Source of the DNA: Sinorhizobium alkalisoli
GTDB lineage: Bacteria; Pseudomonadota; Alphaproteobacteria; Rhizobiales; Rhizobiaceae
Direction: 5' to 3'
Length of the DNA stretch: 64,000 bases
Assembly (NCBI RefSeq): GCF_008932245.1
Contig: NZ_CP034909.1
Coordinates: 2,046,001 to 2,110,000, forward strand
Shown: positions 1-64,000 of the stretch, in pieces
Layout: every line of letters begins with the position of its first letter
Position numbering within the stretch: the stretch's first letter is position 1
Notes under the pieces: model-generated
The model's input: the letters and a program-made list of their open reading frames with translations, nothing else
Told to the model about the DNA's origin: nothing
The model's database searches: none
Made by a program: the position numbers and the translations under genes

Positions 1-555
1 CCCAGCCTGGCGATTGTCGACTCCGACATAGGCGTGGCGGAAATCGACGGCGAAATCCGACAGGATGGAGAAGGTGAACACCTTGCGCTGGCGCAGGCCG
101 AGAATCGCGTCGCGCAGGTCCGGACTGTCCGGCGCCATCATTGCAATCGCGTCGCAATGTGCGCCCATCTCGCGGGCAAGCCGAACCGCCTCGGCGGGCG
201 AATTGTCGGCTTGATAATGGAATGCGAGTTCCACTTCGGCCGACAAATGGCGAGCTGCTGCCGCACGCAGCTCGGCCTCGATCCGCTGGTAGAAGGGATG
301 GTGTCGCCGCCGGATCGCAACGCCGAGCCGCATGCGCTCGCGGGGCACCGGCGCGCGAGCGCGAAGGATCGGCAGCCCGTGATAGCCGAGCGTCCGCGCC
401 GCGTCATAGACCAGTTGCGCCCGCTTGCCGCTGACCGGTGCTCGCCCGTTCAGCACCCTGTCGACTGTGGCGAGACTGACGCCGGCCGCGCGTGCGACGT
501 CGGTGAGTGTGACGCGTTGCGTTCCGGCTTCTCGCTGCATGACAGTTTCTTTCAT
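1..555 (-). CDS. LacI-family transcriptional regulator, 3' part beyond window
   Basis: This is the N-terminal 185 residues of a LacI/GalR-type repressor read on the minus strand; the frame is open to the window edge, so the C-terminus is missing. After MKETVMQREAGTQRV comes a typical LacI helix-turn-helix, TLTDVARAAGVSLATVDRVL, then the hinge region NGRAPVSGKRAQLVYDAA. The following part, starting at RMRLGVAIRR, resembles a periplasmic-binding-protein-like sugar sensor. It is divergent from the moc-like operon starting at 649, separated by about 90 bases, so it is the likely repressor of that operon with a rhizopine or inositol-type inducer. The regulator assignment is firm; the ligand is inferred from context. 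Confidence 0.88.
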   Translation of the reverse strand, partial: MKETVMQREAGTQRVTLTDVARAAGVSLATVDRVLNGRAPVSGKRAQLVYDAARTLGYHGLPILRARAPVPRERMRLGVAIRRRHHPFYQRIEAELRAAAARHLSAEVELAFHYQADNSPAEAVRLAREMGAHCDAIAMMAPDSPDLRDAILGLRQRKVFTFSILSDFAVDFRHAYVGVDNRQAG

Positions 556-616
556 AGAAAGACGTATTTGAGAGGAAATATCATCCCGCGTTGAGAGCGA
601 CAATCTTTCGTTCGAT

Positions 617-632
617 GATCGTGCAATCGATC
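617..632. promoter_or_regulatory. possible LacI-type operator before mocD
   Basis: A perfect 5-bp inverted repeat, GATCG-TGCAAT-CGATC, lies in the divergent LacI/mocD intergenic region, just upstream of the mocD ribosome binding site. LacI-family operators are short palindromes with a central CG or near it, so this is a candidate only; the repeat is short and its centre does not match the classic family consensus. Confidence 0.25.
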
Positions 633-648
633 GCGCGAGGAGAAGACG

Positions 649-1743
649 ATGTCGGACGGAAAGCAACGCGACTACAGCCTCGTCGGGCCGAGTTCGCGAG
701 AAGCGGTCGCGGCTGGCCTGGCCACCGCCGAATGGTACCACACCGATATTCCGCGCAAGGCGATGAAATCGCTGATGCAACGCCGCGATGGCCCTGCGAT
801 CAGAGACACGCTGCTGTGGGTGGCGCTGCTGGTGGCAAGCGCAGCCGGCGGCATCTGGTTCAGCGGTTCGTGGATCGCGCTGCCTTTCTTCGCGCTCTAC
901 GGCGTGTTCTACGGCTCTGCTTCGGATTCTCGCTGGCACGAATGCGGCCACGGCACTGCCTTCCGCACGTTCTGGATGAACGACCTGGTGTACCAGGTCG
1001 CCAGTTTCATGATCATGCGCGAGCCGGAGGTAACCCGCTGGAGCCACGCCCGGCACCACACGGACACGCTGATCGTCGGCCGCGATCCGGAAATCGCTGT
1101 CAAGCGTCCGCCCAATCTGCCACTGATCCTGGTGAGCTTCTTTGCCGTTGGCGGGGTCTGGAACACCACGATCTCGGTGATCCGCCACAGCCTTGGGCGA
1201 CTCACGCAGGACGAGATCGAATTCATCCCCGAAAGCATGAGGCCAGCCGTGTTCAGGACGGCGCGCGTCTGGCTGGCGATCCATGCCGGGACCGCCGCAT
1301 TGTCGCTGGCGCTGGGAAGCTGGTTTCCGGTCCTGCTGATCGGCGCGCTGCCAACCATCTACGGCGCCTGGTTGGCGAGACTGTTCGATCTCACCCAGCA
1401 CGCGGGTCTTGCCGAGGATGTGCTCGACCATCGTCTGAACTCACGCACGGTACTGATGAACCCGCTGTTCCGCTTCGTCTACTGGAACATGAATTACCAC
1501 GTCGAGCACCACATGTTCCCCATGGTGCCCTACTACGCACTGCCGCAGCTTCACGAGTTGATGAAGCACGATGTGCCGACACCGTGTCCAAGTCTTTGGG
1601 CTGCCTACCGGGAAATCGTGCCGGCGGTATTGCGGCAGGTGCGCGACCCCAACCACCACATCAAGCGCGAATTGCCGGCCACCGCCAAATCGTATCGCCA
1701 CGAGCTTCACAATCTCGTGGTGATGCCGCAGCCCGCCCAGTAA
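649..1743 (+). CDS. mocD: MocD-like membrane fatty-acid-desaturase-type oxygenase
   Basis: This 364-residue integral-membrane di-iron enzyme belongs to the fatty acid desaturase/alkane hydroxylase family. Three histidine boxes are visible: HECGH (97-101), HARHH (133-137) and HVEHH (284-288), which bind the two irons. Hydrophobic segments lie around 51-90 and 150-235. A GAGGAG ribosome binding site precedes the ATG. It is followed by a Rieske ferredoxin and a ferredoxin reductase, the same order as mocD-mocE-mocF of Rhizobium leguminosarum, which remove the O-methyl group of the rhizopine 3-O-methyl-scyllo-inosamine. The oxygenase class is sure; the rhizopine substrate is inferred from gene order and remembered homologues. 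Confidence 0.85.
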   Translation: MSDGKQRDYSLVGPSSREAVAAGLATAEWYHTDIPRKAMKSLMQRRDGPAIRDTLLWVALLVASAAGGIWFSGSWIALPFFALYGVFYGSASDSRWHECGHGTAFRTFWMNDLVYQVASFMIMREPEVTRWSHARHHTDTLIVGRDPEIAVKRPPNLPLILVSFFAVGGVWNTTISVIRHSLGRLTQDEIEFIPESMRPAVFRTARVWLAIHAGTAALSLALGSWFPVLLIGALPTIYGAWLARLFDLTQHAGLAEDVLDHRLNSRTVLMNPLFRFVYWNMNYHVEHHMFPMVPYYALPQLHELMKHDVPTPCPSLWAAYREIVPAVLRQVRDPNHHIKRELPATAKSYRHELHNLVVMPQPAQ

Positions 1744-1769
1744 CCACAACAGCTTCGGAGTTTAGCGCC

Positions 1770-2090
1770 ATGTCTGAACATGACTGGATTGACGTCTGCG
1801 GCGTGGATGACATCGACGAAGAAGACGTCATCCGCTTCGACCATGGAGGCAAGACATACGCCATCTATCGTGACCCGGACGGCGCCTTCTTCGCCACGGA
1901 CGGCCTGTGCACGCACGAACAAGTGTCGCTCGCAGATGGGCTGGTGATGGACCACGTGATCGAATGCCCCAAGCACAACGGTCGGTTCGACTACCGCAGC
2001 GGCAAGGCCCTGAGTGGTCCGGTCTGCGTGAACCTCGGCGTCTATCCTGTCGCGCTCGATGGCGGCAGGGTCAAGATCGCGGTCGCCTGA
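1770..2090 (+). CDS. mocE: MocE-like Rieske [2Fe-2S] ferredoxin
   Basis: A 106-residue Rieske ferredoxin that should pass electrons from the reductase encoded next to the MocD oxygenase. The cluster ligands are visible as C47-T-H49 and C66-P-K-H69, in the usual CXH-X16-CXXH arrangement. The ATG at 1770 is chosen because the protein then begins MSEHDWIDVC, a normal start for this family; the same frame is open much further upstream, but that part overlaps mocD and is not coding. It lies 26 bases after mocD and one base before mocF, so it is cotranscribed. Confidence 0.9.
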   Translation: MSEHDWIDVCGVDDIDEEDVIRFDHGGKTYAIYRDPDGAFFATDGLCTHEQVSLADGLVMDHVIECPKHNGRFDYRSGKALSGPVCVNLGVYPVALDGGRVKIAVA

Positions 2091-2091
2091 G

Positions 2092-3348
2092 ATGACCGCG
2101 CGCGGCATGGTGATCGTCGGCGCCGGCGAGGCTGGATGCGCAGCCGCGCTCGGCCTGCGAGCCCGCGGCTATGAGGGGACCGTGACCCTCGTCGGCGACG
2201 AAGTGCACGAGCCCTATGAGAGGCCGCCGCTTTCCAAGCCGGGGGCTGACGGTCGTGAAATCGAGGCGAAACCGATCATCACCCGCGCCTTGCTCGACTT
2301 GGCCGGTATCTCGTTCGTTTCGGGCCGGCAGGCGGTGTCGATCGACAGGGCGGCGCGATCGGTGGCTTTCCGGGATGGGAGCACGCTGGACTATGACGTG
2401 CTGTTGCTGGCGACCGGCGCAAGCCCCCGCCGCCCAAACGCATGGCCACGAAGCGAGCGCATCATGACCCTACGCACGCTGGATGACGCCCGCCGATTTC
2501 ACCGCACCGTGCGGTCGGGGTTGCGGCTCGTCATGATCGGCGCTGGCTTCATCGGCCTCGAACTGGCGGCGGTCGCGCGACAATCCGGCGCGCTGGTCGT
2601 CGTGGTAGAGGCGCAGGATCGCATCCTGAAACGGGCCGTGCCGGCGGCGATTGCGGACATCATCGCCGGTCGGCACGCCGAGGCAGGCGTGCGCATCGTG
2701 ACCGGCGCGCGCATCGATGCCGTCGAGGCCGAGCCATCAATGGTTACGATCCGGCTCGCGAGCGGGGAGACGGTGCAGGCCGATCTCGTGATTATCGGCG
2801 TCGGCGCGTCGCCTGACGATGCGCTTGCGCGCGCCTGCGGTCTGGCGTGCGACGACGGCATCGTGGTCGACGCCCACCTGGCTACGAGTGACCCCCACAT
2901 CTTCGCGGCAGGCGACTGCTGCCGCTTTCCGCTTCAATTGCTCGGGGGCCGGCACACGCGACTGGAAAGCTGGCGCAACGCCCGGCAACAGGGCGAGCAT
3001 GCGGCTTCATCGATGCTTGGAGACAACGCGCCGTTCAATGCCGCGCCGTGGTTCTGGACGGACCAATACGAGCTCGGGCTTCAGGTGACGGGGTTGGCAG
3101 ATCCTGCCGCCGAATCGATCGAGCGCAGACTAGGCGAGTCCGGCATTGCCCTATTCCAGCTCGCAGTGGACGGCCGGTTGATCGCTGCCTCGGCGGTCGG
3201 TCCGGGCACGAGCGTCGCCAAGGAAATCAAGATCGCCGAGCAAATGATCCTGGGCGGCTGTCGCCCCGATCCTGTGCTGCTCGCCGACAGCAGTGTCAGC
3301 CTCAGATCGCTCATGCGGTCCGCACAGCCCGCGGAGGGGAAATCATGA
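2092..3348 (+). CDS. mocF: MocF-like NAD(P)H:ferredoxin reductase (FAD)
   Basis: This 418-residue flavoprotein is of the ferredoxin reductase type that serves oxygenase systems. It shows an N-terminal FAD-binding fold with VIVGAGEAG (7-15), the YERPPLSK motif that follows the first strand in this family, a second nucleotide fold with MIGAGFIGLELA for NAD(P)H, and the late FAD motif IFAAGDCC. The ATG at 2092 begins one base after the mocE stop; a longer in-frame start overlaps mocE and is less likely. With MocD and MocE it forms a three-component monooxygenase. Confidence 0.87.
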   Translation: MTARGMVIVGAGEAGCAAALGLRARGYEGTVTLVGDEVHEPYERPPLSKPGADGREIEAKPIITRALLDLAGISFVSGRQAVSIDRAARSVAFRDGSTLDYDVLLLATGASPRRPNAWPRSERIMTLRTLDDARRFHRTVRSGLRLVMIGAGFIGLELAAVARQSGALVVVVEAQDRILKRAVPAAIADIIAGRHAEAGVRIVTGARIDAVEAEPSMVTIRLASGETVQADLVIIGVGASPDDALARACGLACDDGIVVDAHLATSDPHIFAAGDCCRFPLQLLGGRHTRLESWRNARQQGEHAASSMLGDNAPFNAAPWFWTDQYELGLQVTGLADPAAESIERRLGESGIALFQLAVDGRLIAASAVGPGTSVAKEIKIAEQMILGGCRPDPVLLADSSVSLRSLMRSAQPAEGKS

Positions 3349-4160
3349 TCAGCAGAAAGATGACGGTGGCCGACCTGCGGGCACTGAAAGGCAAACGCCA
3401 ACTCGTCATGTTGCGCGTCGAGACTGCCGAGGACGCCGCCGCCGCCGAGCAGGCCGGCATCGACATGATTTCGGTGCCTCCGAGCCTGCTCACACATCCG
3501 GATTTCCGAGACGCGGCGCCCTCGCTATTTTGCGTGGCCAGCCTGAGCTATGGCATGTACGCGACGGCGAAGGAGTATCTGCGTGCTGCCTTCGAAGCGC
3601 GCCGCGCCGGAGCCGATGCGGTCTACTGTGCTGCCAGCTTGCGCATCGTCAGACGTCTTGCCGAGGAACGCATTCCGGTCTGCGGCCATGTCGGGATGAT
3701 CCCCTCCCAGATCACCTGGACGGGCGGCTTCAAGGCAGTCGGTAAGACGGTCGAGAGTGCGATGGAAATCTGGCGCAACGTTACGGAGCTCGAAATGGCC
3801 GGCGCGGTGATGGCCGAAATCGAAGTGGTTCCGGAGTCTGTTGCCGCCGAAATCTGCAGCCGAACCTCGCTCATATTGATGTCGATGGGAGCTGGAGCCG
3901 GGTGCGATGGCCAGTACATGTTTGCAGTCGACATCTTAGGATCGCACAAGGGCCACTATCCGCGCCACTCGAAGACCTACCGCAATTTCGCTGCCGAGTA
4001 CGACCGGCTCCAGTCGGAGCGCATAGGTGCGTTTCGAGACTTCGCCGATGACGTGGCTCGCGGAACATATCCAGCCCCCGGGCACGTCGTTCCGTTGGAT
4101 GGCGAGATCCTGGCGGAATTTGTCAGGAAACTCAGCGAGTCAAATGGCAACAGTCGGTAA
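3345..4160 (+). CDS. PanB-like (ketopantoate hydroxymethyltransferase superfamily) protein
   Basis: A 271-residue TIM-barrel protein of the PanB/PEP-mutase superfamily. Typical pieces are the start MTVADLRALKGKRQLVML, VCGHVGMIPSQ, EIEVVPESVAAEI with a conserved acidic pair, and SMGAGAGCDGQYMFAVDILG. PanB makes ketopantoate from ketoisovalerate and methylene-tetrahydrofolate. Its ATG overlaps the mocF stop (ATGA), so it is translationally coupled to the moc genes. A role in pantothenate synthesis would be odd here; handling of the one-carbon unit released by demethylation, or another C-C bond reaction, is possible but unproven. Genome context elsewhere would decide. Confidence 0.75.
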   Translation: MISRKMTVADLRALKGKRQLVMLRVETAEDAAAAEQAGIDMISVPPSLLTHPDFRDAAPSLFCVASLSYGMYATAKEYLRAAFEARRAGADAVYCAASLRIVRRLAEERIPVCGHVGMIPSQITWTGGFKAVGKTVESAMEIWRNVTELEMAGAVMAEIEVVPESVAAEICSRTSLILMSMGAGAGCDGQYMFAVDILGSHKGHYPRHSKTYRNFAAEYDRLQSERIGAFRDFADDVARGTYPAPGHVVPLDGEILAEFVRKLSESNGNSR

Positions 4161-4256
4161 TACCGCTTATGCCGGTCTGCTCCGACTGTCGCCGTCCCGC
4201 AACCTTTCAGCAACTCCTCGCCTCGATAATGCCCGCGCAATCGAGGACCGAATCGG

Positions 4257-4964
4257 ATGGCCAAGGCAAATACCAGGAAGCGCAGGCGCAGCACGAAACG
4301 GAAGAGCAGCCGGGACGGCATGGCGCCGTGGTACCTTGCCGCGGTCGCTCTCATCGGCGGCATCGTCGCGCACGAGCATTGGGAAAAATTCAGTCGACTG
4401 CCGGGCGGGCGGGAGGTGGTGGCTCTGCTCTCCGAACCCGAAACGAAGCCGAAGCCGAAGCCCCCGACGCCTCGCATCGTCCGGCCGCAGGAGCATACCG
4501 GCTCGATCGCTCCGAAGCCCAAAGTGGCCGTGCCGCCGCCGATGGAAAGGCCCGTGGAACAGGCGGCGCCATTGCCGACCGGCCGCTCTGCCGACAGCAC
4601 CACCTTCTATTTCTGCGGCATTCGTCACGACAATTGCGTGATCGATGGCGATTCCTTCCTCTTCAATGGCGAAAGAATCCTGATCGCCGATATTGACGCG
4701 CCGGAAACGAAGCTTGCGAAATGCGACGAGGAGCGCTCGCGCGGCGCGCACGCCAAGGCCCGGCTCAGAGAATTGCTGAACGCCGGCCAGTTCACGGTGG
4801 TCGATGCGCCGGCGGGTTTTGTCGACGGGGAAGCCGGCAAGCGACGGCTGGTGACGAGAAACGGAAGGTCGATTGGGGGCATTCTGCTTGCCGAGGGTCT
4901 GGTACGCAAACGGACCGCTCGGCCGGCCGCCTGGTGCGGCACGACGGCCCGCGTTTCGGGTTGA
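4257..4964 (+). CDS. thermonuclease-family (SNase-like) protein, membrane-anchored
   Basis: A 235-residue protein with a basic N-terminus (KANTRKRRRSTKRK), one hydrophobic segment at about 22-38, a Pro/Lys-rich linker at about 60-110, and a C-terminal staphylococcal-nuclease-like domain. The domain shows VIDGDSFLFNGERILIADIDAPET, the standard opening of this fold, and later LLAEGLVRKR and a C-terminal WCG. It should be anchored in the inner membrane with the domain outside. Several SNase-like proteins of rhizobia have no proven nuclease activity, and not all catalytic Arg/Glu positions can be assigned by eye. Confidence 0.78.
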   Translation: MAKANTRKRRRSTKRKSSRDGMAPWYLAAVALIGGIVAHEHWEKFSRLPGGREVVALLSEPETKPKPKPPTPRIVRPQEHTGSIAPKPKVAVPPPMERPVEQAAPLPTGRSADSTTFYFCGIRHDNCVIDGDSFLFNGERILIADIDAPETKLAKCDEERSRGAHAKARLRELLNAGQFTVVDAPAGFVDGEAGKRRLVTRNGRSIGGILLAEGLVRKRTARPAAWCGTTARVSG

Positions 4965-4973
4965 CGAGACACG

Positions 4974-5870
4974 TCAGCGCGCGTGATCGGAGAGAACCTC
5001 TGCGATGAGGCACCGAGATCGCTCGATTTCGAGCCGATCATTGCCCATCATGCCGGCAGCGACAATCATCGCCTTCCAGAGAGTCCAGGCGCGCCCGCGC
5101 GTCCAGGTCCCTTCGTCGAGGGGAAGCACTGCGCGAAAAACCTCGCGGCTCTCGCCCTTGAACATCGTCCAGGCGATCGATAGGTCGCAGGCGGGGTCCC
5201 CGACGCCCGATGTGCCGAAGTCGATGACGGCGCTCAAGCGGCCGCCCTCCACCAGGAGATTGCCGGAGGCGACGTCGCCGTGGAACCAGACCGGGGAGCC
5301 GCTCCATTCGCTGGAAAGCGCCTCCTCCCACAGATCCCGCGCCGCGGCCGTATCGATCGTGCCGTCGAGCGCATCGAGCGCCCGGCGGGTCTGCTCGTCA
5401 TAGACCGCCAGCGGCCCGCCGCGAAAGAAGTTGTGCGCACCCGGCGGCGGACCGCCATCCGCATCGATCGCCTGCAATTTTATGAGGAATGCGGCAAGCG
5501 CTGCGGCAAAGGCGGTGACATCGTCGATGACGGCATGGGTGGCGATCTCGCCTTCGCGCCATCGATAGACAGACCAGGGCCAGGGGTAGCCCTCGCCTGG
5601 ACGTCCCAAGGCCAGTGGCGCGGGGATAGGCAGCGGCAGATGCGGCGCCAGAAGCGGCAGCCAGCGCTGCTCCTTCTCCACCTGCCGCACGTAGTGCGCA
5701 GCGCTCGGCAGTCGCACCGTCATGTGATCGCCGAGACGGAACGTCCGATTGTCCCAGCCGCCGAAGGCGACGGGCCTTACCGGCAGATCGGTCCATTGCG
5801 GGAACTGCTCCGCAACCAGGCGCCGGACCAGCGGCACATCGATCACGATCTCTTCGGCAGGGGATGACAT
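4974..5870 (-). CDS. aminoglycoside phosphotransferase-family (APH) kinase
   Basis: A 298-residue kinase-like enzyme. It has the Brenner motif HGDVASGN (H197, D199, N204) and the metal-binding DFG (D217-G219) followed by GVGDPACDLS, which are diagnostic for APH/choline-kinase phosphotransferases. The start at 5870 gives MSSPAEEIVIDVPLVRRL; upstream in-frame codons are not supported. It lies 50 bases downstream of the NADH dehydrogenase gene on the same strand. The family includes antibiotic kinases but also small-molecule kinases; the substrate cannot be read from the sequence, and resistance should not be assumed. Confidence 0.83.
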   Translation of the reverse strand: MSSPAEEIVIDVPLVRRLVAEQFPQWTDLPVRPVAFGGWDNRTFRLGDHMTVRLPSAAHYVRQVEKEQRWLPLLAPHLPLPIPAPLALGRPGEGYPWPWSVYRWREGEIATHAVIDDVTAFAAALAAFLIKLQAIDADGGPPPGAHNFFRGGPLAVYDEQTRRALDALDGTIDTAAARDLWEEALSSEWSGSPVWFHGDVASGNLLVEGGRLSAVIDFGTSGVGDPACDLSIAWTMFKGESREVFRAVLPLDEGTWTRGRAWTLWKAMIVAAGMMGNDRLEIERSRCLIAEVLSDHAR

Positions 5871-5920
5871 GGCGAGACAACCTGTCGCTGAAAACCAACG
5901 CAGATCTTGCACGTCAAGCG

Positions 5921-7204
5921 TCAATCCCGCAACTCTACGGCCTCCACGTCCTCTGTTTCCTTCTGCGTGATCAAGCGGGCGCTGTGCTGGCCGCTCAGAA
6001 AGGTCCACAGCCAGCTCCAGGCGACCGCGAAACGGCTGCGGGTGCCGATCAGGAAATAAATGTGGGCGATGCCCCAGATCCACCAGGCGAGCGCACCCTT
6101 GAGCTTGATGCGGCCGAAATCGATGATGGCGGCGCGCCTGCCGATGGTGGCGAGGCTTCCCTGGTGGCGATAGCGGAACGGACCCGGCGCCGACCTTCCT
6201 TCGAGCCTGGCCCGGATCGTTTTGGCGACGAAAGCGCCCTGCTGCTTGGCGGCGGGCGCGATGCCCGGCACCGGCTTGCCGTCGGCCCGACTGACCGACG
6301 CGGTATCACCGATGACGAAGACCTCCGGATAGTCCGGCGCCGTCAGGTCCTTCCCGACCAGCGCGCGACCGGCGCGGTCGGCCGGAATGCCGAGCCAGTG
6401 CGCGGCGGGCGAAGCCTGAACGCCGGCCGCCCAGACGAGCGTGCAGCTCGGCACGAAGCGATCGCCGATCATCACGCCGGCAGCGCTGCAATCGGTCACC
6501 GGCGTTCCGGTCAGCACCTCGACGCCGAGCTCTTTCAATTCGCGCCCGGCATAGCCGGAAAGCGCTTCACTGAATGCGGGAAGAATGCGCGATCCCGCTT
6601 CTACGAGCACGATCCGCGCCCGACGCGTATCGATCCGGCGAAACTCGGGCGGCAAGATCCTGTGGGCCATTTCGGCGATGATGCCCGCAAGCTCGACCCC
6701 GGTCGGCCCGGCGCCGATAATGGTGAAGGTCAGCAGCGCATCGCGCCTCTCCGGATCCTGCTCGAGTTCCGCCCGCTCGAAGGCCAGGAGAATGCGGCGG
6801 CGAATGGTGGTCGCATCCTCGAGCGTCTTCAGCCCGGGCGCCACCGCTGCCCACTCGTCGTGGCCGAAATAGGCGTGGGTCGCGCCGGTCGCCAGGACCA
6901 GCGTGTCATAGGTAATCGCCTGCCCGCTTTCGAGCGAGACAGTCCGGGCAACGGGATCGACCCCGATCACTTCGCCGAGAAGCGTCGTCACCTCAGGGCG
7001 GTCCCGGTAGAGGCGGCGGATCGGCCAGGCGATTTCGGAGGTCGCCAGCACCGTCGTCGCGACCTGGTAGAGCAGCGGCTGGAACAGATGATGGTTGCGC
7101 CGGTCGATCAGGGTGATCCGAACCGCCGCGCCCTTGAGGTCATTGACCAGCTGCAACCCGCCAAAGCCGCCACCGACGACGACGACATGATGTCCTTCCG
7201 ACAT
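5921..7204 (-). CDS. ndh: type II NADH dehydrogenase (NDH-2)
   Basis: A 427-residue FAD-dependent NADH:quinone oxidoreductase that feeds electrons into the respiratory chain without pumping protons. The FAD fold is VVVVGGGFGGLQ near the N-terminus and the NADH fold is FTIIGAGPTGVELAG; LTAPDYPEVFVIGDTA is the second FAD motif. An amphipathic/hydrophobic stretch near the C-terminus (ALAWWIWGIAHIYFLIG) is the usual membrane attachment of NDH-2. The start at 7204 is preceded by AGGAG at good spacing; a further start at 7294 is not needed. Confidence 0.88.
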   Translation of the reverse strand: MSEGHHVVVVGGGFGGLQLVNDLKGAAVRITLIDRRNHHLFQPLLYQVATTVLATSEIAWPIRRLYRDRPEVTTLLGEVIGVDPVARTVSLESGQAITYDTLVLATGATHAYFGHDEWAAVAPGLKTLEDATTIRRRILLAFERAELEQDPERRDALLTFTIIGAGPTGVELAGIIAEMAHRILPPEFRRIDTRRARIVLVEAGSRILPAFSEALSGYAGRELKELGVEVLTGTPVTDCSAAGVMIGDRFVPSCTLVWAAGVQASPAAHWLGIPADRAGRALVGKDLTAPDYPEVFVIGDTASVSRADGKPVPGIAPAAKQQGAFVAKTIRARLEGRSAPGPFRYRHQGSLATIGRRAAIIDFGRIKLKGALAWWIWGIAHIYFLIGTRSRFAVAWSWLWTFLSGQHSARLITQKETEDVEAVELRD

Positions 7205-7304
7205 GGCTCCTGCCTCGCTTTCCGGATCAGCCTGCCTGCTCGAAGGCGAGGACGCAACCTCCAGTTCGGCAAGAGTTCCATGCCGGAGAAGCAAAGCTCA
7301 TCTA

Positions 7305-7769
7305 TCATTCGGCGTAGTCGACCGGCACGGCCGTGCCGCTTTTCAGCACTTCCATAGAAATCGAGGCGGAGACGTCGAAGAGCTCCACCTTCCGGACGAT
7401 CTGTTTGTAGACGACGTCGTAATGCTCGACGCGCGGCAGCACGACCTTGACGATATAGTCATAATTGCCGGTCAGCCGATGCACTTCGACGATCTCGGGT
7501 ATGTCGCTGATCACCCGCCGGAATTTCTCGATCCACTCATCCGAATGGTGCGCGGTCTTGATAAGCGCGAAAAGCGTCGTCGGTACACCCATCTTTTCCC
7601 GATCGAGCACCACGATCCGCCGCGCGACATAACCCGCTTCCTCCAGCCGCTGGATGCGGCGTGAACAGGCGGAAAGCGAAAGGTTCACGCGATCGGCAAG
7701 GTCGCCCATGGCGACGCTCGCATCCTCCTGCAGAAGCATGAGCAGCTTTCGGTCCCTGTCGTCCAGCAC
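7305..7769 (-). CDS. Lrp/AsnC-family transcriptional regulator
   Basis: A 154-residue Lrp-type regulator: an N-terminal helix-turn-helix (LDDRDRKLLMLLQEDASVAMGDLADRVNLSLSACSRRIQRLEEAGYV) and a C-terminal RAM/ACT-like ligand domain containing VHRLTGNYDYIVKVV. The GTG at 7769 sits 8 bases after AGGAG and gives the usual short N-terminus; GTG codons at 7775 and 7778 are alternatives. It is divergent from an amino-acid racemase gene, so it probably senses an amino acid and controls that gene and itself. Confidence 0.9.
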   Translation of the reverse strand: MLDDRDRKLLMLLQEDASVAMGDLADRVNLSLSACSRRIQRLEEAGYVARRIVVLDREKMGVPTTLFALIKTAHHSDEWIEKFRRVISDIPEIVEVHRLTGNYDYIVKVVLPRVEHYDVVYKQIVRKVELFDVSASISMEVLKSGTAVPVDYAE

Positions 7770-7829
7770 GCTCACCACTCCTCACGAACCAAAATAACGC
7801 GCTGATTGTTTGCACAAAATATTCACATT

Positions 7830-7846
7830 GCGCAACTTACTTGCGC
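7830..7846. promoter_or_regulatory. inverted repeat between lrp-like gene and racemase, candidate operator
   Basis: GCGCAA-CTTAC-TTGCGC is a perfect 6-bp inverted repeat in the 219-base divergent intergenic region. An imperfect companion (TTTGCACAAAAT) lies just to its left. Lrp-family proteins often bind such A/T-interrupted dyads near their own promoter. This is visible in sequence; binding is inferred. Confidence 0.4.
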
Positions 7847-7988
7847 GATTTGACCTGGTTACGCCCCTAAAACGCAAACACATTCCGGCAGCGCCGCGCC
7901 ATAATCCGTTCGTCAAACCGGGTTGCAGTGGCAACGCTCACTCCGACTTTCGGTTCCGACGCTGCAATCGAAAACCAGGGGACGAGAG

Positions 7989-8726
7989 ATGGCAAGGCGG
8001 AAAATCGGGGAATTGCGCAAGATCGGCCTGATCGGCGGCATGAGCTTTGAAAGCTCGGCAATCTACTATCGAATGGTCAACGAGGCCGTTCGCGCCCGGC
8101 TCGGCGCGCTGCACTCTGCCGAAGTCCTTCTCCACTCCTTCGATTTCCAGCGGATCGTCGACCTGCAGAAGGCCGGCCGCTGGGATGAGGCCGCCCGGCG
8201 CCTCTCCGAAGTCGCGCGAGGGCTGGAGTCGGCCGGCGCCGAGTGCGTGCTGATCTGCACCAACACCATGCATCTGATCGCGGACGCCGTTCAGGCGGCA
8301 GTCGGCGTGCCGCTCATAAACATCATCGACGAGACCGCGCTTCGGTTGAAGGCGGCCGAATGCCGCAAGCCGCTGCTGCTTGCCACGCGCTATACGATGG
8401 AACACGGCTTCTATGCCGAGCGCATGCGCGCGCACGGCATAGATGTGATGGTACCGGACGCCGAGGGACGCACGCTCACCCACAATGTCATATTCGACGA
8501 GCTCTGCGCCGGCCGCGTGCTGGACGCCTCGCGCGAGGCGCTTAGCGCATTGATCGAACAGGCGAAGTCGGCCGGCGCCGATGCCGTGATCCTCGGCTGC
8601 ACCGAAATCTGCCTGATCCTCGACCCCGCCCGCCTGCCCCTGCGTGGCTTCGATTCCACTGCGATCCATGCCGAGGCCGCCGTCGAATTTGCCCTTGGCG
8701 CGGAGAGGATGCACGCCGCAGCCTGA
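7989..8726 (+). CDS. aspartate/glutamate racemase-family protein
   Basis: A 245-residue cofactor-independent racemase. Both catalytic cysteines are visible: C90 in CTNTMH and C204 in LGCTEI, and the N-terminus has IGLIGGMSFESSAIYY, as in the YgeA/aspartate racemase branch. The start at 7989 (ATGGCAAGGCGG) follows GACGAGAG; upstream in-frame codons run into the promoter region. It is divergent from an Lrp-type regulator, which suggests amino-acid-inducible expression. Broad-specificity amino acid racemase is the most likely function. Confidence 0.88.
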   Translation: MARRKIGELRKIGLIGGMSFESSAIYYRMVNEAVRARLGALHSAEVLLHSFDFQRIVDLQKAGRWDEAARRLSEVARGLESAGAECVLICTNTMHLIADAVQAAVGVPLINIIDETALRLKAAECRKPLLLATRYTMEHGFYAERMRAHGIDVMVPDAEGRTLTHNVIFDELCAGRVLDASREALSALIEQAKSAGADAVILGCTEICLILDPARLPLRGFDSTAIHAEAAVEFALGAERMHAAA

Positions 8727-8739
8727 TATGAGACCGCCT

Positions 8740-9084
8740 TCAAGCGCCGTCTGGGGGCGCGAAGAAGCAGTTCATGTGATCTTCCGTCGGGTGCAGGCAG
8801 ATGTGATAATCGCCGTCTCCTGACGGAATCTCATCCCCATAGGGGATCAGGAACATATGCTCCCTCGTCACCCTATAGTGGTCTCCGGGGCCGAGGATGA
8901 CCAAAAACCCATGCTTTCCCTTCCGGACAGTGCCGCCCGGAATGCGCTGGCAGTCGCCGCCCTGATTACTCCCCTTGCAACAGGCCGGCGGGTACGCCCA
9001 GCCGCGTTCCGTATAATGCCCATGACCAGCGGCAGGGAAGGTGCCGATGGCGGCGGCGACAAGCAAGGCGGACCTGCGTGCCAT
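8740..9084 (-). CDS. small secreted Cys-containing protein, unknown function
   Basis: A 114-residue protein with a signal peptide (MARRSALLVAAAIGTFPAAGHG) and a mature part of about 93 residues holding four cysteines (CC near residue 35, then DC and HIC, with a further C near the end). It contains HYTERGWAYPPACC and GDGDYHICLHPTEDHMNCFF. Proteins like this occur across rhizobia as hypothetical periplasmic proteins; I do not recognise a function. It converges with the racemase gene, 13 bases apart. Confidence 0.72.
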   Translation of the reverse strand: MARRSALLVAAAIGTFPAAGHGHYTERGWAYPPACCKGSNQGGDCQRIPGGTVRKGKHGFLVILGPGDHYRVTREHMFLIPYGDEIPSGDGDYHICLHPTEDHMNCFFAPPDGA

Positions 9085-9173
9085 TGGACGACTCCGATCA
9101 AGGGAGCGACCATCATTCGATACAGCGATTTTACGCCATCTGCTATTTTACGCCATCACGCCCGGACCGCTAT

Positions 9174-9575
9174 TCACGCCACGTCGAACTCCGCACGCGC
9201 CCGGCGGATCGCTGCGTGATTTTCCACCGACCAGTCGACGAATAGTCTCAGCACCGAAAGGAACGAGCGGCCCAGATCGGTCAGGCCGTATTCGACGCTC
9301 GGCGGCTGCGTCGGGTAGACGGTGCGGCTCAAATAGCCGTCGCGCTGCAGGTCGCGCAGCGTCTGCGTCAGCATGCGCTGCGATATGTCCGGGATGAGCC
9401 GCCGAAGTTCGGAAAAGCGCAAGGGACCATCGGCCAGCGTCAGGATCATCAGCGAATTCCATTTGCCGCCTATGTGATCCATCACGTCACGCACCGGGCA
9501 ATTGTCCATGTCCATCGGCACCCCGCCGACGAGGATTGCCCGCCTGCCCTCAACCTTCCCCGTCGCCTCGTTCAT
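9174..9575 (-). CDS. HxlR-family transcriptional regulator
   Basis: A 133-residue winged-helix regulator. [57 protein letters not shown] is the HxlR signature, with the conserved Cys at the domain start that several members use for redox or electrophile sensing. It is divergent from a QorB-like quinone reductase; in Escherichia coli the HxlR protein YtfH is likewise divergent from qorB. It therefore probably represses the neighbour and responds to quinones or aldehydes. Confidence 0.9.
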
Positions 9576-9623
9576 GACGGTTCCCTTTCCGTAACCACAG
9601 CAGAAAAAACTGCCTCCTTTACA

Positions 9624-9650
9624 GCTCTTACCAGATTACGGGATAAGAGC
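9624..9650. promoter_or_regulatory. inverted repeat in hxlR/qorB intergenic region, candidate operator
   Basis: GCTCTTA, 13 bases, TAAGAGC: a perfect 7-bp dyad midway between the divergent HxlR and QorB-like genes. Its half-site distance of two helical turns fits a dimeric winged-helix repressor. No other dyad of this quality is seen in the 146-base gap. Confidence 0.5.
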
Positions 9651-9721
9651 AACTCTCAAAAAGAGACCAGCATTCGTCATGAGCCCATAGACGCGGCTGG
9701 AGAGAAACGGAAAGGTAGACC

Positions 9722-10609
9722 ATGGCTGAAACATTGCTCGTGACCGGTGCAGCAGGTCAGTTCGGCAGGCTTGTGCTCGATGCGCTCCTTGCCGCCGGCA
9801 AGACGAATCCCGCCAATATCATCGCCACCAGCCGCGACGCGGCCAAGCTAGCCGATTACGCCGCGCGGGGCGTGGAGACGCGCAGCGCCGACTTCGACGA
9901 TCCCGCCTCGCTCGACACGGCCTTTGCCGGCGCCGACCGCATCCTGATCGTCTCGACCGACGTGCTGGACCAGCCTGGCAAGCGGCTGAAGCAGCACCTC
10001 GCCGCCGTCGCAGCCGCGAAGAAGGCAGGCGTCAAGCACATCCTCTATACCTCCATGCCGAACCCGGACCAATCGGTGATCCCCTTTGCCGCCGATCATC
10101 TCGGCACCGAAAACGCCATCAGGGCGACCGGCATCCCCCACACGATCCTGCGCAATGCCTGGTACATGGAAAACCTGTTCCTGGCGCTGCCGCATGCGCT
10201 CGCAAGCGGGCAATGGTTCTCGTCCGCCGGCAACGGCCGCATCTCGCACGTCGCCCGCGCCGATCTCGCCAGGGCCGCGGCTGCCGCACTGGAAGCGGGA
10301 TCGAGCGAAAGCCGCACCTACACGCTGACCGGCTCTGGGGCCCGCACCACGGAAGAGATCGCCGCTCTCGCCGCCGCGGCGACGGGCAGGAAGCTGGATG
10401 TGGTCCAGATTTCCGACGAAGCGCTGGCGGGCGGCCTGAAGGGCGCCGGCCTGCCGGACTTCCTCGTCCCCATTCTGGTCTCCTTCGACGCCAACACCCG
10501 CGAGGGCCATTTCGATGTCGTCACCGACGATGTCGCCACCCTCACCGGCAAGGCCCCGCTCGGCCTCTCCGCCTTCCTCGAGGCGAACAAGGCCGCACTG
10601 GCGCAATGA
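9722..10609 (+). CDS. NmrA/SDR-type NAD(P)H:quinone oxidoreductase (QorB-like)
   Basis: A 295-residue atypical short-chain dehydrogenase. The N-terminus LLVTGAAGQFGRLVLDALL is the NmrA-type GxxGxxG nucleotide fold; HILYTSMPNPD and TILRNAWYMENL match the QorB/YtfG group. GGAAAGGTAGACC precedes the ATG. QorB reduces quinones with NADPH, limiting redox cycling. The divergent HxlR gene supports this assignment. Confidence 0.85.
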   Translation: MAETLLVTGAAGQFGRLVLDALLAAGKTNPANIIATSRDAAKLADYAARGVETRSADFDDPASLDTAFAGADRILIVSTDVLDQPGKRLKQHLAAVAAAKKAGVKHILYTSMPNPDQSVIPFAADHLGTENAIRATGIPHTILRNAWYMENLFLALPHALASGQWFSSAGNGRISHVARADLARAAAAALEAGSSESRTYTLTGSGARTTEEIAALAAAATGRKLDVVQISDEALAGGLKGAGLPDFLVPILVSFDANTREGHFDVVTDDVATLTGKAPLGLSAFLEANKAALAQ

Positions 10610-10630
10610 CCTGACCATGCAACGAGGATG

Positions 10631-10653
10631 GGCCCGGCCGGATCTGCCGGGCC
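10631..10653 (+). terminator. GC-rich hairpin after qorB-like gene
   Basis: GGCCCGGC, a 7-base loop, GCCGGGCC: an 8-bp perfect stem 21 bases after the stop codon. The following TGTCGCTT is only weakly U-rich, so this may be an inefficient or Rho-assisted terminator. Confidence 0.45.
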
Positions 10654-10761
10654 TGTCGCTTACCCGACTTTGACGCCGAAGAGCCCACCCCCGCCACCCT
10701 CTCGCCTCAGCGCACCGTTATGCTCGCTATTGCTTGGTTTCGCGAGACGGGAGGAAGGACG

Positions 10762-11373
10762 ATGCCGGCACCGCTCGATTTCTGGTTTTCGATAGGAAGT
10801 CCCTACACCTTTCTGGCCGTGATGCGGCTATCCGAGATCGCCGAAAGGGCGGCGGTCGAGGTTCGTTGGCGCGCCTTCGACGCTCGCGCAATCCAGGTCG
10901 AGGCGAACGATGCTCCTTTCGCCGACAGGCCGCTGAAGGCCACCTACATGTGGCGCGACATCGAAAGACAGGCGGCGAGATTCGGCCTGACCGTCCGCTT
11001 GCCGATCCCCTATCCGCTCGCCGAATTCGAACGGGCGAACCGCGTGGCCGCGCTCGCCGCCGGCGAAGGCTGGTGCCCCGCCTATGCGATCGCCAGCTAC
11101 CGGCACTGGTTCGTCGACCGCGAGCCGGCCGGCGGCGAACCGAACCTCTCGGCGAGCATCAGGGAAGCGGGCCAGGACCCGGCTCGCGTGCTGGGACTGG
11201 CAAACTCGGAAGCCGGAATTGCGACGCTGGATGCCGCGACCAATGAAGCGAGAGAGATCGGCATCTTCGGCTCGCCTTCCTTCGTCGCCGACGGCGAACT
11301 GTTCTGGGGTCACGATCGCCTGGAAGATGCCATCGCATGGCAACACAACCTCGACCAAGGGAACCCGGGGTAG
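10762..11373 (+). CDS. 2-hydroxychromene-2-carboxylate isomerase/DsbA-type thioredoxin-fold protein
   Basis: A 203-residue thioredoxin-fold protein of the kappa-GST/HCCA isomerase family. It starts LDFWFSIGSPYTFLAVMRL, where the SPY serine is the glutathione-activating residue in HCCA isomerases, and ends with EIGIFGSPSFVADGELFWGHDRLEDAI, the cis-proline and C-terminal family motif. GGGAGGAAGG precedes the ATG at 10762. The family isomerises a naphthalene-degradation intermediate, but most members in rhizobia act on unknown glutathione-dependent substrates. Confidence 0.86.
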   Translation: MPAPLDFWFSIGSPYTFLAVMRLSEIAERAAVEVRWRAFDARAIQVEANDAPFADRPLKATYMWRDIERQAARFGLTVRLPIPYPLAEFERANRVAALAAGEGWCPAYAIASYRHWFVDREPAGGEPNLSASIREAGQDPARVLGLANSEAGIATLDAATNEAREIGIFGSPSFVADGELFWGHDRLEDAIAWQHNLDQGNPG

Positions 11374-11421
11374 TGCGTGGTGGTGGAGGACGGGCACGCC
11401 GGATGAAGGGCAAAAATCTGC

Positions 11422-11931
11422 TCACGCCTTTCCCGCTCTCGCGCCGAGCCACCCATCCGCCGACAACTTCCCGGCTCCCCAGGTGACGATGGCAAGCGCC
11501 ATCGCCGCCCAGGTCAGGTGAATCGGCCATCCATCCGGCACGGTGAGCTGAATGACGATGGTCATCGCCAGCAGTCCGAGCGCGGCAAGTCGGGTTGCAA
11601 GTCCCAGCACCAGCAGGGTCGGCAGCAGCACCTCGGCGCAGGCGACCACGAATGCCATCATGGCCGGCGCCGGATAGTCATAGGGCCCGCCCGGCAGATG
11701 CAGTTTGAACTCCGATGTGAAGAGAAGAACGGCAGTATCGTTCAGTTGCAGGAAGCCATCCCACTTGCTCATTCCGGAGCGCCAGAAGGGGACGGCCAGG
11801 CCGAAGCGCAAGGCAAGCTGGGCAAGGGATGCGGGCGCCAGGGCGGCAACGAGACCATCGATGCGGCCGAGCCAGCCGGCCCACCCTCCGGCCTCGGGGT
11901 TATCGAAGAGCTTTCGTATGGATGTCAGCAT
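11422..11931 (-). CDS. DoxX-family membrane protein of the buf-like operon
   Basis: A 169-residue integral-membrane protein with four hydrophobic segments and the DoxX pattern RFGLAVPFWRSGMSKWDGF, then CAEVLLPTLLVLGLATRLAALGLLAMT. The ATG at 11931 is preceded by GGAGG at 5 bases, inside the end of the DUF2063 gene, so the two are translationally coupled; an ATG at 11943 is the alternative. DoxX proteins are common last genes of DUF2282-DUF692-DUF2063 operons and probably serve redox or export steps in the membrane. Confidence 0.85.
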   Translation of the reverse strand: MLTSIRKLFDNPEAGGWAGWLGRIDGLVAALAPASLAQLALRFGLAVPFWRSGMSKWDGFLQLNDTAVLLFTSEFKLHLPGGPYDYPAPAMMAFVVACAEVLLPTLLVLGLATRLAALGLLAMTIVIQLTVPDGWPIHLTWAAMALAIVTWGAGKLSADGWLGARAGKA

Positions 11932-11932
11932 C

Positions 11933-12730
11933 TCATCCTCCATGGCGGATCGCCGCGAAGGCGCCCGCCTCGAGCATCGTGCGGATGGCGGCCGCGGGAT
12001 CGAAATCCGCGTTTACCGCGCCTGCCGCGGAGGCCGCACGCTCCATCGTCTCCCCCGCGACCAGGCCGCCGAGAAACCGGTCGGCGCCCGGCGCAAGACG
12101 GCGCACCTCCACGTCGAGCGCCGGCCGCGTCACCAGAGCGCTCTCCGCGGCCGTCGTTTCGATCCGTCCAACCGGCCCACTGGCCCGGTTCACCGAAAAG
12201 ATCGTCACCGCCGGATAGGCGGAGCGCACGATGCGCGTCGCCGGATGCGCTTCGAAGACGAGGTCCCCAAGCCGGTCCGGCGGCACCGCGGCAAGCTCGG
12301 CCGGCGACAGCACGGCACCGTCCGCCGCGTGATAGGCGTCGAGCCAGGCCCGCTCGATCCGCGCCACATCCGCCAGCCACGGCATGGATTGCGCATATTC
12401 GTAACGTTCGATGAAATCGGGAAAATCCCGGCCGTATTCGAAGAGAAGCGGCGATGTCGGCGGCGTCTCGCGAACGTGGAACCGCGCCATGGCGCGAAAG
12501 AACGCCTCTCCCGTGATGCGCAGGGTCGCCGGATATATGTCCGCGAGCGCGTTCATGAGACTGACGGTCACATTGTTGCGATAGACATTGAAGCGTCTGT
12601 CGGCCGCTTTGCCGTTCGGGCCGGCGACGAAGCCGGGCGTCGCGCAAGAAGGATCGAGCAGTCCGGACGTTAAGCCCTCCGCATAGCGGCCGCAGGCGGG
12701 TTCGGGCGACGATAAGCTAACCGAGCGCAT
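11933..12730 (-). CDS. bufC: DUF2063 partner protein of the DUF692 enzyme (BufC-like)
   Basis: A 265-residue protein of the DUF2063/putative DNA-binding domain family (MbnC-like). The family core is visible: a conserved N-terminal helical domain with [40 protein letters not shown] and FPDFIERYE, and a C-terminal part with [10 protein letters not shown]. In bufferin and methanobactin operons this partner binds the precursor and the iron enzyme and is needed for peptide modification. AGGAGAAG precedes the ATG at 12730, which overlaps the DUF692 stop by 14 bases. Despite the domain name, a DNA-binding role is unlikely here. Confidence 0.85.
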
Positions 12731-13646
12731 GCATCTTCTCCTGTCCGAAGCTCGCCGCATGCCGGTCGAGGATCGACTGCGCCGCCTTCGCCTCGGCCTT
12801 CAAAACCGGCCAGTCGGGAATGGCGCTATCCCATTCGATGAGCGTCGGGATCGGGCCGCAGCGGCCGATGACGATGTCGAAGAGCCTCCACACCGCATCG
12901 GCGACCGGGCCGTCGTGGCTGTCGATCAAAAGAAGGTCGCCCTCGTCGTCCTGCTGCTCCGCGTGTCCGGCGAGGTGGATCTCGCCGACATCTTCGAGCG
13001 GATAGTCCGAAAGATAGTCGAGAGCGGAAAAACCGTGATTGGTCGCCGAGACGAAGACATTGTTGACGTCGAGCAGCAGGCCGCAGCCGGTGCGCCTGAC
13101 GATCTCGCGGATGAAGGCGGTCTCGCTCATCGTCGATTCCTTGAACAGGAGGTAGGTCGAGGGATTTTCGATGAGGAGCCGCCGTCCGATCGCCTCCTGG
13201 ACCTCGTCGATATGCTCCGAGACGCGCCGCAAGGTGGCCTCCGTATAGGGCAGCGGCAAGAGGTCGTTGTAATAGGCCGTGCTGTGAGTCGACCAGGCGA
13301 GATGCTCGGAGACGAGTTGCGGCTCGTATCGTTCGACAAGCGCCGCAAAGCGGGCGAGATGGGCCTTGTCCAGCGGCTGCGGACCGCCGATAGACATCGC
13401 GACGCCGTGGAGCGAGACGGGATGGTCCTCGCGGATGCGGAGAAGCGCCGCATGCGGCGGGCCGCCCGCGCCCATGTAGTTTTCGGCATGTACCTCGAAG
13501 AACCCGCGATCCTGCTCTTCGTCCGCAAGGATGGACGGCAGGTGCTGGTGCTTGAAGCTGGTGCCGGCCAGGCCGTCGATCGCGTGAGCCGGAAAGCGAA
13601 GGCCGGCCGACGCGCCGCGATCCGGGTGAATTGCCAATTCGGGCAT
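12717..13646 (-). CDS. bufB: DUF692 multinuclear iron oxidative enzyme (BufB-like)
   Basis: A 309-residue TIM-barrel enzyme of the DUF692/MbnB/TglH family. Metal-ligand motifs are visible in order: [62 protein letters not shown] and IDSHDGPV, ending with TLIEWDS. Members carry two or three irons and use oxygen to rearrange cysteines of a precursor peptide. The ATG at 13646 sits 5 bases after GGAGG. The likely substrate is the DUF2282 peptide encoded upstream; in Caulobacter this chemistry gives the copper-binding bufferins. Confidence 0.9.
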
Positions 13647-13664
13647 CGATGCCTCCACTTTCCG

Positions 13665-13790
13665 GGTCTACTGCGTGTTTCCTGTCATCGACCTCGATTT
13701 AGGGACAAAGACATGCAGCAATTCAAAGTGCTAGAGCGGTGACGCGAACGCATGCGCATCCCGCTCCAGCGGTTGCGGCTTAAGACGGAA
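13665..13790. repeat. RIME-like intergenic repeat inside the buf-like operon
   Basis: This segment shares with the copy at 15640-15745 the imperfect dyad around TCGACCTCGATTTAGGGAC, the string GGACAAAGACATGCAGCA, and TTCAAAGTGCTA. It lies in the bufA-bufB gap and touches the bufA stop. It resembles the Rhizobium-specific intergenic mosaic elements; a processing hairpin that lets bufA be expressed more than bufB is possible. Confidence 0.7.
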
Positions 13791-14103
13791 CGTCGCGCGA
13801 AAGCGGCTCCATCGAGCCCATGCGGCCGCCCGGCAGTTCCATCGTCGTGCAGGTGCCGCCATCGACGAATTTCCAGGCATTGCCCTGGTAATCGACGGTC
13901 GAGGTGGCTTGGCAGGTCGTGCCCGGGCCGGCTGCGCAGTCATTCTGCCCCGCCAGCGCCACGCCGTAGCATTTCTCCTTGCCGGCATCCATGGCCGCCT
14001 TGACTTCGGCTTGCGACAGCGGCGCGGCGACAGCAAAGGATGACACGGCGGCCGCAACGGCGCCGGCCAGCATTGCCGAGTTGATCGAGGATTTCACAGA
14101 CAT
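13780..14103 (-). CDS. bufA: DUF2282 bufferin-like precursor peptide
   Basis: A 107-residue secreted precursor: signal peptide (hydrophobic 10-27, ending AVAAP), then a mature part with four cysteines C45, C56, C64 and C85. The motif [17 protein letters not shown] is the hallmark of DUF2282 bufferins. AGGAG precedes the ATG at 14103. In Caulobacter such peptides are modified by DUF692 and DUF2063 proteins, exported to the periplasm and bind copper, protecting the cell. A SigF-like promoter motif lies 57-82 bases upstream. The modification in this strain is inferred. Confidence 0.9.
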
Positions 14104-14159
14104 GAGACTCTCCTGTTGATGGTTGTGGCGCCTCGCTTTCGGGGCCACGCAAAGCCTCA

Positions 14160-14185
14160 TTCGTCGCCGATGCGGATGATGTTAC
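14160..14185 (-). promoter_or_regulatory. SigF-type ECF promoter of bufA
   Basis: On the minus strand GTAACA, exactly 16 bases, CGAA. The Caulobacter SigF consensus is GTAACC-N16-CGAA, so nine of ten positions agree and the spacing is right. The expected transcription start would be near 14153, giving a leader of about 50 bases before bufA. The sigma factor gene itself is adjacent and divergent. Confidence 0.72.
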
Positions 14186-14428
14186 ATGTGCCCGTCTACA
14201 CACATTCGTGAGCGCGAATTCGCAGGAATTCACCGCTACGTGCCTTGACTCCAGCTAGGCCCGCAAGCGTGATCGGCCGCCGCATGACACCGGGACCGCC
14301 AGTCTTCGCAAAGAACCGGGTCTTCGCCAAAATTTGCTGTAGCGCTCGTTCCAAAGTGGAGCACGGGACAAAGACATGCGGTAGACATTGCCCTTCCCGC
14401 GCAATACGCGGAAAATTGGGGCGGCGAT

Positions 14429-14453
14429 GTAACAATCGGCGAAAGCCAGCGAA
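14429..14453 (+). promoter_or_regulatory. possible autoregulatory SigF-type promoter
   Basis: GTAACA, 15 bases, CGAA lies just before the sigma factor gene. The spacing is one base short, and the predicted start would fall within the ribosome binding site, so this could be a weak promoter, a leaderless start or a coincidence. Confidence 0.35.
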
Positions 14454-14467
14454 TTGGGAGGAAGAAG

Positions 14468-14995
14468 GTGGACGACAAGGATCTCGCCGGACTTTTCCGC
14501 CTCGCCCTCGACGGCGACGAGCGGGCCTATGGCGATTTCCTTGAGCAGGCTGCGGAGCTCGTCCGCGCCTGGGCCCGACGGCGGACGACCTTCGGCGGCC
14601 TGGATCCGGAAGACATCGTCCAGGAAACCTTGCTGGCGATCCATATCAAGCGCCACACCTGGCGGAGCGATGGCCCCGTGATGCCGTGGCTCTATGCGGT
14701 TGCCAGGCACAAGCTCGTCGACGCCCTCAGGCGGATGGGGCGGCACTCATGGATCGAAATCGGCGAGTTGGAAGGTCAGCTTGCGGCCGAGGAAAGCGAG
14801 ACCGCAATGAGCTGGGAGATCGACCGGGCACTCGAGACGCTGTCGCCCGGCCAGCGCTCGGTGGTGACGGCAATTTCGCTTGAGGGGCGCACGATAGCCG
14901 AGGCGGCAAGAAGCCTCGACATGAAGGAAACGGCAGTTCGCGTCGCGCTCCATCGCGGCCTTGCCGCCATTGCCAAGAGATTTGGACGCGACTGA
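14468..14995 (+). CDS. sigF: ECF RNA polymerase sigma factor, SigF type
   Basis: A 175-residue ECF sigma factor with region 2 (DLAGLFRLALDGDERAYGDFL to DPEDIVQETLLAIHIKRHTW, and PVMPWLYAVARHKLVDALRR) and region 4 (LSPGQRSVVTAISLEGRTIAEAARSLDMKETAVRVALHRGL). The GTG start has GGGAGGAAGAA upstream. It is immediately followed by an NrsF/DUF1109 gene (stop and start overlap by one base), the arrangement of Caulobacter sigF-nrsF, which responds to heavy metals and drives DUF2282 operons. The role here is therefore control of the divergent buf-like genes. Confidence 0.9.
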   Translation: MDDKDLAGLFRLALDGDERAYGDFLEQAAELVRAWARRRTTFGGLDPEDIVQETLLAIHIKRHTWRSDGPVMPWLYAVARHKLVDALRRMGRHSWIEIGELEGQLAAEESETAMSWEIDRALETLSPGQRSVVTAISLEGRTIAEAARSLDMKETAVRVALHRGLAAIAKRFGRD

Positions 14996-15633
14996 TGGAA
15001 ACACAGGAGCTTATCAAGGTACTTGCGGCAGATGCCCGGCGGAGCGGCGTGCCGATGGCACTCGCCTGGTCCTTGGCTGCCTGGACTGCCGTCGCCACGG
15101 CCGCGATCGTCTTCTTCCTCCTGCTCGGCCCGCGAACGGATATCGCCAGCGCAGCGGAAACGGTTCGCTTCCTCTTCAAATTCGTCGTGACGACCGCGCT
15201 TGCGGCAAGCGCTTTTTCTCTCCTGCGCGCCCAGTCCCGACCGGAAACGGGCAGACGCGGATTGCTGCCCGGTCTCGCCATCGCGCCGGCGCTGCTGTTG
15301 GCGGCCGTCGGTGCCGAGCTCGCAGTCCTACCGCCCGGCACCTGGTCCGCGAGGCTCGTCGGAACCAACGCTTTCGTCTGCCTGACCTTCATCCCGCTGA
15401 TCGGCCTCGGGCCGCTGGCCCTCATGCTCATCGCCCTGCGCCACGGCGCCCCGTCCCGTCCGAGACTGGCGGGTGCCATGGCCGGATTGACGGCCGGCGG
15501 TATCGCCGCGACCTTCTATGCCGCCCATTGCACCGACGATTCACCCCTGTTCGTGGCCACCTGGTATACAATCGCAATCGCCATGTTGACGCTGCTCGGC
15601 GCGGTTTGCGCGCACCGCGTCGCCCGCTGGTAG
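14995..15633 (+). CDS. nrsF: NrsF (DUF1109) membrane antisigma factor
   Basis: A 212-residue protein with six predicted membrane segments (about 22-44, 60-77, 91-110, 124-147, 161-176 and 187-206) and a short cytoplasmic N-terminus that should bind the sigma factor. Two cysteines, C129 and C179, stand 50 residues apart; in Caulobacter NrsF two conserved cysteines with the same spacing are needed for the metal response. The start overlaps the sigF stop by one base. It most likely holds SigF at the membrane until metal or redox stress modifies the cysteines. Confidence 0.9.
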   Translation: METQELIKVLAADARRSGVPMALAWSLAAWTAVATAAIVFFLLLGPRTDIASAAETVRFLFKFVVTTALAASAFSLLRAQSRPETGRRGLLPGLAIAPALLLAAVGAELAVLPPGTWSARLVGTNAFVCLTFIPLIGLGPLALMLIALRHGAPSRPRLAGAMAGLTAGGIAATFYAAHCTDDSPLFVATWYTIAIAMLTLLGAVCAHRVARW

Positions 15634-15639
15634 CCGCTA

Positions 15640-15745
15640 CTGCATGTCTCCTTTAATCGACCTCGATTTAAGGACAAAGACATGCAGCAGTTCAAAGTGC
15701 TACAGCGACCTTTGCGCGTCTAATTAGACGCGCGGCGCCGTAGAA
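15640..15745. repeat. RIME-like palindromic repeat (complete copy)
   Basis: Two dyads are visible: one around CGACCTCGATTTAAGGAC flanked by CTGCATGTCTCCTT and AAGACATGCAG, and one formed by GCGCGTCTAATTAGACGCGC, linked by TTCAAAGTGCTACAGCGACC. This is the fullest copy of the element in the window and matches the Sinorhizobium RIME-type layout. It lies between the convergent nrsF and GDCCVxC genes. Confidence 0.8.
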
Positions 15746-15766
15746 GGATCGGGAAAGTAAAGCGGC

Positions 15767-15991
15767 CTACGGCCGGCAATTAGGCGAGTGCCGGCGCGCT
15801 CGCTCGTCCTGTATCGGCGGGCACGGCAGGGAACCGTAGGAACAGAATACGCAACAATCCCCCTGTTTCGGCCGGAGCAGCAGGCCGCAGTGCTTGCAGG
15901 TGTAAAAATGCAGGCAGGCATCCGTCGGCATGGTCTCGGCCGATCGATGCCCGCAGGCTGGACAGGTCAGGATAGAGATCAATTCGCTCAT
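15767..15991 (-). CDS. small GDCCVxC-domain zinc-ribbon-like protein
   Basis: A 74-residue protein rich in cysteines: TCPACGHRSAETMPTDAC, YTCKHCG and the diagnostic GDCCVFC. The CXXC pairs suggest metal binding. Proteins of this family are often encoded near metal-resistance genes. The ATG at 15991 gives MSELISILTCPAC, the usual family start. It follows the DUF983 gene on the same strand at 41 bases. Confidence 0.83.
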   Translation of the reverse strand: MSELISILTCPACGHRSAETMPTDACLHFYTCKHCGLLLRPKQGDCCVFCSYGSLPCPPIQDERARRHSPNCRP

Positions 15992-16032
15992 GCGGAATGC
16001 CCTCTGCCACCTCCGCATGATCTTACTTCAAA

Positions 16033-16458
16033 TCACCGCACTGCGCCGATATTCGTTCGCTCAGACGAAGGTGCGGCTGCTTTCCGCGCGACCTTGCCTT
16101 CCTCGGCCTTGTAAAAGAACTGGCTCGCAACCAACCAGCCCTTGAGCGGCCGGAGCGGCGGAATGCAGGTCAGCAACATGAAGGGGCCGGTCACCAGCAG
16201 GTGCACCCAAAGCGGCGCGCTGTATTGCACCTCCAGCCAAACGCCGAGGAAGACGCTCGGGACGCAAGCGAAGCAGATGACGAAGAAGGCCGGGCCGTCC
16301 GCCGGATCGGCAAAGGAATAATCCAGACCGCAGACTTCGCACTCGCGCTTGAGCTTTAGGAACCCCTCGAACAGGTGACCCTCGCCGCAACGGGGGCAAC
16401 GGCCTCGCGGGCCCGTATGCAGCGGCGACAGGGGTGGCCACTCTTCGGTTGAAGACAT
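16033..16458 (-). CDS. DUF983 membrane protein
   Basis: A 141-residue protein with an N-terminal zinc-ribbon-like part (GRCPRCGEGHLFEGFLKLKRECEVCGLDYSF: two CXXC pairs) followed by two hydrophobic segments (FVICFACVPSVFLGVWL and LVTGPFMLLTCIPPL) and RPLKGWLVASQFFYKAEEG. This is the DUF983 pattern, found in alphaproteobacteria near cytochrome oxidase or metal-related genes. The start at 16458 gives MSSTEEWPPLSP; longer frames upstream lack support. An inverted repeat lies upstream. Confidence 0.83.
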   Translation of the reverse strand: MSSTEEWPPLSPLHTGPRGRCPRCGEGHLFEGFLKLKRECEVCGLDYSFADPADGPAFFVICFACVPSVFLGVWLEVQYSAPLWVHLLVTGPFMLLTCIPPLRPLKGWLVASQFFYKAEEGKVARKAAAPSSERTNIGAVR

Positions 16459-16571
16459 CGCTTTTCCTTTCAAAGAATCTGGCAGCGCATAGCTCACAAA
16501 CCCGCGACGGAACCCCACGTTCCACGTATCCATCCTTGGCGCGCCAACTCCCCGCAAGAAAGCCATACAAA

Positions 16572-16597
16572 ACATACATTGTCAAAGCATTGTATGT
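16572..16597. promoter_or_regulatory. inverted repeat upstream of the DUF983 gene
   Basis: ACATACA, 12 bases, TGTATGT: a perfect 7-bp dyad, with extra CATACAA and GTATG copies at its edges. It sits between the MocR regulator stop and the DUF983 start, so it may be the operator of the DUF983-GDCCVxC pair. The binding protein is unknown; the adjacent MocR regulator is a candidate. Confidence 0.35.
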
Positions 16598-16648
16598 ATG
16601 AGGGGCTGCGACAATTCCGCCCGCGAGCGCGTGGTGAACACACTTGCT

Positions 16649-18043
16649 CTAAACGACGAGAGTGAGAGCCGCAGGGGACTGAACGGCAAGATCGGCGATG
16701 ATGCGGAGGCTGCGCTGCAGCTCGATCCTCGTCTCGGCAGCGCCGAGGCCGACACGGACGGCTTCCGGCGGTTTTGAAACGGCAAAGACATCGCTTGCGA
16801 CGACCCCTACGCCGCCCGTCCGCAGCCGCGCCGTGAATTCGCCGCGCGTCCAGGCAGGCGGCAGCTTCAGCCAAAGATGGAAACCCTCGCCGTCGGAAAG
16901 ATATTCCGCGCCGGCAAAGGTCCCGGCCGCGATCTGCTGACGCAGTCGCGTCTCGCGTCGAATGGCCGTCAAAACGTCTTCAGCCACGCCGCTCTCGATC
17001 CAGCGCGTGGCAATCGCCGCCGAAAGGGGCGAGGCCATGCCGGCCGTGGCCCGCACCGCGCCCTCCAGCCGAACGGTGGAGATCGTCTCCGGCACGACGA
17101 GATAGGCTATCCGCAGCGCCGGCGAGAGGCATTTGGCGAGCCCGGCCACGTGATAGACGAGATCGGGGGCAAGTGCGGCAAGCGGCGGCACGGGCTCCGT
17201 CGGCAGCGCACCATAGGCGTCGTCCTCGATGATAGGAACGCCGTGCCGACGGGCGATCGCCACGACGGCCTCGCGCCGCTTCAACGGCAATGTCGCCGTC
17301 GTCGGGTTGTGCAGCGTGGGGTTACAGTAAAGCGCCTTCGGCCGATGTTCGAGGCACACCGCCTCGAAAGCCTCCGGCAAGAGGCCATGCTCGTCCATCG
17401 CGACGGCGGCGACATGAATGCCGAGATGGGCTGCCAGCGAGCGCAGGCCAGGATAGGTCAGCGCCTCGGCACAGATCCTGTCGCCCTTGGAGGCGAGCAC
17501 GCTGACGATCGCCAGCAACGCGCCTTGCGCTCCGGGACAAACCAGCACGCGCTCGGCCGCCACTTCAACGAGCCGCGGCTTCAGCCACCCGGCGCCGGCG
17601 GCCCGGTCTCGCATGGCGCCGCCGACCGCCTGATAGCGCATCAGCAGGTTCAAGCCCTGGTCGCCCTGCAGCGCGGCAATGTCTCGCCACATTCGTTCCG
17701 CAATGGCCGGTTCATCGAAGAGCGGCGGCAGGTTCATGCTCATATCGACGAGGCCGCCGGGCACGCTGCTGCTGCGCCCGGCCCGGGCCCGCACATAAGT
17801 GCCCTGCCCGACCCGGCCCTCGATCAGGCCGCGGCGGCGCGCTTCGTTATAGGCACGACTGACGGTGGTGAAGTCGATGCCGAGCGCCTTCGCAAGCGCC
17901 CGATGCGGCGGCAAGCGAACCCCGTCCTTGAGCTTGCCGGCCGCAATGTCGCTGGCGATCGCGTCCGCAATTGCCAGATAGAGCGGTCCGCTCGCCTGCG
18001 ACAGCGCCGGCAGCCAGGAAAGATCGGTGAGTTCCGTCTCCAT
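16649..18043 (-). CDS. MocR-type regulator: GntR winged helix fused to aminotransferase fold
   Basis: A 464-residue fusion. Residues 20-90 form a GntR helix-turn-helix (GPLYLAIADAIASDIAAGKLKDGVRLPPHRALAKALGIDFTTVSRAYNEARRRGLIEGRVGQGTYV). The rest is a class I aminotransferase fold with PTLHNPTTATLPLKRR, IIEDDAYGALP and the PLP-lysine region VAGLAKCLSPALRIAYLV. ATG at 18043 is preferred to the TTG at 18049. It follows pdxJ on the same strand at 73 bases. MocR proteins often sense pyridoxal phosphate, so control of vitamin B6 genes is plausible, though the target is not shown. Confidence 0.9.
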   Translation of the reverse strand: METELTDLSWLPALSQASGPLYLAIADAIASDIAAGKLKDGVRLPPHRALAKALGIDFTTVSRAYNEARRRGLIEGRVGQGTYVRARAGRSSSVPGGLVDMSMNLPPLFDEPAIAERMWRDIAALQGDQGLNLLMRYQAVGGAMRDRAAGAGWLKPRLVEVAAERVLVCPGAQGALLAIVSVLASKGDRICAEALTYPGLRSLAAHLGIHVAAVAMDEHGLLPEAFEAVCLEHRPKALYCNPTLHNPTTATLPLKRREAVVAIARRHGVPIIEDDAYGALPTEPVPPLAALAPDLVYHVAGLAKCLSPALRIAYLVVPETISTVRLEGAVRATAGMASPLSAAIATRWIESGVAEDVLTAIRRETRLRQQIAAGTFAGAEYLSDGEGFHLWLKLPPAWTRGEFTARLRTGGVGVVASDVFAVSKPPEAVRVGLGAAETRIELQRSLRIIADLAVQSPAALTLVV

Positions 18044-18116
18044 TGCCAAGCCCCGGTTTCGATAATGTATGGATATTGCATGGATAAGTTAGCACCGCAA
18101 GGCGATAGTCAGCGGA

Positions 18117-18869
18117 TCAAACGGCCTCCCCGCAGGCGCGGCGGAAGCGGCGCACGGTTTCGGCCATGCCGTATTCCAGCGCGTCGGCCGTCAGCCCGTG
18201 GCCGATCGAAACCTCGGCAAGCGCGGGAATGTGGGCGACGAGCAGCGGCAGGTTCGCGACCGTCAGGTCGTGGCCGGCATTGACGCCAAGACCGAGTTCA
18301 AGGGCGATCTCCGCCGTGCGGCCGAGCTCAACGGCGATTCGCTCGGCCTTTTCCGGATCGTCGTAGCAGCCGCCATAAGGCCCGGTATAGAGCTCGATCC
18401 GGTCCGCCCCGGTTTCCCTGGCGATCCTCAAAGCTTCCGGGTCCGGATCGCCATCGGAAAAGACAGAGACGCGAAAGCCCTTCTTCTTGAGCCGGGCGAC
18501 GACATTGCCGAGCAGATTGTGGTTCTTGCGGAAATCCCAGCCGTGGTCGGAGGTCGCCTGCGCCGGATCGTCCGGCACCAGCGTTACCTGCTCCGGCTCA
18601 TGCCGCTCGACGAGTTCCAGGAAGCTCTCGTTCGGATAGCCCTCCATGTTGAACTCAGCCTCCGGGAATTCGTCGTCGATCAGGTCGCGGATCGGCTGGA
18701 GATCGGAGAAGCGGATGTGGCGCTGGTCGGGACGCGGGTGAACGGTGAGCCCGCTCGCCCCCGCCGCAAGGGCAATGCGGCCGAGGCCGGTCACGGACGG
18801 CCAGGGAAGATCACGCCGGTTGCGCAGCATGGCGACGGCATTGAGATTGACGGAGAGTTTGGCGGGCAT
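18117..18869 (-). CDS. pdxJ: pyridoxine 5'-phosphate synthase
   Basis: A 250-residue TIM barrel that condenses 1-deoxyxylulose 5-phosphate and 3-amino-2-oxopropyl phosphate to pyridoxine 5'-phosphate. Family motifs: [76 protein letters not shown] and [17 protein letters not shown]. Length is normal. It is followed by a MocR-type regulator, a class that often senses this vitamin. Confidence 0.95.
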
Positions 18870-19064
18870 GACGCAACCTTTGCTGAAGCACCCCGGATAC
18901 GGGGCAAACCTGGATTGGGGTCGGAACCTGTCAACAGCCTTCTACCGCAGATTTTTCCGAACCGGAATCGCCATCGGTGTTCCGCTTGCGGGATTCGCCT
19001 TTTGACAAAAGGCAATTGCGTTGATATCAACCTTAATGTATGTGAAGACTTCGATCGGACGATC

Positions 19065-19172
19065 CTGCCTTTCAGCGCCGCGCGTCTTTTCAGACGCGCA
19101 AAGGTCGCTGTAATTCTTTGAAACCGCGCATCGCGCTTTCCGAAAATCGGGTACGATTTTTCGCGCCGATGT
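19065..19172. repeat. RIME-like repeat, inverted orientation
   Basis: GCGCGTCTTTTCAGACGCGC (hairpin arms) is followed by AAAGGTCGCTGTA, CTTTGAA and a second dyad, CCGAAAATCGGG with GATTTTTCG. These blocks recur in reverse order at 62570-62660 and, more diverged, at 44668-44765. The rest of the 320-base gap between pdxJ and the DUF899 gene shows no gene. Confidence 0.7.
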
Positions 19173-19189
19173 GCCAGAGGAGAGCAATC

Positions 19190-19888
19190 ATGCAGGCATT
19201 GACCCCCGCAAGCGAGCTGGCCGCCATGAACCGCGCCCAATTTCCAAACGAGACTGCCGAGTACCGGCAGGCGCGCAATGCGCTGCTGGCCGAGGAAATC
19301 GAGCTCAGACGCCACATCGAGCGGGTGGCAGAACTGCGCCGGCAATTGCCTGCTGGCGGAGAAGTGACGAAGGCCTACCGCTTCCAAGGCGAGAACGGAC
19401 CGGTGACGATTGCCGATCTCTTCGGCGACAAGGCGACGCTGATCATCTACAGCTACATGTTCGGACCGCAGCGCGAACGGCCCTGCCCGATGTGCACCTC
19501 ATTCATGGCTTCGTTGGAAGGCAAGGTGCCGGACATCGAGCAGCGCGCAGCCCTCGCCATGGTCGCCCGCTCGCCGATCGAACGTCTGGTCGAGGCCAAG
19601 AAGGCGCGCGGATGGACGCAGCTCAAGGTCTATTCCGACGGCGACGGCAGCTTTACCCGTGACTATGTGAGCGCCGAGGATGCAGACGTTCCCGGCTACA
19701 CCGTCTTCACCCGCAGAGACGGGAAAATCCGACATTTCTGGAGCGGCGAAATCGGCGGCGAGATGGCCGACCCTGGGCAGGACCCGCGCGGCGCACCGGA
19801 TCTTGACCCGCTATGGACCCTGCTCGACACCACGCCCGAAGGCCGTGGCGCCGACTGGTATCCGAAGCTGAATTACAACGGCGGCTAG
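19190..19888 (+). CDS. DUF899 thioredoxin-fold protein
   Basis: A 232-residue protein of the DUF899 family, predicted to be thioredoxin-like. It has LRRHIERVAELRRQLPAGGEV, YRFQGENGPVTIADLFGDKATLIIYSYMFGPQRERPCPMCTSFMASL with the CPMC active-site-like motif, and ends with the usual DWYPKLNY. The ATG at 19190 follows GAGGAGAGC. The biochemical role is not established for the family. Confidence 0.83.
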   Translation: MQALTPASELAAMNRAQFPNETAEYRQARNALLAEEIELRRHIERVAELRRQLPAGGEVTKAYRFQGENGPVTIADLFGDKATLIIYSYMFGPQRERPCPMCTSFMASLEGKVPDIEQRAALAMVARSPIERLVEAKKARGWTQLKVYSDGDGSFTRDYVSAEDADVPGYTVFTRRDGKIRHFWSGEIGGEMADPGQDPRGAPDLDPLWTLLDTTPEGRGADWYPKLNYNGG

Positions 19889-19943
19889 GGTTGGCAGACA
19901 GTTATGTGAAATCCCACGAAAGTCGGCTTAGCCTATCGGTACT

Positions 19944-22658
19944 TCAAACCACGAATGCGCACAGTTCCTGGGGCGTCCGCGTGTCCATGTTGCGTCCACG
20001 ATTGAGATGGTCGTCGATCTCGGCGGCGGCACCGATCATCCGACCGTAGAGGAACACGTTGAACGCGGCGGTCTCCAGGTCCCGTTCGCTCAGAGCCCCC
20101 GATCGGTAATCCTTCCAGAGGATCGCCAGCAGCAGTGCCGCGATCACAGCGTCGATGTTGACGCAGAACACGTAGCGCGAGGCACCTGTCTCGTAGAGGG
20201 CCTGCACCAGCGCTCGGTAGAAGGCGTGGAAGACGTTATAGTCGCCCCGCGCGGACAAATACTCCGCGATGAACTGCTCGCGGGGATCGTAATTGACCGG
20301 CTTGCCCCTGAAGATCGGATGATGGACTCCCGGCAGGGCGCGAGGCCCGTCAGATCCCGCCTCCTTCGCATGGCGCTTGTCATGCTTGTATTTTTCCGCG
20401 AAGGCCAGCGCCATAGCCTTCAGGTCAAGGCCATGGCCGGGATCCGCCGGATCCTTCAGGTCCACGCCCCTGAACTGCTCGATGAGGAAAGCCATGCCTT
20501 CGAAGCCGTTGCCACCATGACTGTAGCCGCTGTGGCTCAGGAAACCGACCATCGCCTTGTTGATCTGCACCCGATCCGGGGTCTGCGGACCATCTGCGGC
20601 GACCGCGCCTTTGGCACCCTGCGCAGTGATCGAACCCGGACCGTTCGAGATCAGGAGACCTGTCAAGATCTGCAAGGGCCGCACTTCATCCTCGGTCGGC
20701 TTCTTGCCGGTGAGGGCCAGGAACAGGAACTCGGCCATCGTCCAGCGGCCGAAGCGCTCGTCGCGCGGGATTCCGCAAAGACTACCGCGTCGGTGATCCC
20801 GGCCGGGGATCGAGGCGCCGATCATCACGCCGTAGAGTCTCAGATACCAGGGCAGCGTCTCCGCCGTCAGCCGGGAAATCCGTTTGCGCATCAACGGCCC
20901 CCAGGCGATGGTGGTCGATATCGCCGCCAGGATCGCATCCCGCGACAGGCGGCCGCCAAGGGACTCAAGCAATTTCAGGAAGACCGAGCGGCCGCCCCGC
21001 TCATGGACCGCTTTGAGCATGGCCTCCGGCCGAGGATCGTTCGCTTCGGCTTCGGTTGCGAGAAAGAGTGCGCGGGTCTCATCGTCGACCGCGATGACAC
21101 CGATGTCGAAACTTTCGTCGCGACCGTCCAAAAGGCCGGAATGCGCAAACAGATCGATGAGCCGTGCGCTGCAGGCGAGTGTGCGTTCGACACGCTTCGG
21201 ACCGATGATGGCAGTTGCCGCCGCCATGACCGTGTTCGGTGAATTGCCTGCATCCCGCGCGGCATCGGCCGCTGCCAGCGCGGGATCGCCGACGAGGTTT
21301 ATTTCGGCGGCGACCGCAATGTCGAGCATGGCCCGATCGTTCTCGGTCGCGATCTCATGCACAAGCGGGAGTGCGAAATTCGCTTCGAGCGGCTGGAGCG
21401 CGAGATCGAGCACCGAATAGCCGTGCACACTCGTGACCTGCGTCCTCGGGTCCATCACGGTAGCCCCGGACTTGTCCTTCATGTTCTGGCGCGGGATCAC
21501 GGCGCCGACCTGACTGCGGAGCCCCTTGATCTGTTCGTCATAAGGAGAGACCGCCTCGACCGTCGGAAGGTCCAGTTCGACCGGAAGATCGAGCCCCTGG
21601 TCGTTGGCGATCCAAGGCTTGAGCGCGAGGTTGCCGCGGGGCGCAAAGTCCGGCGCCTCGCCGTGGAGGCGCATGACTGCGCTAAGAGCTGCCGGGATGT
21701 GGGCGATATTCGTGACAACGGCGCCCCTGGCGGAGACGACAGGGTATTCCGGCGTAAACAGCGCGTCGACGCCGAAGGCCTCCATGAACCAGCGCTCCTT
21801 TTCCTCCGCTCGGTCGCCGGAACCGGCAAGCGCGCCGGCATGGCCCACGGCACGGGTCAGCTTCGACTTCCAGCGTCCGACGACGCAGGCGACGACCGGT
21901 TTGCCGAAGTCGACGTCGTGCTCGTAGTAGCCGCCGGGCTCCGCGTAGAGCACGGCCGCCTTGCTGCGGGCATCGTTCTTGAGCGCATGGGCAAAATCGC
22001 GCGCGGCATAGTGGATGTATACGTCCTTGCCCGACGAGATGAGAGTGGTCGTGCCCCACCCCTCGGTGCCGAGATACTGGGCGATCGTCGTGGTGAAGCC
22101 GCCCGAGTTCGAGAAGATCGCGATCGATCCCTTGAGCAGGACCTCGTCGGGATGATCGCCGCCGAGCGCGCCGCCAATCCGCACGCGGTTCCAGGAGTCG
22201 GCGACACCGAGACAGTTGCCGCCGATGATGTCGATCCCGTTTGCCTGTCCGAGAGCGCGGATCTCACGCGCGTCGTGCACCGAAATCTTCTCGGTGATCA
22301 TGACGATTTTGCGGAGGTCGGGATTGACGCGGATCAGTTCTGCGACACCGTCGCGCACGCCTGACGGCGGCAGATAGACTACGCCGGTATTGAAGGCGAG
22401 GCCGTCGGAAAGCCCCTCGCGCACGTTGTTGTAGACGGGGATGTCGCCGACCGGCGTTGCCAACCTTTGACCTCGGCGCCCCGGCGAGGTGCCGAACACC
22501 ACGTTGCCCCCCGAGAAGGCGTGGCTCACGGGGGTCACCTGGCGCGACTCGCCGCCGAGGATATTGAGCACACAAACGCGATCGGTTCGTGTGGCCACCT
22601 CGTCGAGTGAGTCGAGGCCGAGATAGTAGGGAAATCCTTTGATGCCCGTCTTGTGCAT
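19944..22658 (-). CDS. ATP-citrate-lyase-like alpha chain: CoA-binding/ligase plus citrate synthase domain
   Basis: A 904-residue protein. The N-terminal half is succinyl-CoA-synthetase-alpha-like: GTSPGRRGQRL, KIVMITEKISVHDAREI, GGNCLG, FSNSGGFTTTIAQYLG, and VGHAGALAGSGDRAEEKE around the expected phospho-histidine. The last 300 residues are citrate-synthase-like: WTMAEFLFLALTGKKPTEDE, SHSGYSHGGNGFEGM, PGVHHPIFRGKPVNYDPRE, VNIDAVIAALLL and GRMIGAAAEIDDHLNRGRNMDTR. This order matches the large subunit or C-terminal part of ATP-citrate lyase. It follows its partner gene by 22 bases. It is longer than the usual subunit of about 610 residues, and the substrate could differ. Confidence 0.75.
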   Translation of the reverse strand: MHKTGIKGFPYYLGLDSLDEVATRTDRVCVLNILGGESRQVTPVSHAFSGGNVVFGTSPGRRGQRLATPVGDIPVYNNVREGLSDGLAFNTGVVYLPPSGVRDGVAELIRVNPDLRKIVMITEKISVHDAREIRALGQANGIDIIGGNCLGVADSWNRVRIGGALGGDHPDEVLLKGSIAIFSNSGGFTTTIAQYLGTEGWGTTTLISSGKDVYIHYAARDFAHALKNDARSKAAVLYAEPGGYYEHDVDFGKPVVACVVGRWKSKLTRAVGHAGALAGSGDRAEEKERWFMEAFGVDALFTPEYPVVSARGAVVTNIAHIPAALSAVMRLHGEAPDFAPRGNLALKPWIANDQGLDLPVELDLPTVEAVSPYDEQIKGLRSQVGAVIPRQNMKDKSGATVMDPRTQVTSVHGYSVLDLALQPLEANFALPLVHEIATENDRAMLDIAVAAEINLVGDPALAAADAARDAGNSPNTVMAAATAIIGPKRVERTLACSARLIDLFAHSGLLDGRDESFDIGVIAVDDETRALFLATEAEANDPRPEAMLKAVHERGGRSVFLKLLESLGGRLSRDAILAAISTTIAWGPLMRKRISRLTAETLPWYLRLYGVMIGASIPGRDHRRGSLCGIPRDERFGRWTMAEFLFLALTGKKPTEDEVRPLQILTGLLISNGPGSITAQGAKGAVAADGPQTPDRVQINKAMVGFLSHSGYSHGGNGFEGMAFLIEQFRGVDLKDPADPGHGLDLKAMALAFAEKYKHDKRHAKEAGSDGPRALPGVHHPIFRGKPVNYDPREQFIAEYLSARGDYNVFHAFYRALVQALYETGASRYVFCVNIDAVIAALLLAILWKDYRSGALSERDLETAAFNVFLYGRMIGAAAEIDDHLNRGRNMDTRTPQELCAFVV

Positions 22659-22680
22659 GGAGAGACCTCAGCGCAGGAAC

Positions 22681-23961
22681 TTAAACAGGGGATTTTATGC
22701 CGAGCAATTGACCGATCTCGACCCGGCCGCCCGCCTTCATCCAGGTATCGACCTTCTTGGCGTAGTTCACGACCTCCGAGATGGCACTGTCGAAGCCGAA
22801 GAAGCGGTAGGGAAGGTTCAGGGAATCGCAGGTCTCGGCGAGCGCGCCCATACCCCGCACGAGGTTCGGGCCGCCGCGGCCGACAACTACGAACAGGGGC
22901 GTCGGCCCGTACTCGCTGAAATGCTCGCGCAGCGCGTCGCCCATGGCGCGAAAGGTCTCGTGGATGTCGGTATTGTTCGACTTGCCGCCGATGATGAAAA
23001 GCACGTTCGCCTGGCGCAGCCAGTGCTTGTAGCAGATGCGCGCCACCTCCTTCATTTTCTCATAGGGCGGATTGCCCCCGAAATCCGAGGAGATGATCGC
23101 CGCCTCGCCCAGCACCTCGGTGACCAGCGAGTTGGCGCCGCCGCCAAATGTCGGCGCCAGAATCGTGCCCTTGTCGTTGATGACGAAGACGTCGGATTGG
23201 CCCTGATGCGTGCGCAACTGGTTGACCTCCTGCTCGAACTCCGAAGTGTCGGCGGTGAACAGATGGTCCGGCAGGCCGAGGCGCTGCCAACGCGGGTCGT
23301 CACGATCGAACCCGCATTTGAAATCGCAGGCGACCGGTGTCAGCCGCCCCTCCCGCCCGGGTCGCATGCGGATCGGATTGAGCTCGAGCGTGGTCATGCC
23401 GTAGTGGTGCATGAGTTCCCAAAGTCTCGGCAGGTACTGGACCAGCGGCGAGATGACCTCCTTTGGCGCGCCGATATCGGAGAGCGCATTGGCGACCACG
23501 AAGGCCTTGAGGCCTGTCAACGCCTCGAACGGCACCTGCGCGACGCACCCGGCGTCGACGTCTTCGATGTCAACGCCGCCCCTATGGGTCAGCGTCATCG
23601 TCGGAGCCCGGAACTCGGTCGAGTCGGTGATGGAAAAGTAGATCTCGTGATCGGCCGGCACGCCGCCCTCGAAGGTGACGCCGTTCGCCTTCGCCACCGC
23701 ATTTTCGTGGCGGTGCTCGACGAAATAGAGGCGCTCCTTCTCGGCAAGTGCGGTCTTCAGATCGGTCGCCTTGCCGATCAGGCCCGATTTGCCCTTCTTG
23801 CCGATGCCGCCCTTGAACAGGGGCTTGATGAAGATGAGCTTGTGGCGGGCGATCAGCGCCTGGATCTCGTCCTCCGTCGCTCCTGGACCAAGCACCTCCG
23901 ACGTCGGAAACTCGACGTGCTTGAGCAATTTGGAGCCGTACAACATGCCGGTGATCTGCAT
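22681..23961 (-). CDS. ATP-citrate-lyase-like beta chain (ATP-grasp, citrate-binding)
   Basis: A 426-residue protein resembling the N-terminal part of ATP-citrate lyase or the small subunit of the bacterial enzyme. An ATP-grasp domain is recognisable (LIFIKPLFKGGIGKKGKSGLIG, FVEHRH, EIYFSITDSTEFRAPTMTLTHRGGVDIEDV, TTLELNPIRM), followed by a citrate-binding-type Rossmann domain (VINDKGTILAPTFGGGANSLVTEVLG, FIIGGKSNNTDIHETFRAMGDALREHF, VGRGGPNLVRGM). The ATG at 23961 follows AAGGGA. Together the two proteins should convert citrate, CoA and ATP to acetyl-CoA and oxaloacetate, or a related reaction. Confidence 0.75.
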   Translation of the reverse strand: MQITGMLYGSKLLKHVEFPTSEVLGPGATEDEIQALIARHKLIFIKPLFKGGIGKKGKSGLIGKATDLKTALAEKERLYFVEHRHENAVAKANGVTFEGGVPADHEIYFSITDSTEFRAPTMTLTHRGGVDIEDVDAGCVAQVPFEALTGLKAFVVANALSDIGAPKEVISPLVQYLPRLWELMHHYGMTTLELNPIRMRPGREGRLTPVACDFKCGFDRDDPRWQRLGLPDHLFTADTSEFEQEVNQLRTHQGQSDVFVINDKGTILAPTFGGGANSLVTEVLGEAAIISSDFGGNPPYEKMKEVARICYKHWLRQANVLFIIGGKSNNTDIHETFRAMGDALREHFSEYGPTPLFVVVGRGGPNLVRGMGALAETCDSLNLPYRFFGFDSAISEVVNYAKKVDTWMKAGGRVEIGQLLGIKSPV

Positions 23962-24885
23962 TGTCGTTCTATCCCTTGCGTTCAAACCCGGGTTGCGGGC
24001 CTTGCTGCGGTGCATTTGACGTCCCCGCCGACGTGACCGGCGGCCGCCTCGGAGATAATCCGGGTGTCGACAGTGTTGGTGCCGATGTCGTTGTGGCCAA
24101 TGATGCGGGAAAGTTTCTCGGCGAACGCATCGAGCGCTGCCTCTGCCTGCGACAGCGTCGGTCGCGGCATCAATGGGTATGCGGCCTTCCTTCTTGGCCG
24201 CGGCGCGAACTCATCGCCGGCCGCGCGTGCTGACCTCGCCGCGCAGGACGTGATCGCAGATCTCAATTCAAGAGCCAGGATAAATGCTGTCAATGCCTCC
24301 TCCCTTTGGCAGTGACGATTTTCCGGGAACGTCTGACCGGGCAAACTGTATAAGCGCGGCCGCGGCGTCGCCCCGGAGGACACGCCATGACTGGAATGCG
24401 ATCAAAGGCTTCCCCGACCGGGGCCGTGCCTCCTCGGCAACATGCGGCCGTTCTCCCTCAGGGATTTCGATTTTCGACAGCAGATAGAGGATGCTGATGG
24501 CCCGCCGCAGTACGACGCCGCCGGCCTTTGGATTTTGATCTCCTCGCTGCTACTCGATCCCCCTCCCTGCGGAATTCACAATGCATGATAGATTGGAAAT
24601 CTGTCACGATCCTGTCACCGCCGAGGTCAACCTGAAGCAGCCGCTCGCGCGTGAAATAGTTCCGTTCTCGGCACTTGCTGTCGGTCGCACTTGCCCCCCA
24701 AAGACGCCCCGACAGCGCCGGATCGATCTGCCTCGCTTCATTTCAGCAAAAGCTGACATTTCTTCACCGAAACCTGACAACCACCATCTTTGGGTCTAAG
24801 TTTCGAATCAGGTTAAAGTTGCCTGTTTTTCGGAAACCCGAGCCTTTGTACCGGCGTCCTGCCACATCTTTTTCGGAGCCCATCG
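23962..24885. other. 924-base intergenic region upstream of the citrate-lyase-like operon
   Basis: No convincing gene. A minus-strand frame from 24170 down to about 23982 (62 residues, containing EAALDAFAEKLSRIIGHNDIGTNTVDT) looks protein-like but has no ribosome binding site at suitable distance; it may be a remnant of a larger gene. The right part, 24550-24880, is lower in GC and includes CTGACATTTCTTCACCGAAACCTGACA; it probably contains promoters for the genes on either side. Confidence 0.5.
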
Positions 24886-25980
24886 ATGATGTCAGCCGAA
24901 AGGCCCTGCGACGAGACGATCCGGTCGGCACTCGCCCGGATTCTCGCCAGCGACGGCTTTCAGCGGTCGGAGCGGCTGCGCGCCTTCCTCGCCTATGTGG
25001 TCGAAAAGGAGATCGTCGGCGAAGGTGCGCAGTTGAAAGGCTATTCGATCGCGGTCGATGTCTTCGGCCGTTGCCAGAGCTTCGACGCCGACAGCGACCC
25101 GCTCGTGCGCGTGCATGCCGGCAAACTTCGCAAGCTGCTCAAGGTCTTCTATGAGAAGGAAGGTGCCGAGGAGGAATGGCAGATCGCCATCCCGAAGGGA
25201 ACCTATGTGCCGGAATACCGGCGCCGGCGCGAACCGGCCGCCACGCCGCCGCAACCGACAGGCGTAAAGCGGCGCCCCGGCCGGCGCGGCTGGCAACCGC
25301 GCCCCTTCTCCTCTCCCTGGGCGGTGCTGTCGGTGTTGCCGCTGCTTCTGTTCATGCCGCTGCCCTCACCGGAGGTGACGCTCGGCATCGAGGCGGAGGC
25401 GAAGCTCGCGAATGGCTTGATGGCAAACGTCCGCGGGCTCCCTTCCGTCAGGATCGGCCTGGCCGGCCGGCAGCACGGGATCGCCAAGCAATACGCCGCG
25501 GCACTGCGCACGGCCGCCCAACGCTACGAGACGCTTGCGCAAGCCAATCCCGACGGCACGACTTCGGAGCCCGCGGCCGTGAACCAGGCCCTGTCTTTTT
25601 CGGTGATCGTCGCCTGGCATGACGGGTCGGAACCCGGCCTGCGCATCACGCTCCGTCACGACGGCGAAGGCATTCCGATCCGGGAGGAATTCGTGGCCGC
25701 GCAAAAGCTTGCGAGCGAGGCCGATATTCACTTCGAGATCACCTCGCTGGCCGCACGGCTTTTTGCGCTGGACGGCGAGATCTATGCCCACGCCGCCGTG
25801 GAAGGTCTCGGAAGCATCCTGATGGAATGCATGGCGGCCACGGCGCGCTACAAGAAACTGTTGACGCGCGAGAGCTTTCAACGGGCTTGGGACTGTCAGC
25901 AGACGCTCGGCCCTCTCAAGGGCGACGAGCCTCTCTTCATCCTGTCCGCCCGCGGAGCGCTCGGACAGGGCGGCCATTGA
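24886..25980 (+). CDS. membrane protein with N-terminal winged-helix-like domain of cyclase/TPR regulators
   Basis: A 364-residue protein. Residues 10-108 (IRSALARILASDGFQRSERLRAFLAYVVEKEIVGEGAQLKGYSIAVDVFGR to IPKGTYVPEYRRR) form the domain that in many rhizobial proteins precedes adenylate cyclase or TolB/TPR modules. A Pro/Arg-rich linker and one membrane segment (about 143-160, WAVLSVLPLLLFMPL) follow. The remaining 200 residues, presumably periplasmic, lack a cyclase or TPR signature. A sensor with a cytoplasmic DNA-binding-like domain is plausible; the function is unknown. Confidence 0.75.
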   Translation: MMSAERPCDETIRSALARILASDGFQRSERLRAFLAYVVEKEIVGEGAQLKGYSIAVDVFGRCQSFDADSDPLVRVHAGKLRKLLKVFYEKEGAEEEWQIAIPKGTYVPEYRRRREPAATPPQPTGVKRRPGRRGWQPRPFSSPWAVLSVLPLLLFMPLPSPEVTLGIEAEAKLANGLMANVRGLPSVRIGLAGRQHGIAKQYAAALRTAAQRYETLAQANPDGTTSEPAAVNQALSFSVIVAWHDGSEPGLRITLRHDGEGIPIREEFVAAQKLASEADIHFEITSLAARLFALDGEIYAHAAVEGLGSILMECMAATARYKKLLTRESFQRAWDCQQTLGPLKGDEPLFILSARGALGQGGH

Positions 25981-26347
25981 CACCGCCTGCCGGCGGCGCG
26001 CCTCGCGCCGTGGTTGAACCATGGATTGCCTGCCTATAATGCAACCAGAACATGAATCGAGATGATGAGCCTGTTCTTTTTGTTGATTCGCGCTTACGGT
26101 GAATTCGTATTGCTTATTTGAGTGCCTGGGTTGCTCGCTGGAGCTTGGTACGTTCATCCGAACGCGCACGGGACTTCAGTCCGGCAGCGCTCGGCGTCTC
26201 GTTGACGCCAGCCTGAGGGCAAGCACATCGGTCTGAAGTATCCGTGCTCCGTGCACGATGTGCCTCGCGAAGCAAGCAGGTCGGCGGCAACGCCGGACGA
26301 ATGCTCGGAGGCGGGGAACATCGCCCTCACCCTCCGGCTAGAGCGCT
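25981..26347. other. intergenic region, 367 bases
   Basis: No gene recognised. It holds a lower-GC stretch at 26030-26110, where promoters are likely, and a dyad-rich segment at 26140-26330 with ACGCCAGC and GTCGGCGGCAACGCC. CTAGAGCGCTTTGAAC near 26340 recalls one end of the RIME-like elements. Confidence 0.4.
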
Positions 26348-26365
26348 TTGAACGGGGACATGGTG

Positions 26366-27058
26366 ATGCCGCAAGATTCATGGAAACAAGATTCATGGAA
26401 GCATGCCGGTCATACGGAGCAACCCGGCCAGGCCGGATTTTTGCCGAAGCTCTCCGTGCCCTGTCCAGGGACGGACGAGCGGCTCGCCATCGCCGACATG
26501 GCAGAGGCCTTCGGCGTGACGCATCGGACTTTGCATTTCTATGAGGAGAAGGGGTTGCTCAACGCCGCGCGACTCGGTCCCATGCGCGTCTACGACGGGG
26601 CGCATGTCCGCCGCATGGCCGTGATCAACGCCTGCCGGGAAATCGACATGCCGATCGCCGCCATCCAGGAATTGATGACGGGCCTCGACGGAGCAAAAAG
26701 CCAGGCGGAGGCCGATGGCGTTTTCGAGACCGCGTTGCGCGCCCGCCGGCGCGAGCTCGCCGCCCAGCAGTCGATCCTGCGCCGGCAGATGCAACGGATC
26801 GCGGAACTCCTCGAAACCGCCGCGAACGGATGCGACGACGTCTCCGCCAGCCCGGATGTACATCTCTCGCCGATCGAAGCCGAATGCCTCGGCTTCATGG
26901 CCGAGGGCTACCCGGCCACGCGCATTGCCATGCTCATGGACATGGACCTCAAGGCCGCAGTCACGCTCGAAGCCGGCATCATCCGCAAGTTCGAGGCCCA
27001 TAATCGCTTCCAAGCGGTGTCCAAGGCGGTGCTCGCCGGCATGATCGCCGCGGAATAG
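26366..27058 (+). CDS. MerR-type regulator with C-terminal LuxR-like helix-turn-helix
   Basis: A 230-residue protein. After about 40 unstructured residues a MerR domain follows: LAIADMAEAFGVTHRTLHFYEEKGLLNAARLGPMRVYDGAHVRRMAVINACREIDMPIAAIQELM, with a coiled coil of the type RRRELAAQQSILRRQMQRIAELLETA. The C-terminal 65 residues (LSPIEAECLGFMAEGYPATRIAMLMDMDLKAAVTLEAGIIRKFEAHNRFQAV) read like a LuxR/GerE DNA-binding domain. The ATG at 26366 is chosen with GGGGA upstream; a TTG at 26348 and an ATG at 26360 are alternatives. AAGATTCATGGAA is directly repeated at the start of the gene. Ligand and target are unknown. Confidence 0.8.
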   Translation: MPQDSWKQDSWKHAGHTEQPGQAGFLPKLSVPCPGTDERLAIADMAEAFGVTHRTLHFYEEKGLLNAARLGPMRVYDGAHVRRMAVINACREIDMPIAAIQELMTGLDGAKSQAEADGVFETALRARRRELAAQQSILRRQMQRIAELLETAANGCDDVSASPDVHLSPIEAECLGFMAEGYPATRIAMLMDMDLKAAVTLEAGIIRKFEAHNRFQAVSKAVLAGMIAAE

Positions 27059-27199
27059 GGGAAACCAAAACCTGCCCGCCTGCACAAACCACAACGATCT
27101 GTCGCAATAATTGACGAACGGAAAAGCGCCGATGAGTTGTCATTGCCCCCTGGCGGCAGTAGCATTCGCGCGGATCTACTCGTCTTTGACGAGGATCCG

Positions 27200-27221
27200 G
27201 CATCTCTTGTCAAAGAGATGC
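27200..27221. other. strong short hairpin in intergenic DNA
   Basis: GCATCTCTT-GTCA-AAGAGATGC forms a perfect 9-bp stem with a 4-base loop, 129 bases upstream of the lipoprotein gene. It is not followed by a U-run, so it is not a standard terminator; it could be an operator or an RNA structure. The rest of 27059-27349 shows no gene. Confidence 0.55.
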
Positions 27222-27349
27222 TTCCGACCGGGCCGAACACCCTCCCACAGTTCGACGGTCATGCTCGGAAGCCTATTTCCATCCGACGCCATTCAATGGC
27301 GCCTCCGGCGATCTGCGTTGCATACGGACGGATATACTTGGAGGAAATG

Positions 27350-27592
27350 ATGAACAAGCGCACGATAGCTTTCATTCTTGCAGGCGGCCTTGCCCTTTCC
27401 GGCTGCCAGTCCGCGACTGTCTCCACGGGTAGCACGGGAAACGAATTCGCTTGCATCGCCGGAACGGTCGGCGGCGCGGTCGTCGGCGGCCTGGTCGGGG
27501 CGACCATCGGATCCGGCACCGGTCAGCTCTGGGCCGTCGGCAGCGGCGCTACGCTGGGCGCCGCAGGCGGCAATGCATTGACCTGCATGTGA
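27350..27592 (+). CDS. small glycine-zipper lipoprotein
   Basis: An 80-residue outer-membrane-type lipoprotein. MNKRTIAFILAGGLALSGC has a lipobox (ALSGC), and the rest is glycine-rich with GTVGGAVVGGLVGATIGSGTG, a glycine zipper as in the SlyB/Rick-17kDa type. TTGGAGGA precedes the start. Rhizobial proteins of this type are usually stress- or envelope-related. Confidence 0.83.
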   Translation: MNKRTIAFILAGGLALSGCQSATVSTGSTGNEFACIAGTVGGAVVGGLVGATIGSGTGQLWAVGSGATLGAAGGNALTCM

Positions 27593-27609
27593 TGCGAGAG
27601 ACTCGGGCG

Positions 27610-27951
27610 ATGAAGGGCGCAATCCTGCTGGCGGCATTCGTCGCTTTCAACACGGCTGCGGCGCAGGCCCAAGCCATGAACCAGGGCCAGATGGATCGAC
27701 TCGACCGCGACCGGAACGGTGCGGTCGACCGGTCCGAATACCAGGCCTTCATGACCTCGGCCTTCGCCAATCTGGACAAGAACAAGGACGGCAGCCTCAG
27801 CCGCGAAGAGGCGGCACAGACGCTGAATGCGCAGCAATTCGCCGCCACGGACGCCAATGGCGACGGCAAGATTACCCAGCAGGAATTCCTGAATCGCGTG
27901 ATGGCGGATTTCGAGGCCGCCGATCGCAGCGGTGACGGCAGCTTGCAATAA
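27610..27951 (+). CDS. periplasmic EF-hand calcium-binding protein
   Basis: A 113-residue secreted protein with a signal peptide (MKGAILLAAFVAFNTAAAQAQA) and several EF-hand-like loops: DRDRNGAVDRSE, DKNKDGSLSREE, DANGDGKITQQE and the C-terminal DRSGDGSLQ. The loops have D/N at the calcium positions. It follows the lipoprotein gene directly; an upstream ATG at 27592 overlaps that stop, but 27610 gives the correct signal peptide. A calcium-binding envelope protein is likely; the role is unknown. Confidence 0.85.
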   Translation: MKGAILLAAFVAFNTAAAQAQAMNQGQMDRLDRDRNGAVDRSEYQAFMTSAFANLDKNKDGSLSREEAAQTLNAQQFAATDANGDGKITQQEFLNRVMADFEAADRSGDGSLQ

Positions 27952-28046
27952 GAGAGTGACGGCGGATTGGACCGCTCGCCGTCGTGCCTGCCTTGCCGCG
28001 CGTCCTGTCCGGCGCAGAGTCGCTGGAGCCGAATGAATGGGCGGCG

Positions 28047-28901
28047 TCAGGTCGCCGGTCGCGTTCTCATCAGAAAGTCCTCGAAGCGCGTGGCGGGCCG
28101 CCCCAGCAATCTCTCGACATCGCCGCAGACACGCGCATAACGGCCCTCTTCGATCGATTTGCACAGGCTCGAAAAGGCGTGGGGCCAAGGGTCCGACATC
28201 TCGCCCCAGGCCCATGCGAGATAGTCGGCCGGCAACGAGGCGGTGTATCGGATCGGCCGACCGAAGACGCGGGCCGCCGCTGCGGCAATTTCCTCGAACG
28301 AACAGGCGATCGATCCGGTCAATTCATGGATGGTGCCATCGCGGCCCTCGGCGGCAACAGCGGCCATTGCCTCCGCCACGTCGTCGCGGGCGATCGGCGC
28401 TACGCGAGCGTCTCCCACCGGCAACGCCATTTCGCCGCTTGCAAGCGCCGGCCGGATCCAATGCGAGAGGATGAGATCCGCGTAAAGACCGCACCTGAGG
28501 ATCGTCCATTTCATCCCGGACGCAAGCAGCCGGCGTTCGGCGTCCCGATAGACCGGTGTGAAGTAGAATCCCGACGACGCCTCGATGTCGATGATGCTCA
28601 TGAAGATGACGTGGCCGACACCGGCCGTCGCCGCCGCGTCTATGACATTCGCGTGGTGGCGCATCACCGCCCGCGCATGCCCGTCGCTCGCGACGAATAC
28701 GAGGCGATCGACGCCTAGAAAGGCCCGTTCGAGGCTCGCCGGCTCGTCATAATTGGCGATCCGTATCGGCGCACCGGCATCTTCGACCTCGGCCGCCCGA
28801 CCGAGATTGCGCACCATCGCGGAAACCGCGTGGCCTCCTTGCGAGAGCCGCCGCAACACGGCGCCGCCGACGTAACCCGAAGCTCCCGTCACCAGGATCA
28901 T
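28047..28901 (-). CDS. NmrA-like NAD(P)-binding protein
   Basis: A 284-residue atypical short-chain dehydrogenase with the N-terminal fold MILVTGASGYVGGAVLRRLSQGGHAV and motifs DRLVFVAS, HVIFMSIIDIEAS and WTILRCGLYADLI. No catalytic YxxxK is evident, which is usual for NmrA-like proteins; some are redox sensors, others quinone reductases. It follows the Cys-rich gene on the same strand by 100 bases that contain a dyad, so it probably has its own promoter. Confidence 0.83.
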   Translation of the reverse strand: MILVTGASGYVGGAVLRRLSQGGHAVSAMVRNLGRAAEVEDAGAPIRIANYDEPASLERAFLGVDRLVFVASDGHARAVMRHHANVIDAAATAGVGHVIFMSIIDIEASSGFYFTPVYRDAERRLLASGMKWTILRCGLYADLILSHWIRPALASGEMALPVGDARVAPIARDDVAEAMAAVAAEGRDGTIHELTGSIACSFEEIAAAAARVFGRPIRYTASLPADYLAWAWGEMSDPWPHAFSSLCKSIEEGRYARVCGDVERLLGRPATRFEDFLMRTRPAT

Positions 28902-28923
28902 GGCCGATCTTTTTCCTTCGGCG

Positions 28924-28947
28924 CTATTGCCATATGGCCGGCAATAG
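28924..28947. promoter_or_regulatory. inverted repeat before the NmrA-like gene
   Basis: CTATTGCC-8 bases-GGCAATAG is a perfect 8-bp dyad 23 bases upstream of the start codon. A half-site-like AATATTGCC lies at about 28965. It is a probable operator for the NmrA-like gene; the regulator is not identified. Confidence 0.5.
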
Positions 28948-29001
28948 ACCTGATAATTATGACAAATATTGCCGCATCACGCGGCTTGCAAAGGGCCTAT
29001 T

Positions 29002-29688
29002 TCAATCGCGATGGCGTTGCGGTGCGAGCGCCATGGTTTGCGCGTAAGCCATCGGTGAGCGGTTGCCAGGCATGTTTTCGTCGAGCACCAGGGTCTTGAT
29101 ATTATCCGAGCGGACGTCAATCGCTATGACAGACTCAAGCTTGTCGATCTGCCACACCGCATAGCCGAGTTTCGCCTCATATCCGCAATCGCATCCGCAA
29201 TCGCCTTGCACGATTTTTCTCGGAGAGACAGGCAAGAACATGATCTGCGGTTTCGGTAATTTGTAGCAATGGCCTTCGTAGGCGTAGCCGTATATTACGC
29301 CAATGCTCTTCAAGTCATCTCCATCGCCCCCAGCGCAACCAACTTTAGTATTGAGATGTACGGGCAATGAACAAACCTCTGAACCGTGGAACAGGGCCAA
29401 CGTAACCCTCTCGCCGTCGGCGCCAATAATCGTGTCAGCCACGTAATCCGAAAAAATCTCTCTCGCAGCCACTGCCGCTGTCTTGTTATCCGTCCCGGCA
29501 AGCGTTTTTTCTGAAAGCCGAGCTTCCAACCGCTCGTCAACGACCTTATTGTCAACTTTGAATATTGAGTGGCACGCAGCAGGACGACCATATAATCGCA
29601 CTTCACCGGGGCGATAGGTGTCGTATTCTGGGTCAGGCAATTTCTCTTGAGACGTACCGACGCCGGGATTTCCGCAACAGTCGCTCAT
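29002..29688 (-). CDS. cysteine-rich protein of the YcaO-TfuA operon, unknown function
   Basis: A 228-residue protein I do not recognise. It opens MSDCCGNPGVG, has cysteines near VCSLPVH, KVGCAGGDGDD and GHCYKLPKP, and a dense motif GDCGCDCGYEAKLGYAVWQIDKLE. No signal peptide or membrane segment is seen. The ATG at 29688 sits 5 bases after AGGAGGG; a TTG at 29721 overlaps the upstream stop. Codon use is noticeably more A/T-rich than in the neighbours. It is the last gene of the operon with YcaO, TfuA and an HEXXH protein and could be the modified substrate, but this is only inference. Confidence 0.75.
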   Translation of the reverse strand: MSDCCGNPGVGTSQEKLPDPEYDTYRPGEVRLYGRPAACHSIFKVDNKVVDERLEARLSEKTLAGTDNKTAAVAAREIFSDYVADTIIGADGERVTLALFHGSEVCSLPVHLNTKVGCAGGDGDDLKSIGVIYGYAYEGHCYKLPKPQIMFLPVSPRKIVQGDCGCDCGYEAKLGYAVWQIDKLESVIAIDVRSDNIKTLVLDENMPGNRSPMAYAQTMALAPQRHRD

Positions 29689-29717
29689 CATTCCCTCCTC
29701 AAATAGCTCATCTCCAA

Positions 29718-30893
29718 TCAAATGATCTCACGCCACACAAAATTGGATTCCAGCCGTTCGGCCGCCGCGTCGCCCGCCTTGTCGATCACGGCGCTTGCTG
29801 CCTGCGCCAAAGTCAACATGTTGGGATCGAGCGTCCGCAGCGAAAGAGCAAGCGCCTGCCCGATTGCATCGCGAGCATCCGTCAGTGCCCGCTTGAAAGT
29901 GAGTGGCTTGATCCCGAAGGCATCCGCCGTCGCCTGACGAAAGCGGTCGAATTCATCCCGCGCAAGCTCCCGGATATCGAAATCCAGGAGGCTGCCGTCA
30001 GCGCAGCCGTTCGCGACGAGATCGCGATGATAGAGATCGACGATGCTGTCGAAGATGGCTCCGATGAACGGAAGCGCGCGGTCATGCACTTCGCGGGTAA
30101 CCGCGTGCATTTGGCGGAAATTGGTTGCCAGGCGGATCTGGGTCTCGGGACTCGTTTCTGCGAAGCGGTTCAGTTCGTTGTAGAGCAGAAGATTGCCTCT
30201 CGTTCGCCGAAGAAGCCGGTCGATCGCGGAATCGAAATGCAGGAAAGAAATCAGCGACACAATGTCCGCGAACGCTTCGGAGAACGAAAAGAAATCGTCG
30301 TCGCGCGGTATCCCGCTCGGAATACCTGTCTCGGACAGCATTACGAGATGCCCGACTTCGTGAGCGATCGTATCGAAATTCAAAGCGTAGGGCCGCCTGA
30401 TGCCATCGACTTCGGAGCAGCCCAACTCCAGAAAGCCGTAACCCGCCTGTGCGTTGTCCCAATCCACGAAGGCGACGATTTCGAGCCTTGGGAACCTCTG
30501 ATCGAAAAACCACCGGATCGGTCGGCCGAGATAACTCTGCCAGATGTCGAGGACGAAGCGCACGCAGGCATAGGCGTGAACTGCCAGAAATGGCCGTGAG
30601 CCCGGAACCATGTTGTCGAAGTGGCGGTCCGGGCCCGGCCTTGCCGGCGGGCGCCTCTCCCCCTCGAACGGCGGAAACCGGTCGAAACCGTATGGTTGCT
30701 TGTCGTAGGCAGGATCCACCACATACATCGTCACATCGCTGGGACCCGCGCCGATTTCGTCACGTGGTATCGACAGCCAGACGCGGTCCGGTTGCTCATA
30801 TCCGGGAATGAAGGGCGGTTGCGGGTAGATCCAGAAGCGCGTTCCGAGACGCGCATTTGCGGATTCGAGGGAATCGTCCCGAAGCAGACGCAT
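29718..30893 (-). CDS. HEXXH zinc-metallopeptidase-like protein of the YcaO-TfuA operon
   Basis: A 391-residue protein with DTIAHEVGHLVML (zinc-binding HEXXH) followed about 25 residues later by FFSFSEAFADIVSL, giving a glutamate at the right distance for a gluzincin-type peptidase. No signal peptide is seen, so it acts in the cytoplasm unless exported otherwise. ATG at 30893 is preceded by GGGGAGG; 30923 is an alternative. Its position between TfuA and the Cys-rich gene suggests a maturation peptidase, for example leader removal. I know of no named family for it. Confidence 0.75.
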   Translation of the reverse strand: MRLLRDDSLESANARLGTRFWIYPQPPFIPGYEQPDRVWLSIPRDEIGAGPSDVTMYVVDPAYDKQPYGFDRFPPFEGERRPPARPGPDRHFDNMVPGSRPFLAVHAYACVRFVLDIWQSYLGRPIRWFFDQRFPRLEIVAFVDWDNAQAGYGFLELGCSEVDGIRRPYALNFDTIAHEVGHLVMLSETGIPSGIPRDDDFFSFSEAFADIVSLISFLHFDSAIDRLLRRTRGNLLLYNELNRFAETSPETQIRLATNFRQMHAVTREVHDRALPFIGAIFDSIVDLYHRDLVANGCADGSLLDFDIRELARDEFDRFRQATADAFGIKPLTFKRALTDARDAIGQALALSLRTLDPNMLTLAQAASAVIDKAGDAAAERLESNFVWREII

Positions 30894-30930
30894 CGCACAA
30901 TTGCCTCCCCTCGATCGGAACATCCGGCAA

Positions 30931-31710
30931 TTAGGGATTCAATTTATAAGTGTTCACTAAATTTGAGTCAATGCCACTCGCCTCGAGATCCCGGATGAGG
31001 GTGTTCGTCGCAAGCCACGGTTCGGGCGCATATGCGTGCTTCCATTGCATCGCCAGGCTTGGCGCCGTGCGCAGGGCAAGGAGCGCATCGTGCCTCTTCT
31101 GCCCGTGAATTTCCTTCCGCACCTGCCTGATCCTGTCTTCCGGCCACCCCGCCGTCTGCATGACCGCACCGATGGACCGTTCGCGAAAATTCATCGCTCG
31201 CGCGATTGTTGTGAGCAGGTGGCGCTCGGCCGGCGTGATGAGCTTGCCGTGCATCCACGCGGAAAAGCTCCGCTGGAGATCGATTAGGGAGTCCGTCAGA
31301 GGCAGAAAGCCAAGCTCCGCAGGCCCGGAGTGGACGGCGACCGCGTCGTCCGGAGCAAGCTGCCAGCGCCGGTACCACCGGTAGATCAGCCCGACGCCGA
31401 CCATGCCGAAGGCGTTGAGTTCCGCGGCTCTGAGCGCGCCCATGCTGGCAGCGCCGATCACCGCGATCCCCTGTGCCATCGCCCAGAGGATTTCCTTGTG
31501 GCGAACGGCCGGCCGATCTTCGAACTGCCCGTCGATCAGCACCATGGCGCGGGGACGAAAGGCATGAGTGGCCAGCAGCATGTCCCCTTGCGCGGCGGGC
31601 TGCAGATAGACAGCGTCGAGCACAGCCTCGGCTTCGGCGAGACGCAGCGTCGGGCCGAGAAAAACGAGGATGGGACCGTCGACTTTTGTTTCGGCCATCT
31701 GAACGCTCAT
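30931..31710 (-). CDS. tfuA: TfuA-like protein
   Basis: A 259-residue protein with the TfuA core: VFLGPTLRLAEAEAVLDAVYLQPAAQGDM, MVLIDGQFEDRPAVRHKEILWAMAQGIAVIGAASMGALRAAEL and VGLIYRWYRRWQLAPDDAVAVHSGPAELGFLPLTDSLIDL. TfuA proteins act with YcaO enzymes; in methanogens the pair is implicated in thioamide formation in methyl-CoM reductase, and tfuA is also in the trifolitoxin locus of Rhizobium. The ATG overlaps the YcaO stop (ATGA), so the two are coupled. The name follows the family; the product is unknown. Confidence 0.9.
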   Translation of the reverse strand: MSVQMAETKVDGPILVFLGPTLRLAEAEAVLDAVYLQPAAQGDMLLATHAFRPRAMVLIDGQFEDRPAVRHKEILWAMAQGIAVIGAASMGALRAAELNAFGMVGVGLIYRWYRRWQLAPDDAVAVHSGPAELGFLPLTDSLIDLQRSFSAWMHGKLITPAERHLLTTIARAMNFRERSIGAVMQTAGWPEDRIRQVRKEIHGQKRHDALLALRTAPSLAMQWKHAYAPEPWLATNTLIRDLEASGIDSNLVNTYKLNP

Positions 31711-32900
31711 CGCAGACGGAAAAATGGAGTAGCGCCAGGAAGGACGGTTCGCACGCACCGCACACCCGTTTCGTCATCCGAACCCACGGGCACGGCCAGT
31801 ATCGGCCCCAGGCCAGCGGATGTCACCCTCTCCAACAACGAGGCGAGATCGCTGATCACGGCCGGCGTCTCAGTTGCCGCGACCGCCCCAGATGGCGCCT
31901 CGAGGATAAGTTGGCGCGCCGTGGCAACGACGGCGTCGGTGCTTTTTCTATAATGCTTTCTGGTTTGATCGTCGCGTGCGCCGGAAATCGCACCCGCCCG
32001 CGCCGACAGCGCCTCCAGCATTGCGGTTGACGCCGCCGCAGAAAGGCTCGGTCCGGCCGAGTAACCTTCCGTCGGAAGCGCCAGGATCGGCACGCCGGGA
32101 CCCATCTCGATCGTCTGGCACCACACGACCGGGACGCCCGTCGGCGAAGGCGCGAGCCACAGGCCGGAGGATATTCCGCGGAGCGCGGTAGCCGAAAGGA
32201 TCTGATCGACCCGATCACCAAGCCCGGTGGGGGCAATTCGCATCCGGTCGAAGAAGCCGTGGGTTGCAAAGGCGCGGGCGATGGCGTCGCGCTCGATGCA
32301 CTCGAATAACCCATGCAGGAATGCCCGACAGCCATCCATATGGCAGGCGAGGCCCGTAGTCGTGCGCAGGAAAAATCCATCATGGGCGGGAGGCGGATCG
32401 GTGTAGCAGGTATGCACCAGTTCCAGGGGAACCGGACACCTCGATCCGCTGATAACATCGACGCCGACAATCCAGGATATCTTGCTTGACCGCCAGTTGC
32501 CCTGCCGCTCGGCCAAGAGAAGATTTTCGAATAGCCCGTCGGCGATTTCGAGTTCGTCGGCGGTGGCGAAAAATATCTGCTCCGCCGGAATGGACTCGGC
32601 ATAGTAGCGTTCAAGCGCTTCCATGATCGCTCCGATAGCTGCCTCCGCTGTGGAGTGCCCCCGCCCCAGGGACGTGACTTCGGAAAGAGCGGCGGGCCGA
32701 ACGGCCTGCACGACCGGAAGCCCGACTCGGTCGAGCCCGGTCAGGTCGCCGATCCGGGTTATTCGCGCGCGACGACAGAGGGTGAGAAGCGCATGGAACC
32801 GGTGCTCCACGTCTTCAGCAGTTTGGTCTTCAGAGAGAGACATGTGTAGGTTTGAAACGATCGCGGCATGTAGATCGGCAAGCGCACCATTCAGGCGCAA
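31707..32900 (-). CDS. YcaO-domain ATP-dependent peptide cyclodehydratase/thioamidase
   Basis: A protein of about 397 residues in the YcaO superfamily, which uses ATP to activate peptide amide oxygens. The family's ATP-binding motifs are visible: SLGRGHSTAEAAIGAIMEALERYYAE, ACHMDGCRAFLHGLFECIERDAIARAF and the SLSAAASTAMLEALSARAGAISGARDD region. The C-terminus ends PFFRLR rather than the Pro-rich tail of azoline-forming enzymes, which with TfuA points to thioamidation. The start is uncertain: TTG at 32900 follows AGGAG by 8 bases and is preferred; ATG at 32843 is possible. Confidence 0.87.
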   Translation of the reverse strand: MRLNGALADLHAAIVSNLHMSLSEDQTAEDVEHRFHALLTLCRRARITRIGDLTGLDRVGLPVVQAVRPAALSEVTSLGRGHSTAEAAIGAIMEALERYYAESIPAEQIFFATADELEIADGLFENLLLAERQGNWRSSKISWIVGVDVISGSRCPVPLELVHTCYTDPPPAHDGFFLRTTTGLACHMDGCRAFLHGLFECIERDAIARAFATHGFFDRMRIAPTGLGDRVDQILSATALRGISSGLWLAPSPTGVPVVWCQTIEMGPGVPILALPTEGYSAGPSLSAAASTAMLEALSARAGAISGARDDQTRKHYRKSTDAVVATARQLILEAPSGAVAATETPAVISDLASLLERVTSAGLGPILAVPVGSDDETGVRCVRTVLPGATPFFRLR

Positions 32901-32904
32901 TGGA

Positions 32905-35721
32905 TCAGCTCCTGACAACAACACCAAGCTCCTGGATCGAACGTCTGGCGCGCTTGAGGAGGGCTTTTGCCCCCTGGCATTGCGCAATTTCAACGGCTGC
33001 GCTCAGGTCGGCAGCAAGCGCATCCTTATGTGTGCCGGCCCGAGCCTTGAGCAACGCCCGGCAACGGTGCAACTCCGCCAACCAGTAGGCATGGCCGGAT
33101 TCCTCCGACTTGGCGATTGCTTCGTCGGCCACCTCGATGGCGCTCGCAAAACTTCCGGCACGCCCCAGCAGGCTTGCATGCATGTAAAGGTAGATCGGCA
33201 GATCCGCGACGGCGCCGAGGCCTCTCAAAAGCTTCAATCCGTCACGGAATCGCTTGTGACCGCTTGCAAGATCCCCCCTGTGCGCCTCCGCCCACCCGCC
33301 GCACAGAAGCGACAGACCGGACAGCGACTGCATCCCGTGCTTTCCGGCAAACTCCGCCATGCGTTCCGAGATTTGGGCGAGATGTTCAAAATCTTCCCGA
33401 TAGAAGGCGGAGACCGCCTCGGTGTCGAGCGAGTGCGCCTTGCTCGGGACGTGGCCGATCCGATCGACGAACGAGATCATCCTCCTGAGTGCCGCATCCG
33501 ATGCCTTCGTCTGCCCCGTCAGCCAGAGGGAAAGCGCCAATTGTCCGAGACCGCAGACCTTCGCGTCGTGGCCGCCGAATTCCGTCCGGCTCTTCTGCGC
33601 CCGTCGCAGATCATAGAGCGCAAGGCCAGCCTTGATCGCCTCCTGCGTCTCCCGGTGCCGTCCGAGATTGAAATCGATCGCCCAGATGCAATGGTTGACC
33701 TGAAGCTGAATCTCCGGGTCCTCGGTCTTTGCCAGCATCGACTGCACTTCCAGGGCGCGGTCGTGCATGACGCGGAAATCGGAGCCCGTAAGCCACCAGC
33801 CCCAATAGATCGGGAACCATTTCGATTGCTCCTCCATCGGCTGCCGGCGGGCGATTTCGACGCCGCCTTCATAAAGCTTGCGCGCGGGCGGTGAATTCAG
33901 GCCCACAAGTCCGGTGAGGATCGGCCCCAGTGCCGTCAGCGCCGCAAGCTGCCGTGACTCGATCTGGCGTCCCTCGCCACACCGGCCGCAAAGGTCGAGA
34001 GCATGTTCCAGATATTGCCGCGCCTCTGTCATCGCCGAGCGGCTCGAGCTTTCCTTTCCGGCCGCTATGTACAGGTCGACCGCCTCCTCAAAGAGCCCGG
34101 CTCGCTCCGCATGCTCGGCCAGCCTTCCCGTATCGACCCACGTCGCCACGGCGCGATTCTGGCTGACGGCGCCATAGAGGCGCCGGTGCAGTACCTGGCG
34201 CTGCTTGCGCAGCAGCGCGTTATAGATCGTCTCCTGAACCAGCACGTGGCGAAAACCGTAGGCGATGCGCCCGGGTACCCGGACGCGCGTCAGGAACCCG
34301 GTCTCGCAGAGCGTGTCGGCCGCGGCTGCAATCGCCTTCTTGCCGAAGTCGGGCAGCAGCGCGCGAAGCAGCGGCAAGGTCACGTGCGTGCCGGCGGCGG
34401 CGGCCGCCCGCGCCACGTCGCGCGCCGAGCCCAGATGTTCGAGCCGAGCGTCGAGGATCGCTTCGAATGCCGACAGATGCGCCGGCTTGACGCTCTCCGA
34501 AAGGCTCTTCCTGCCGGCGTCGACATTCTCGGCGACCCATTGGCAAATCTCCTCTATGAAGAGAGGAACGCCGCCTGAAATCCGTTCCGTCACCTCAAAG
34601 AGTTCGGGAAGCGCCGCCAGCCGGTGCTGCGGCCACTTGGCCTCTATCGCCAATCTCGTCTCGCCGCGGTCCAGCGGCCGCAGCGACAGGCGCGTGGGGT
34701 CTGCCGCCTCCAGCCATTCCGAGGGCTCACCGGGACGCGAGGTCACGACGAGGAAAGCGGGATACCGATGGATGATACGGGCGGCCTCGCCGAGCAAGTC
34801 GCGGGATGTCGGATCGATCCAGTGGATGTCCTCGACGGCGATGACGACCGGCCCGTTTTGGCAGATCGCCTCGAGGGCCTGATCGACGGCGCGATATGCC
34901 TTCTCGCGGATCGTGCTGGGGCTGTCGTTCTGCAGGACCTGGCTCCGCCCTTGTGCCCCGAGCAGATAGGCAAAGATGTCGACGACGTCCGCGTCCACGA
35001 TGCCGTTGCGCTCGAAGAGGGCCTGCACCGCCGCAGCCGTGGGGCCCATCTGTCCGGTTTCGGAAGGCAGAATGTGCAGCAGCGGATGCAGCGTCGAGCG
35101 CAGCCCGCCCGGGAGGCATTGGAAGAAAAGCAGCTTCGTCCGCCGGTCGCGCGTCCGCCTGCGCAGTTCCCGCAGCAGCCGCGACTTGCCGATCCCCGCC
35201 TCGCCCTCGAGCAGGGCAACCGCCCCGCGCCCGCTCAACACGCCGTCCCACAGGCGGGTGATGGCGGCCAGTTCGCTTTCACGATTGATGAGGGGGCCCG
35301 CAACCCTGCCATAGGCATAGAAACGGTCGACTTCGATCTTGTGCCCCAGCGCACGCCAGACCTTCTCCGGTTCGGCGAAGCCCTTGAGTGTCTTGCTGCC
35401 CTGGAACACGAAGGCATGCGAACGTCCGGCAAGATTGCGCGTGTCCTCGGAAACGAGAACGCTGTTGGGGTCGGCGATGGCCTCGAGCCGGGTGGCCATG
35501 GCGAGCGCGGCGCCCGTCACCGGCTCTTCCATCCCGCCTTCCTGCGACGGGTCGCGGACGAGCGCGATGGACGTGGCGATGCCGACGCGAACGCCCAGAT
35601 CGTCCCGTCCGCCCTCGCGGCCAACCCGTTCGCAGGCATCGACGATCCCGAGCCCCGCCCGGATCGCGAGCGAGGCGGAATCCCTGGCGTCGAGCTCGAC
35701 CGGGAAAAGCCACGCCACCAT
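32905..35721 (-). CDS. cyclase/AAA-ATPase/TPR protein, main reading frame
   Basis: A 938-residue frame holding most of a protein of the adenylate-cyclase-ATPase type. Order: remainder of a class III cyclase domain (RVGIATSIALV to ITGAALAMATRLEAIADPNSVLVSEDTR-like text), FQGSKTLKGFAEPEKVWR, then an AAA/NB-ARC-like ATPase with Walker A GEAGIGKS and Walker B VVIAVEDIHWIDP, and a long C-terminal TPR-type helical region. The N-terminal cyclase half (35968 to about 35705) is in a different frame, so this gene has a +1-type shift or is broken. It lies 4 bases before YcaO and may give the operon a signal-responsive control. Confidence 0.8.
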   Translation of the reverse strand: MVAWLFPVELDARDSASLAIRAGLGIVDACERVGREGGRDDLGVRVGIATSIALVRDPSQEGGMEEPVTGAALAMATRLEAIADPNSVLVSEDTRNLAGRSHAFVFQGSKTLKGFAEPEKVWRALGHKIEVDRFYAYGRVAGPLINRESELAAITRLWDGVLSGRGAVALLEGEAGIGKSRLLRELRRRTRDRRTKLLFFQCLPGGLRSTLHPLLHILPSETGQMGPTAAAVQALFERNGIVDADVVDIFAYLLGAQGRSQVLQNDSPSTIREKAYRAVDQALEAICQNGPVVIAVEDIHWIDPTSRDLLGEAARIIHRYPAFLVVTSRPGEPSEWLEAADPTRLSLRPLDRGETRLAIEAKWPQHRLAALPELFEVTERISGGVPLFIEEICQWVAENVDAGRKSLSESVKPAHLSAFEAILDARLEHLGSARDVARAAAAAGTHVTLPLLRALLPDFGKKAIAAAADTLCETGFLTRVRVPGRIAYGFRHVLVQETIYNALLRKQRQVLHRRLYGAVSQNRAVATWVDTGRLAEHAERAGLFEEAVDLYIAAGKESSSRSAMTEARQYLEHALDLCGRCGEGRQIESRQLAALTALGPILTGLVGLNSPPARKLYEGGVEIARRQPMEEQSKWFPIYWGWWLTGSDFRVMHDRALEVQSMLAKTEDPEIQLQVNHCIWAIDFNLGRHRETQEAIKAGLALYDLRRAQKSRTEFGGHDAKVCGLGQLALSLWLTGQTKASDAALRRMISFVDRIGHVPSKAHSLDTEAVSAFYREDFEHLAQISERMAEFAGKHGMQSLSGLSLLCGGWAEAHRGDLASGHKRFRDGLKLLRGLGAVADLPIYLYMHASLLGRAGSFASAIEVADEAIAKSEESGHAYWLAELHRCRALLKARAGTHKDALAADLSAAVEIAQCQGAKALLKRARRSIQELGVVVRS

Positions 35722-35968
35722 CGCCAGCCTCGTGTTGAATGACGCCGGAGTGAGAAGCGATCGACTGCCTCGCCGCCCGCTGAAAAGCGGACATCAGCTC
35801 CTGGTAGTCTTCAATGTCCATGAGATGCAGGAGATCGGTCGACCCGACGAGATCGTAGCAGAGCGCCGTGACGATGCGCCGCTCCCCGCCGGGCGCAAAG
35901 GAAGTGCCCGCGCGCCTTCCGCGCCCGGCCGCTCGTCGTGGTGTCTTGATCCCGCTTTCGCGCAGCAT
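35699..35968 (-). pseudogene. N-terminal cyclase half of the same gene, out of frame
   Basis: From the ATG at 35968 the frame reads a basic leader and then RRIVTALCYDLVGSTDLLHLMDIEDYQELMSAFQRAARQSIASHSGVIQHEAGDGGVAF, the start of a class III cyclase with metal-binding D and the GDG turn. Near 35701-35712 (GGCTTTTCCCGG on the coding strand) homology passes to the frame of the downstream CDS, PVELDARDSASLAIRAG. Either a true mutation, a sequence error or a programmed +1 shift at TTT-CCC-G explains this. Confidence 0.78.
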
Positions 35969-36448
35969 GCACCACCCCCGCCTTCCGCGACACAACCGTA
36001 GTTCGGCGCGCGGCATCCCAGATTTAAACAGTATCGCTTTCTCGTAATACTTTTTTCGTTGTTGACCTGAATGGGCTAGCAACCGCCGATATTGCAGTCA
36101 GAGGCTGACGGTCGAACGGACCGATGTCAATCGGCGGCAGGTTGCATGCAACCGCTCGCTAGCAATCAGGCGCAAGGCAGGTACGTTGCGGCAAGCTGCT
36201 TCCCCAGGGGAAGTTGCTCCCCAGAGCACGACAAAGTGCAAAAAAGTCGATCCCCCGGGCCGTTCAATTGCCCCTCATCCGGCCTGCCGGCCACCTTCTC
36301 CCCGCAGGCGGGGCGAAGGAAACTCGCAGCACCCTCCAGTTCCCTCTCCCCGCCTGCGGCGAGAGGGCTAGGGTGAGGGGCGGCACCTTCGGGTCGCTAT
36401 GGCGCACACCACCAGAAGGCAGACTTTTCAGGGCTTTGCCGGCGCCCC
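35969..36448. other. 480-base intergenic region with a palindromic repeat
   Basis: No gene is supported. The region before the cyclase gene contains a lower-GC promoter-like part (36020-36065). A repeat described separately occupies 36271-36380. The string CAAAGTGCAAAAAAGTCGATCCC at about 36230-36250 looks regulatory but matches nothing I know. Confidence 0.45.
36271..36380. repeat. long imperfect palindrome of the C-rich type
   Basis: CCCCTCATCCGGCCTGCCGGCC at one end and AGGGTGAGGGG at the other pair as the outer arms, with CTTCTCCCCGC..GGCGGGGCGAAGG and CTCTCCCCGCCTGCGGCGAGAGG as inner stems. Such palindromes are dispersed in rhizobial chromosomes between convergent genes. Confidence 0.7.
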
Positions 36449-37576
36449 TCACCGGACGATCGTCAACCGCTCTGCCGCCCGAGTGATCGCCGTGTATAGC
36501 CAGCGCTCGCGGGTGTCGCGGAAGGCGAAGCTCTCGTCGAAGAGCACGACATTGTCCCATTGCGAGCCCTGCGCCTTGTGCACCGTCAGGGCATAGCCAT
36601 AGTCGAACTCGTCGTAGCGCTTGCGTGTGGACCAGGGTATCTCGCCCTCGACATCCTCGAACGCCGCCTTCAAGAGCTTGATCTTGGCAGCACCCCGATC
36701 CATGTCGTCGTCTTCCGGGCGGATCATCAGGTTGATCCCCGGCTTTACGGTTTCCTTCGACGAACTCATGACCTGCCAGAGCGAACCGTTGAGCAAGCCC
36801 TTGGCCGGATCATTCCTGAGGCAGACGAGCTTGTCGCCCGATTGCGGATAGTCGCTGGTAAAGCCCTTCAGTTCGCGCAGGCGCTGGTTGTAGCGCCGCC
36901 GCGTGCGGTTGGTGCCGACGAGCACCTGGTCGGCCTCCAGCACCAGCGGCTGCGTCACCTCCGTCTTGGAGATCACCTGCGCCGTGCCATAATCGCCCCG
37001 CACAATCTCCCTGCCCTCGCGCACATGCATGGCTAGTTGGATGATCGGGTTGTCGCGGGCCTGCCGGTGGATATCGGTAAGCAGATAATCCGGCTCCTGA
37101 TTGGTGAAGAAGCCGCCGCCGGATACCGGCGGCAATTGCCCCGGATCGCCAAGCACGAGGATGGGCGTGCCGAAGCTCATCAGGTCCTTGCCGAGCGCCT
37201 CGTCGACCATCGAGCATTCGTCGACGATGATCAGCGCCGCCTTTGCGACCGGGCTCTGGCGGTTGATGGCGAACATCGGCGCGACCGAAGTCTTGCCGGT
37301 CTGCTCGTCCTCAACCTCCTCCTCACCGCGGGGCCGGTAGATCAGCGAATGGATCGTCTTGGCGTTGCTGGCGCCCTTCGAGCGCAGCACCTGCGCGGCC
37401 TTGCCGGTGAAGGCGGCGAACAGGACCTCGCCGTCGACATGTTCGGCGAAGTGCCGCGCAAGCGTCGTCTTGCCGGTGCCGGCATAGCCGAACAGCCGGA
37501 AAAGCGGCGAGCGGCCTTCCTTTAGCCAACGCGAAACGGCCTTCAGCGCCTCATCCTGTTGCGGAGCGAACTGCAT
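36449..37576 (-). CDS. RecD-like ATP-dependent DNA helicase/exonuclease
   Basis: A 375-residue superfamily 1 helicase. Motif I is FRLFGYAGTGKTTLARHFAE, motif Ia/Ib FAAFTGKAAQVLRSKG, motif II ALIIVDECSMVDEALG, motif III ILVLGDPGQLPPV, motif IV LVGTNRTRRRYN, motif V YGYALTVHKAQGSQWDNVVLFDE, motif VI WLYTAITRAAERLTIV. These are the RecD/TraA-type motifs. It is shorter than RecD and lacks a RecB/C context, like the RecD2-type helicases in alphaproteobacteria. ATG at 37576 gives the conserved MQFAPQQDEAL; 37627 is possible. Confidence 0.88.
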   Translation of the reverse strand: MQFAPQQDEALKAVSRWLKEGRSPLFRLFGYAGTGKTTLARHFAEHVDGEVLFAAFTGKAAQVLRSKGASNAKTIHSLIYRPRGEEEVEDEQTGKTSVAPMFAINRQSPVAKAALIIVDECSMVDEALGKDLMSFGTPILVLGDPGQLPPVSGGGFFTNQEPDYLLTDIHRQARDNPIIQLAMHVREGREIVRGDYGTAQVISKTEVTQPLVLEADQVLVGTNRTRRRYNQRLRELKGFTSDYPQSGDKLVCLRNDPAKGLLNGSLWQVMSSSKETVKPGINLMIRPEDDDMDRGAAKIKLLKAAFEDVEGEIPWSTRKRYDEFDYGYALTVHKAQGSQWDNVVLFDESFAFRDTRERWLYTAITRAAERLTIVR

Positions 37577-37897
37577 GCCCTGCAGTGTCAGGATTCGGGG
37601 GCTCGGCGCAAGCCCGGATTCGGACATCTTGTGGCTGGCCAGGATTGGAGAGGTCGGTCGAAGGAGACATGCGGCAAGGGCGCGCGGCACTGTGATTTCG
37701 AAAAAGGCGCTCACACGGAACATTCTGCCGCCAAGGGCAGCCAATCGGCCGCATGCGCCGCGGTCCGCGCGCCATTCTCTGAGGCGACCACTGTGGCGGA
37801 ATCTTGCAGTGCACCTTGAGCGGGCACGATCAATGCTGCTAACCAGACGACGGTCTCAGAATGCGCGCGTTCGCGCCCACGCGGATCCCCTGCGGAG
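37577..37897. other. intergenic region of 321 bases
   Basis: No gene is supported. Open frames on both strands here are extensions of the neighbours. The two flanking genes are divergent, so their promoters must lie here; none fits a clear consensus. Confidence 0.4.
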
Positions 37898-38992
37898 ATG
37901 AGCTTGAAGCCGGAACAGCCAGCCACGCCGATACCACCGAAGAATGCCGGGATGGGGCGCCTGCCCCCGGCCGTCCAATGGTTCGTGCTCGCCGCTCTCT
38001 CCATGGTCTTCGCCGTCGTCCTCGAGGCGATCGGCATTCCGGCAGGCCTGCTGATGGGGCCAATGGCGGCGGGTGCCATCGTCGGCATGAACGGCGGCAC
38101 GATCCGCCTGCCGCGCCAGTTCTTCTTCTGCGTCCAGTTCATTCTGGCGATGATGATCGCCGCCTCGATGCGGCCGGATCTGTTCGCAACCTTTTCCGGC
38201 AACTGGCCGCTTTTCCTCACCGTCATCCTGTCGGTGATCGGCGTCAGCACGCTCTCGGGCTGGACGATCACGCGGATGCGCATCCTGCCGGGCACGACGG
38301 CGATCTGGGGATCGTCGGCCGGTGCCGCCTCGACCATGTTGCTGATGGCCGACGCCTATGGCGCGGATGTGCGGCTGGTCGCCTTCATGCAATATCTGCG
38401 CGTCGTTTTCGTCGCCAGCGCCGCGGCCGTGGTCGCCCATCTCTGGGTCAGCGACGCCGAAGCCGGCCACGCAACTGCCTTGTTCGCGCCGATCGCCGCC
38501 CTTCCCTTCCTTGCGACGCTCGCGGTCGGCGTTGTCGGCGGGCTCCTCGGCAGGGTGCTGCGCGTGCCCGCCGGCGCCTTTCTCGTCCCCTTCGCCATCG
38601 GTTCGGCGCTCAATGTCACTGGTGCTTTGACAATTGCGCTGCCGCAATGGCTGCTGGCGTTGTCATTTGCCCTGCTCGGCTGGAATATCGGCCTCGGCTT
38701 CACCCGGACGATCGTGGCTCATGCGCGCCGCGCCTTCCTGCCGACGGTTGTCTCCATCCTCGTGCTGATGGGCTTTTCGGCTTTGCTTGCCTTGCTGCTC
38801 ATCAGGGCCGTCGGCATCGATCCGCTGACCGCCTATCTCGCCACCAGCCCCGGCGGCCTCGATTCGATCGCCGTCATCGCCGCCTCCAGCAATGTCGATC
38901 TCCCCTTCGTCATGGCGCTGCAGACCGCGCGCCTGCTGATCATCACGCTGATCGGCCCCGTGCTCGCCCGCTTCGTCGCCGACCGGGCCTGA
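37898..38992 (+). CDS. AbrB-family (AbrB duplication) membrane protein
   Basis: A 364-residue protein with about ten hydrophobic segments, of the membrane AbrB family (once annotated as ammonia monooxygenase). The internal duplication shows as GIPAGLLMGPMAAGAIVGMNGGTIRLPR with MRILPGTTAIWGSSAGAASTMLLMADAYGADVRLVAFMQYLRV and VPAGAFLVPFAIGSALNVTGALTIALPQWL with YLATSPGGLDSIAVIAASSNVDLPFVMALQTARLL. It is unrelated to the DNA-binding AbrB. A transporter or regulator in the inner membrane is likely; the substrate is unknown. Confidence 0.85.
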   Translation: MSLKPEQPATPIPPKNAGMGRLPPAVQWFVLAALSMVFAVVLEAIGIPAGLLMGPMAAGAIVGMNGGTIRLPRQFFFCVQFILAMMIAASMRPDLFATFSGNWPLFLTVILSVIGVSTLSGWTITRMRILPGTTAIWGSSAGAASTMLLMADAYGADVRLVAFMQYLRVVFVASAAAVVAHLWVSDAEAGHATALFAPIAALPFLATLAVGVVGGLLGRVLRVPAGAFLVPFAIGSALNVTGALTIALPQWLLALSFALLGWNIGLGFTRTIVAHARRAFLPTVVSILVLMGFSALLALLLIRAVGIDPLTAYLATSPGGLDSIAVIAASSNVDLPFVMALQTARLLIITLIGPVLARFVADRA

Positions 38993-39181
38993 GCAGGCCC
39001 TGTCGACGCAAGCGTGGGAGTCTCCACGCCGCGGCCGCGTCCTTGATCAAGGACATCGCTGCAACCGTCACTGGCGCAATGGGAATAAATCCGCCCCCTC
39101 CCGTGTCTTCTCATCTGCATACCAGCCTGCGCCTGGTCCGCGCTTTCGCGCGGCACCGCAAACCCGAGGAAGGAATTTCCC

Positions 39182-39559
39182 ATGATGAAAACGTTGCCAC
39201 TCGCCATCGCCATTTGCCTGGCCACGGGCGCTTCCGCCCTCGCCGCGCCGCCCGTCAAGACCGTTGACACCGAAAAGGGGCCGGTGCTGGCCGCCGAAAA
39301 TGGCATGACGCTTTATACCTATAAGGACGATATGGGCGGCGCCTCCAGCTGCTATGATCAGTGCGCGAAGAATTGGCCGCCTTTCATGGTCGAAGGCGAT
39401 GCTGCGGCCGAGGCGCCCTATACGATCGTCGAGCGCAAGGATGGCAGCAAGCAATGGGCAAAGGATGGCATGCCGCTCTACTTCTTCGTCAAGGACGAGA
39501 AGATGGGCGACGTCACCGGTGACGGCGTGAAGGGCGAATGGGATGTCGCAAGGCCGTGA
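39182..39559 (+). CDS. secreted repeat protein (PF03640-like)
   Basis: A 125-residue exported protein: signal peptide MMKTLPLAIAICLATGASALA, then one family repeat LAAENGMTLYTYKDDMGGASSCYDQCAKNWPPFMV and a second, KDGSKQWAKDGMPLYFFVKDEKMGDVTGDGVKGEWDVARP. This is the YHS-like repeat of lipoproteins of unknown function. GAGGAAGG precedes the ATG. The end overlaps the sigma factor start by 17 bases, so the three genes 39182-40903 form one transcript, and the secreted protein may be a target or signal of the sigma pair. Confidence 0.87.
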   Translation: MMKTLPLAIAICLATGASALAAPPVKTVDTEKGPVLAAENGMTLYTYKDDMGGASSCYDQCAKNWPPFMVEGDAAAEAPYTIVERKDGSKQWAKDGMPLYFFVKDEKMGDVTGDGVKGEWDVARP

Positions 39560-40097
39560 CGGTCCAAGGGCGAGCGCAGAGGTGAAAGCCTCTGCGCTCG
39601 ACGATTTCGAAGAAAATGTTCTGGCCCTGATGCCCGCCCTCCGGCGCTATTCGCGCAGCCTCACCCGCTCCGATGCCGATGGCGAGGACCTGCTGCAGGA
39701 CTGCGTCGAGAAGGTGCTGGCGCGGCGGGCGCAGTGGCGGGGCGTGAACCTGCGCGCCTGGGCCTTCACCATCATGACGAACCTCTATCGGAACCGCCAT
39801 CGCCGCCAGACGCAGCATCCGGAGGTGGAGCTCGACGAAACGCTCGACCTCGTCACTGAAGAGGAACGCGGCGATCCACTCGAGAGGCGCAGGCTGGAGC
39901 AATCGCTCGACCGGCTCTCGCCGGAGAACCGCTCGGTGCTGATGCTCGTGGTGATCGAGGGATACCGCTACCAGGACGTGGCGGAGATATTGGCCATCCC
40001 GATCGGCACGGTGATGTCGCGCCTGTCGCGCGCCCGCCGGCAATTGGCCCAAGCGATGAAGGACGACAATGTGATTGCCCTGCGGAGACCGAAATGA
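39543..40097 (+). CDS. ECF RNA polymerase sigma factor
   Basis: A 184-residue sigma factor: region 2 (LMPALRRYSRSLTRSDADGEDLLQDCVEKVLARRAQWRGVNLRAWAFTIMTNLYRNRHRR) and region 4 (LDRLSPENRSVLMLVVIEGYRYQDVAEILAIPIGTVMSRLSRARRQLAQAM). It starts inside the end of the secreted repeat gene and overlaps its antisigma gene by 4 bases (ATGA). The response is unknown; ECF factors with this type of secreted partner often answer oxidative or envelope stress. Confidence 0.9.
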   Translation: MSQGRDGPRASAEVKASALDDFEENVLALMPALRRYSRSLTRSDADGEDLLQDCVEKVLARRAQWRGVNLRAWAFTIMTNLYRNRHRRQTQHPEVELDETLDLVTEEERGDPLERRRLEQSLDRLSPENRSVLMLVVIEGYRYQDVAEILAIPIGTVMSRLSRARRQLAQAMKDDNVIALRRPK

Positions 40098-40903
40098 CGG
40101 ATGAATTCAACACCGTCTCCGAAGACGACCTGCACGCCTATGTCGATGGCCATCTAAGCCAGCCGGAACGAGGGCGCGTCGAAGCCTGGCTTGAAAAGCA
40201 CCCGACCGAGGCCGAAGAGGTGCGCCGATGGCAGGCGCAGGCGGCAGCGCTGAAACAGCACTTCGCGCCCTACGCCCATGGCGACCCGAGCGACCGCCTG
40301 CGCGTCACCGCCCGCGGGCGCGCCACCGCCTCGCGCACGTCTCTCATGCCCCTCTTCCGCCGCATCGCCGCCGGGCTTCTGCTTTTTGCCGGCGGCGCCC
40401 TTGCCGGAGGCTACGGCTCGCGCCTCGCCACGCCGGAGCAACCGCCCGCCGCGACCGCCACCGCCGAGTCCCTGCCCCGGCAGGCGCAGTCCGCCTTCCT
40501 CGTCTATGCGAGCGAAGTCCGCCACCCGGTCGAGGTCGGTGCCGACCAGGAGGCGCATCTCGCAACCTGGCTCGGCAAGCGGCTCGACTATAGCCTGAAT
40601 ATCCCCGATCTCTCCCCGCTCGGTTTCTCGCTCGTCGGCGGCAGGCTCCTGCCCGTCAATGGAACCGCCGGTGCCATGCTGATGTATGAGGACCGAACCG
40701 GGCAGCGGCTGACCGTGCTTCTCGGCCGCAATGCGGAGAACCGTGAAACGAGCTTCCGCCTGTCGAGCCAGGGCGGCATCGAGACCTTCTACTGGATCGA
40801 CGGCGAGATCGGCTATGCCGTCACCGGCGAAGTGCCGCGCGACCTCCTGCAGAAGATCGCTCACGAATGCTACAGGCAATTCGAAGGGGCATCGGAGTCA
40901 TGA
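40094..40903 (+). CDS. membrane antisigma factor
   Basis: A 269-residue single-pass protein. The N-terminus VSEDDLHAYVDGHLSQPERGRVEAWLEKHPTEAEEVRRWQAQ is the antisigma domain common to RskA/ChrR-like factors of rhizobia. A membrane segment at about 90-106 (IAAGLLLFAGGALAGGY) is followed by a periplasmic part of about 160 residues with YSLNIPDLSPLGFSLVGGRLLPVNGTAGAMLMYEDRTGQRLTVLL. It has no zinc HXXXCXXC motif in the N-terminal domain. It should sequester the sigma factor encoded just upstream. Confidence 0.9.
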   Translation: MTDEFNTVSEDDLHAYVDGHLSQPERGRVEAWLEKHPTEAEEVRRWQAQAAALKQHFAPYAHGDPSDRLRVTARGRATASRTSLMPLFRRIAAGLLLFAGGALAGGYGSRLATPEQPPAATATAESLPRQAQSAFLVYASEVRHPVEVGADQEAHLATWLGKRLDYSLNIPDLSPLGFSLVGGRLLPVNGTAGAMLMYEDRTGQRLTVLLGRNAENRETSFRLSSQGGIETFYWIDGEIGYAVTGEVPRDLLQKIAHECYRQFEGASES

Positions 40904-40976
40904 TTGGAATGAGGTGCTCTCACCCCTCTGGCCTGCCGGCCAAGTGGGCTCGACCGCGACAAACTTCACCGCCGCA

Positions 40977-41354
40977 TCACCCCCGCCGCAGAGGGTCATT
41001 CTCAAGCACGATCGGCTTCCCATGCGGCGTCGCCTCCGCCGCGCGTTGCCAGCTTTGGGTGAGAGTTTCGAGTTCCGCGCCGGAGGCGACGGAAAGCTGC
41101 TTCAGCAATTCGCTGAGCGCCGCGACCCAGCAATCGTAATAGTCGCTGCCATCCGCCTTGCGTCCCGGTTTGTGAAGTTCGGCGGACAGGGCTTCGGCCC
41201 AGGTATTCCAGGAAAACAGACCCTGGTCGTGGAGCCGCACGGTCATCGCGAAGGCGGTCGCCTGCCAGGGTTGGGCGAAGACCGGCTCGCCACCGGCCGC
41301 TCTCGGAAGCCCGGCAGAGGCGAGGAGCGGAGAAGAAGCCTTATGCGCGCTCAA
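40977..41354 (-). CDS. nitrile hydratase accessory (activator) protein
   Basis: A 125-residue protein needed for metal insertion into cobalt-type nitrile hydratases. Family motifs: GEPVFAQPWQATAFAMTVRLHDQGLFSWNTWAEALSAEL, SDYYDCWVAALSELL and PHGKPIVLENDPLRRG, the last resembling the end of the family. It begins inside the end of the beta subunit gene; the most probable start is a TTG at 41354, overlapping 14 bases. The start is uncertain because no ATG is available. Confidence 0.85.
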   Translation of the reverse strand: MSAHKASSPLLASAGLPRAAGGEPVFAQPWQATAFAMTVRLHDQGLFSWNTWAEALSAELHKPGRKADGSDYYDCWVAALSELLKQLSVASGAELETLTQSWQRAAEATPHGKPIVLENDPLRRG

Positions 41355-42000
41355 GATAGCTCTCCCAGGCATCGATCGAGACGGTGAGCGTAGGATCGCC
41401 CCCCTCGCCCCAGATTTCAGGCCCATCGAACACGACCGTATAGACCCATTGCGGGTTCTCGCCCTTGCCGTGGGCGTTGTCGTCCGGGAAAACGAAGCTT
41501 CCCTGCACCGCCTCCACCACGCCCGCCCTGGCCCGGGCATAGCGCGGCAGACGCGTATGCGTTTCCGGATTGAAGTTCTTGGTGCGAACCCTCTCGCCGA
41601 CGGCAAAGCGCGGCGGCGTACCGACCGGGCGGTCGCAGGGGCCGCCCCTGGCGAGCACGCCGGCGACCATCTCCGCCTTCAGCACGTTTTTCGGCTCGCG
41701 CCCCCGGTACAGACTACGGCCGGCATCGAGTTCGGCCTGCGTGACGAAATCGTGCCGTTTCAAGAGCTGCTCGAGCGCGCGCGTCCAGATCTCGTAATAG
41801 CTCGCCGAAAGATAGGTCGCCGGCGGCAGGCATTCGCGCGCGTGCCGGCTTTCGTCGAGCGTCCAGGCGCCAAAGGCCCCGCAGGAGAGCGTGATGCCGA
41901 GTGCCCGCTTCTCCCATTCGGCATGGAAAACGGGTTCGTTCCTTTCCGGCGCGATCGGACCGAAACCCTGCTGCCCGCCGAGATCGTGCGGTCCGTTCAT
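41341..42000 (-). CDS. nthB: nitrile hydratase beta subunit
   Basis: A 219-residue beta subunit. It starts [16 protein letters not shown] and includes [98 protein letters not shown], all typical. The Arg residues of LPRYARAR that contact the alpha-subunit metal claw are present. The enzyme hydrates nitriles to amides. It overlaps the alpha gene by 4 bases. Confidence 0.94.
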
Positions 42001-42638
42001 CGCACCGCCCCCGGAGAAAGGGCAAGCCCCGTGCCGATCATCGAGTCGCGCGTAACGAGGTCGGCGAGCGCCTCTTCGCTGATGCCCTCCGTGCCGTCGG
42101 GCCGCTCCGGCACGACGAGATAACGCAGCTCCGCAGTCGAATCCCAGACGCGGACCTTCTTGTCCGCCGCCAGGTCGAGCCCGAATTCCGCAAGCACCCC
42201 GCGAGGATCGATCACTGCGCGAGAGCGATAGGACGGCGCCTTGTACCAGACCGGCGGCAGGCCGAGCACCGCCCAGGGATAGCAGGAGCAGAGCGTGCAG
42301 ACGACGAGGTTATGCGTCTCGGGCGTATTGAACACGGCGCGCATATGCTCGCCCTGCCGGCCGGTAAAACCGAGGCTCGCAATCGCCGCCGTTGCATCAC
42401 GCCGCAGCCACTCGGCGAAGCTGGCATCGGCCCAGGCCCTGGCGACGACGCGGGCGCCGTTCCGCGGCCCCACCTTGTTTTCATAAGTTTCGACGATCGC
42501 ATCGATGGCTGCCGGGTCGATCAGGCCCTTTTCCGTCAGCAGGCTCTCCAGCGCCTTCACCCGCGCTTCCATATCGGTGAAGTGATTGTCGTGAGGGTGG
42601 TCATGCTCAGGCCCATTGCCATGGCGGTGCTCGGACAT
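41997..42638 (-). CDS. nthA: nitrile hydratase alpha subunit, cobalt type
   Basis: A 213-residue alpha subunit carrying the metal site. VCTLCSC (C114-T115-L-C117-S118-C119) is the cobalt-type claw; the iron type has Ser instead of Thr. Further family text: [68 protein letters not shown]. The N-terminus has [16 protein letters not shown], a His-rich stretch that may bind the incoming metal. In rhizobia such operons handle plant or soil nitriles, for example indole-3-acetonitrile; the substrate here is not known. Confidence 0.95.
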
Positions 42639-42986
42639 TTCATCACTCCCCTGCCGGAATCAGCATTATTTCTAATCCACTCCGGTGGAAACCGGAATCG
42701 ATTTCTGAACGGATCGCGACGTGCGGATAGGTTGCAATCCACGAGCCCTCCCCTTATTGCACGGCGCAATTTATTGTTGCAGAATGAGGCTGATTGCACG
42801 TTATTCTCCTCAGGCAGAATTTGAGACCTACCAAACATACCAACGCATTTCGTGTCCTGCTGTGTCGACCTGCTCGTTGTGCTAAATTGCAGCGGTCGGA
42901 CAGCAGCGGCAAATAGGGGCAGCACGCGCATTCACCCAGACAGACTGGTGCACCGCTCGCGAGAGCGCCGGGAGGAGGACGGGAAG
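42639..42986. other. 348-base divergent intergenic region (nthA / methyltransferase)
   Basis: No gene. It carries low-GC DNA with TTGCAC/TTGCAG motifs and the dyad ATTGC-ACGGC-GCAAT at about 42764-42778 in the likely promoter region. These may be operators of the nitrile hydratase operon or the methyltransferase gene. Confidence 0.45.
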
Positions 42987-43736
42987 ATGATGCAGAGCCA
43001 TGCGGACGAGCGCCTCGTTCGGGAACGCGACTTCCACAATGAGCGCTTCGGCGCGACCGAAGCGCGCAAGGAAGACGCCTTCTATTTCGCCGTTGGAGCC
43101 GCTGTCGCGGCGTACTGGCGGCTGGTCCGGCAGGCGACGGCAGGCAAGGATGTGCTGGAATATGGCTGCTCCAACGGCCAAAGCAGCATCGGTCTCGCCA
43201 GCACGGCCAGACATGTCACCGGCATCGACATTTCTGATGTGGCCATCGCCCAGGCGAATGCCGAGGCCGCACGCCGGTCGATCACCAACGCCACCTTCAA
43301 GGTCGACAATGCGGAAAAGATGGACTTTCCGACCGAAAGCTTCGACGTCGTCTTCGGCAGCGGTATCCTGCATCACCTCAGTCTCGAGGATGCGCTCAGG
43401 GAGATACGGCGCGTGCTGCGCCCCTCGGGCCGCGCAATTTTCTTCGAGCCTCTCGGGCACAATCCGGCAATCAATTTCTACCGGCGCAGGACACCAGAAT
43501 CCCGGACGATAGATGAGCATCCGCTGTTGAAGTCCGATTTCGACATCGTGCGCGCGCACTTCGCCGGATGCGACCTACAGTTTTTCGGCCTGTCGACGCT
43601 GGCCTCGATACCTTTCCGGATGGGAGCCGCCGGACGCACGATTCGCGCTGTCGGCGAACGCATGGACAATCTGCTCCTCAAGATACCCGGGCTGAAATGG
43701 CAGGCCTGGATCGTGGTCATGACACTGCAGGCCTGA
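42987..43736 (+). CDS. class I SAM-dependent methyltransferase
   Basis: A 249-residue Methyltransf_11-type enzyme: motif I DVLEYGCSNGQSS, motif II GIDISDVAIAQANAEA, NAEKMDFPTESFDVVFGSGILHHL, and RRVLRPSGRAIFFEPLGHNPAINFYRR. GGAGGAGGAC precedes the ATG at 42987; the frame opens further upstream without a ribosome binding site. The C-terminal hydrophobic part (SIPFRMGAAGRTIRAVGERMDNLLLKIPGLKWQAWIVVMTL) hints at membrane association. The acceptor is unknown. Confidence 0.85.
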   Translation: MMQSHADERLVRERDFHNERFGATEARKEDAFYFAVGAAVAAYWRLVRQATAGKDVLEYGCSNGQSSIGLASTARHVTGIDISDVAIAQANAEAARRSITNATFKVDNAEKMDFPTESFDVVFGSGILHHLSLEDALREIRRVLRPSGRAIFFEPLGHNPAINFYRRRTPESRTIDEHPLLKSDFDIVRAHFAGCDLQFFGLSTLASIPFRMGAAGRTIRAVGERMDNLLLKIPGLKWQAWIVVMTLQA

Positions 43737-43795
43737 GCGAGGATTTCCTTCGTCTCATCGCCGATTGTCGGCCTGCCGAAGGCAGGTGAACCAGC

Positions 43796-44023
43796 TCACT
43801 TGCGCTTTGGCGATTTGCGCTTCTTTGCGGGTGCGGCAGCCGCACTCGCCGCTTCGGCCGCTTCCTGTCCTAGCCGCAGCTGTCTCAGGCGGGCCGTCTT
43901 CTTCTGGCGCGCGGCCGTTTCCTGCTCCAGGATTGCGCGGGAAGCCAGCGTTGCCTGATCCATTCGGTCTGCCGGATTTTTCTTTTCAGCCTTGAAGAGG
44001 CCGTTGGTATTGGTGTTCTTCAC
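43796..44023 (-). CDS. small basic alanine/lysine-rich protein
   Basis: A 75-residue protein beginning VKNTNTNGLFKAEKKNPADRMDQATLASRAILEQETAARQKKTARLRQLRLGQEAAEAASAAA and ending in KKRKSPKRK. The GTG at 44023 is preceded by AAGGAGG, and short rhizobial homologues start there. Basic and helical, it may be nucleic-acid-associated, but no function is known. It lies downstream of cspA, separated by a terminator. Confidence 0.7.
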   Translation of the reverse strand: MKNTNTNGLFKAEKKNPADRMDQATLASRAILEQETAARQKKTARLRQLRLGQEAAEAASAAAAPAKKRKSPKRK

Positions 44024-44046
44024 GAACGCCTCCTTTTCCAAGCGCA

Positions 44047-44074
44047 ATAAAAAAGGCCGGGCGAACCCGACCTT
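44047..44074 (-). terminator. intrinsic terminator of the cold-shock gene
   Basis: On the minus strand AAGGTCGGG-TTCG-CCCGGCCTT-TTTTATT: a 9-bp stem with one G-U pair, a stable UUCG tetraloop and a U-run. It lies 88 bases after the cspA stop and just before the next small gene. Confidence 0.85.
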
Positions 44075-44161
44075 CCTCACCATCTCGACCTGCCAATGCC
44101 AATACATCCGTGGTCAAAGGCCGGGAGATGACAAACTCGTCATGCACCGTAACGGATACCC

Positions 44162-44371
44162 TCAAAGGGCACGCAGGTCTTCTGCAGAAGTCTTGCCCGT
44201 GCGACGATCCTGGGCAAGCTCGAAGCTTACTTTCTGACCGTCCTTGAGCGTCGACAACCCGGCGCGCTCCACCGCCGAAATGTGCACGAACACGTCTGCA
44301 GTGCCATCCTCAGGCTGGATAAATCCAAAACCCTTGGTGCTGTTGAACCATTTTACTGTTCCTGAGGCCAC
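44162..44371 (-). CDS. cspA: CspA-family cold-shock protein
   Basis: A 69-residue OB-fold RNA chaperone with RNP1 KGFGFIQ and RNP2 [41 protein letters not shown]. The start is GTG, preceded by AAAGGATATCAAC. A 5' region of more than 150 low-GC bases probably is the temperature-sensitive leader. Which of several rhizobial csp paralogues it is cannot be told from sequence alone. Confidence 0.92.
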
Positions 44372-44667
44372 GTTGATATCCTTTCAAACGCGCATAGATG
44401 AACAACACCGCCTTTTCAGCAGTGTATTGAAACCGATTTTGTCAGGATCTCCGTGACGATGCGCCGCAGCGCAGAAACAAACATCGTCGATCAACATCGA
44501 TATCACCTATCTAGGATACAAATATGTTGCTTACAAGGCGTAGTTCTATTTTCTTTTACGTCTCTAAAGCCTGCCGGGCGGCGGGGGATCACACAAAGCA
44601 GCAAAGGCGCGGTCACCGGAACGTGACTTATGGACTCTTTCAAATCGGATTCTTAGATTTCATGATG
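44372..44667 (-). promoter_or_regulatory. upstream region of the cold-shock gene, possible cold-shock leader
   Basis: The region is A/T-rich compared with the window. Reading the minus strand, TTGTATCC and similar promoter-like motifs occur at about 44505-44525, well before the GTG, consistent with the long, structured 5' leaders of csp genes. No open reading frame is supported. Confidence 0.4.
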
Positions 44668-44765
44668 ACAGCGCCCGCGCGTCTTTTCCGACGGGAAAAG
44701 ATCGCTCGAACTTTTTGACTCTGCGCCTCGAGGTTTCCGAAATTCGGCTATGATTTTCGGAGCCG
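44668..44765. repeat. diverged RIME-like repeat
   Basis: CGCGCGTCTTTTCCGACGGGAAAAGATCGCT, then TTTTTGACTCTGCGCCTC, CCGAAATTCGGCTATGATTTTCGG: same block order as 19065-19172, with substitutions. It ends about 30 bases before the aldo/keto reductase ATG. Confidence 0.65.
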
Positions 44766-44795
44766 ATGCGCCCGGCCCAGCACAGGACAGTCTTG

Positions 44796-45641
44796 ATGCA
44801 TGATCCCATCCCTACCCTTGCTTTCCGCGGCGGCCGCAAGGTCCCCGTCCTCGGTCAGGGGACCTGGCGGATGGGCGAGAACCGGGTGACGGCAGCGGCG
44901 GAAATTCGCAGCCTGCAGATCGGCCTTGATCTCGGCATGACGCTGATCGACACCGCGGAGATGTATGGCGACGGCGGTGCGGAGCGCATCGTCGGCGAAG
45001 CCCTCCGAGGGCGGCGCGACGAAGCGTTCGTCGTCAGCAAGGTGCTGCCGGCGAATGCCAGCCGTTCGGGCACGATCGCCGCGTGCGAGCGCAGCCTCGA
45101 AAATCTCGGCACCGATCGTATCGATCTCTACCTTCTGCACTGGCGCGGCGGCTATCCGCTCGCCGATACCGTCGCCGCCTTCGAGGCGTTGAAGAAGGCC
45201 GGCAAGATCCTCGCCTGGGGCGTCTCCAATTTCGATGTCGGCGACATGGAGGAACTGATCGCGGTACCGGAGGGCGGTCATGTTGCGACCAATCAGGTGC
45301 TCTACAACCTGTCCCGCCGCGGCATCGAATACGATCTCCTGCCCTGGTGCCGCGACCGGCATTTGCCCGTCATGGCGTATTCGCCGCTCGACGAGGGGCG
45401 GCTTCTCCACAATGCCGATCTGATCCACATCGCCAAGGCGCATCAGGCGACGCCGGCACAGGTGGCGCTCGCCTTCCTGAAAACCCGCTCCGGCGTCATC
45501 TCCATCCCCAAGACCGGCTCCGCCGAGCGCGCCCGCGAAAACCGCGACGCGATGGACATTCACCTGACGGCGGAGAACCTCACCGAACTCGACCGGTTCT
45601 TCCCGCCGCCGAGGAGAAAGATGCGGCTGGAGGTTATTTGA
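44796..45641 (+). CDS. aldo/keto reductase
   Basis: A 281-residue NADPH-dependent reductase with the catalytic tetrad D52, Y57, K82 and H115 ([21 protein letters not shown]). [13 protein letters not shown] and the NADP-binding end [19 protein letters not shown] are also present. ATG at 44796 is preferred; an earlier in-frame start at 44766 overlaps the repeat. It reduces aldehydes or ketones; the substrate is unknown. Confidence 0.9.
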
Positions 45642-45690
45642 GGCGCGGATAGAGCACCCCCACCGTTGGGCGCCGAAGAGACTCCTCCCC

Positions 45691-45829
45691 AACCCCTCCC
45701 CACAGGTGGGAGGGGCTTGGTGGCCGCTGCCGGCGCCTGCCACTTGCAAGTGCTGCGCCTAACGCGCAGGTTGAGATGCGGCTGAGGTGGTGCGGCAAGT
45801 TGAGCCCCTCCCACCTGTGGGGAGGGGTT
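45691..45829. repeat. perfect 27-bp inverted repeat, 85 bases apart
   Basis: A 27-base arm (45691-45717), beginning AACCCCTCCCC, is exactly complementary in reverse to the arm 45803-45829. Each arm is itself a smaller palindrome around CACAGGTG/CACCTGTG. It lies between convergent aldo/keto reductase and ilvH and could end both transcripts. Confidence 0.85.
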
Positions 45830-45888
45830 GCGGAGGGGCGCGCTTGAGGGCGCAGTTCCCTCCCCCCACATTCAGGCAACCCGCCCGC

Positions 45889-46461
45889 TCACATCCCCTG
45901 GTGGCCGCGGTTCATCGCAGCGATGCCGGTGCGGCAGACCTCGATCAGGCCGAGCGGCTTCATGATCGCGATGAACTGCTCGATCTTCGACGGCTTGCCG
46001 GTGATCTCGAAGACGAAGTGCTCGATATTCGCGTCGATGACCGAGGCGCGGAAGGCGTCTGCGAGCCTGAGTGCCTCTACCCGGTGCTCTCCGGAGCCAT
46101 GCACCTTGACGAGCGCCAGTTCCCGTTCGATCGGCCGGTCGTGGCCGAGGCTCGCCGCCCGCACTGTGAGGTCGACAACGCGATGGACCGGCACCAGCCG
46201 TTCGAGCTGGTTCTTGATCTGCTCGAGCACATGCGGCGTGCCGCGCGTGACGATGGTGATGCGCGACAGATGCGCCTCGTGCTCGGTCTCGGAGACCGTC
46301 AGGCTCTCGATGTTGTAGCCGCGGCCGGAAAAGAGGCCGATGACGCGGGCAAGCACGCCCGGCTCGTTGTCGACGAGAACGGAAAGCGTGTGCGTTTCGG
46401 CAAGCTCCGTCTCCTTGGCGATGAAATACGCGGAGCCCGTCGGCTGAAGATGTGCACTCAT
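45889..46461 (-). CDS. ilvH: acetolactate synthase small (regulatory) subunit
   Basis: A 190-residue regulatory subunit. An N-terminal ACT domain is visible (HTLSVLVDNEPGVLARVIGLFSGRGYNIESLTVSETEHEAHLSRITIVTRG) followed by the C-terminal ferredoxin-like part RVVDLTVR to GLIEVCRTGIAAMNRGHQGM. It confers valine feedback inhibition on IlvI. It is 17 bases downstream of ilvI. Confidence 0.96.
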   Translation of the reverse strand: MSAHLQPTGSAYFIAKETELAETHTLSVLVDNEPGVLARVIGLFSGRGYNIESLTVSETEHEAHLSRITIVTRGTPHVLEQIKNQLERLVPVHRVVDLTVRAASLGHDRPIERELALVKVHGSGEHRVEALRLADAFRASVIDANIEHFVFEITGKPSKIEQFIAIMKPLGLIEVCRTGIAAMNRGHQGM

Positions 46462-46478
46462 TTATCGTTCCTCTATCC

Positions 46479-48257
46479 TCAAACGAGCTGGCGGCCCTTG
46501 GCGTCGATCGCCGTGGCGACCGCCTCGTCCGTCGCCTCGTCGGGCAACAGCATCTCGTTATGCGCCTTGCCGGAGGGAATCATCGGGAAGCAGTTGGCGA
46601 GATTGGCGACGCGGCAGTCGAATATGACGGGCGCCGGCGTGTCGATCATCCGGCGGATCGCGTCGTCGAGCTCACCCGGCTTCTCGCAGCGGATGCCGAC
46701 GCCGCCATAGGCTTCGGCAAGCTTGACGAAGTCCGGCATCGCCTCCGTATAAGAATGGGACAGGCGGTTGCCGTGCAGGAGCTGCTGCCACTGGCGGACC
46801 ATGCCCATATATTGGTTGTTCAGAATGAAGATCTTGACCGGCAGGCCGTATTGCACCGCGCAGGACATTTCCTGGATGCACATCTGGATCGAGGCGTCGC
46901 CGGCAATGTCGATGACGAGGCTTTCCGGATGCGCAACCTGGACGCCGATCGCGGCCGGGAAGCCGTAGCCCATGGTACCGAGTCCGCCCGAAGTCATCCA
47001 GCGGTTCGGTTCCTCGAAGCCGAAGAACTGTGCCGCCCACATCTGATGCTGGCCAACCTCGGTGGTGATGTAGGTGTCGCGGCCCTTCGAGAGCTCATAC
47101 AGCCGCTGGATCGCATACTGCGGCATGATGACATCGTCGCTCGCCGTATAGGCGAGCGAGTTGCGCGCACGCCACTTGCCGATCGAGCGCCACCAGTCGC
47201 CGAGCCGCGCCGTGTCCGCCGTTTTCGCCGCCGCGCGCCAGAGGCGAACCATGTCTTCGAGAACCGTGCCGACATCGCCGACGATCGGCACGTCGACCCG
47301 GACGTTCTTGTTGATCGAGGATGGGTCGATGTCGATGTGGATCTTCTTCGAATTCGGCGAGAACGCATTGAGCCGGCCGGTGATGCGGTCGTCGAAGCGC
47401 GCGCCGATGCAGATCATGACGTCGCAATCATGCATCGCCATGTTGGCCTCGTAGGTGCCGTGCATGCCGAGCATGCCGAGCCAGTTCTTGCCGGAAGCCG
47501 GATAGGCGCCGAGGCCCATCAGCGTCGAGGTGATCGGAAAGCCGGTGAGCTCGACCAGCTCGCGCAGGAGATGGGCGGCCTGCGGGCCTGAATTGACGAC
47601 ACCGCCGCCGGAATAGATGACGGGCTGGCGCGCCTCCTTCATCAGCGCTATCGCCTCTTCGATCTTCCTGATGTCCCCTTGGGTCTTCGGCTGATAGCTC
47701 TTCTGCGTCGGCACGGCCGAGGGCGGCGTGTAGGTGCCGGTCGCGAACTGGATGTCCTTCGGAATGTCGACGACGACCGGGCCCGGCCGACCCGATTGCG
47801 CAACGCGGAAGGCCTCGTGGATGATGCGTGCGAGATCGTTGACGTCCTTGACCAGCCAATTGTGCTTGGTGCAGGGCCGCGTGATGCCGACGGTGTCGCA
47901 TTCCTGGAAGGCGTCCGAGCCGATCAGCGCGGTCGGGACCTGGCCGGAGATGCAGACGAGCGGGATCGAATCCATCAGCGCGTCCTGCAGCGGCGTGACC
48001 GCATTGGTCGCGCCCGGACCGGAGGTGACGAGCATGACGCCGACCTTGCCGGTGGAACGGGCATAGCCTTCGGCCATGTGGCCGGCGCCCTGCTCGTGAC
48101 GAACGAGGATGTGCTCGATGTCTTCCTGCTGGAAAATCTCGTCATAGATTGGAAGCACGGCGCCGCCGGGGTAGCCGAAGATGTGTTGGACGCCGTTGTC
48201 TTTCAGAGCCTGGAGAACGATCTCCGCCCCGGTCATCTGGTTTTCAGTTCCGCTCAT
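46479..48257 (-). CDS. ilvI: acetolactate synthase large (catalytic) subunit
   Basis: A 592-residue TPP-dependent enzyme, first common step of branched-chain amino acid synthesis. It has the TPP glutamate region FGYPGGAVLPIYDEIF, HEQGAGHMAEGYARSTGKVGVMLVTSGPGATNAVT, and GDASIQMCIQEMSCAVQYGLPVKIFILNNQYMGMVRQWQ for Mg-TPP. The upstream region holds a leader peptide and terminator, so expression is controlled by attenuation. The gene family name may be ilvB or ilvI by convention. Confidence 0.96.
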   Translation of the reverse strand: MSGTENQMTGAEIVLQALKDNGVQHIFGYPGGAVLPIYDEIFQQEDIEHILVRHEQGAGHMAEGYARSTGKVGVMLVTSGPGATNAVTPLQDALMDSIPLVCISGQVPTALIGSDAFQECDTVGITRPCTKHNWLVKDVNDLARIIHEAFRVAQSGRPGPVVVDIPKDIQFATGTYTPPSAVPTQKSYQPKTQGDIRKIEEAIALMKEARQPVIYSGGGVVNSGPQAAHLLRELVELTGFPITSTLMGLGAYPASGKNWLGMLGMHGTYEANMAMHDCDVMICIGARFDDRITGRLNAFSPNSKKIHIDIDPSSINKNVRVDVPIVGDVGTVLEDMVRLWRAAAKTADTARLGDWWRSIGKWRARNSLAYTASDDVIMPQYAIQRLYELSKGRDTYITTEVGQHQMWAAQFFGFEEPNRWMTSGGLGTMGYGFPAAIGVQVAHPESLVIDIAGDASIQMCIQEMSCAVQYGLPVKIFILNNQYMGMVRQWQQLLHGNRLSHSYTEAMPDFVKLAEAYGGVGIRCEKPGELDDAIRRMIDTPAPVIFDCRVANLANCFPMIPSGKAHNEMLLPDEATDEAVATAIDAKGRQLV

Positions 48258-48312
48258 GAGCCTGCTTCCGTCCCTTTTTCAGGTTTTGGGGTGATTAGCG
48301 TGTTTGAAGACA

Positions 48313-48338
48313 TAAAAAAAGGCCCCATCAGGAGCCTC
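48313..48338 (-). terminator. attenuator terminator of the ilvIH operon
   Basis: On the minus strand GGCTCC-TGAT-GGGGCC followed by TTTTTTT. The 6-bp stem has one G-U pair; the U-run is seven. It lies 55 bases upstream of the ilvI start, after the leader peptide stop. Its 3' arm region ATGGG can alternatively pair with CCCAT just upstream (48348-48352), as expected for an antiterminator. Confidence 0.85.
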
Positions 48339-48369
48339 GTTCAGCGCATGGGTGGCTATCGCCGGATGG

Positions 48370-48426
48370 TTACACCATCCTGCCCATGCGCCGTCCCACC
48401 ACAAGAATAACCGCGAATTTTTTCAT
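48370..48426 (-). CDS. ilvL: ilv leader peptide
   Basis: An 18-codon open frame MKKFAVILVVGRRMGRMV, with V-I-L-V-V at codons 6-10, the three amino acids made by the pathway. The start lies about two bases after the predicted transcription start, so the peptide would be translated from a leaderless mRNA, as for the trp leader of Sinorhizobium. The region GCGCATGGG (48383-48391) can pair with CCCATGCGC (48344-48352), and a ribosome stalled at the control codons would block it. Confidence 0.85.
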   Translation of the reverse strand: MKKFAVILVVGRRMGRMV

Positions 48427-48434
48427 GGGCCGAT

Positions 48435-48463
48435 TTGATAAACAGAAATCCTTGGGCCGTCAA
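48435..48463 (-). promoter_or_regulatory. sigma-70-type promoter of ilv leader/ilvIH
   Basis: On the minus strand TTGACG, 17 bases, TATCAA. Both hexamers are near consensus and the spacing is optimal. The transcript should begin near 48428, giving a leaderless leader peptide. Confidence 0.72.
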
Positions 48464-48539
48464 CGCCGTTTTGCAAGAGTTGCAACCACTTGTTAAAGCC
48501 GTTCCTCTATCCTTCGAAGCAATTCGCCCGAGGTGTCAA

Positions 48540-50576
48540 TTGCTCAACAGTGAACGTCAGTCCCCGAGCGGAGCCGGGGAACAGGATCGCCGCGACGGCA
48601 CGAAGCCGGGGAATCGTTTCCTCGGCCGGGTCGTCGCGTGCAACGGTTCGCGGGCAACGATCGCTGCGGTCGCCGAACGCGGCGAGACCTCGCTCACCGA
48701 ACTCTGGTCCGTCGGCCGGCTGATCTCCATTTCAGTCGGCGAGAACCGCGTCGTGGCTCTCGTCTGCTCGATGCACACCGCCTCCGAGGAGTGGAGCGAG
48801 GAGACGAACAACACCATCCGCATCGAAGTCGAACTGATGGGCGAAGTCTATATTGGGCCGGATGGGCGGGAGGAATTCTCCGCCGGCATCAGCCGTTATC
48901 CCTATCTCGGCGCCATCGCCCACCGCATCCGCGCCTCCGACCTCGCTCGCATCTACGATTCCAAGCAGGCGGACAGTTGCGTCATCGGCAAGCTGACGCA
49001 GGACGAGAGCCTCGACGCGACGATCCACGTGCCCTCGATGCTTGCCAAGCACTTCGCCATCGTCGGCACGACCGGTGTCGGCAAGTCGACCGCCGTGACC
49101 CTGCTGCTCAACAAGGCGATCGCCGCCGATCCGAAGCTGCGCGTGCTGATCCTCGACCCGCACAACGAGTTCGCCGCCGCTTTTCCGGAACATGCGGTCG
49201 TCATCGACACCGACACGCTCGAACTGCCGTTCTGGCTCTTTCGCCTGGAGGAACTGGCCGAGGTGATCTTCCGCGGTCGCCCCCCGGTGGCGGAAGAGCT
49301 CGACATCCTGCGCGACGTCATCCCCGATGCGAAAAAGGCCTTCAAGGGCGGCGAATCGGGCCTGATGCGCCGCCAGACGGAAAAGAGTTCGATCACCGCA
49401 GACACCCCCGTGCCTTTCCGCATGGCCGACCTTTTGGCGATGATCGAGGAGCGCATCGGCCGGCTCGAAGGGCGCACCGATAAGCCGCATCTGCGCTCGC
49501 TCAAGGTCAGGATCGCCTCGGCGATCAACGACCCCCGCTATCATTTCATGTTCTCGTCCAACACGATCACCGATACGATCCAGGACACGATCGCCAGGAT
49601 CTTCCGCATACCTGGGGAAGGCAAACCGGTCGCCACCTTCGAACTGGCCGGCATCCCCTCGGAAGTCGTCAATTCGGTCGCCTCGGTGCTCTGCCGCATG
49701 GCCTTCGAAATCGGCCTCTGGAGCAATGGCGGCATTCATATGCTGGTCGTCTGCGAGGAGGCCCACCGCTACGTGCCGGCCGACCCTTCCTTCGGCTTTC
49801 TGCCTACGCGCCAGGCGATCGCCCGCATCGCGAAGGAAGGCCGCAAATATGGCGTGTCGCTCGGCATCATCACCCAGCGACCCGGCGAACTCGATCCGAC
49901 GATCCTGTCGCAGTGCTCGACGGTCTTTGCCATGCGGCTCGCCAACGACCGCGACCAGGAGATCATCCGCTCCGCGATCTCCAACTCGTCGATCTCGACC
50001 ACCAGCTTCATCTCATCGATCGGCAATGGCGAGGCGATCGCATTCGGCGAAGCCGTGGCGGTTCCGATGCGCATGCGGTTCAGCCGCGTGGAAGAGGCGA
50101 GATTGCCACGCGCCCATGGCATCACCGACAGGGTCGAAGAGGATGCACCGCCCGTCGATCTGCGTTCGATCGTCAGCCGCATGCGCGCCATGAACGGACC
50201 GGATATATCAAGCTTCCAGCAGAGCTACCTGGCGGCCGAAAGCGCTCACACGCTCGCCGACGAGGAGGAGGGCTGGGAAGAACCCAGTGGCGAGATCGCT
50301 CCCTCACCCGCCGAGGGCATGCAGGAGCCGGCGCTGGAGTCCTACCGGCCGGATATGCTTCCGCACGCACCCGAACCGGTCAATCCCCAACTCGAGCGCT
50401 TCAACCAAATCCGCGAGCAGATCCTTTTCGGTCAGGCGGAAAGGGATACCGCGAGACACCGTCCGCCGGTGCAGCCGGAGCGGAGCTTCGGCTCCCCCGC
50501 CCCCGAAGCGCAGCGTCAAGGATCGCTGCGCGAAAGCCTGCTCAAGCGTCCGCTGGGCAGTATCATCCGCAAATAA
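48540..50576 (+). CDS. HerA-type ATPase (DUF87) with HAS barrel
   Basis: A protein of about 678 residues of the HerA/FtsK superfamily. An N-terminal HAS-barrel-like part (GRVVACNGSRATIAAV, GRLISISVGENRVVALVCSM) is followed by Walker A FAIVGTTGVGKST, DPHNEFAAAF and Walker B HMLVVCEEAHRYVP, then KEGRKYGVSLGIITQRPGELDPTILSQCSTVFAMRL, the arginine-finger region. HerA pumps or unwinds DNA, usually with NurA; no NurA gene is near. The start is uncertain: TTG at 48540 follows GAGG and avoids the ilv leader promoter; TTG at 48435 is the longest. Confidence 0.83.
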   Translation: MLNSERQSPSGAGEQDRRDGTKPGNRFLGRVVACNGSRATIAAVAERGETSLTELWSVGRLISISVGENRVVALVCSMHTASEEWSEETNNTIRIEVELMGEVYIGPDGREEFSAGISRYPYLGAIAHRIRASDLARIYDSKQADSCVIGKLTQDESLDATIHVPSMLAKHFAIVGTTGVGKSTAVTLLLNKAIAADPKLRVLILDPHNEFAAAFPEHAVVIDTDTLELPFWLFRLEELAEVIFRGRPPVAEELDILRDVIPDAKKAFKGGESGLMRRQTEKSSITADTPVPFRMADLLAMIEERIGRLEGRTDKPHLRSLKVRIASAINDPRYHFMFSSNTITDTIQDTIARIFRIPGEGKPVATFELAGIPSEVVNSVASVLCRMAFEIGLWSNGGIHMLVVCEEAHRYVPADPSFGFLPTRQAIARIAKEGRKYGVSLGIITQRPGELDPTILSQCSTVFAMRLANDRDQEIIRSAISNSSISTTSFISSIGNGEAIAFGEAVAVPMRMRFSRVEEARLPRAHGITDRVEEDAPPVDLRSIVSRMRAMNGPDISSFQQSYLAAESAHTLADEEEGWEEPSGEIAPSPAEGMQEPALESYRPDMLPHAPEPVNPQLERFNQIREQILFGQAERDTARHRPPVQPERSFGSPAPEAQRQGSLRESLLKRPLGSIIRK

Positions 50577-50697
50577 CGGAGCCCGCATGGCGCGGAAGAC
50601 GACGGTTCCAATCCAAACGCAGAAAGTTGTGCGGATCGGAATCCCTTCTTGAAACGTTGATGCATGACATCAACGCCGCAGCACGGTGGAGGGAAAC

Positions 50698-51042
50698 GTG
50701 GATGACGACGAGGCATGGGAACTGGAGCGCAGGCTGTGGCTCGAAGGTGCCGGCGCCTACCAATCACTGGTCGCTGACGAATGCCTGATGGCGTTCCAGC
50801 CGGTTGGCATCCTCGCCGGGTCAGAGATCGTTCGAGCTCTCGATGGCGCCTCGCGTTGGCAGGACGTGACAATGACGGAGAGACGGATTGCCCGGCCGAC
50901 CGAAGCAATCATCGTTCTCGCCTACCGCGCCCAGGGCCGGCGTGATGTCGATTCCCCATATACAGCCCATTGCACCTCCACCTATGCGCAAATCGGCGCT
51001 GAATGGCGGCTGGTACAGCATCAGCAGACACCGGCGCACTGA
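50698..51042 (+). CDS. SnoaL/DUF4440-like small protein
   Basis: A 114-residue protein with an NTF2-like pattern: ELERRLWLEGAGAYQSLVADECLMAFQPVGILAGSEIVRAL, RRIARPTEAIIVLAYRA and CTSTYAQIGAEWRLVQHQQTP. The GTG at 50698 follows GGTGGAGGGA; the same frame opens at 50686. Its ends and the next gene suggest a pair of NTF2-fold proteins. Function unknown. Confidence 0.72.
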   Translation: MDDDEAWELERRLWLEGAGAYQSLVADECLMAFQPVGILAGSEIVRALDGASRWQDVTMTERRIARPTEAIIVLAYRAQGRRDVDSPYTAHCTSTYAQIGAEWRLVQHQQTPAH

Positions 51043-51066
51043 ACGCGCATCACAGGGAGGCCGCAA

Positions 51067-51498
51067 ATGGAGGAAGTTCTACGCGAATTTTTCAAGCGCT
51101 ACGAAGGCATGGCCAACAAGGTACTTGCCGGGGAGATCGACGTCGGCGACACGACCTTCGTATTCGCATCGGATTTCATCGCGGCCTCGCCGGCCGGCGT
51201 GATGGCGGGAAGGAACGACGAGAGTCTGAATACCTCGATGGAAAAGGGCTATGCCCACTACCGCGCGATCGGGACCAGGGAACTCAAGATTCGCGGGCTC
51301 AAGATCACGCCGATCGACGCACTGCACTTCCTCGTCCGTGTCGATTGGCGCTCTGTCTATGCGGTGAAGGACAGGCCCGATGTCACCATCGATTTCGAGG
51401 TCCACTACCTAGTTCAGGTCCGAAATGAGGAGCCAAGGATCTTTGGCTGGATAAGCGGCGACGAGGAGGCCGCGCTGAAGAAGCATGGCATAGGTTGA
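51067..51498 (+). CDS. NTF2-like/SnoaL-fold protein
   Basis: A 143-residue protein: VLREFFKRYEGMANKVLAGEIDVGDTTFVFASDFIAASPAGVMAGRND and FLVRVDWRSVYAVKDRPDVTIDFEVHYLVQVRNEEPRIFGWISGDEEAALKKHGI. The fold is that of nuclear-transport-factor-2-like proteins. GGGAGG precedes the ATG by 8 bases. It follows the previous NTF2-like gene by 24 bases. The function is unknown. Confidence 0.75.
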   Translation: MEEVLREFFKRYEGMANKVLAGEIDVGDTTFVFASDFIAASPAGVMAGRNDESLNTSMEKGYAHYRAIGTRELKIRGLKITPIDALHFLVRVDWRSVYAVKDRPDVTIDFEVHYLVQVRNEEPRIFGWISGDEEAALKKHGIG

Positions 51499-51540
51499 CA
51501 TGCTTGAAGCGGTGCCGGTTACGACGGAAAGCCTCACGTA

Positions 51541-52446
51541 TTACAGCGCATCCGCGTTCTCGACCCGTTGCCAGCTGTCGTCGAGCTGGTTGCGGAACCA
51601 GGTCATCTGGCGCTTGGCATACTGCCGTGTCACCGCCGCCCCGGTCTCCATCACCTGCGCCTCGCCCATCTCGCCCTTGAGCATCGCAGCAATCTGCTGG
51701 ACGCCGATCGCCTTCATGACCGGCATGTCCGACGATAGCCCAAGCGCGAGCAGGGCCCGCACCTCGTCGACCGCGCCGCTTGCGAGCATCGTCACGAAGC
51801 GCCGGTCGATGCGGCTGTGCAATAGCGCGCGATCCGGAAGCACGACGATCTTCAGCGCTCGGCCGGGATCGACGATCACCGGACCACGGCCCTGTTGATA
51901 ATGACGAATGGAATTGCCCGTCGCCTCGATCACCTCGAGCGCCCGGACGATGCGCTGTCCGTCCTCCGGCCGCAACTGGGCGGCGGTCTGCGGATCTCGC
52001 GCCGCAAGCTCGGCATGGAGCATCCCCCCACCCTCCGCCTTCAGCCGACCTCGCAGCCTTGTGCGGATTTCCGCCGGAACTTCCGGGATATCCGAGAGGC
52101 CTCCCGTCAGCGCCTTGAAATAGAGGCCCGTTCCGCCGACGAAGACGGGCAGCCGCCGTTCTTCGCGCAAACGCGCAACCAGCGCTTCCGCCTCGCGCAA
52201 CCAGGCGCCGGTCGAATAGGGCTGCCCCGCCGGCACATGGCCATAGAGCAAATGCTCGATACCGCCCATCTCCGACTCGTCGGGACGCGCGGTCAGGATC
52301 TTCAGCGTGTCGTAGACCTGCATGCTGTCGGCGTTGACAACGACGCCGCCGTGCCGCCGGGCCAGCTTCACGGCAAGTGCGGACTTGCCGCTGGCGGTCG
52401 GCCCGGTTATCAGGATCGCGTCCATATCTTGCTCAAGGTTCTCCAT
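51541..52446 (-). CDS. miaA: tRNA dimethylallyltransferase
   Basis: A 301-residue enzyme that prenylates A37 of tRNAs reading U-starting codons. P-loop GPTASGKS (15-22), the substrate-binding NADSMQVYDTLKILTARPDESE, VFVGGTGLYFKALTGGL and AQVMETGAAVTRQYAKRQMTWFRNQ are diagnostic. ATG at 52446 gives MENLEQDMDAILITG; 52425 is possible. If 52446 is used, its start codon touches serB's, so the two promoters must lie inside the opposite genes. Confidence 0.95.
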   Translation of the reverse strand: MENLEQDMDAILITGPTASGKSALAVKLARRHGGVVVNADSMQVYDTLKILTARPDESEMGGIEHLLYGHVPAGQPYSTGAWLREAEALVARLREERRLPVFVGGTGLYFKALTGGLSDIPEVPAEIRTRLRGRLKAEGGGMLHAELAARDPQTAAQLRPEDGQRIVRALEVIEATGNSIRHYQQGRGPVIVDPGRALKIVVLPDRALLHSRIDRRFVTMLASGAVDEVRALLALGLSSDMPVMKAIGVQQIAAMLKGEMGEAQVMETGAAVTRQYAKRQMTWFRNQLDDSWQRVENADAL

Positions 52447-52447
52447 C

Positions 52448-53335
52448 ATGGCTCTCGTTGCCACGCTTGTCGCCAATCCGTCAAATCCCGTCCTGACGTC
52501 CGCATTGGCCGAGGCCGCGGCAGAGGCCGTCAAGGCGTCCGGCCTCTACTGGCTCGCCGACGGAATTGCCTGCGACATCGCGCTCATGGATGGCAGCGAT
52601 GCGGAGGCGGCCGAGGCGCAGTTGCGCGCCGTGCTCGGCGATGCGAGCGTCGACGTCGCGGTGCAGGATGCCGAAAGCCGGCGCAAGAGATTTCTCATCG
52701 CCGACATGGATTCGACCATAATCGGCCAGGAATGTATCGACGAACTCGCAGCGGAAGTGGGCCTGAAGGAAAAGGTCGCCGCCATTACCGCACGCGCAAT
52801 GAATGGCGAGATCGCCTTCGAACCGGCGCTGATCGAGCGCGTGGCGCTGCTCAAGGGCCTCCCCGCAGCGGTCATCGGCGAGGTAATCGCCAAGCGCATC
52901 ACGCTGACGCCCGGCGGGCGGGAACTGATCGCCACGATGCGGGCGAAGGGACATTACACGGCACTTGTTTCCGGCGGCTTCACCGTTTTCACCGGCCCGA
53001 TCGCCGAAAGGCTCGGCTTTCACGAAAACCGCGCCAATATCCTTCTCGAAGAAAACGGAAAGCTGACCGGCGAAGTGGCCCGGCCGATCCTCGGCAGGCA
53101 GGCGAAAGTCGATGCGCTGATCGACATCTCCGAACGGCTCGGCATCTCGACCGCGGACGCGATCGCCGTCGGCGACGGTGCCAACGATCTCGGCATGCTG
53201 CAGCTTGCCGGCAGCGGCGTTGCACTGCACGCCAAGCCCGTCGTCGCCGAACAGGCGCAGATCCGCATCGACCACGGCGACCTTACCGCTCTCCTTTATC
53301 TCCAGGGCTACCGCAAAACGGATTTCGTCACGTGA
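52448..53335 (+). CDS. serB: phosphoserine phosphatase
   Basis: A 295-residue HAD phosphatase making serine. The catalytic motif is IADMDSTIIGQE with nucleophile D86 and acid D88; STV-type motif LVSGGFTVFTGPIAERLGF and the metal aspartates in VGDGANDLGML follow. The first 75 residues are an ACT-like regulatory domain. The ATG overlaps the divergent miaA start region. Confidence 0.96.
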   Translation: MALVATLVANPSNPVLTSALAEAAAEAVKASGLYWLADGIACDIALMDGSDAEAAEAQLRAVLGDASVDVAVQDAESRRKRFLIADMDSTIIGQECIDELAAEVGLKEKVAAITARAMNGEIAFEPALIERVALLKGLPAAVIGEVIAKRITLTPGGRELIATMRAKGHYTALVSGGFTVFTGPIAERLGFHENRANILLEENGKLTGEVARPILGRQAKVDALIDISERLGISTADAIAVGDGANDLGMLQLAGSGVALHAKPVVAEQAQIRIDHGDLTALLYLQGYRKTDFVT

Positions 53336-53456
53336 TCCTCTACGCGATCACGGCCGACGATTGGGCGCGCCAACCCGGGTGGAAGGATTAGCACTCTCCA
53401 GCGCCGCCTGTGATCAAAGCGCAGCGCGCCGTGCGTGACAGAGAGGCAAGCGAGCC

Positions 53457-54956
53457 CTACTCCATGCGCACCGTGACGAAGCGCAATTCGCCGGACTTGT
53501 TGGCGATCATCAGCAACGCATTGCGCCGGCCGTCCGCTTTCAGAGCCTCGACGCGAGCCGTCACGTCTTCCGGCGTTGCCATTGCCTCCTGGCCGACTTC
53601 GACGATCACGTCCCCGGGCTCGAGACGGCGCTCGGCCGCGGGGGAGTTCGGCCTGACCTCGGTCACGACCACGCCCTCTATGGTCTCGGCGATGCCGAAC
53701 GCCTTGCGGCGGTCTTCGTCGAGCACCGCGAGCTTCATGCCAAGCACCGCGTCGCTTGCAGGCAACGGTGCAGCCTGCGGGTCTTGAGGCTCCGTCCCTT
53801 GGCCCTCCGGCACCGTCACCGCCTTTGCCAGTTGCTCTCCATCTTCAAGCCTTCCGAGCGTGATGCGAACCGTCTGCTCCTTGCCCTCGCGAATGATCAC
53901 CACATCGACCGCCTTGCCCACGGCGCTTTCGCCGACCGCGCGGATGAGATCTCGGGTTTCGGCGATATCCGCCCCGTCGAAGCGGGTGATGATGTCGCCG
54001 GCCTTGATTTCGCCATGGGCGATCGGGCCGCCTTCGATGATCCCGGAGACGAGCGCACCGTGCGGTCTTTCCATCTTCAGGCTTTCAGCGATGTCGTCAC
54101 TCACCGGCTGAATGCGCACGCCAAGCCAGCCGCGCCGCGTCTCACCGAATTCCTTAAGCTGGTTGACGACATTGACCGCCAGTTCCGCCGGCACGGCAAA
54201 GCCGATACCCACCGACATGCCGGTCTGTGACAGGATCGCCGTATTGATGCCGATCACTTCGCCCTGCATGTTGAACAGCGGCCCGCCGGAATTACCGCGG
54301 TTTATCGCCGCATCGGTCTGGATGAAGTTGTCGTAAGGACCGGCATTGATGTTGCGGCCGCGGGCGGAAACCACGCCGACGGAGACGGAAACGCCGAGGC
54401 CGAACGGATTGCCCACGACCATCACCCAATCGCCAATTCTGATCTTGCGCGAATCGCCGAATGTGACGGCCTTGAGCGGCGTTTTGGGTTCGACCTTGAG
54501 CAGGGCGAGATCGGTCTTGGTATCCATGCCGACCAGCTTCGCCTTCAAGCTCGTGCCGTCGGAGAGATTGATCTCGATGTCGTCCGCGTCCTGGACGACG
54601 TGATTGTTGGTGACGATATAGCCTGCGGGATCGACGATGAATCCGGAGCCGAGGGAGTTGACCGTGCGCGGACGGGCACCGCCGCGCTGACCCTTGAAGA
54701 ATTCATCGAAGAACTCCTGATGCGGCGAGCCCTCCGGCACCTGCGGCATCGGGGCATTGTCCTCGCTGGATTTCACGTTCTGCGAGATCGATATGTTGAC
54801 GACGGCATCGAGGACCCCCTCCGCGAGATCAGCGACCGAGGGCGGCCCGATCGGCGGCCGCGGCATAGCCGTCTCGGCAAAGGCGCCGTTGGAAAGGATC
54901 AGTGCCGTCGCGGCCGCCAGCACCACGCTGCGGAAATATTCGGGTCGTTTGGACAA
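53457..54956 (-). CDS. degP: Do-type periplasmic serine protease (DegP/HtrA)
   Basis: A 499-residue protease/chaperone with a signal peptide (VVLAAATALILSNGAFAETA) and trypsin-like triad H119 (TNNHVV), D149 (TDLALLK) and S223 (GNSGGP). Two PDZ domains follow (around 285-370, starting GWLGVRIQPVSDDIA, and 395-490 with VVTEVRPNSPAAERRLEPGDVI). It degrades or refolds misfolded envelope proteins. In Sinorhizobium it lies near serB and hflCK as here. Confidence 0.95.
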   Translation of the reverse strand: MSKRPEYFRSVVLAAATALILSNGAFAETAMPRPPIGPPSVADLAEGVLDAVVNISISQNVKSSEDNAPMPQVPEGSPHQEFFDEFFKGQRGGARPRTVNSLGSGFIVDPAGYIVTNNHVVQDADDIEINLSDGTSLKAKLVGMDTKTDLALLKVEPKTPLKAVTFGDSRKIRIGDWVMVVGNPFGLGVSVSVGVVSARGRNINAGPYDNFIQTDAAINRGNSGGPLFNMQGEVIGINTAILSQTGMSVGIGFAVPAELAVNVVNQLKEFGETRRGWLGVRIQPVSDDIAESLKMERPHGALVSGIIEGGPIAHGEIKAGDIITRFDGADIAETRDLIRAVGESAVGKAVDVVIIREGKEQTVRITLGRLEDGEQLAKAVTVPEGQGTEPQDPQAAPLPASDAVLGMKLAVLDEDRRKAFGIAETIEGVVVTEVRPNSPAAERRLEPGDVIVEVGQEAMATPEDVTARVEALKADGRRNALLMIANKSGELRFVTVRME

Positions 54957-55049
54957 GTCGCTAGGCTCCCATCATTGCTTTTTGCGTCGCGTCGATCTGG
55001 ACCCCTGCCCGGTCCTCGCATGTCGACTGCCACAGGCTAATTATACCGC

Positions 55050-55150
55050 CTTCTGCATGTCTCCTTAAATCGAATTCGACATAAGGACGAAGCCATGCTG
55101 CGGGCGAACCGCTGCAGCGACCTTGCGCGTCCGTGTAGGCCGCACGGCGT
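55050..55150. repeat. RIME-like repeat upstream of degP
   Basis: CTGCATGTCTCCTTAAATCG, then AAGGACGAAGCCATG and GCTGCAGCGACCTTGCGCGTC match the blocks of the copy at 15640-15745, with substitutions that weaken the last hairpin. It lies in the degP promoter region. Confidence 0.65.
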
Positions 55151-55267
55151 TGCAGGCGATGCGTAGCAGGCCCGCACGACAAATTCTTCGTCTGAACATA
55201 CGGCGGAATTCCGGACCGTCCAGACACGATTTCCTGATCCGGCGCGCTAGCCCAGGGCCAGACTCCG

Positions 55268-55654
55268 TCAGGTGGTGATTTCGTGCCCGTACTCCTTCAG
55301 CGCCTGCAGCGCCTTTTCGAGATCGGATCCCGCAACGAAGACGTAATCGGTGCTGAAGGTCGAATTGGCAAAGACTCCGACCCCTGCGGACGTAAGCGGA
55401 TCGAGAACGGCCGCCAGCACGCCCGGCACATCGAAGCTGAAATGCTGCTCGACGCGGAAACAGCGCCAGCCGAGCGAACTCTGAACGCTCGACGGAACGC
55501 GGGCGGCTCGACAGACGAGCGTCATCTCTTCGCGGGAACTTGAAACGGTCCAGAACCCCGGCCCGGGCAGCCACTCCGGAATAGCAGACCCGATGGTGAA
55601 ACGGGTAATGGCATATTCGGCGTCGACCAACCGGATCAGCAGTTTATGTGGCAT
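55268..55654 (-). CDS. ACT-domain protein
   Basis: A 128-residue protein of the ACT_7/CASTOR-like type: EYAITRFTIGSAIPEWLPGPGFWTVSSSREEMTLVCRAARVP and HFSFDVPGVLAAVLDPLTSAGVGVFANSTFSTDYVFVAGSDLEKALQAL, two ACT-like halves. Such small proteins bind amino acids and may regulate an unknown partner. It lies 6 bases before a DUF2065 gene. Confidence 0.83.
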   Translation of the reverse strand: MPHKLLIRLVDAEYAITRFTIGSAIPEWLPGPGFWTVSSSREEMTLVCRAARVPSSVQSSLGWRCFRVEQHFSFDVPGVLAAVLDPLTSAGVGVFANSTFSTDYVFVAGSDLEKALQALKEYGHEITT

Positions 55655-55660
55655 TTCGCA

Positions 55661-55846
55661 TTATCCTCGAACCAACCAGACAAGTCCGACGCCCATGGCC
55701 ACCGAAGCGACTCCGGCCAATCGGAGCTGATACTGCGGGACATACGGCAAACGCTTCGCCATTTCCACAAGAACCAAAGGGGCCAGTGCGTACACCAGCC
55801 CCTCGATGATCAGGAAAAATGCCAATCCGGTCAGAAAATCGGACAT
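55661..55846 (-). CDS. DUF2065 membrane protein of hfl operon
   Basis: A 61-residue protein with two hydrophobic segments (FLTGLAFFLIIEGLVYALAPLVLVEM and LRLAGVASVAMGVGLVWLVRG), typical of DUF2065. It follows hflC by 7 bases, and this linkage is conserved in alphaproteobacteria. The function is unknown; participation in the HflKC complex is possible. Confidence 0.85.
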   Translation of the reverse strand: MSDFLTGLAFFLIIEGLVYALAPLVLVEMAKRLPYVPQYQLRLAGVASVAMGVGLVWLVRG

Positions 55847-55853
55847 CGCCCGC

Positions 55854-56801
55854 TCAGTCAGCCGCCTCCGGGGCAGCCGATACTGCCGGTGCCGCCGGGG
55901 GCCTAGCCTCCGTCTGTTCTTGCGCAGTCGCGCTATTGAAGTAGCGGAAGAATTCCGACTGCGGCGACAGCAGCAAGGTCGTATCCGGACTGCCGATCGC
56001 CTGCGAATAGGCCGCCATCGAGCGGTAGAACTCAAAGAAGCCCGGGTCGCGCTGGAAGGCATCGGCAAAGATTTTCGTGCGCTCGCCCTCGCCTTCACCG
56101 CGAAGGATCTCCGAATCGCGCTGCGCTTCGGCAACGATCTCGACGACCTGCCGGTCGGCGATCGCGCGTCGGCGCTGGCCCTCTTCGTTACCGCGCGCGC
56201 GGATGAGCTCGGCCTCCGCCAGGCGCTCGGCCTTCATCCGCTCATAGGTCTGCTGGGAGACCTCCTGCGTCAGATCCGTGCGGCGGATGCGTACGTCTTC
56301 CAAGCTGAGGCCGAGCGATTCCGCATCGAGCCTGAGGTCGGCACGCACCTCGCGCATCATCGATGCGCGCTCGTCGGAGAGTGCTGCCTCGAAGCCCCTC
56401 AGACCGTAGACACGGCGCAACGATGCATCGAGACGGGTCCTCAGTCGCGCCTCGGCCGATTCCCGGTCGCCGGAAACCGTTTCGCGGAAGCGGCGAGGAT
56501 CGGCGATCTTGTAGACCACGAAGGCGTCGACCTCGTAGAACTTGCCGCCCGAGACCTGCACGCGAATGTCGTCGAGATCGAAGCGAAGCGCCTGATCCGG
56601 AACGTACTGGACGCGGTCGGCGTCCATGAAAGCGAAGGGCAGCTTGAAATAGATGCCCGGCTCAGTCTTCACGGCGCGGATCTCACCGAAGCGCACGACG
56701 ATGGCCTGCTGGCGTTCGTTGACGACGAAAACCGATGCGTAAGCGATGACCAGCACCGCGGCGAGCACGATGAGGACGATGGAACTGCGATTGTTGATCA
56801 T
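55854..56801 (-). CDS. hflC: HflC, SPFH/prohibitin-like modulator of FtsH
   Basis: A 315-residue inner-membrane protein with an N-terminal anchor (VLIVLAAVLVIAYASVFVVNERQQAIVVRFGEI) and an SPFH domain, then the coiled coil ERMKAERLAEAELIRARGNEEGQRRRAIADRQVVEIVAEAQRDSEILRGEGEGERTKI. It forms a large periplasmic cage with HflK around the FtsH protease. The ATG overlaps the hflK stop by 4 bases. Confidence 0.95.
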   Translation of the reverse strand: MINNRSSIVLIVLAAVLVIAYASVFVVNERQQAIVVRFGEIRAVKTEPGIYFKLPFAFMDADRVQYVPDQALRFDLDDIRVQVSGGKFYEVDAFVVYKIADPRRFRETVSGDRESAEARLRTRLDASLRRVYGLRGFEAALSDERASMMREVRADLRLDAESLGLSLEDVRIRRTDLTQEVSQQTYERMKAERLAEAELIRARGNEEGQRRRAIADRQVVEIVAEAQRDSEILRGEGEGERTKIFADAFQRDPGFFEFYRSMAAYSQAIGSPDTTLLLSPQSEFFRYFNSATAQEQTEARPPAAPAVSAAPEAAD

Positions 56802-57880
56802 TGCGTACCTCCCGACTGCGCGGGCCTGCCGAGTTCATTGAGCGGCAAATAGGGCAGGACGCCCTGGCTGTTCGCCTCGTCGAGGATGATCTTCCTGGAC
56901 TTGCCGAGCACGCCCTGCATCGTCTCGAGATAGAGCCGCTTGCGGGTGACCTCGGGGGCCTTGGAATATTCATCGTGTACGGAGACGAAGCGCTGCGCCT
57001 CACCTTCCGCCTCCTTGACGACGCGGTCCTTGTAGGCTGCCGCCTCTTCGCGGATTTGCGCCGCCTGGCCGCGCGCGCGACCGAGCACCTGGTTGGCGTA
57101 TTGGTTGGCTTCTTCTACGAAGCGGTCCTCGTCCTGTTCGGCGCGCTGCACCTCGTCGAAGGCATCCGCGACTTCGCGCGGCGGTGCTGCGTCCTCGATG
57201 GCGACCGTGTTCACGGAGACGCCAGCGCCGTAGCTGTCCATCGTCGCCTGGATCGTGTTGCGGACATCCGTCGCGATCGCCTGACGGTTATCGCGGAAGA
57301 TATCCTGTGCCGGTCGCCTGCCGACGACTTCGCGCATTGCGCTTTCAGCCACCTGCTGCAGCGTGTCGACGGGATTTTCCACGTTGAAGAGGTAGGCTTT
57401 CGGATCGGTGACGGAGAACAGTACGGAAAACTGGACATTGACGATGTTCTGGTCGCTGCTCAACATCAGCCCCGAACTCGACTGGCCGCCGGCGCGGCTG
57501 CCGATATTCAATTGCTGTTCCGTGACCTTGGCATATTCGACGGTCTCGAACGGCCAGAAGTGATAATGCAGGCCCGGCATCGAGATTTCGTCCTTCGGCT
57601 TGCCGAAGCGCATCTCGACGCCGCGTTCGTCCGGCTGAACGGTGTAGATGGAATTGAGCAGGACAAATCCGACGATCAACAGGCCGGCGATCACGAAGAT
57701 GCCGCCGTTGAAGCCGCCGGGCACGACATTCTTCAACTGATCCTGACCGCGCCGGATGATCTCCTCGAGATCCGGCGGCCCGCCTTTTCCGCCCCGCGGT
57801 CTGTTCCCCTGGCCCCACGGCCCTTGATTGCCGCCGCCGCCCCAAGGGCCGCCGCCGCCATTCTGATTGCTCCAGGGCAT
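56798..57880 (-). CDS. hflK: HflK, SPFH/prohibitin-like modulator of FtsH
   Basis: A 360-residue partner of HflC. The N-terminus is Gly/Asn/Trp-rich (MPWSNQNGGGGPWGGGG), then IIRRGQDQLKNVVPGG, a membrane segment at about 55-75 and the SPFH domain with QPDERGVEMRFGKP and FSVTDPKAYLF. ATG at 57880 follows GAGAGG; the TTG one codon upstream is not used. Transcribed hflK-hflC-DUF2065. Confidence 0.95.
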   Translation of the reverse strand: MPWSNQNGGGGPWGGGGNQGPWGQGNRPRGGKGGPPDLEEIIRRGQDQLKNVVPGGFNGGIFVIAGLLIVGFVLLNSIYTVQPDERGVEMRFGKPKDEISMPGLHYHFWPFETVEYAKVTEQQLNIGSRAGGQSSSGLMLSSDQNIVNVQFSVLFSVTDPKAYLFNVENPVDTLQQVAESAMREVVGRRPAQDIFRDNRQAIATDVRNTIQATMDSYGAGVSVNTVAIEDAAPPREVADAFDEVQRAEQDEDRFVEEANQYANQVLGRARGQAAQIREEAAAYKDRVVKEAEGEAQRFVSVHDEYSKAPEVTRKRLYLETMQGVLGKSRKIILDEANSQGVLPYLPLNELGRPAQSGGTQ

Positions 57881-58075
57881 CAAAACCTCTCTTGAACGAA
57901 GACTTCTCAGATCGACCTCGCCGCCTCATGCGGCCGGTCAAAGATGTGACCCCGTTATAGGTATCGGATGCATTGCTTTCAACGCGATACGACCGAGTTC
58001 ACCGTAAATGCGTTAAAATAAATGTCGCACCTGCGCAGGAGACGTGCCACGAGCGGAATCGGGCGCGCGCACCGG

Positions 58076-58627
58076 TCACCTCGCGGCAGCTCCGCCCTCC
58101 CTCTCGCGTCGCCGCCAGGTGACGAAATGCATCGCATGGCTGTCCTTCTCGCCGCGCGGAAGGTCTTCCTCGAATACTTTTTCAAAGATGGCGGCATCAA
58201 TCGCCGGAAAGACCGTGTCCCCCTCCACTTCGGCCTGGACCTCGGTCACATGCAGCACATCGGCAATGCCGATCGACTGGCGGTAGACTTCGCCGCCGCC
58301 GATGATGCAAATCTCGTCGACACCCAGGGTCGCCGCATGGTCCCGCGCCCTGTCGAGCGCCGCCTCCAGCGAGGACGCGAGCTCGGCGCCTTGCGCCGCA
58401 AAATTGGGATCGCGGCTTATGACTATATTGGGACGCCCGGGCAAGGCGCGCCCGAGAGAGGCCCAGGTCTTGCGGCCCATCACCACGGGCTTGCCCATCG
58501 TCAGCGCCTTAAAGCGCTTGAGATCGGTCGAAAGCCGCCATGGCAGGTCCCCTTCGCGGCCGATGACACCATCCGCCGCGATCGCGACGACGATGACGAT
58601 TTTCGGTTCGCTCTTGCCTTCAGTCAT
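58076..58627 (-). CDS. folA: dihydrofolate reductase
   Basis: A 183-residue enzyme reducing dihydrofolate. VAIAADGVIGREGDLPWRLSTDLKRFKALTMGKPVVMGRKTW is the DHFR core, with the conserved acidic residue D near residue 32 as proton donor, and ICIIGGGEVYRQSIGIADVLHVTEV closes the NADPH site. ATG at 58627 overlaps the upstream GST stop (ATGA-type). With thyA it forms the thymidylate cycle. Confidence 0.95.
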   Translation of the reverse strand: MTEGKSEPKIVIVVAIAADGVIGREGDLPWRLSTDLKRFKALTMGKPVVMGRKTWASLGRALPGRPNIVISRDPNFAAQGAELASSLEAALDRARDHAATLGVDEICIIGGGEVYRQSIGIADVLHVTEVQAEVEGDTVFPAIDAAIFEKVFEEDLPRGEKDSHAMHFVTWRRREREGGAAAR

Positions 58628-59225
58628 GGAACCCACTCGGCTTGCTGTCGATTTCGCGGGCCCGCAGAAGTGCGGGGCGGTCGGTCACCACGCGCACATA
58701 GCGGTCGATGACGTCGCTTTCCGGCAGGATCTTGCGCATCCACTGCAATGCGCTCGCGAGCAGCAGGTCGGCAGCGCTCATCCTGTCGCCGATTAGATAG
58801 GGCTGGCGGGTGAGCACGTCGATCACATGTGCGCACATTTCCGTATGGAGCCTCGCCAGCGCCGGATTATTGGCCGTCGAGCCGGAAACATGGGCGCTCG
58901 CCGCCGGCTCGATCACGCCCGCATAATAGGCAAGCCAGGACAGATAGGCGCCGCGGTCGGGATGGCCCGGCGACCGGCCAAGGCTGCAATCGGGGTGAAG
59001 ATCCGTCAGATATTGCACGACGGCGACCGACTCCCATATCAGGGTTCCGTCATGCAGGAGGGCGGGCACCTGTTTGTGCGGGTGAGGATTGTTTTCGTCC
59101 GGCCCGCCCGAGCCGTCCCACCGCCGGATATCCACATAGCGGATTTCGTACTCGGCGCCGATTTCCTCCAGGAGCCAGATGATCCGCGAGGACCGTGACA
59201 GGGGCGCGTGAATCAGTGTCAACAT
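58620..59225 (-). CDS. glutathione S-transferase-like protein
   Basis: A 201-residue GST: thioredoxin-fold N-domain (TLIHAPLSRSSRIIWLLEEIGAEYEIRYVDIRRW with the SRS serine; VPALLHDGTLIWESVAVVQYLTDLHP with the glutathione-binding ES) and a helical C-domain (LIGDRMSAADLLLASALQWM). ATG at 59225 has GGAGG at 5 bases. It lies between thyA and folA in the same operon. The substrate is unknown. Confidence 0.9.
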   Translation of the reverse strand: MLTLIHAPLSRSSRIIWLLEEIGAEYEIRYVDIRRWDGSGGPDENNPHPHKQVPALLHDGTLIWESVAVVQYLTDLHPDCSLGRSPGHPDRGAYLSWLAYYAGVIEPAASAHVSGSTANNPALARLHTEMCAHVIDVLTRQPYLIGDRMSAADLLLASALQWMRKILPESDVIDRYVRVVTDRPALLRAREIDSKPSGFHD

Positions 59226-59309
59226 CATAACCTCCGTATCCGCCGGATCGGCAGCCATCGAGAACGCCCGCCGTCGAACGAGCCGCCGACAGCGCTCGTC
59301 CGATTGCAG

Positions 59310-60104
59310 TCAGACCGCGACCGGCGCCTTGATGTGCGACTCGGCCTCGTAGCCGATCAGGCTAAAGTCCTCGAACCTGAAGGAAGACAGGTCCTTCACC
59401 GCCGGGTTTATTTCCATCCTGGGCAGCGGCTTCGGCGTGCGCGTCAGCTGCAGCCGCGCCTGGTCGAAATGATTGTGGTAGATATGCGCGTCGCCGAGCG
59501 TGTGCACGAAGTCGCCGGGCTCAAGCCCTGTCACCTGCGCCACCATCATCGTCAGCAGCGCATAGGAAGCAATGTTGAACGGCACGCCCAGGAAAATATC
59601 GCCGGAGCGCTGGTAAAGCTGACACGAAAGCTTGCCCTCCGCCACATAGAACTGGAACAGACAGTGACAGGGCGGTAGCGCCATCTCCTCGACAAGCGCA
59701 GGGTTCCAGGCCGAGACGATGTGCCGGCGTGAATTCGGGTTGGTCTTCAGCCCTTCGATCAGTCCGGCGATCTGGTCGATATGGCCGCCGTCCGGCGTCG
59801 GCCATGAGCGCCATTGATAGCCATAGACCGGCCCCAACTCACCATTTTCGTCCGCCCATTCGTCCCAGATGCTGACCCCGTTTTCCTTGAGATAGGCGAT
59901 ATTGGTGTCGCCTTTCAGGAACCAGAGAAGCTCGTGGATGATCGAGCGCAGATGCAGCTTTTTCGTCGTCAGCACCGGGAAACCTTGCGACAGGTCGAAG
60001 CGCATCTGGTGACCGAAGACCGAACGCGTGCCGGTGCCGGTCCGGTCGCCCCGGTCGCTGCCATTGCTCATCACATGATCGAGAAGCTCGAGATATTGCC
60101 GCAT
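59310..60104 (-). CDS. thyA: thymidylate synthase
   Basis: A 264-residue enzyme methylating dUMP to dTMP. Catalytic C146 is in [33 protein letters not shown] and [11 protein letters not shown] bind substrate phosphate, and [22 protein letters not shown] and [14 protein letters not shown] are also standard. Its length equals that of the family. It heads the thyA-gst-folA group. Confidence 0.97.
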
Positions 60105-60221
60105 GGTCGCCCGCCGCCGATTCGTTGCCCTTCAAAATAGGGCGAAGTCCATGCGGAGCCAACGGGCAATCTGCTTTCCGGAAGCACTGATCCGTCAGGT
60201 CAGGGGCCCTGCCCGCCTCCA

Positions 60222-60440
60222 TCATTTCGGGGGGCGTCTGTTGGCGGCGTGATCCTGATATTGATCGCTCTTCACCTTATTGCCGTCGAGGCCGCGCGCG
60301 TCCGAGTGCTGTTTCTTGTCGCGGTTGGCCAGGACCTCGTTTTCGCCGAGCGTGTCCTGCTGCAACTCGGTCTGCGCCCCACTTCCCGAGCCCTTGCCCT
60401 TGTCGGGCTTGCCGATGTTCTTCTTGCTGGCGTGAGCCAT
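60222..60440 (-). CDS. small hydrophilic protein, stress-type
   Basis: A 72-residue hydrophilic protein: MAHASKKNIGKPDKGKGSGSGAQTELQQDTLGENEVLANRDKKQHSDARGLDGNKVKSDQYQDH. GGAGATGGCC precedes the start. It is low in hydrophobic residues and probably disordered; similar small proteins in rhizobia are induced by stationary-phase or salt stress. It is followed by two further small hydrophilic genes on the same strand. Confidence 0.72.
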   Translation of the reverse strand: MAHASKKNIGKPDKGKGSGSGAQTELQQDTLGENEVLANRDKKQHSDARGLDGNKVKSDQYQDHAANRRPPK

Positions 60441-60490
60441 GGCCATCTCCTTTATGCTCGTGCGACGCGTCCGGCGAGAATGCCGGCCGC

Positions 60491-60733
60491 TCAGCCCCCC
60501 GAATCCTTGTGGTGCCTGCTCTCCTGATTTTCGCCTCTCAGAATGCTGCGCTCATTCTCCTCACGGGCATCGGCATGATCGGTGTCGAGACTTCGCCCTT
60601 TGCGTTGCGCCCGTCTGAGGGCCTCGGAGCGCTTCAGATCCGCCTCGGCATCGAAGTCCTTGCCCGCATTCGATGTGTCCTCGCGGCCCTCGATAATGCG
60701 CCGCTGTTGTTCATGCGTCTTCCTGCCGACCAT
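60491..60733 (-). CDS. small charged protein, unknown
   Basis: An 80-residue protein: MVGRKTHEQQRRIIEGREDTSNAGKDFDAEADLKRSEALRRAQRKGRSLDTDHADAREENERSILRGENQESRHHKDSGG. Highly charged and likely disordered, without recognised domain. The composition is like its neighbours, suggesting a common stress regulon. Confidence 0.7.
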   Translation of the reverse strand: MVGRKTHEQQRRIIEGREDTSNAGKDFDAEADLKRSEALRRAQRKGRSLDTDHADAREENERSILRGENQESRHHKDSGG

Positions 60734-60744
60734 GGTCGTCGCTC

Positions 60745-60948
60745 CTATTTGTTGGTTCGCCCGCGTCGGGCAGGATCTGCGCCGCCCTCACCCGTGGCGT
60801 CGTTCGCCACATCGCCTTCGACGGTACTGTCGCGCTTCAGGCGCTCATAGTCGGCAGGGCCTTTGATGCCCTTCGACTGGCCGATACCGGGGTCCTGTTT
60901 CAGGTCCTTGTCGCTCGGGCGCCGGGTCTTGGGATGTTTGGAGGTCAT
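60745..60948 (-). CDS. small charged protein, unknown
   Basis: A 67-residue protein: MTSKHPKTRRPSDKDLKQDPGIGQSKGIKGPADYERLKRDSTVEGDVANDATGEGGADPARRGRTNK. ATG at 60948 follows GGAGGCAG. GDVANDAT and DPGIGQSKG are conserved-looking patches of the small hydrophilic proteins in rhizobia. It lies 11 bases before the next small gene. Confidence 0.7.
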   Translation of the reverse strand: MTSKHPKTRRPSDKDLKQDPGIGQSKGIKGPADYERLKRDSTVEGDVANDATGEGGADPARRGRTNK

Positions 60949-61339
60949 AATGGAACTGCCTCCTCTCGCTGTCGGACTTATCATCTCGGTGTTAACCGGG
61001 GTCGGCGCCTAAAGTTCCCCCGATGGCAGGCAGCGGCTGCGCCCTTGTGGCAGCGCATCCCGGAGCAGAGGTTCCGCTGCTCGTGAGAGAAGCCTTCTAC
61101 GACCAGTTCCCCCCCCTCACCGGAGAAGGCAAGCCGCTCGCTCGACGGCTTCCTGGCGATCATCGCTGAGGGAATGAAGGGCGCCAGGCCGGTCAATCCG
61201 GCCCGACAGCGTTGGCGCCGCAGAGGAACGGCAGCCGGCTCCAGCGATCGGCGCGCGTCGCGAAAGACGCGCACCGGCTACCGTCAGATACCTGTCATAT
61301 TCCCATCTGCCCCCCTTTTCTTGGGGCCTGGAAAGACCT

Positions 61340-61690
61340 ATATCACGAGTGCCGTCCTCGGGCGGCTATGGCAATAAACGGGCGATGCAATAAACCCATT
61401 GGACCCGGGGGCGGTACCCGGCGCCTCCACCAAAAACCGGTCTCCGGAAGCACTCCGACCGGCTTTTGATGGGGGCGAAATAGGATCGACAAGGGTGTAA
61501 AGATCGACTTTTTGCTCGGCATTGTACCACCGTTATCGGGCTAAATTTATAGTTGCAAACGACAACTATGCTGAAGCACGTCTCGCTGCCTAACGGCGGT
61601 GCGGCACTTCAAATCAAGTCCTTCCGGGTAGCACCGTAAGGCGGGGTCCGAAGGCACCTGGCAACAGAAGCCTTCACCTTCTCCCCCGTG
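61340..61690 (+). ncRNA. ssrA: two-piece transfer-messenger RNA (tmRNA)
   Basis: The gene is circularly permuted as in alphaproteobacteria. The acceptor piece ends at 61432 with CGCCTCCACCA and carries a T-arm-like stem (CCCGG/CCGGG-type, 61410-61422). A short loop with a hairpin (AAAACCGGTC..GACCGGCTTTT) follows. The coding piece starts at 61471 with GGGGGCGAAATAGGATCGAC, whose first seven bases pair with CGCCTCC, and encodes the tag ANDNYAEARLAA-stop (61555-61593). The outer ends are approximate. tmRNA frees stalled ribosomes and marks the product for ClpXP. Confidence 0.93.
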
Positions 61691-61805
61691 CTGAAATGGT
61701 CTATAGATGCCTCGATAATTGACTCGCCATAAACAGACGGGCAATGAAGCACGCAACGGCTGGACGATCGAGCCATGCCGCAGATTGAAGACAGACGGGG
61801 ACCAC

Positions 61806-62318
61806 ATGGGCCAGGACCACATCCGCTACGATATACTGGCGCAGGACGCGCTTCGCGGCGTCATTCGTAAGGTATTGGCCGAAGTTGCCGCAACGGGTCA
61901 CCTGCCCGGCGACCATCACTTCTTCATTACCTTCCTGACCGGCGCTCCCGGCGTTCGTGTTTCGCAACATCTCAGGGCGAAATATCCGGAACAAATGACC
62001 ATCGTCGTCCAGCACCAGTTCTGGGACCTCAAGGTTTCGGAGACCGGCTTCGAAATCGGTCTTTCCTTTTCCGACACGCCCGAGAAGCTGGTGATTCCCT
62101 TCAACGCAATCCGCGGCTTCTATGACCCGTCGGTGAATTTCGAACTGGAGTTCGACGTCGCCGCCGGCGAGGAGGACGAGTCGGAACCGGCGGAGATCAC
62201 TGCCTACCCGGTCGGCGAAACCGACGATGCCCCTGAGGCAAGCGCCGAAAAGACCGGCGAGGAGCAAAAGAGCGGCGGCTCTGTCGTGTCTCTCGATTCC
62301 TTCCGCAAGAAGAATTGA
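61806..62318 (+). CDS. sspB: SspB-type ClpXP adaptor (SspB-alpha)
   Basis: A 170-residue protein. The core (IRYDILAQDALRGVIRKVLAEVAATGHLPGDHHFFITFLTGAPGVRVSQHLRAKYPEQMTIVVQHQFWDLKV to TPEKLVIPFNAIRGFYDPSVNFELEF) is the tag-binding domain; an acidic linker of about 40 residues ends with VVSLDSFRKKN, the ClpX-docking tail. It delivers tmRNA-tagged proteins to ClpXP, and its gene is beside ssrA. ATG at 61806. Confidence 0.93.
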   Translation: MGQDHIRYDILAQDALRGVIRKVLAEVAATGHLPGDHHFFITFLTGAPGVRVSQHLRAKYPEQMTIVVQHQFWDLKVSETGFEIGLSFSDTPEKLVIPFNAIRGFYDPSVNFELEFDVAAGEEDESEPAEITAYPVGETDDAPEASAEKTGEEQKSGGSVVSLDSFRKKN

Positions 62319-62333
62319 GCTGGGGCGCGGGAA

Positions 62334-62564
62334 ATGGCCGGTGACGTCGTCAACCTACGTCAGTTTCGCAAGCGCCAGGCCCGCGCCGCGAGCGAGAAGC
62401 AAGCTGAACAGAACCGCATTTCCTTTGGCCGCACGAAGGCGGAAAAGTCCCTGACCAAAGCCCTGAACGAAAGGGCGTCGAAGTCGCTCGACCAGGGTCG
62501 GCTGGAGCCCACCTCGTCCGAGACGTCCGGGAAAGACGAACCCGAAGGAAATGAGCGGACTTAG
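62334..62564 (+). CDS. DUF4169-family small protein
   Basis: A 76-residue basic protein: MAGDVVNLRQFRKRQARAASEKQAEQNRISFGRTKAEKSLTKALNERASKSLDQGRLEP, which is the DUF4169 pattern. It follows sspB by 15 bases and this linkage is common in alphaproteobacteria. Function unknown. Confidence 0.85.
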   Translation: MAGDVVNLRQFRKRQARAASEKQAEQNRISFGRTKAEKSLTKALNERASKSLDQGRLEPTSSETSGKDEPEGNERT

Positions 62565-62665
62565 TTTCAAAGAGATACAGCGACCTTGGCGCGTCTGACA
62601 AGACGCGCGGCGCTGTGGCATCGGTCCGAAAATCGGACCCCATTTTCGGAAAGTACACGGCGCTC
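62565..62665. repeat. RIME-like repeat
   Basis: TTTCAAAGAGATACAGCGACCTTGG, the hairpin GCGCGTCTGACAAGACGCGC, then GGTCCGAAAATCGGACC and CATTTTCGGAAAG. These blocks are the reverse complement order of 19065-19172. Confidence 0.72.
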
Positions 62666-62767
62666 GCGTACAAGCCGATTCCCCCGGAATTTGATTCTGC
62701 AGCAAGGACTTGGCTCGGCTTGCGGAATCGGATTGCGAAGGACTTGAATCAACCTGTGAGGCCACGA

Positions 62768-63013
62768 ATGATCGGCAAGCATTCGGCGACGCTGCACGGA
62801 CATCGCACCAGCTTCACCCTTGAAGATCCCTTTTGGCAGGAGCTGAAATCGATCGCGAAGAGCCGCGGCATTCCGCTGGCGCGGCTGATCGCCGAGATCG
62901 ATGACAATCGCGCACCGGAGGGCAACCTCTCCTCCGCGATCCGGCTCTACGTGCTTGCCTGGGTCAAGGCGCGCGCCGAAGCGGCGGGCGTATCACGAGT
63001 TATTGAACCGTGA
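62768..63013 (+). CDS. ribbon-helix-helix domain protein
   Basis: An 81-residue protein: SATLHGHRTSFTLEDPFWQELKSIAKSRGIPLARLIAEIDDNRAPEGNLSSAIRLYVLAWVKARAE. This is the RHH_4 family, common next to sspB/DUF4169 in alphaproteobacteria. ATG at 62768 starts it; an open frame to 62615 is not supported. It may bind DNA as a dimer. Confidence 0.87.
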   Translation: MIGKHSATLHGHRTSFTLEDPFWQELKSIAKSRGIPLARLIAEIDDNRAPEGNLSSAIRLYVLAWVKARAEAAGVSRVIEP

Positions 63014-63998
63014 TGTCGGGCAGCATCTCGAAATTGAGCCCTTGCCCCGCGGGCGGGCCCGCATTCTCGCCTGCGCCCGGCGGCAGCAGCACGCCGCCCC
63101 GCTGCACATCCTCGGTCGGCGCAGCGCGCGGCGGCGATGACGGCAGTTGCCGCGTGCGCAGACGCTCTTCCTCCGCAGCACGCCGTTCTTCCGCCGCCCG
63201 CGCTTCCGCCTCGGCCTTCATCCGCGCCGCCTCAGCTGCGGCGGCCTCGCGCCGGCGCTCCTCGATAATCGCCCGCCGCTGCTCGATCTCCCGCTTCTCC
63301 GCCTGCGCCTTGTAAAGCTGGACCTCCCGGCGCAGGCGCTGCTTCTCGAGCACGTTCGCCTGCAGCATCTCCACGCGCCGCCGCTCCCGCTCGTAAGCCC
63401 GGAGCGACAGGAAGTTCGCCAGATCGGTGACATCGAAGGAGACGCCGGGCGACGCCAGCAGGCCGGCATAATCGATACGCACCCGCGGTTCGGCACCCGC
63501 AAGCGCCTCGTCGCCCGGCCGGAATCCGAGCTCGATCGCGGCATTTATACGCCCGGCCGAAAGATCGATCGACGCATCGCCGCTAAGCTCCGCATGGCTG
63601 TCTGCGGCGGTGACGTTCTGCATCCTGATGATGCCGCCAGCCATGCTGAACGGCACCTCGATGCTTTCGACCACCGACTGCCCGCTGAAGATCTCTTCCT
63701 CGGCGACCTTGCGGATGCTGTCGGCCGAGATCTCCGTCTTTGTCGCATCGGCCGCCGCGATCAGTTGCGGCAACGCCGCCGTATTGATCCCGTTGAGCGT
63801 CACACCGCTGAAAACCGCCATTCCCGAGCCGCTCGCCGATTGCGCCATTGCCTGCGGCGTCGCACCCGAGGCTTCCATGGCCACGGCGAGATCGAATCGG
63901 CCTGTTGCCGCCGGCCCGTCCCGCAGCATCCATCCCGCCGCGCCCAAATCGCCGCCCTTGAGGTCGAAACGCGAACGCAGGAAGCCCGAACCATTGGC
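63000..63998 (-). CDS. AsmA-family protein, 5' part beyond window
   Basis: The C-terminal 332 residues of an AsmA-like envelope protein; the start is outside the window. Text such as GRFDLAVAMEASGATPQAMAQSASGSGMAVFSGVTLNGIN and GGIIRMQNVTAADSHAELSGDASIDLSAGRINAAIELGF is typical of the AsmA C-terminal domain. A long coiled coil of Arg/Glu/Ala repeats (RERRRVEMLQANVLEKQRLRREV to EAEARAAEERRAAEEERL) follows and a Pro-rich end. AsmA proteins act in lipid transport to the outer membrane. It overlaps the RHH gene end by 14 bases. Confidence 0.88.
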   Translation of the reverse strand, partial: ANGSGFLRSRFDLKGGDLGAAGWMLRDGPAATGRFDLAVAMEASGATPQAMAQSASGSGMAVFSGVTLNGINTAALPQLIAAADATKTEISADSIRKVAEEEIFSGQSVVESIEVPFSMAGGIIRMQNVTAADSHAELSGDASIDLSAGRINAAIELGFRPGDEALAGAEPRVRIDYAGLLASPGVSFDVTDLANFLSLRAYERERRRVEMLQANVLEKQRLRREVQLYKAQAEKREIEQRRAIIEERRREAAAAEAARMKAEAEARAAEERRAAEEERLRTRQLPSSPPRAAPTEDVQRGGVLLPPGAGENAGPPAGQGLNFEMLPDITVQ

Positions 63999-64000
63999 AT

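Follow-up and report, generated by a model that had tools for sequence, protein, structure and literature searches.

What a YcaO-TfuA pair acts on when two of its neighbours belong to no named family is the question raised by a five-gene operon of Sinorhizobium alkalisoli. The operon lies on the minus strand of the window, i.e., the whole stretch of 64,000 nucleotides that was analysed. A preliminary description of this DNA proposed an undescribed modification system, in which YcaO, TfuA, an HEXXH metalloprotein and a cyclase-ATPase would accompany a Cys-rich protein as an unusual substrate.

Layout and conservation of the operon

The five minus-strand open reading frames (ORFs) of that description are all present in the ORF list. 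Together with their parts, they are given below.

29002..29688, minus strand: "Cys-rich" protein, 228 aa, proposed precursor or substrate (ORF; next after the HEXXH gene in all 80 loci; homologous by profile to repeat-ended proteins)
29005..29073, minus strand: fixed tail, residues 206-228, candidate core (in alignment A4 it sits where relatives have tandem repeats)
29074..29307, minus strand: conserved domain, residues 128-205 (GVIYGYAYEGHCYKLPKPxIM...W.IDK...; common to repeat-ended relatives; model blocks 131-200 with pLDDT 76-91)
29308..29580, minus strand: slot swapped between strains, residues 37-127 (the 66 pairs fall at 0-29% or 60-99% identity, with a gap between)
29718..30893, minus strand: HEXXH protein, 391 aa, probable gluzincin metallopeptidase (invariant motif in three alignments; model pLDDT 84.9, pTM 0.87)
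30264..30362, minus strand: active-site helices of the HEXXH protein, codons H178-D210 (alignments and model)
30931..31710, minus strand: TfuA, 259 aa, probable sulfur-transfer partner (PF07812, 4e-41; PDB 6xp8, 2.4e-26)
31707..32900, minus strand: YcaO (PF02624, 5e-50; frame open to 32993, start uncertain; 4-base overlap with TfuA)
32905..35721, minus strand: cyclase/ATPase/TPR protein, main frame (AAA_16, 2e-17; TIGR03903, 321.7 bits with a cut-off of 705.75)
35710..35968, minus strand: cyclase N-terminus, out of frame with the main part (ORF 35279-36082; break near 35.71 kb)

The gene order, i.e., cyclase/ATPase, YcaO, TfuA, HEXXH and "Cys-rich", is the same in all 80 relatives kept from a scan with the HEXXH protein, in which 267 relatives were confirmed. 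As these loci were fetched with the HEXXH protein, they are unable to reveal its absence. In some of them (e.g., L070, L089, L095 and L103) one profile matches more than one ORF, reflecting a split gene or a second copy. When 297 genomes of the family were searched, 29 of them (S. alkalisoli included) matched the Cys-rich protein, 24 of which carry the complete, ordered operon. Of the remaining five, three match weakly (E 7e-4 to 5e-3) and lack the operon, one has just a lone C-terminal fragment and one is a 3.2-kb contig holding only the HEXXH and Cys-rich genes. The joint synteny that the preliminary description had put forward as a check is thus found from either protein, and the five-gene rhizobial operon is a real, conserved system, far beyond chance.

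The family spans many rhizobia, including R. johnstonii 3841. HEXXH matches occur in 124 of 72,556 plasmid records, a Nostoc plasmid record being among those counted. Pfam detects no transporter among the five genes, and PADLOC gives no match to a defence system up to E 0.01. A phage origin was considered and rejected, as the HEXXH protein has no match in the phage collection.

It had also been noticed that no short precursor gene is visible, and this holds across the loci. An all-against-all comparison over 81 loci (BLAST, E 1e-6) took in the stop-to-stop ORFs of at least 25 aa up to 6 kb away from the operon. Among the 40 largest clusters, the most widespread one outside the five genes occurs in only 37 of the 81 loci and the next ones in 16 at most, which led to the rejection of a separate small precursor gene; a precursor below 25 aa, or one too short or divergent, would escape this search. 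The largest non-operon cluster consists of 358 overlapping ORFs, mostly downstream and on the other strand.

The enzymes and the cyclase gene

The identities assigned to YcaO and TfuA are borne out by scores of 171 bits to PF02624 (cut-off 25.7) and 139.9 bits to PF07812 (cut-off 30), so that two adjacent genes both score above the curated cut-offs. The nearest PDB sequence to YcaO is 6pe3 (MJ1094; 1.7e-7). Neither protein reaches the cut-offs of the McrA-specific equivalogs, with 119.2 of 365 for TIGR03266 and 163.4 of 235.2 for NF033432. The preliminary description had staked the proposed system on the pair not occurring widely without these neighbours, and this stands only in part: among the best 30 TfuA loci, 11 have TfuA without an HEXXH gene within 1.5 kb, in the same family. 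In trees of a quick kind, the HEXXH-less loci fall on one side of a weakly supported branch for TfuA (43%) and require two changes for YcaO. Both trees unite the loci of the window's kind with good support (95 and 100).

The HEXXH and Cys-rich proteins had been described as belonging to no named family, and neither indeed has a Pfam or NCBIfam match up to E 1. The gluzincin pattern consists of HEXXH followed by a Glu, with ExxxD. It is present in the HEXXH protein, in which the Glu lies 24 residues after the last His. Residues H178, E179, H182, E206 and D210 are invariant in three alignments; in one of them, A3, 17 of 81 proteins were omitted, i.e., three by script (one split, two without the sought motif) and 14 near-copies by eye. 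Helices span residues 173-189 and 201-217 of the model, and there is a weak sequence match to ACE (E 0.033). The protein is therefore predicted to be, probably, a gluzincin metallopeptidase.

The cyclase had been taken for a single gene at 32905-35968. This had to be revised: no continuous frame covers the region, and the N-terminal part with the cyclase is read in a frame other than that of the rest, owing to either a sequencing error or a real break. In the 23 relatives compared the frame stays open; a comparison at the DNA level covered three relatives. The motif at the break is continuous in 21 of the 23, i.e., in the comparable ones, as L042 and L043 have a different N-terminus. Besides AAA_16 and a weak cyclase match, the gene product matches positions 352-1267 of TIGR03903, the TOMM kinase/cyclase model. 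Its first 351 positions, with the kinase part, are unmatched, and the score of 321.7 of 705.75 does not support membership of that family.

The Cys-rich protein as candidate precursor

The Cys-rich protein consists, in order, of an N-terminal motif, the swapped slot, the conserved domain and the C-terminal tail. Its profile has no PDB match up to E 10. In other alphaproteobacteria the HEXXH gene is followed by a gene for a repeat-ended protein, in which the domain precedes short tandem repeats of units such as VSGAR, MNARG and RAVMAS. The homology between the window-clade domain and the repeat-ended group is clear (hhalign probability 98.3%, E 1.6e-14, 79 columns). A run of perfect repeats was found in 18 of the 21 distinct proteins scored, and outside the window's clade 19 of 20 have repeats if L210, whose repeats are imperfect and were judged by eye, is included, L191 being the exception. 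The window protein itself has no tandem repeats in its sequence. On the unrooted HEXXH tree, which is of the same quick kind and carries a long-branch warning (for L187, L190, L191, L192, L200 and L208, among others), repeat presence requires two changes. The perfect runs are short, with three to ten units and periods of 4, 5 and 6 residues. The units differ by synonymous codons, all DNA units being distinct in L189 (8 of 8) and in L204-L207 (7 of 7); the units were chosen by amino-acid likeness and the codons compared within such runs. Such differences are a sign of selection on the peptide.

The slot behaves differently from the rest of the operon. In 41 of the 66 pairs with YcaO at least 88% identical, which share loci and are not independent, the slot drops to 18.5% identity while the enzymes average 94-96%. 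Mosaics within the Cys-rich gene are observed. In the model, ten-residue blocks of the slot (41-130) have a pLDDT of 47-73, with values below 50 at 83-93 and 116-123. The 23-residue tail, in contrast, is on average 89.9% identical even across different slot alleles. Divergence of the slot against the enzymes is as expected of tolerant enzymes with a varied substrate and would be RiPP-like.

Based on this divergence and on the homology to repeat-ended proteins, the Cys-rich protein looks like the substrate. The claim that it is one is thus retained as the best candidate, with its cysteines no longer the argument. The best explanation, and a somewhat probable one, is that the operon modifies the backbone of a protein-sized, gene-encoded precursor through YcaO and TfuA, at the C-terminus, and that the HEXXH protein cleaves this precursor. 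The conserved domain would be the recognition part (the leader in RiPP terms), with the slot ahead of it. The likely modification site would be the C-terminal segment, which is the fixed tail here; beyond the window's clade, most relatives carry repeats in it. YcaO would activate the backbone amide at the expense of ATP and TfuA would deliver sulfur, which makes a thioamide the most likely product. The predicted gluzincin may cut the precursor between domain and tail, or between repeats, and the cyclase/ATPase protein may act as a sensor or regulator.

Some observations count against this explanation, among them the lack of a Pfam transporter match noted above. RiPP cores usually vary, unlike the conserved tail of the window protein, which moreover lacks repeats. 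In addition, R. etli CFN 42 (p42c) and Rhizobium sp. NZLR1 have the HEXXH gene, a repeat-ended homologue and the cyclase gene, with no YcaO or TfuA in approximately 11 kb, which indicates that HEXXH and precursor can occur together where no modification enzymes are encoded nearby. Lastly, VSGAR-type repeats could mean a structural solenoid. The first two points would suit an accessory recognition or scaffold role of the Cys-rich protein, RRE-like in role, with the true substrate encoded elsewhere, as would the ability of YcaO enzymes to act on unlinked proteins, illustrated by E. coli YcaO and uL16 in the accessible text of PMC13063428. This is nevertheless unlikely, since C-terminal tandem repeats with synonymous codon differences are hard to explain in a scaffold, and in most close pairs it is the Cys-rich protein that diverges and not the enzymes.

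The solenoid possibility leads to another alternative: a structural role for the repeat-ended proteins, as pentapeptide-like solenoids or in adhesin-like display. The operon would then assemble or process a protein of a surface or particle rather than make a small product. Pentapeptide-repeat models match 3 of 10 repeat-ended proteins, of the VSGAR type, two of them above the PF00805 cut-off, and the slots of L197, L203 and L143 match phage head-decoration, virion-structural and tail-fibre families (best E 2e-9, 1e-8 and 8e-5). However, no single solenoid would accommodate periods of 4, 5 and 6 residues, perfect runs have few units, and neither the window protein, which has no Pfam match as a pentapeptide repeat protein, nor L198 or L204 has a virion or tail match. 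This alternative is quite improbable.

The preliminary description saw the cysteines as the point of the protein, and here it is not supported. Their number ranges from 0 to 19 over the 73 rows of alignment A2, from which 8 of 81 proteins were omitted by eye as near-copies. Cysteine richness marks the window copy and its close relatives rather than the family. Many family members lack C4/C5 and C164/C166, and the idea of a metal or Cys-modification substrate was dropped as the main reading, as the cysteines are not conserved. C141 and C168 form a pair with at least four switches of state on the HEXXH tree, which need not be independent mutations, as alleles are swapped. Azoline-forming YcaO enzymes use Cys, Thr and Ser residues, and TfuA indicates thioamides rather than azolines. 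That both C141 and C168 become azolines is very improbable: their strict covariation as Cys/Cys (59 rows) or Thr/Ser (12 rows) agrees with it, but the pairing is accounted for equally well by a structural disulfide or a metal site common to both residues, both are absent in the two remaining rows, repeat-ended relatives do not conserve them and the presence of TfuA favours thioamides.

Known counterparts and significance

Thioamidation of a McrA glycine by archaeal YcaO and TfuA has a protein as substrate, not a peptide. The window enzymes resemble that system in that the closest solved YcaO is archaeal MJ1094 and the McrA-type NCBIfam models match, with scores far below their cut-offs. The cyclase gene, in turn, is like the TOMM kinase/cyclase fusion over much of the TIGR03903 model, well under its cut-off.

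The thiovarsolins, encoded by the var genes of Streptomyces, have a repeating YcaO-TfuA precursor, whose family spans no repeat to five. Their core tripeptide is APR, with the thioamide between Pro and Arg (PMC6511847, accessible text). The operon shares with this pathway the YcaO-TfuA pair and, in the relatives, a conserved precursor part followed by C-terminal repeats, several of which have a small residue before Arg or Lys (GAR, NAR, GAK, VGR). It differs by the precursor domain with a swapped slot, the dedicated HEXXH protein and the cyclase, and the five genes have no match to heme oxygenase, amidinotransferase or ATP-grasp. The APR/GPR core is not found: the relatives' repeats have other sequences and the window protein has none. 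E. coli YcaO, which modifies the ribosomal protein uL16, is called the second case of YcaO-catalysed protein thioamidation. The resemblance to the proposed system is that YcaO acts there on a folded protein; the differences are that there is no TfuA and that the substrate gene is not adjacent (PMC13063428, same excerpt).

More than 500 TfuA clusters were reported in Rhizobium (Malit et al., 2021; PMC8120280), and the present loci are probably among those counted; the accessible part of that paper makes no mention of HEXXH or cyclase neighbours or of repeat-ended or slot-bearing precursors. A 2026 preprint (PMC13174530) counts four characterised classes of YcaO-TfuA-modified RiPPs plus its own new one, and in its available text a protein-sized, slot-bearing precursor with an HEXXH partner is described for none of them. 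Likewise, the accessible open-licence literature on TfuA and YcaO yielded no account of this operon as a described system. The best reading is that it represents a new form of YcaO-TfuA modification.

As a candidate substrate, its enzymes and a probable protease are encoded in one short operon, the chemistry is directly testable. The operon seems to turn a protein-sized precursor, with a sharply strain-variable middle and repeat-ended relatives, into a chemically altered product. More tentatively, and as an unlikely reading, a new class of thioamide-type products would derive from modular precursors, in which a docking domain, an exchangeable display slot serving as recognition or self/non-self determinant and a modified C-terminal segment are combined under cyclase control. 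In some species the slot would be filled with modules that are also found in phage virion or tail-fibre proteins. If this modular reading were true, dozens of slot alleles would exist among rhizobia, with the same chemistry directed at a different target in each strain. To judge from the swapping of slot alleles, something outward-facing seems to be under strong diversifying pressure; if real, this may be relevant to competition among legume symbionts.

The five-gene operon and its relatives

Five minus-strand genes occupy positions 29002-35721 of the window. They encode:

29002-29688, minus: Cys-rich protein, 228 aa (ORF), the proposed precursor
29718-30893, minus: HEXXH protein, 391 aa (ORF)
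minus: TfuA (Pfam, 4e-41)
minus: YcaO (Pfam, 5e-50)
32905-35721, minus: cyclase/AAA/TPR protein, main frame (AAA_16, Pfam, 2e-17)

The HEXXH and Cys-rich proteins have zero family matches in Pfam and NCBIfam. The cyclase gene, described preliminarily as a single gene at 32905-35968, is interrupted in the window near 35.71 kb, its parts being the ORFs 35279-36082 and 32905-35721. The motif that is split between these frames is continuous in one frame in 21 comparable copies among 23 relatives, three of which were aligned at the DNA level. The relatives' copies are open, and the interruption is either a sequencing error or a genuine break. In two relatives (L042 and L043), the N-terminus of the ATPase gene, read by eye, appears to resemble a SARP/BTAD-type regulator where other loci have the cyclase domain. 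Elsewhere in the window, a minus-strand ORF (41997-42638) contains a ten-residue motif that presumably resembles that of nitrile hydratase alpha subunits.

The closest relatives of the operon belong to Sinorhizobium/Ensifer, with the nearest HEXXH protein in S. fredii USDA 205 (87% identity) and the nearest YcaO in Ensifer sp. LCM 4579 (95%), which suggests an origin of the window in this group. The Cys-rich protein has matches in 29 of 297 genomes of the family, the own genome included, and all five genes are present at 23 of the 28 neighbourhoods fetched from the other matching genomes. L062 is a short contig with the HEXXH and Cys-rich genes present, while L059-L061 are weak matches (E 7e-4 to 5e-3) where the operon is absent. 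L048 has an isolated C-terminal piece of a Cys-rich family member (9498-9680), with the other four genes unmatched within 19 kb; it looks like a relic. HEXXH matches were obtained in 26/199 genomes at the family level, 11/385 at the class level (three weak) and 11/398 at the phylum level (four weak and partial), each count including the own genome.

A search of the HEXXH alignment against genome contigs confirmed 267 relatives, and in all of the best 80, which were retained, the five genes have the same order and strand. The conserved synteny that the preliminary description proposed to look for is thereby established. These loci include Sinorhizobium, Ensifer, Rhizobium, Ferirhizobium, Phyllobacterium, Chelativorans, Pseudaminobacter, Mesorhizobium, Stappia, Roseibium/Labrenzia, Microvirga and Aestuariivirga. 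The largest ORF cluster besides the five genes reaches 37 of 81 loci. In R. johnstonii 3841 pRL11 (L063, 10693-11088, RL_RS31020), a 131-aa "hypothetical" protein is encoded directly after the Cys-rich homologue. The five-gene arrangement is real and widespread, and it is undescribed in the literature searched.

The enzymes and the variable Cys-rich protein

By sequence, the closest solved structures are MJ1094 for YcaO (6pe3, 1.7e-7) and 6xp8 for TfuA (2.4e-26). In the HEXXH protein, three alignments show no variation at H178, E179, H182, E206 and D210, members of the repeat group (described below) included, and this spacing, together with the ExxxD pattern, is that of gluzincins. The sole sequence hint is ACE (E 0.033). 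The AlphaFold model of this protein is good (pLDDT 84.9, pTM 0.87), and that of the Cys-rich protein is moderate (pLDDT 70.5, pTM 0.60), with pLDDT 76-91 for residues 131-200 and 47-73 for a slot at residues 37-127. This slot precedes a conserved domain (128-205) and a fixed C-terminal tail (206-228).

In a comparison with the relative L037, window DNA identity is mostly 92-99% to either side of a stretch at about 29.1-31.2 kb, where it falls to 54-79% (300-base bins); this stretch takes in the Cys-rich gene, HEXXH and the last part of TfuA. Identity is also reduced, to 77%, at about 36.0-36.6 kb, between the operon and a helicase. Among 98 pairs with YcaO identity of at least 88%, Cys-rich identity is 49-65% in 60 and 83-98% in 38; cyclase identity is 78-81% in some of them. 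Within an alignment of 73 Cys-rich proteins, 66 pairs at the same YcaO threshold have slot identities of 0-29% (41 pairs) or 60-99% (25 pairs), with none between; loci recur among these pairs, which are not independent. The 41 low-slot pairs retain a mean tail identity of 89.9%, and 94-96% in YcaO, TfuA and HEXXH. At a 50% threshold, 40 slot types occur among the 73 proteins, and six pairwise alignments reveal intragenic mosaics, the gene ends being conserved. Of seven proteins scanned, L197 (head decoration, E 2e-9), L203 (virion structural, 1e-8) and L143 (tail fibre, 8e-5) have modules known from phage virions in the slot, and no module of this kind was matched in the slots of the window protein, L198 or L204. 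In L047 and L054 the slot is almost missing.

M1, P8, G34, Y135, E138, G139, P147, W179, L202, N205, P207, G208, R210, P212 and Y215 are invariant over the 73 rows, the window included. The cysteine count ranges from 0 to 19, so that Cys-richness, on which the preliminary description built, is not a trait of the family. Positions 141 and 168 carry Cys/Cys in 59 rows and Thr/Ser in 12, the remaining 2 having neither pair, and no row of the 73 has one of the two cysteines alone. A disulfide is the simplest reading of this pairing; both may instead be modification sites. The HEXXH tree requires at least four switches in the state of the pair, which, with swapped alleles, may not all be separate mutations.

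Repeat-ended homologues

In a broader HEXXH group, the gene that immediately follows HEXXH codes for a protein in which this conserved domain precedes a series of tandem repeats.

Tandem repeats of the homologues, by locus
VSGAR or VSGAK: L189, L199, L201, L202, L205-L207, L209, L210
MNARG: L197, L203, L204
GANAR: L198
AYSGGK: L200
RAMMQS: L208
RAVMAS: L187
SDLVGR: L190
MNVG: L192
GRSSG: L237 (partial ORF)

The L191 homologue is without repeats, and the contigs of L188 and L238 stop before the repeat region. Because a script selected the runs for perfect amino-acid repetition, the units of a run are alike by selection; imperfect units continue the arrays in L187, L201, L209 and L210. The DNA of the units, which was not a selection criterion, differs synonymously (in L189, 8/8 units are distinct), and this points to selection on the peptide. 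Profile comparison matched the domains of the window's clade and the repeat group over 79 columns (probability 98.3%, E 1.6e-14), and in a joint alignment the repeats stand where the window protein has its tail.

In the HEXXH tree, the 66 non-repeat rows of the window's kind group together (SH-aLRT 100), and the 16 repeat-ended rows and L191 lie outside that group; the TfuA (95) and YcaO (100) trees likewise unite the non-repeat rows. A cyclase is present in 81/81 operons of the window's kind. Within the repeat group it lies upstream in L187, L190 and L208, and one of another kind lies downstream in L197, L198, L203 and L204; in the rest, the strand of the operon yielded no cyclase, and L189 has a weak match on the opposite one.

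Gene partnerships and a proposed mechanism

TfuA is present in 70/247 genomes of the family. The preliminary description made its proposal depend on the YcaO-TfuA pair not occurring widely without these neighbours, and this holds in part: among the 30 best-matching TfuA loci (1.5 kb each side), HEXXH is adjacent at 19 and absent at 11. In the TfuA tree, a branch with support 43 sets the rows without HEXXH apart; the YcaO tree requires two changes to account for them. In the own genome, a second YcaO (L034, 8513-9724; C1, about 2.2685 Mb; 36% identity over query residues 77-408) adjoins a HAMP-PAS-cyclase protein and a TPR protein, making it another YcaO by a cyclase, with no TfuA profile match in 20 kb. 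A second TfuA (L196, 7899-9233; C2, about 1.842 Mb) has no YcaO profile match in 18 kb.

R. etli CFN 42 p42c and Rhizobium sp. NZLR1 have the cyclase, HEXXH and a repeat-ended homologue with imperfect repeats, and YcaO and TfuA are absent within about 11 kb. Because of these two loci, HEXXH and the precursor are regarded as the tightest pair. A further small protein is encoded beside these genes in L251 (3046-7330, R. etli CFN 42 p42c) and L252. The two loci argue against a modified precursor; the modification enzymes may be absent there or encoded elsewhere. The fixed tail of the window protein, unlike a variable RiPP core, argues in the same direction. The repeat-ended proteins may be structural, as suggested by pentapeptide-repeat matches in some of them.

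Assignment to thiovarsolin, McrA-type or TOMM kinase/cyclase systems was tested by their defining features, which the operon lacks, and it is therefore kept apart from them. In thiovarsolin, the thioamide is reported to link the Pro and Arg residues of APR (PMC6511847). Several repeats here place a small residue ahead of Arg or Lys, a resemblance that is only suggestive.

Most likely, the Cys-rich protein would dock to the enzymes through its conserved domain, YcaO-TfuA would alter backbone amides in the tail of the window protein, as it would in the repeats of the relatives, and the HEXXH protein would cut the precursor, with the cyclase as a putative regulator. Altogether, we read the operon as probably a new form of YcaO-TfuA modification with a protein-sized precursor.
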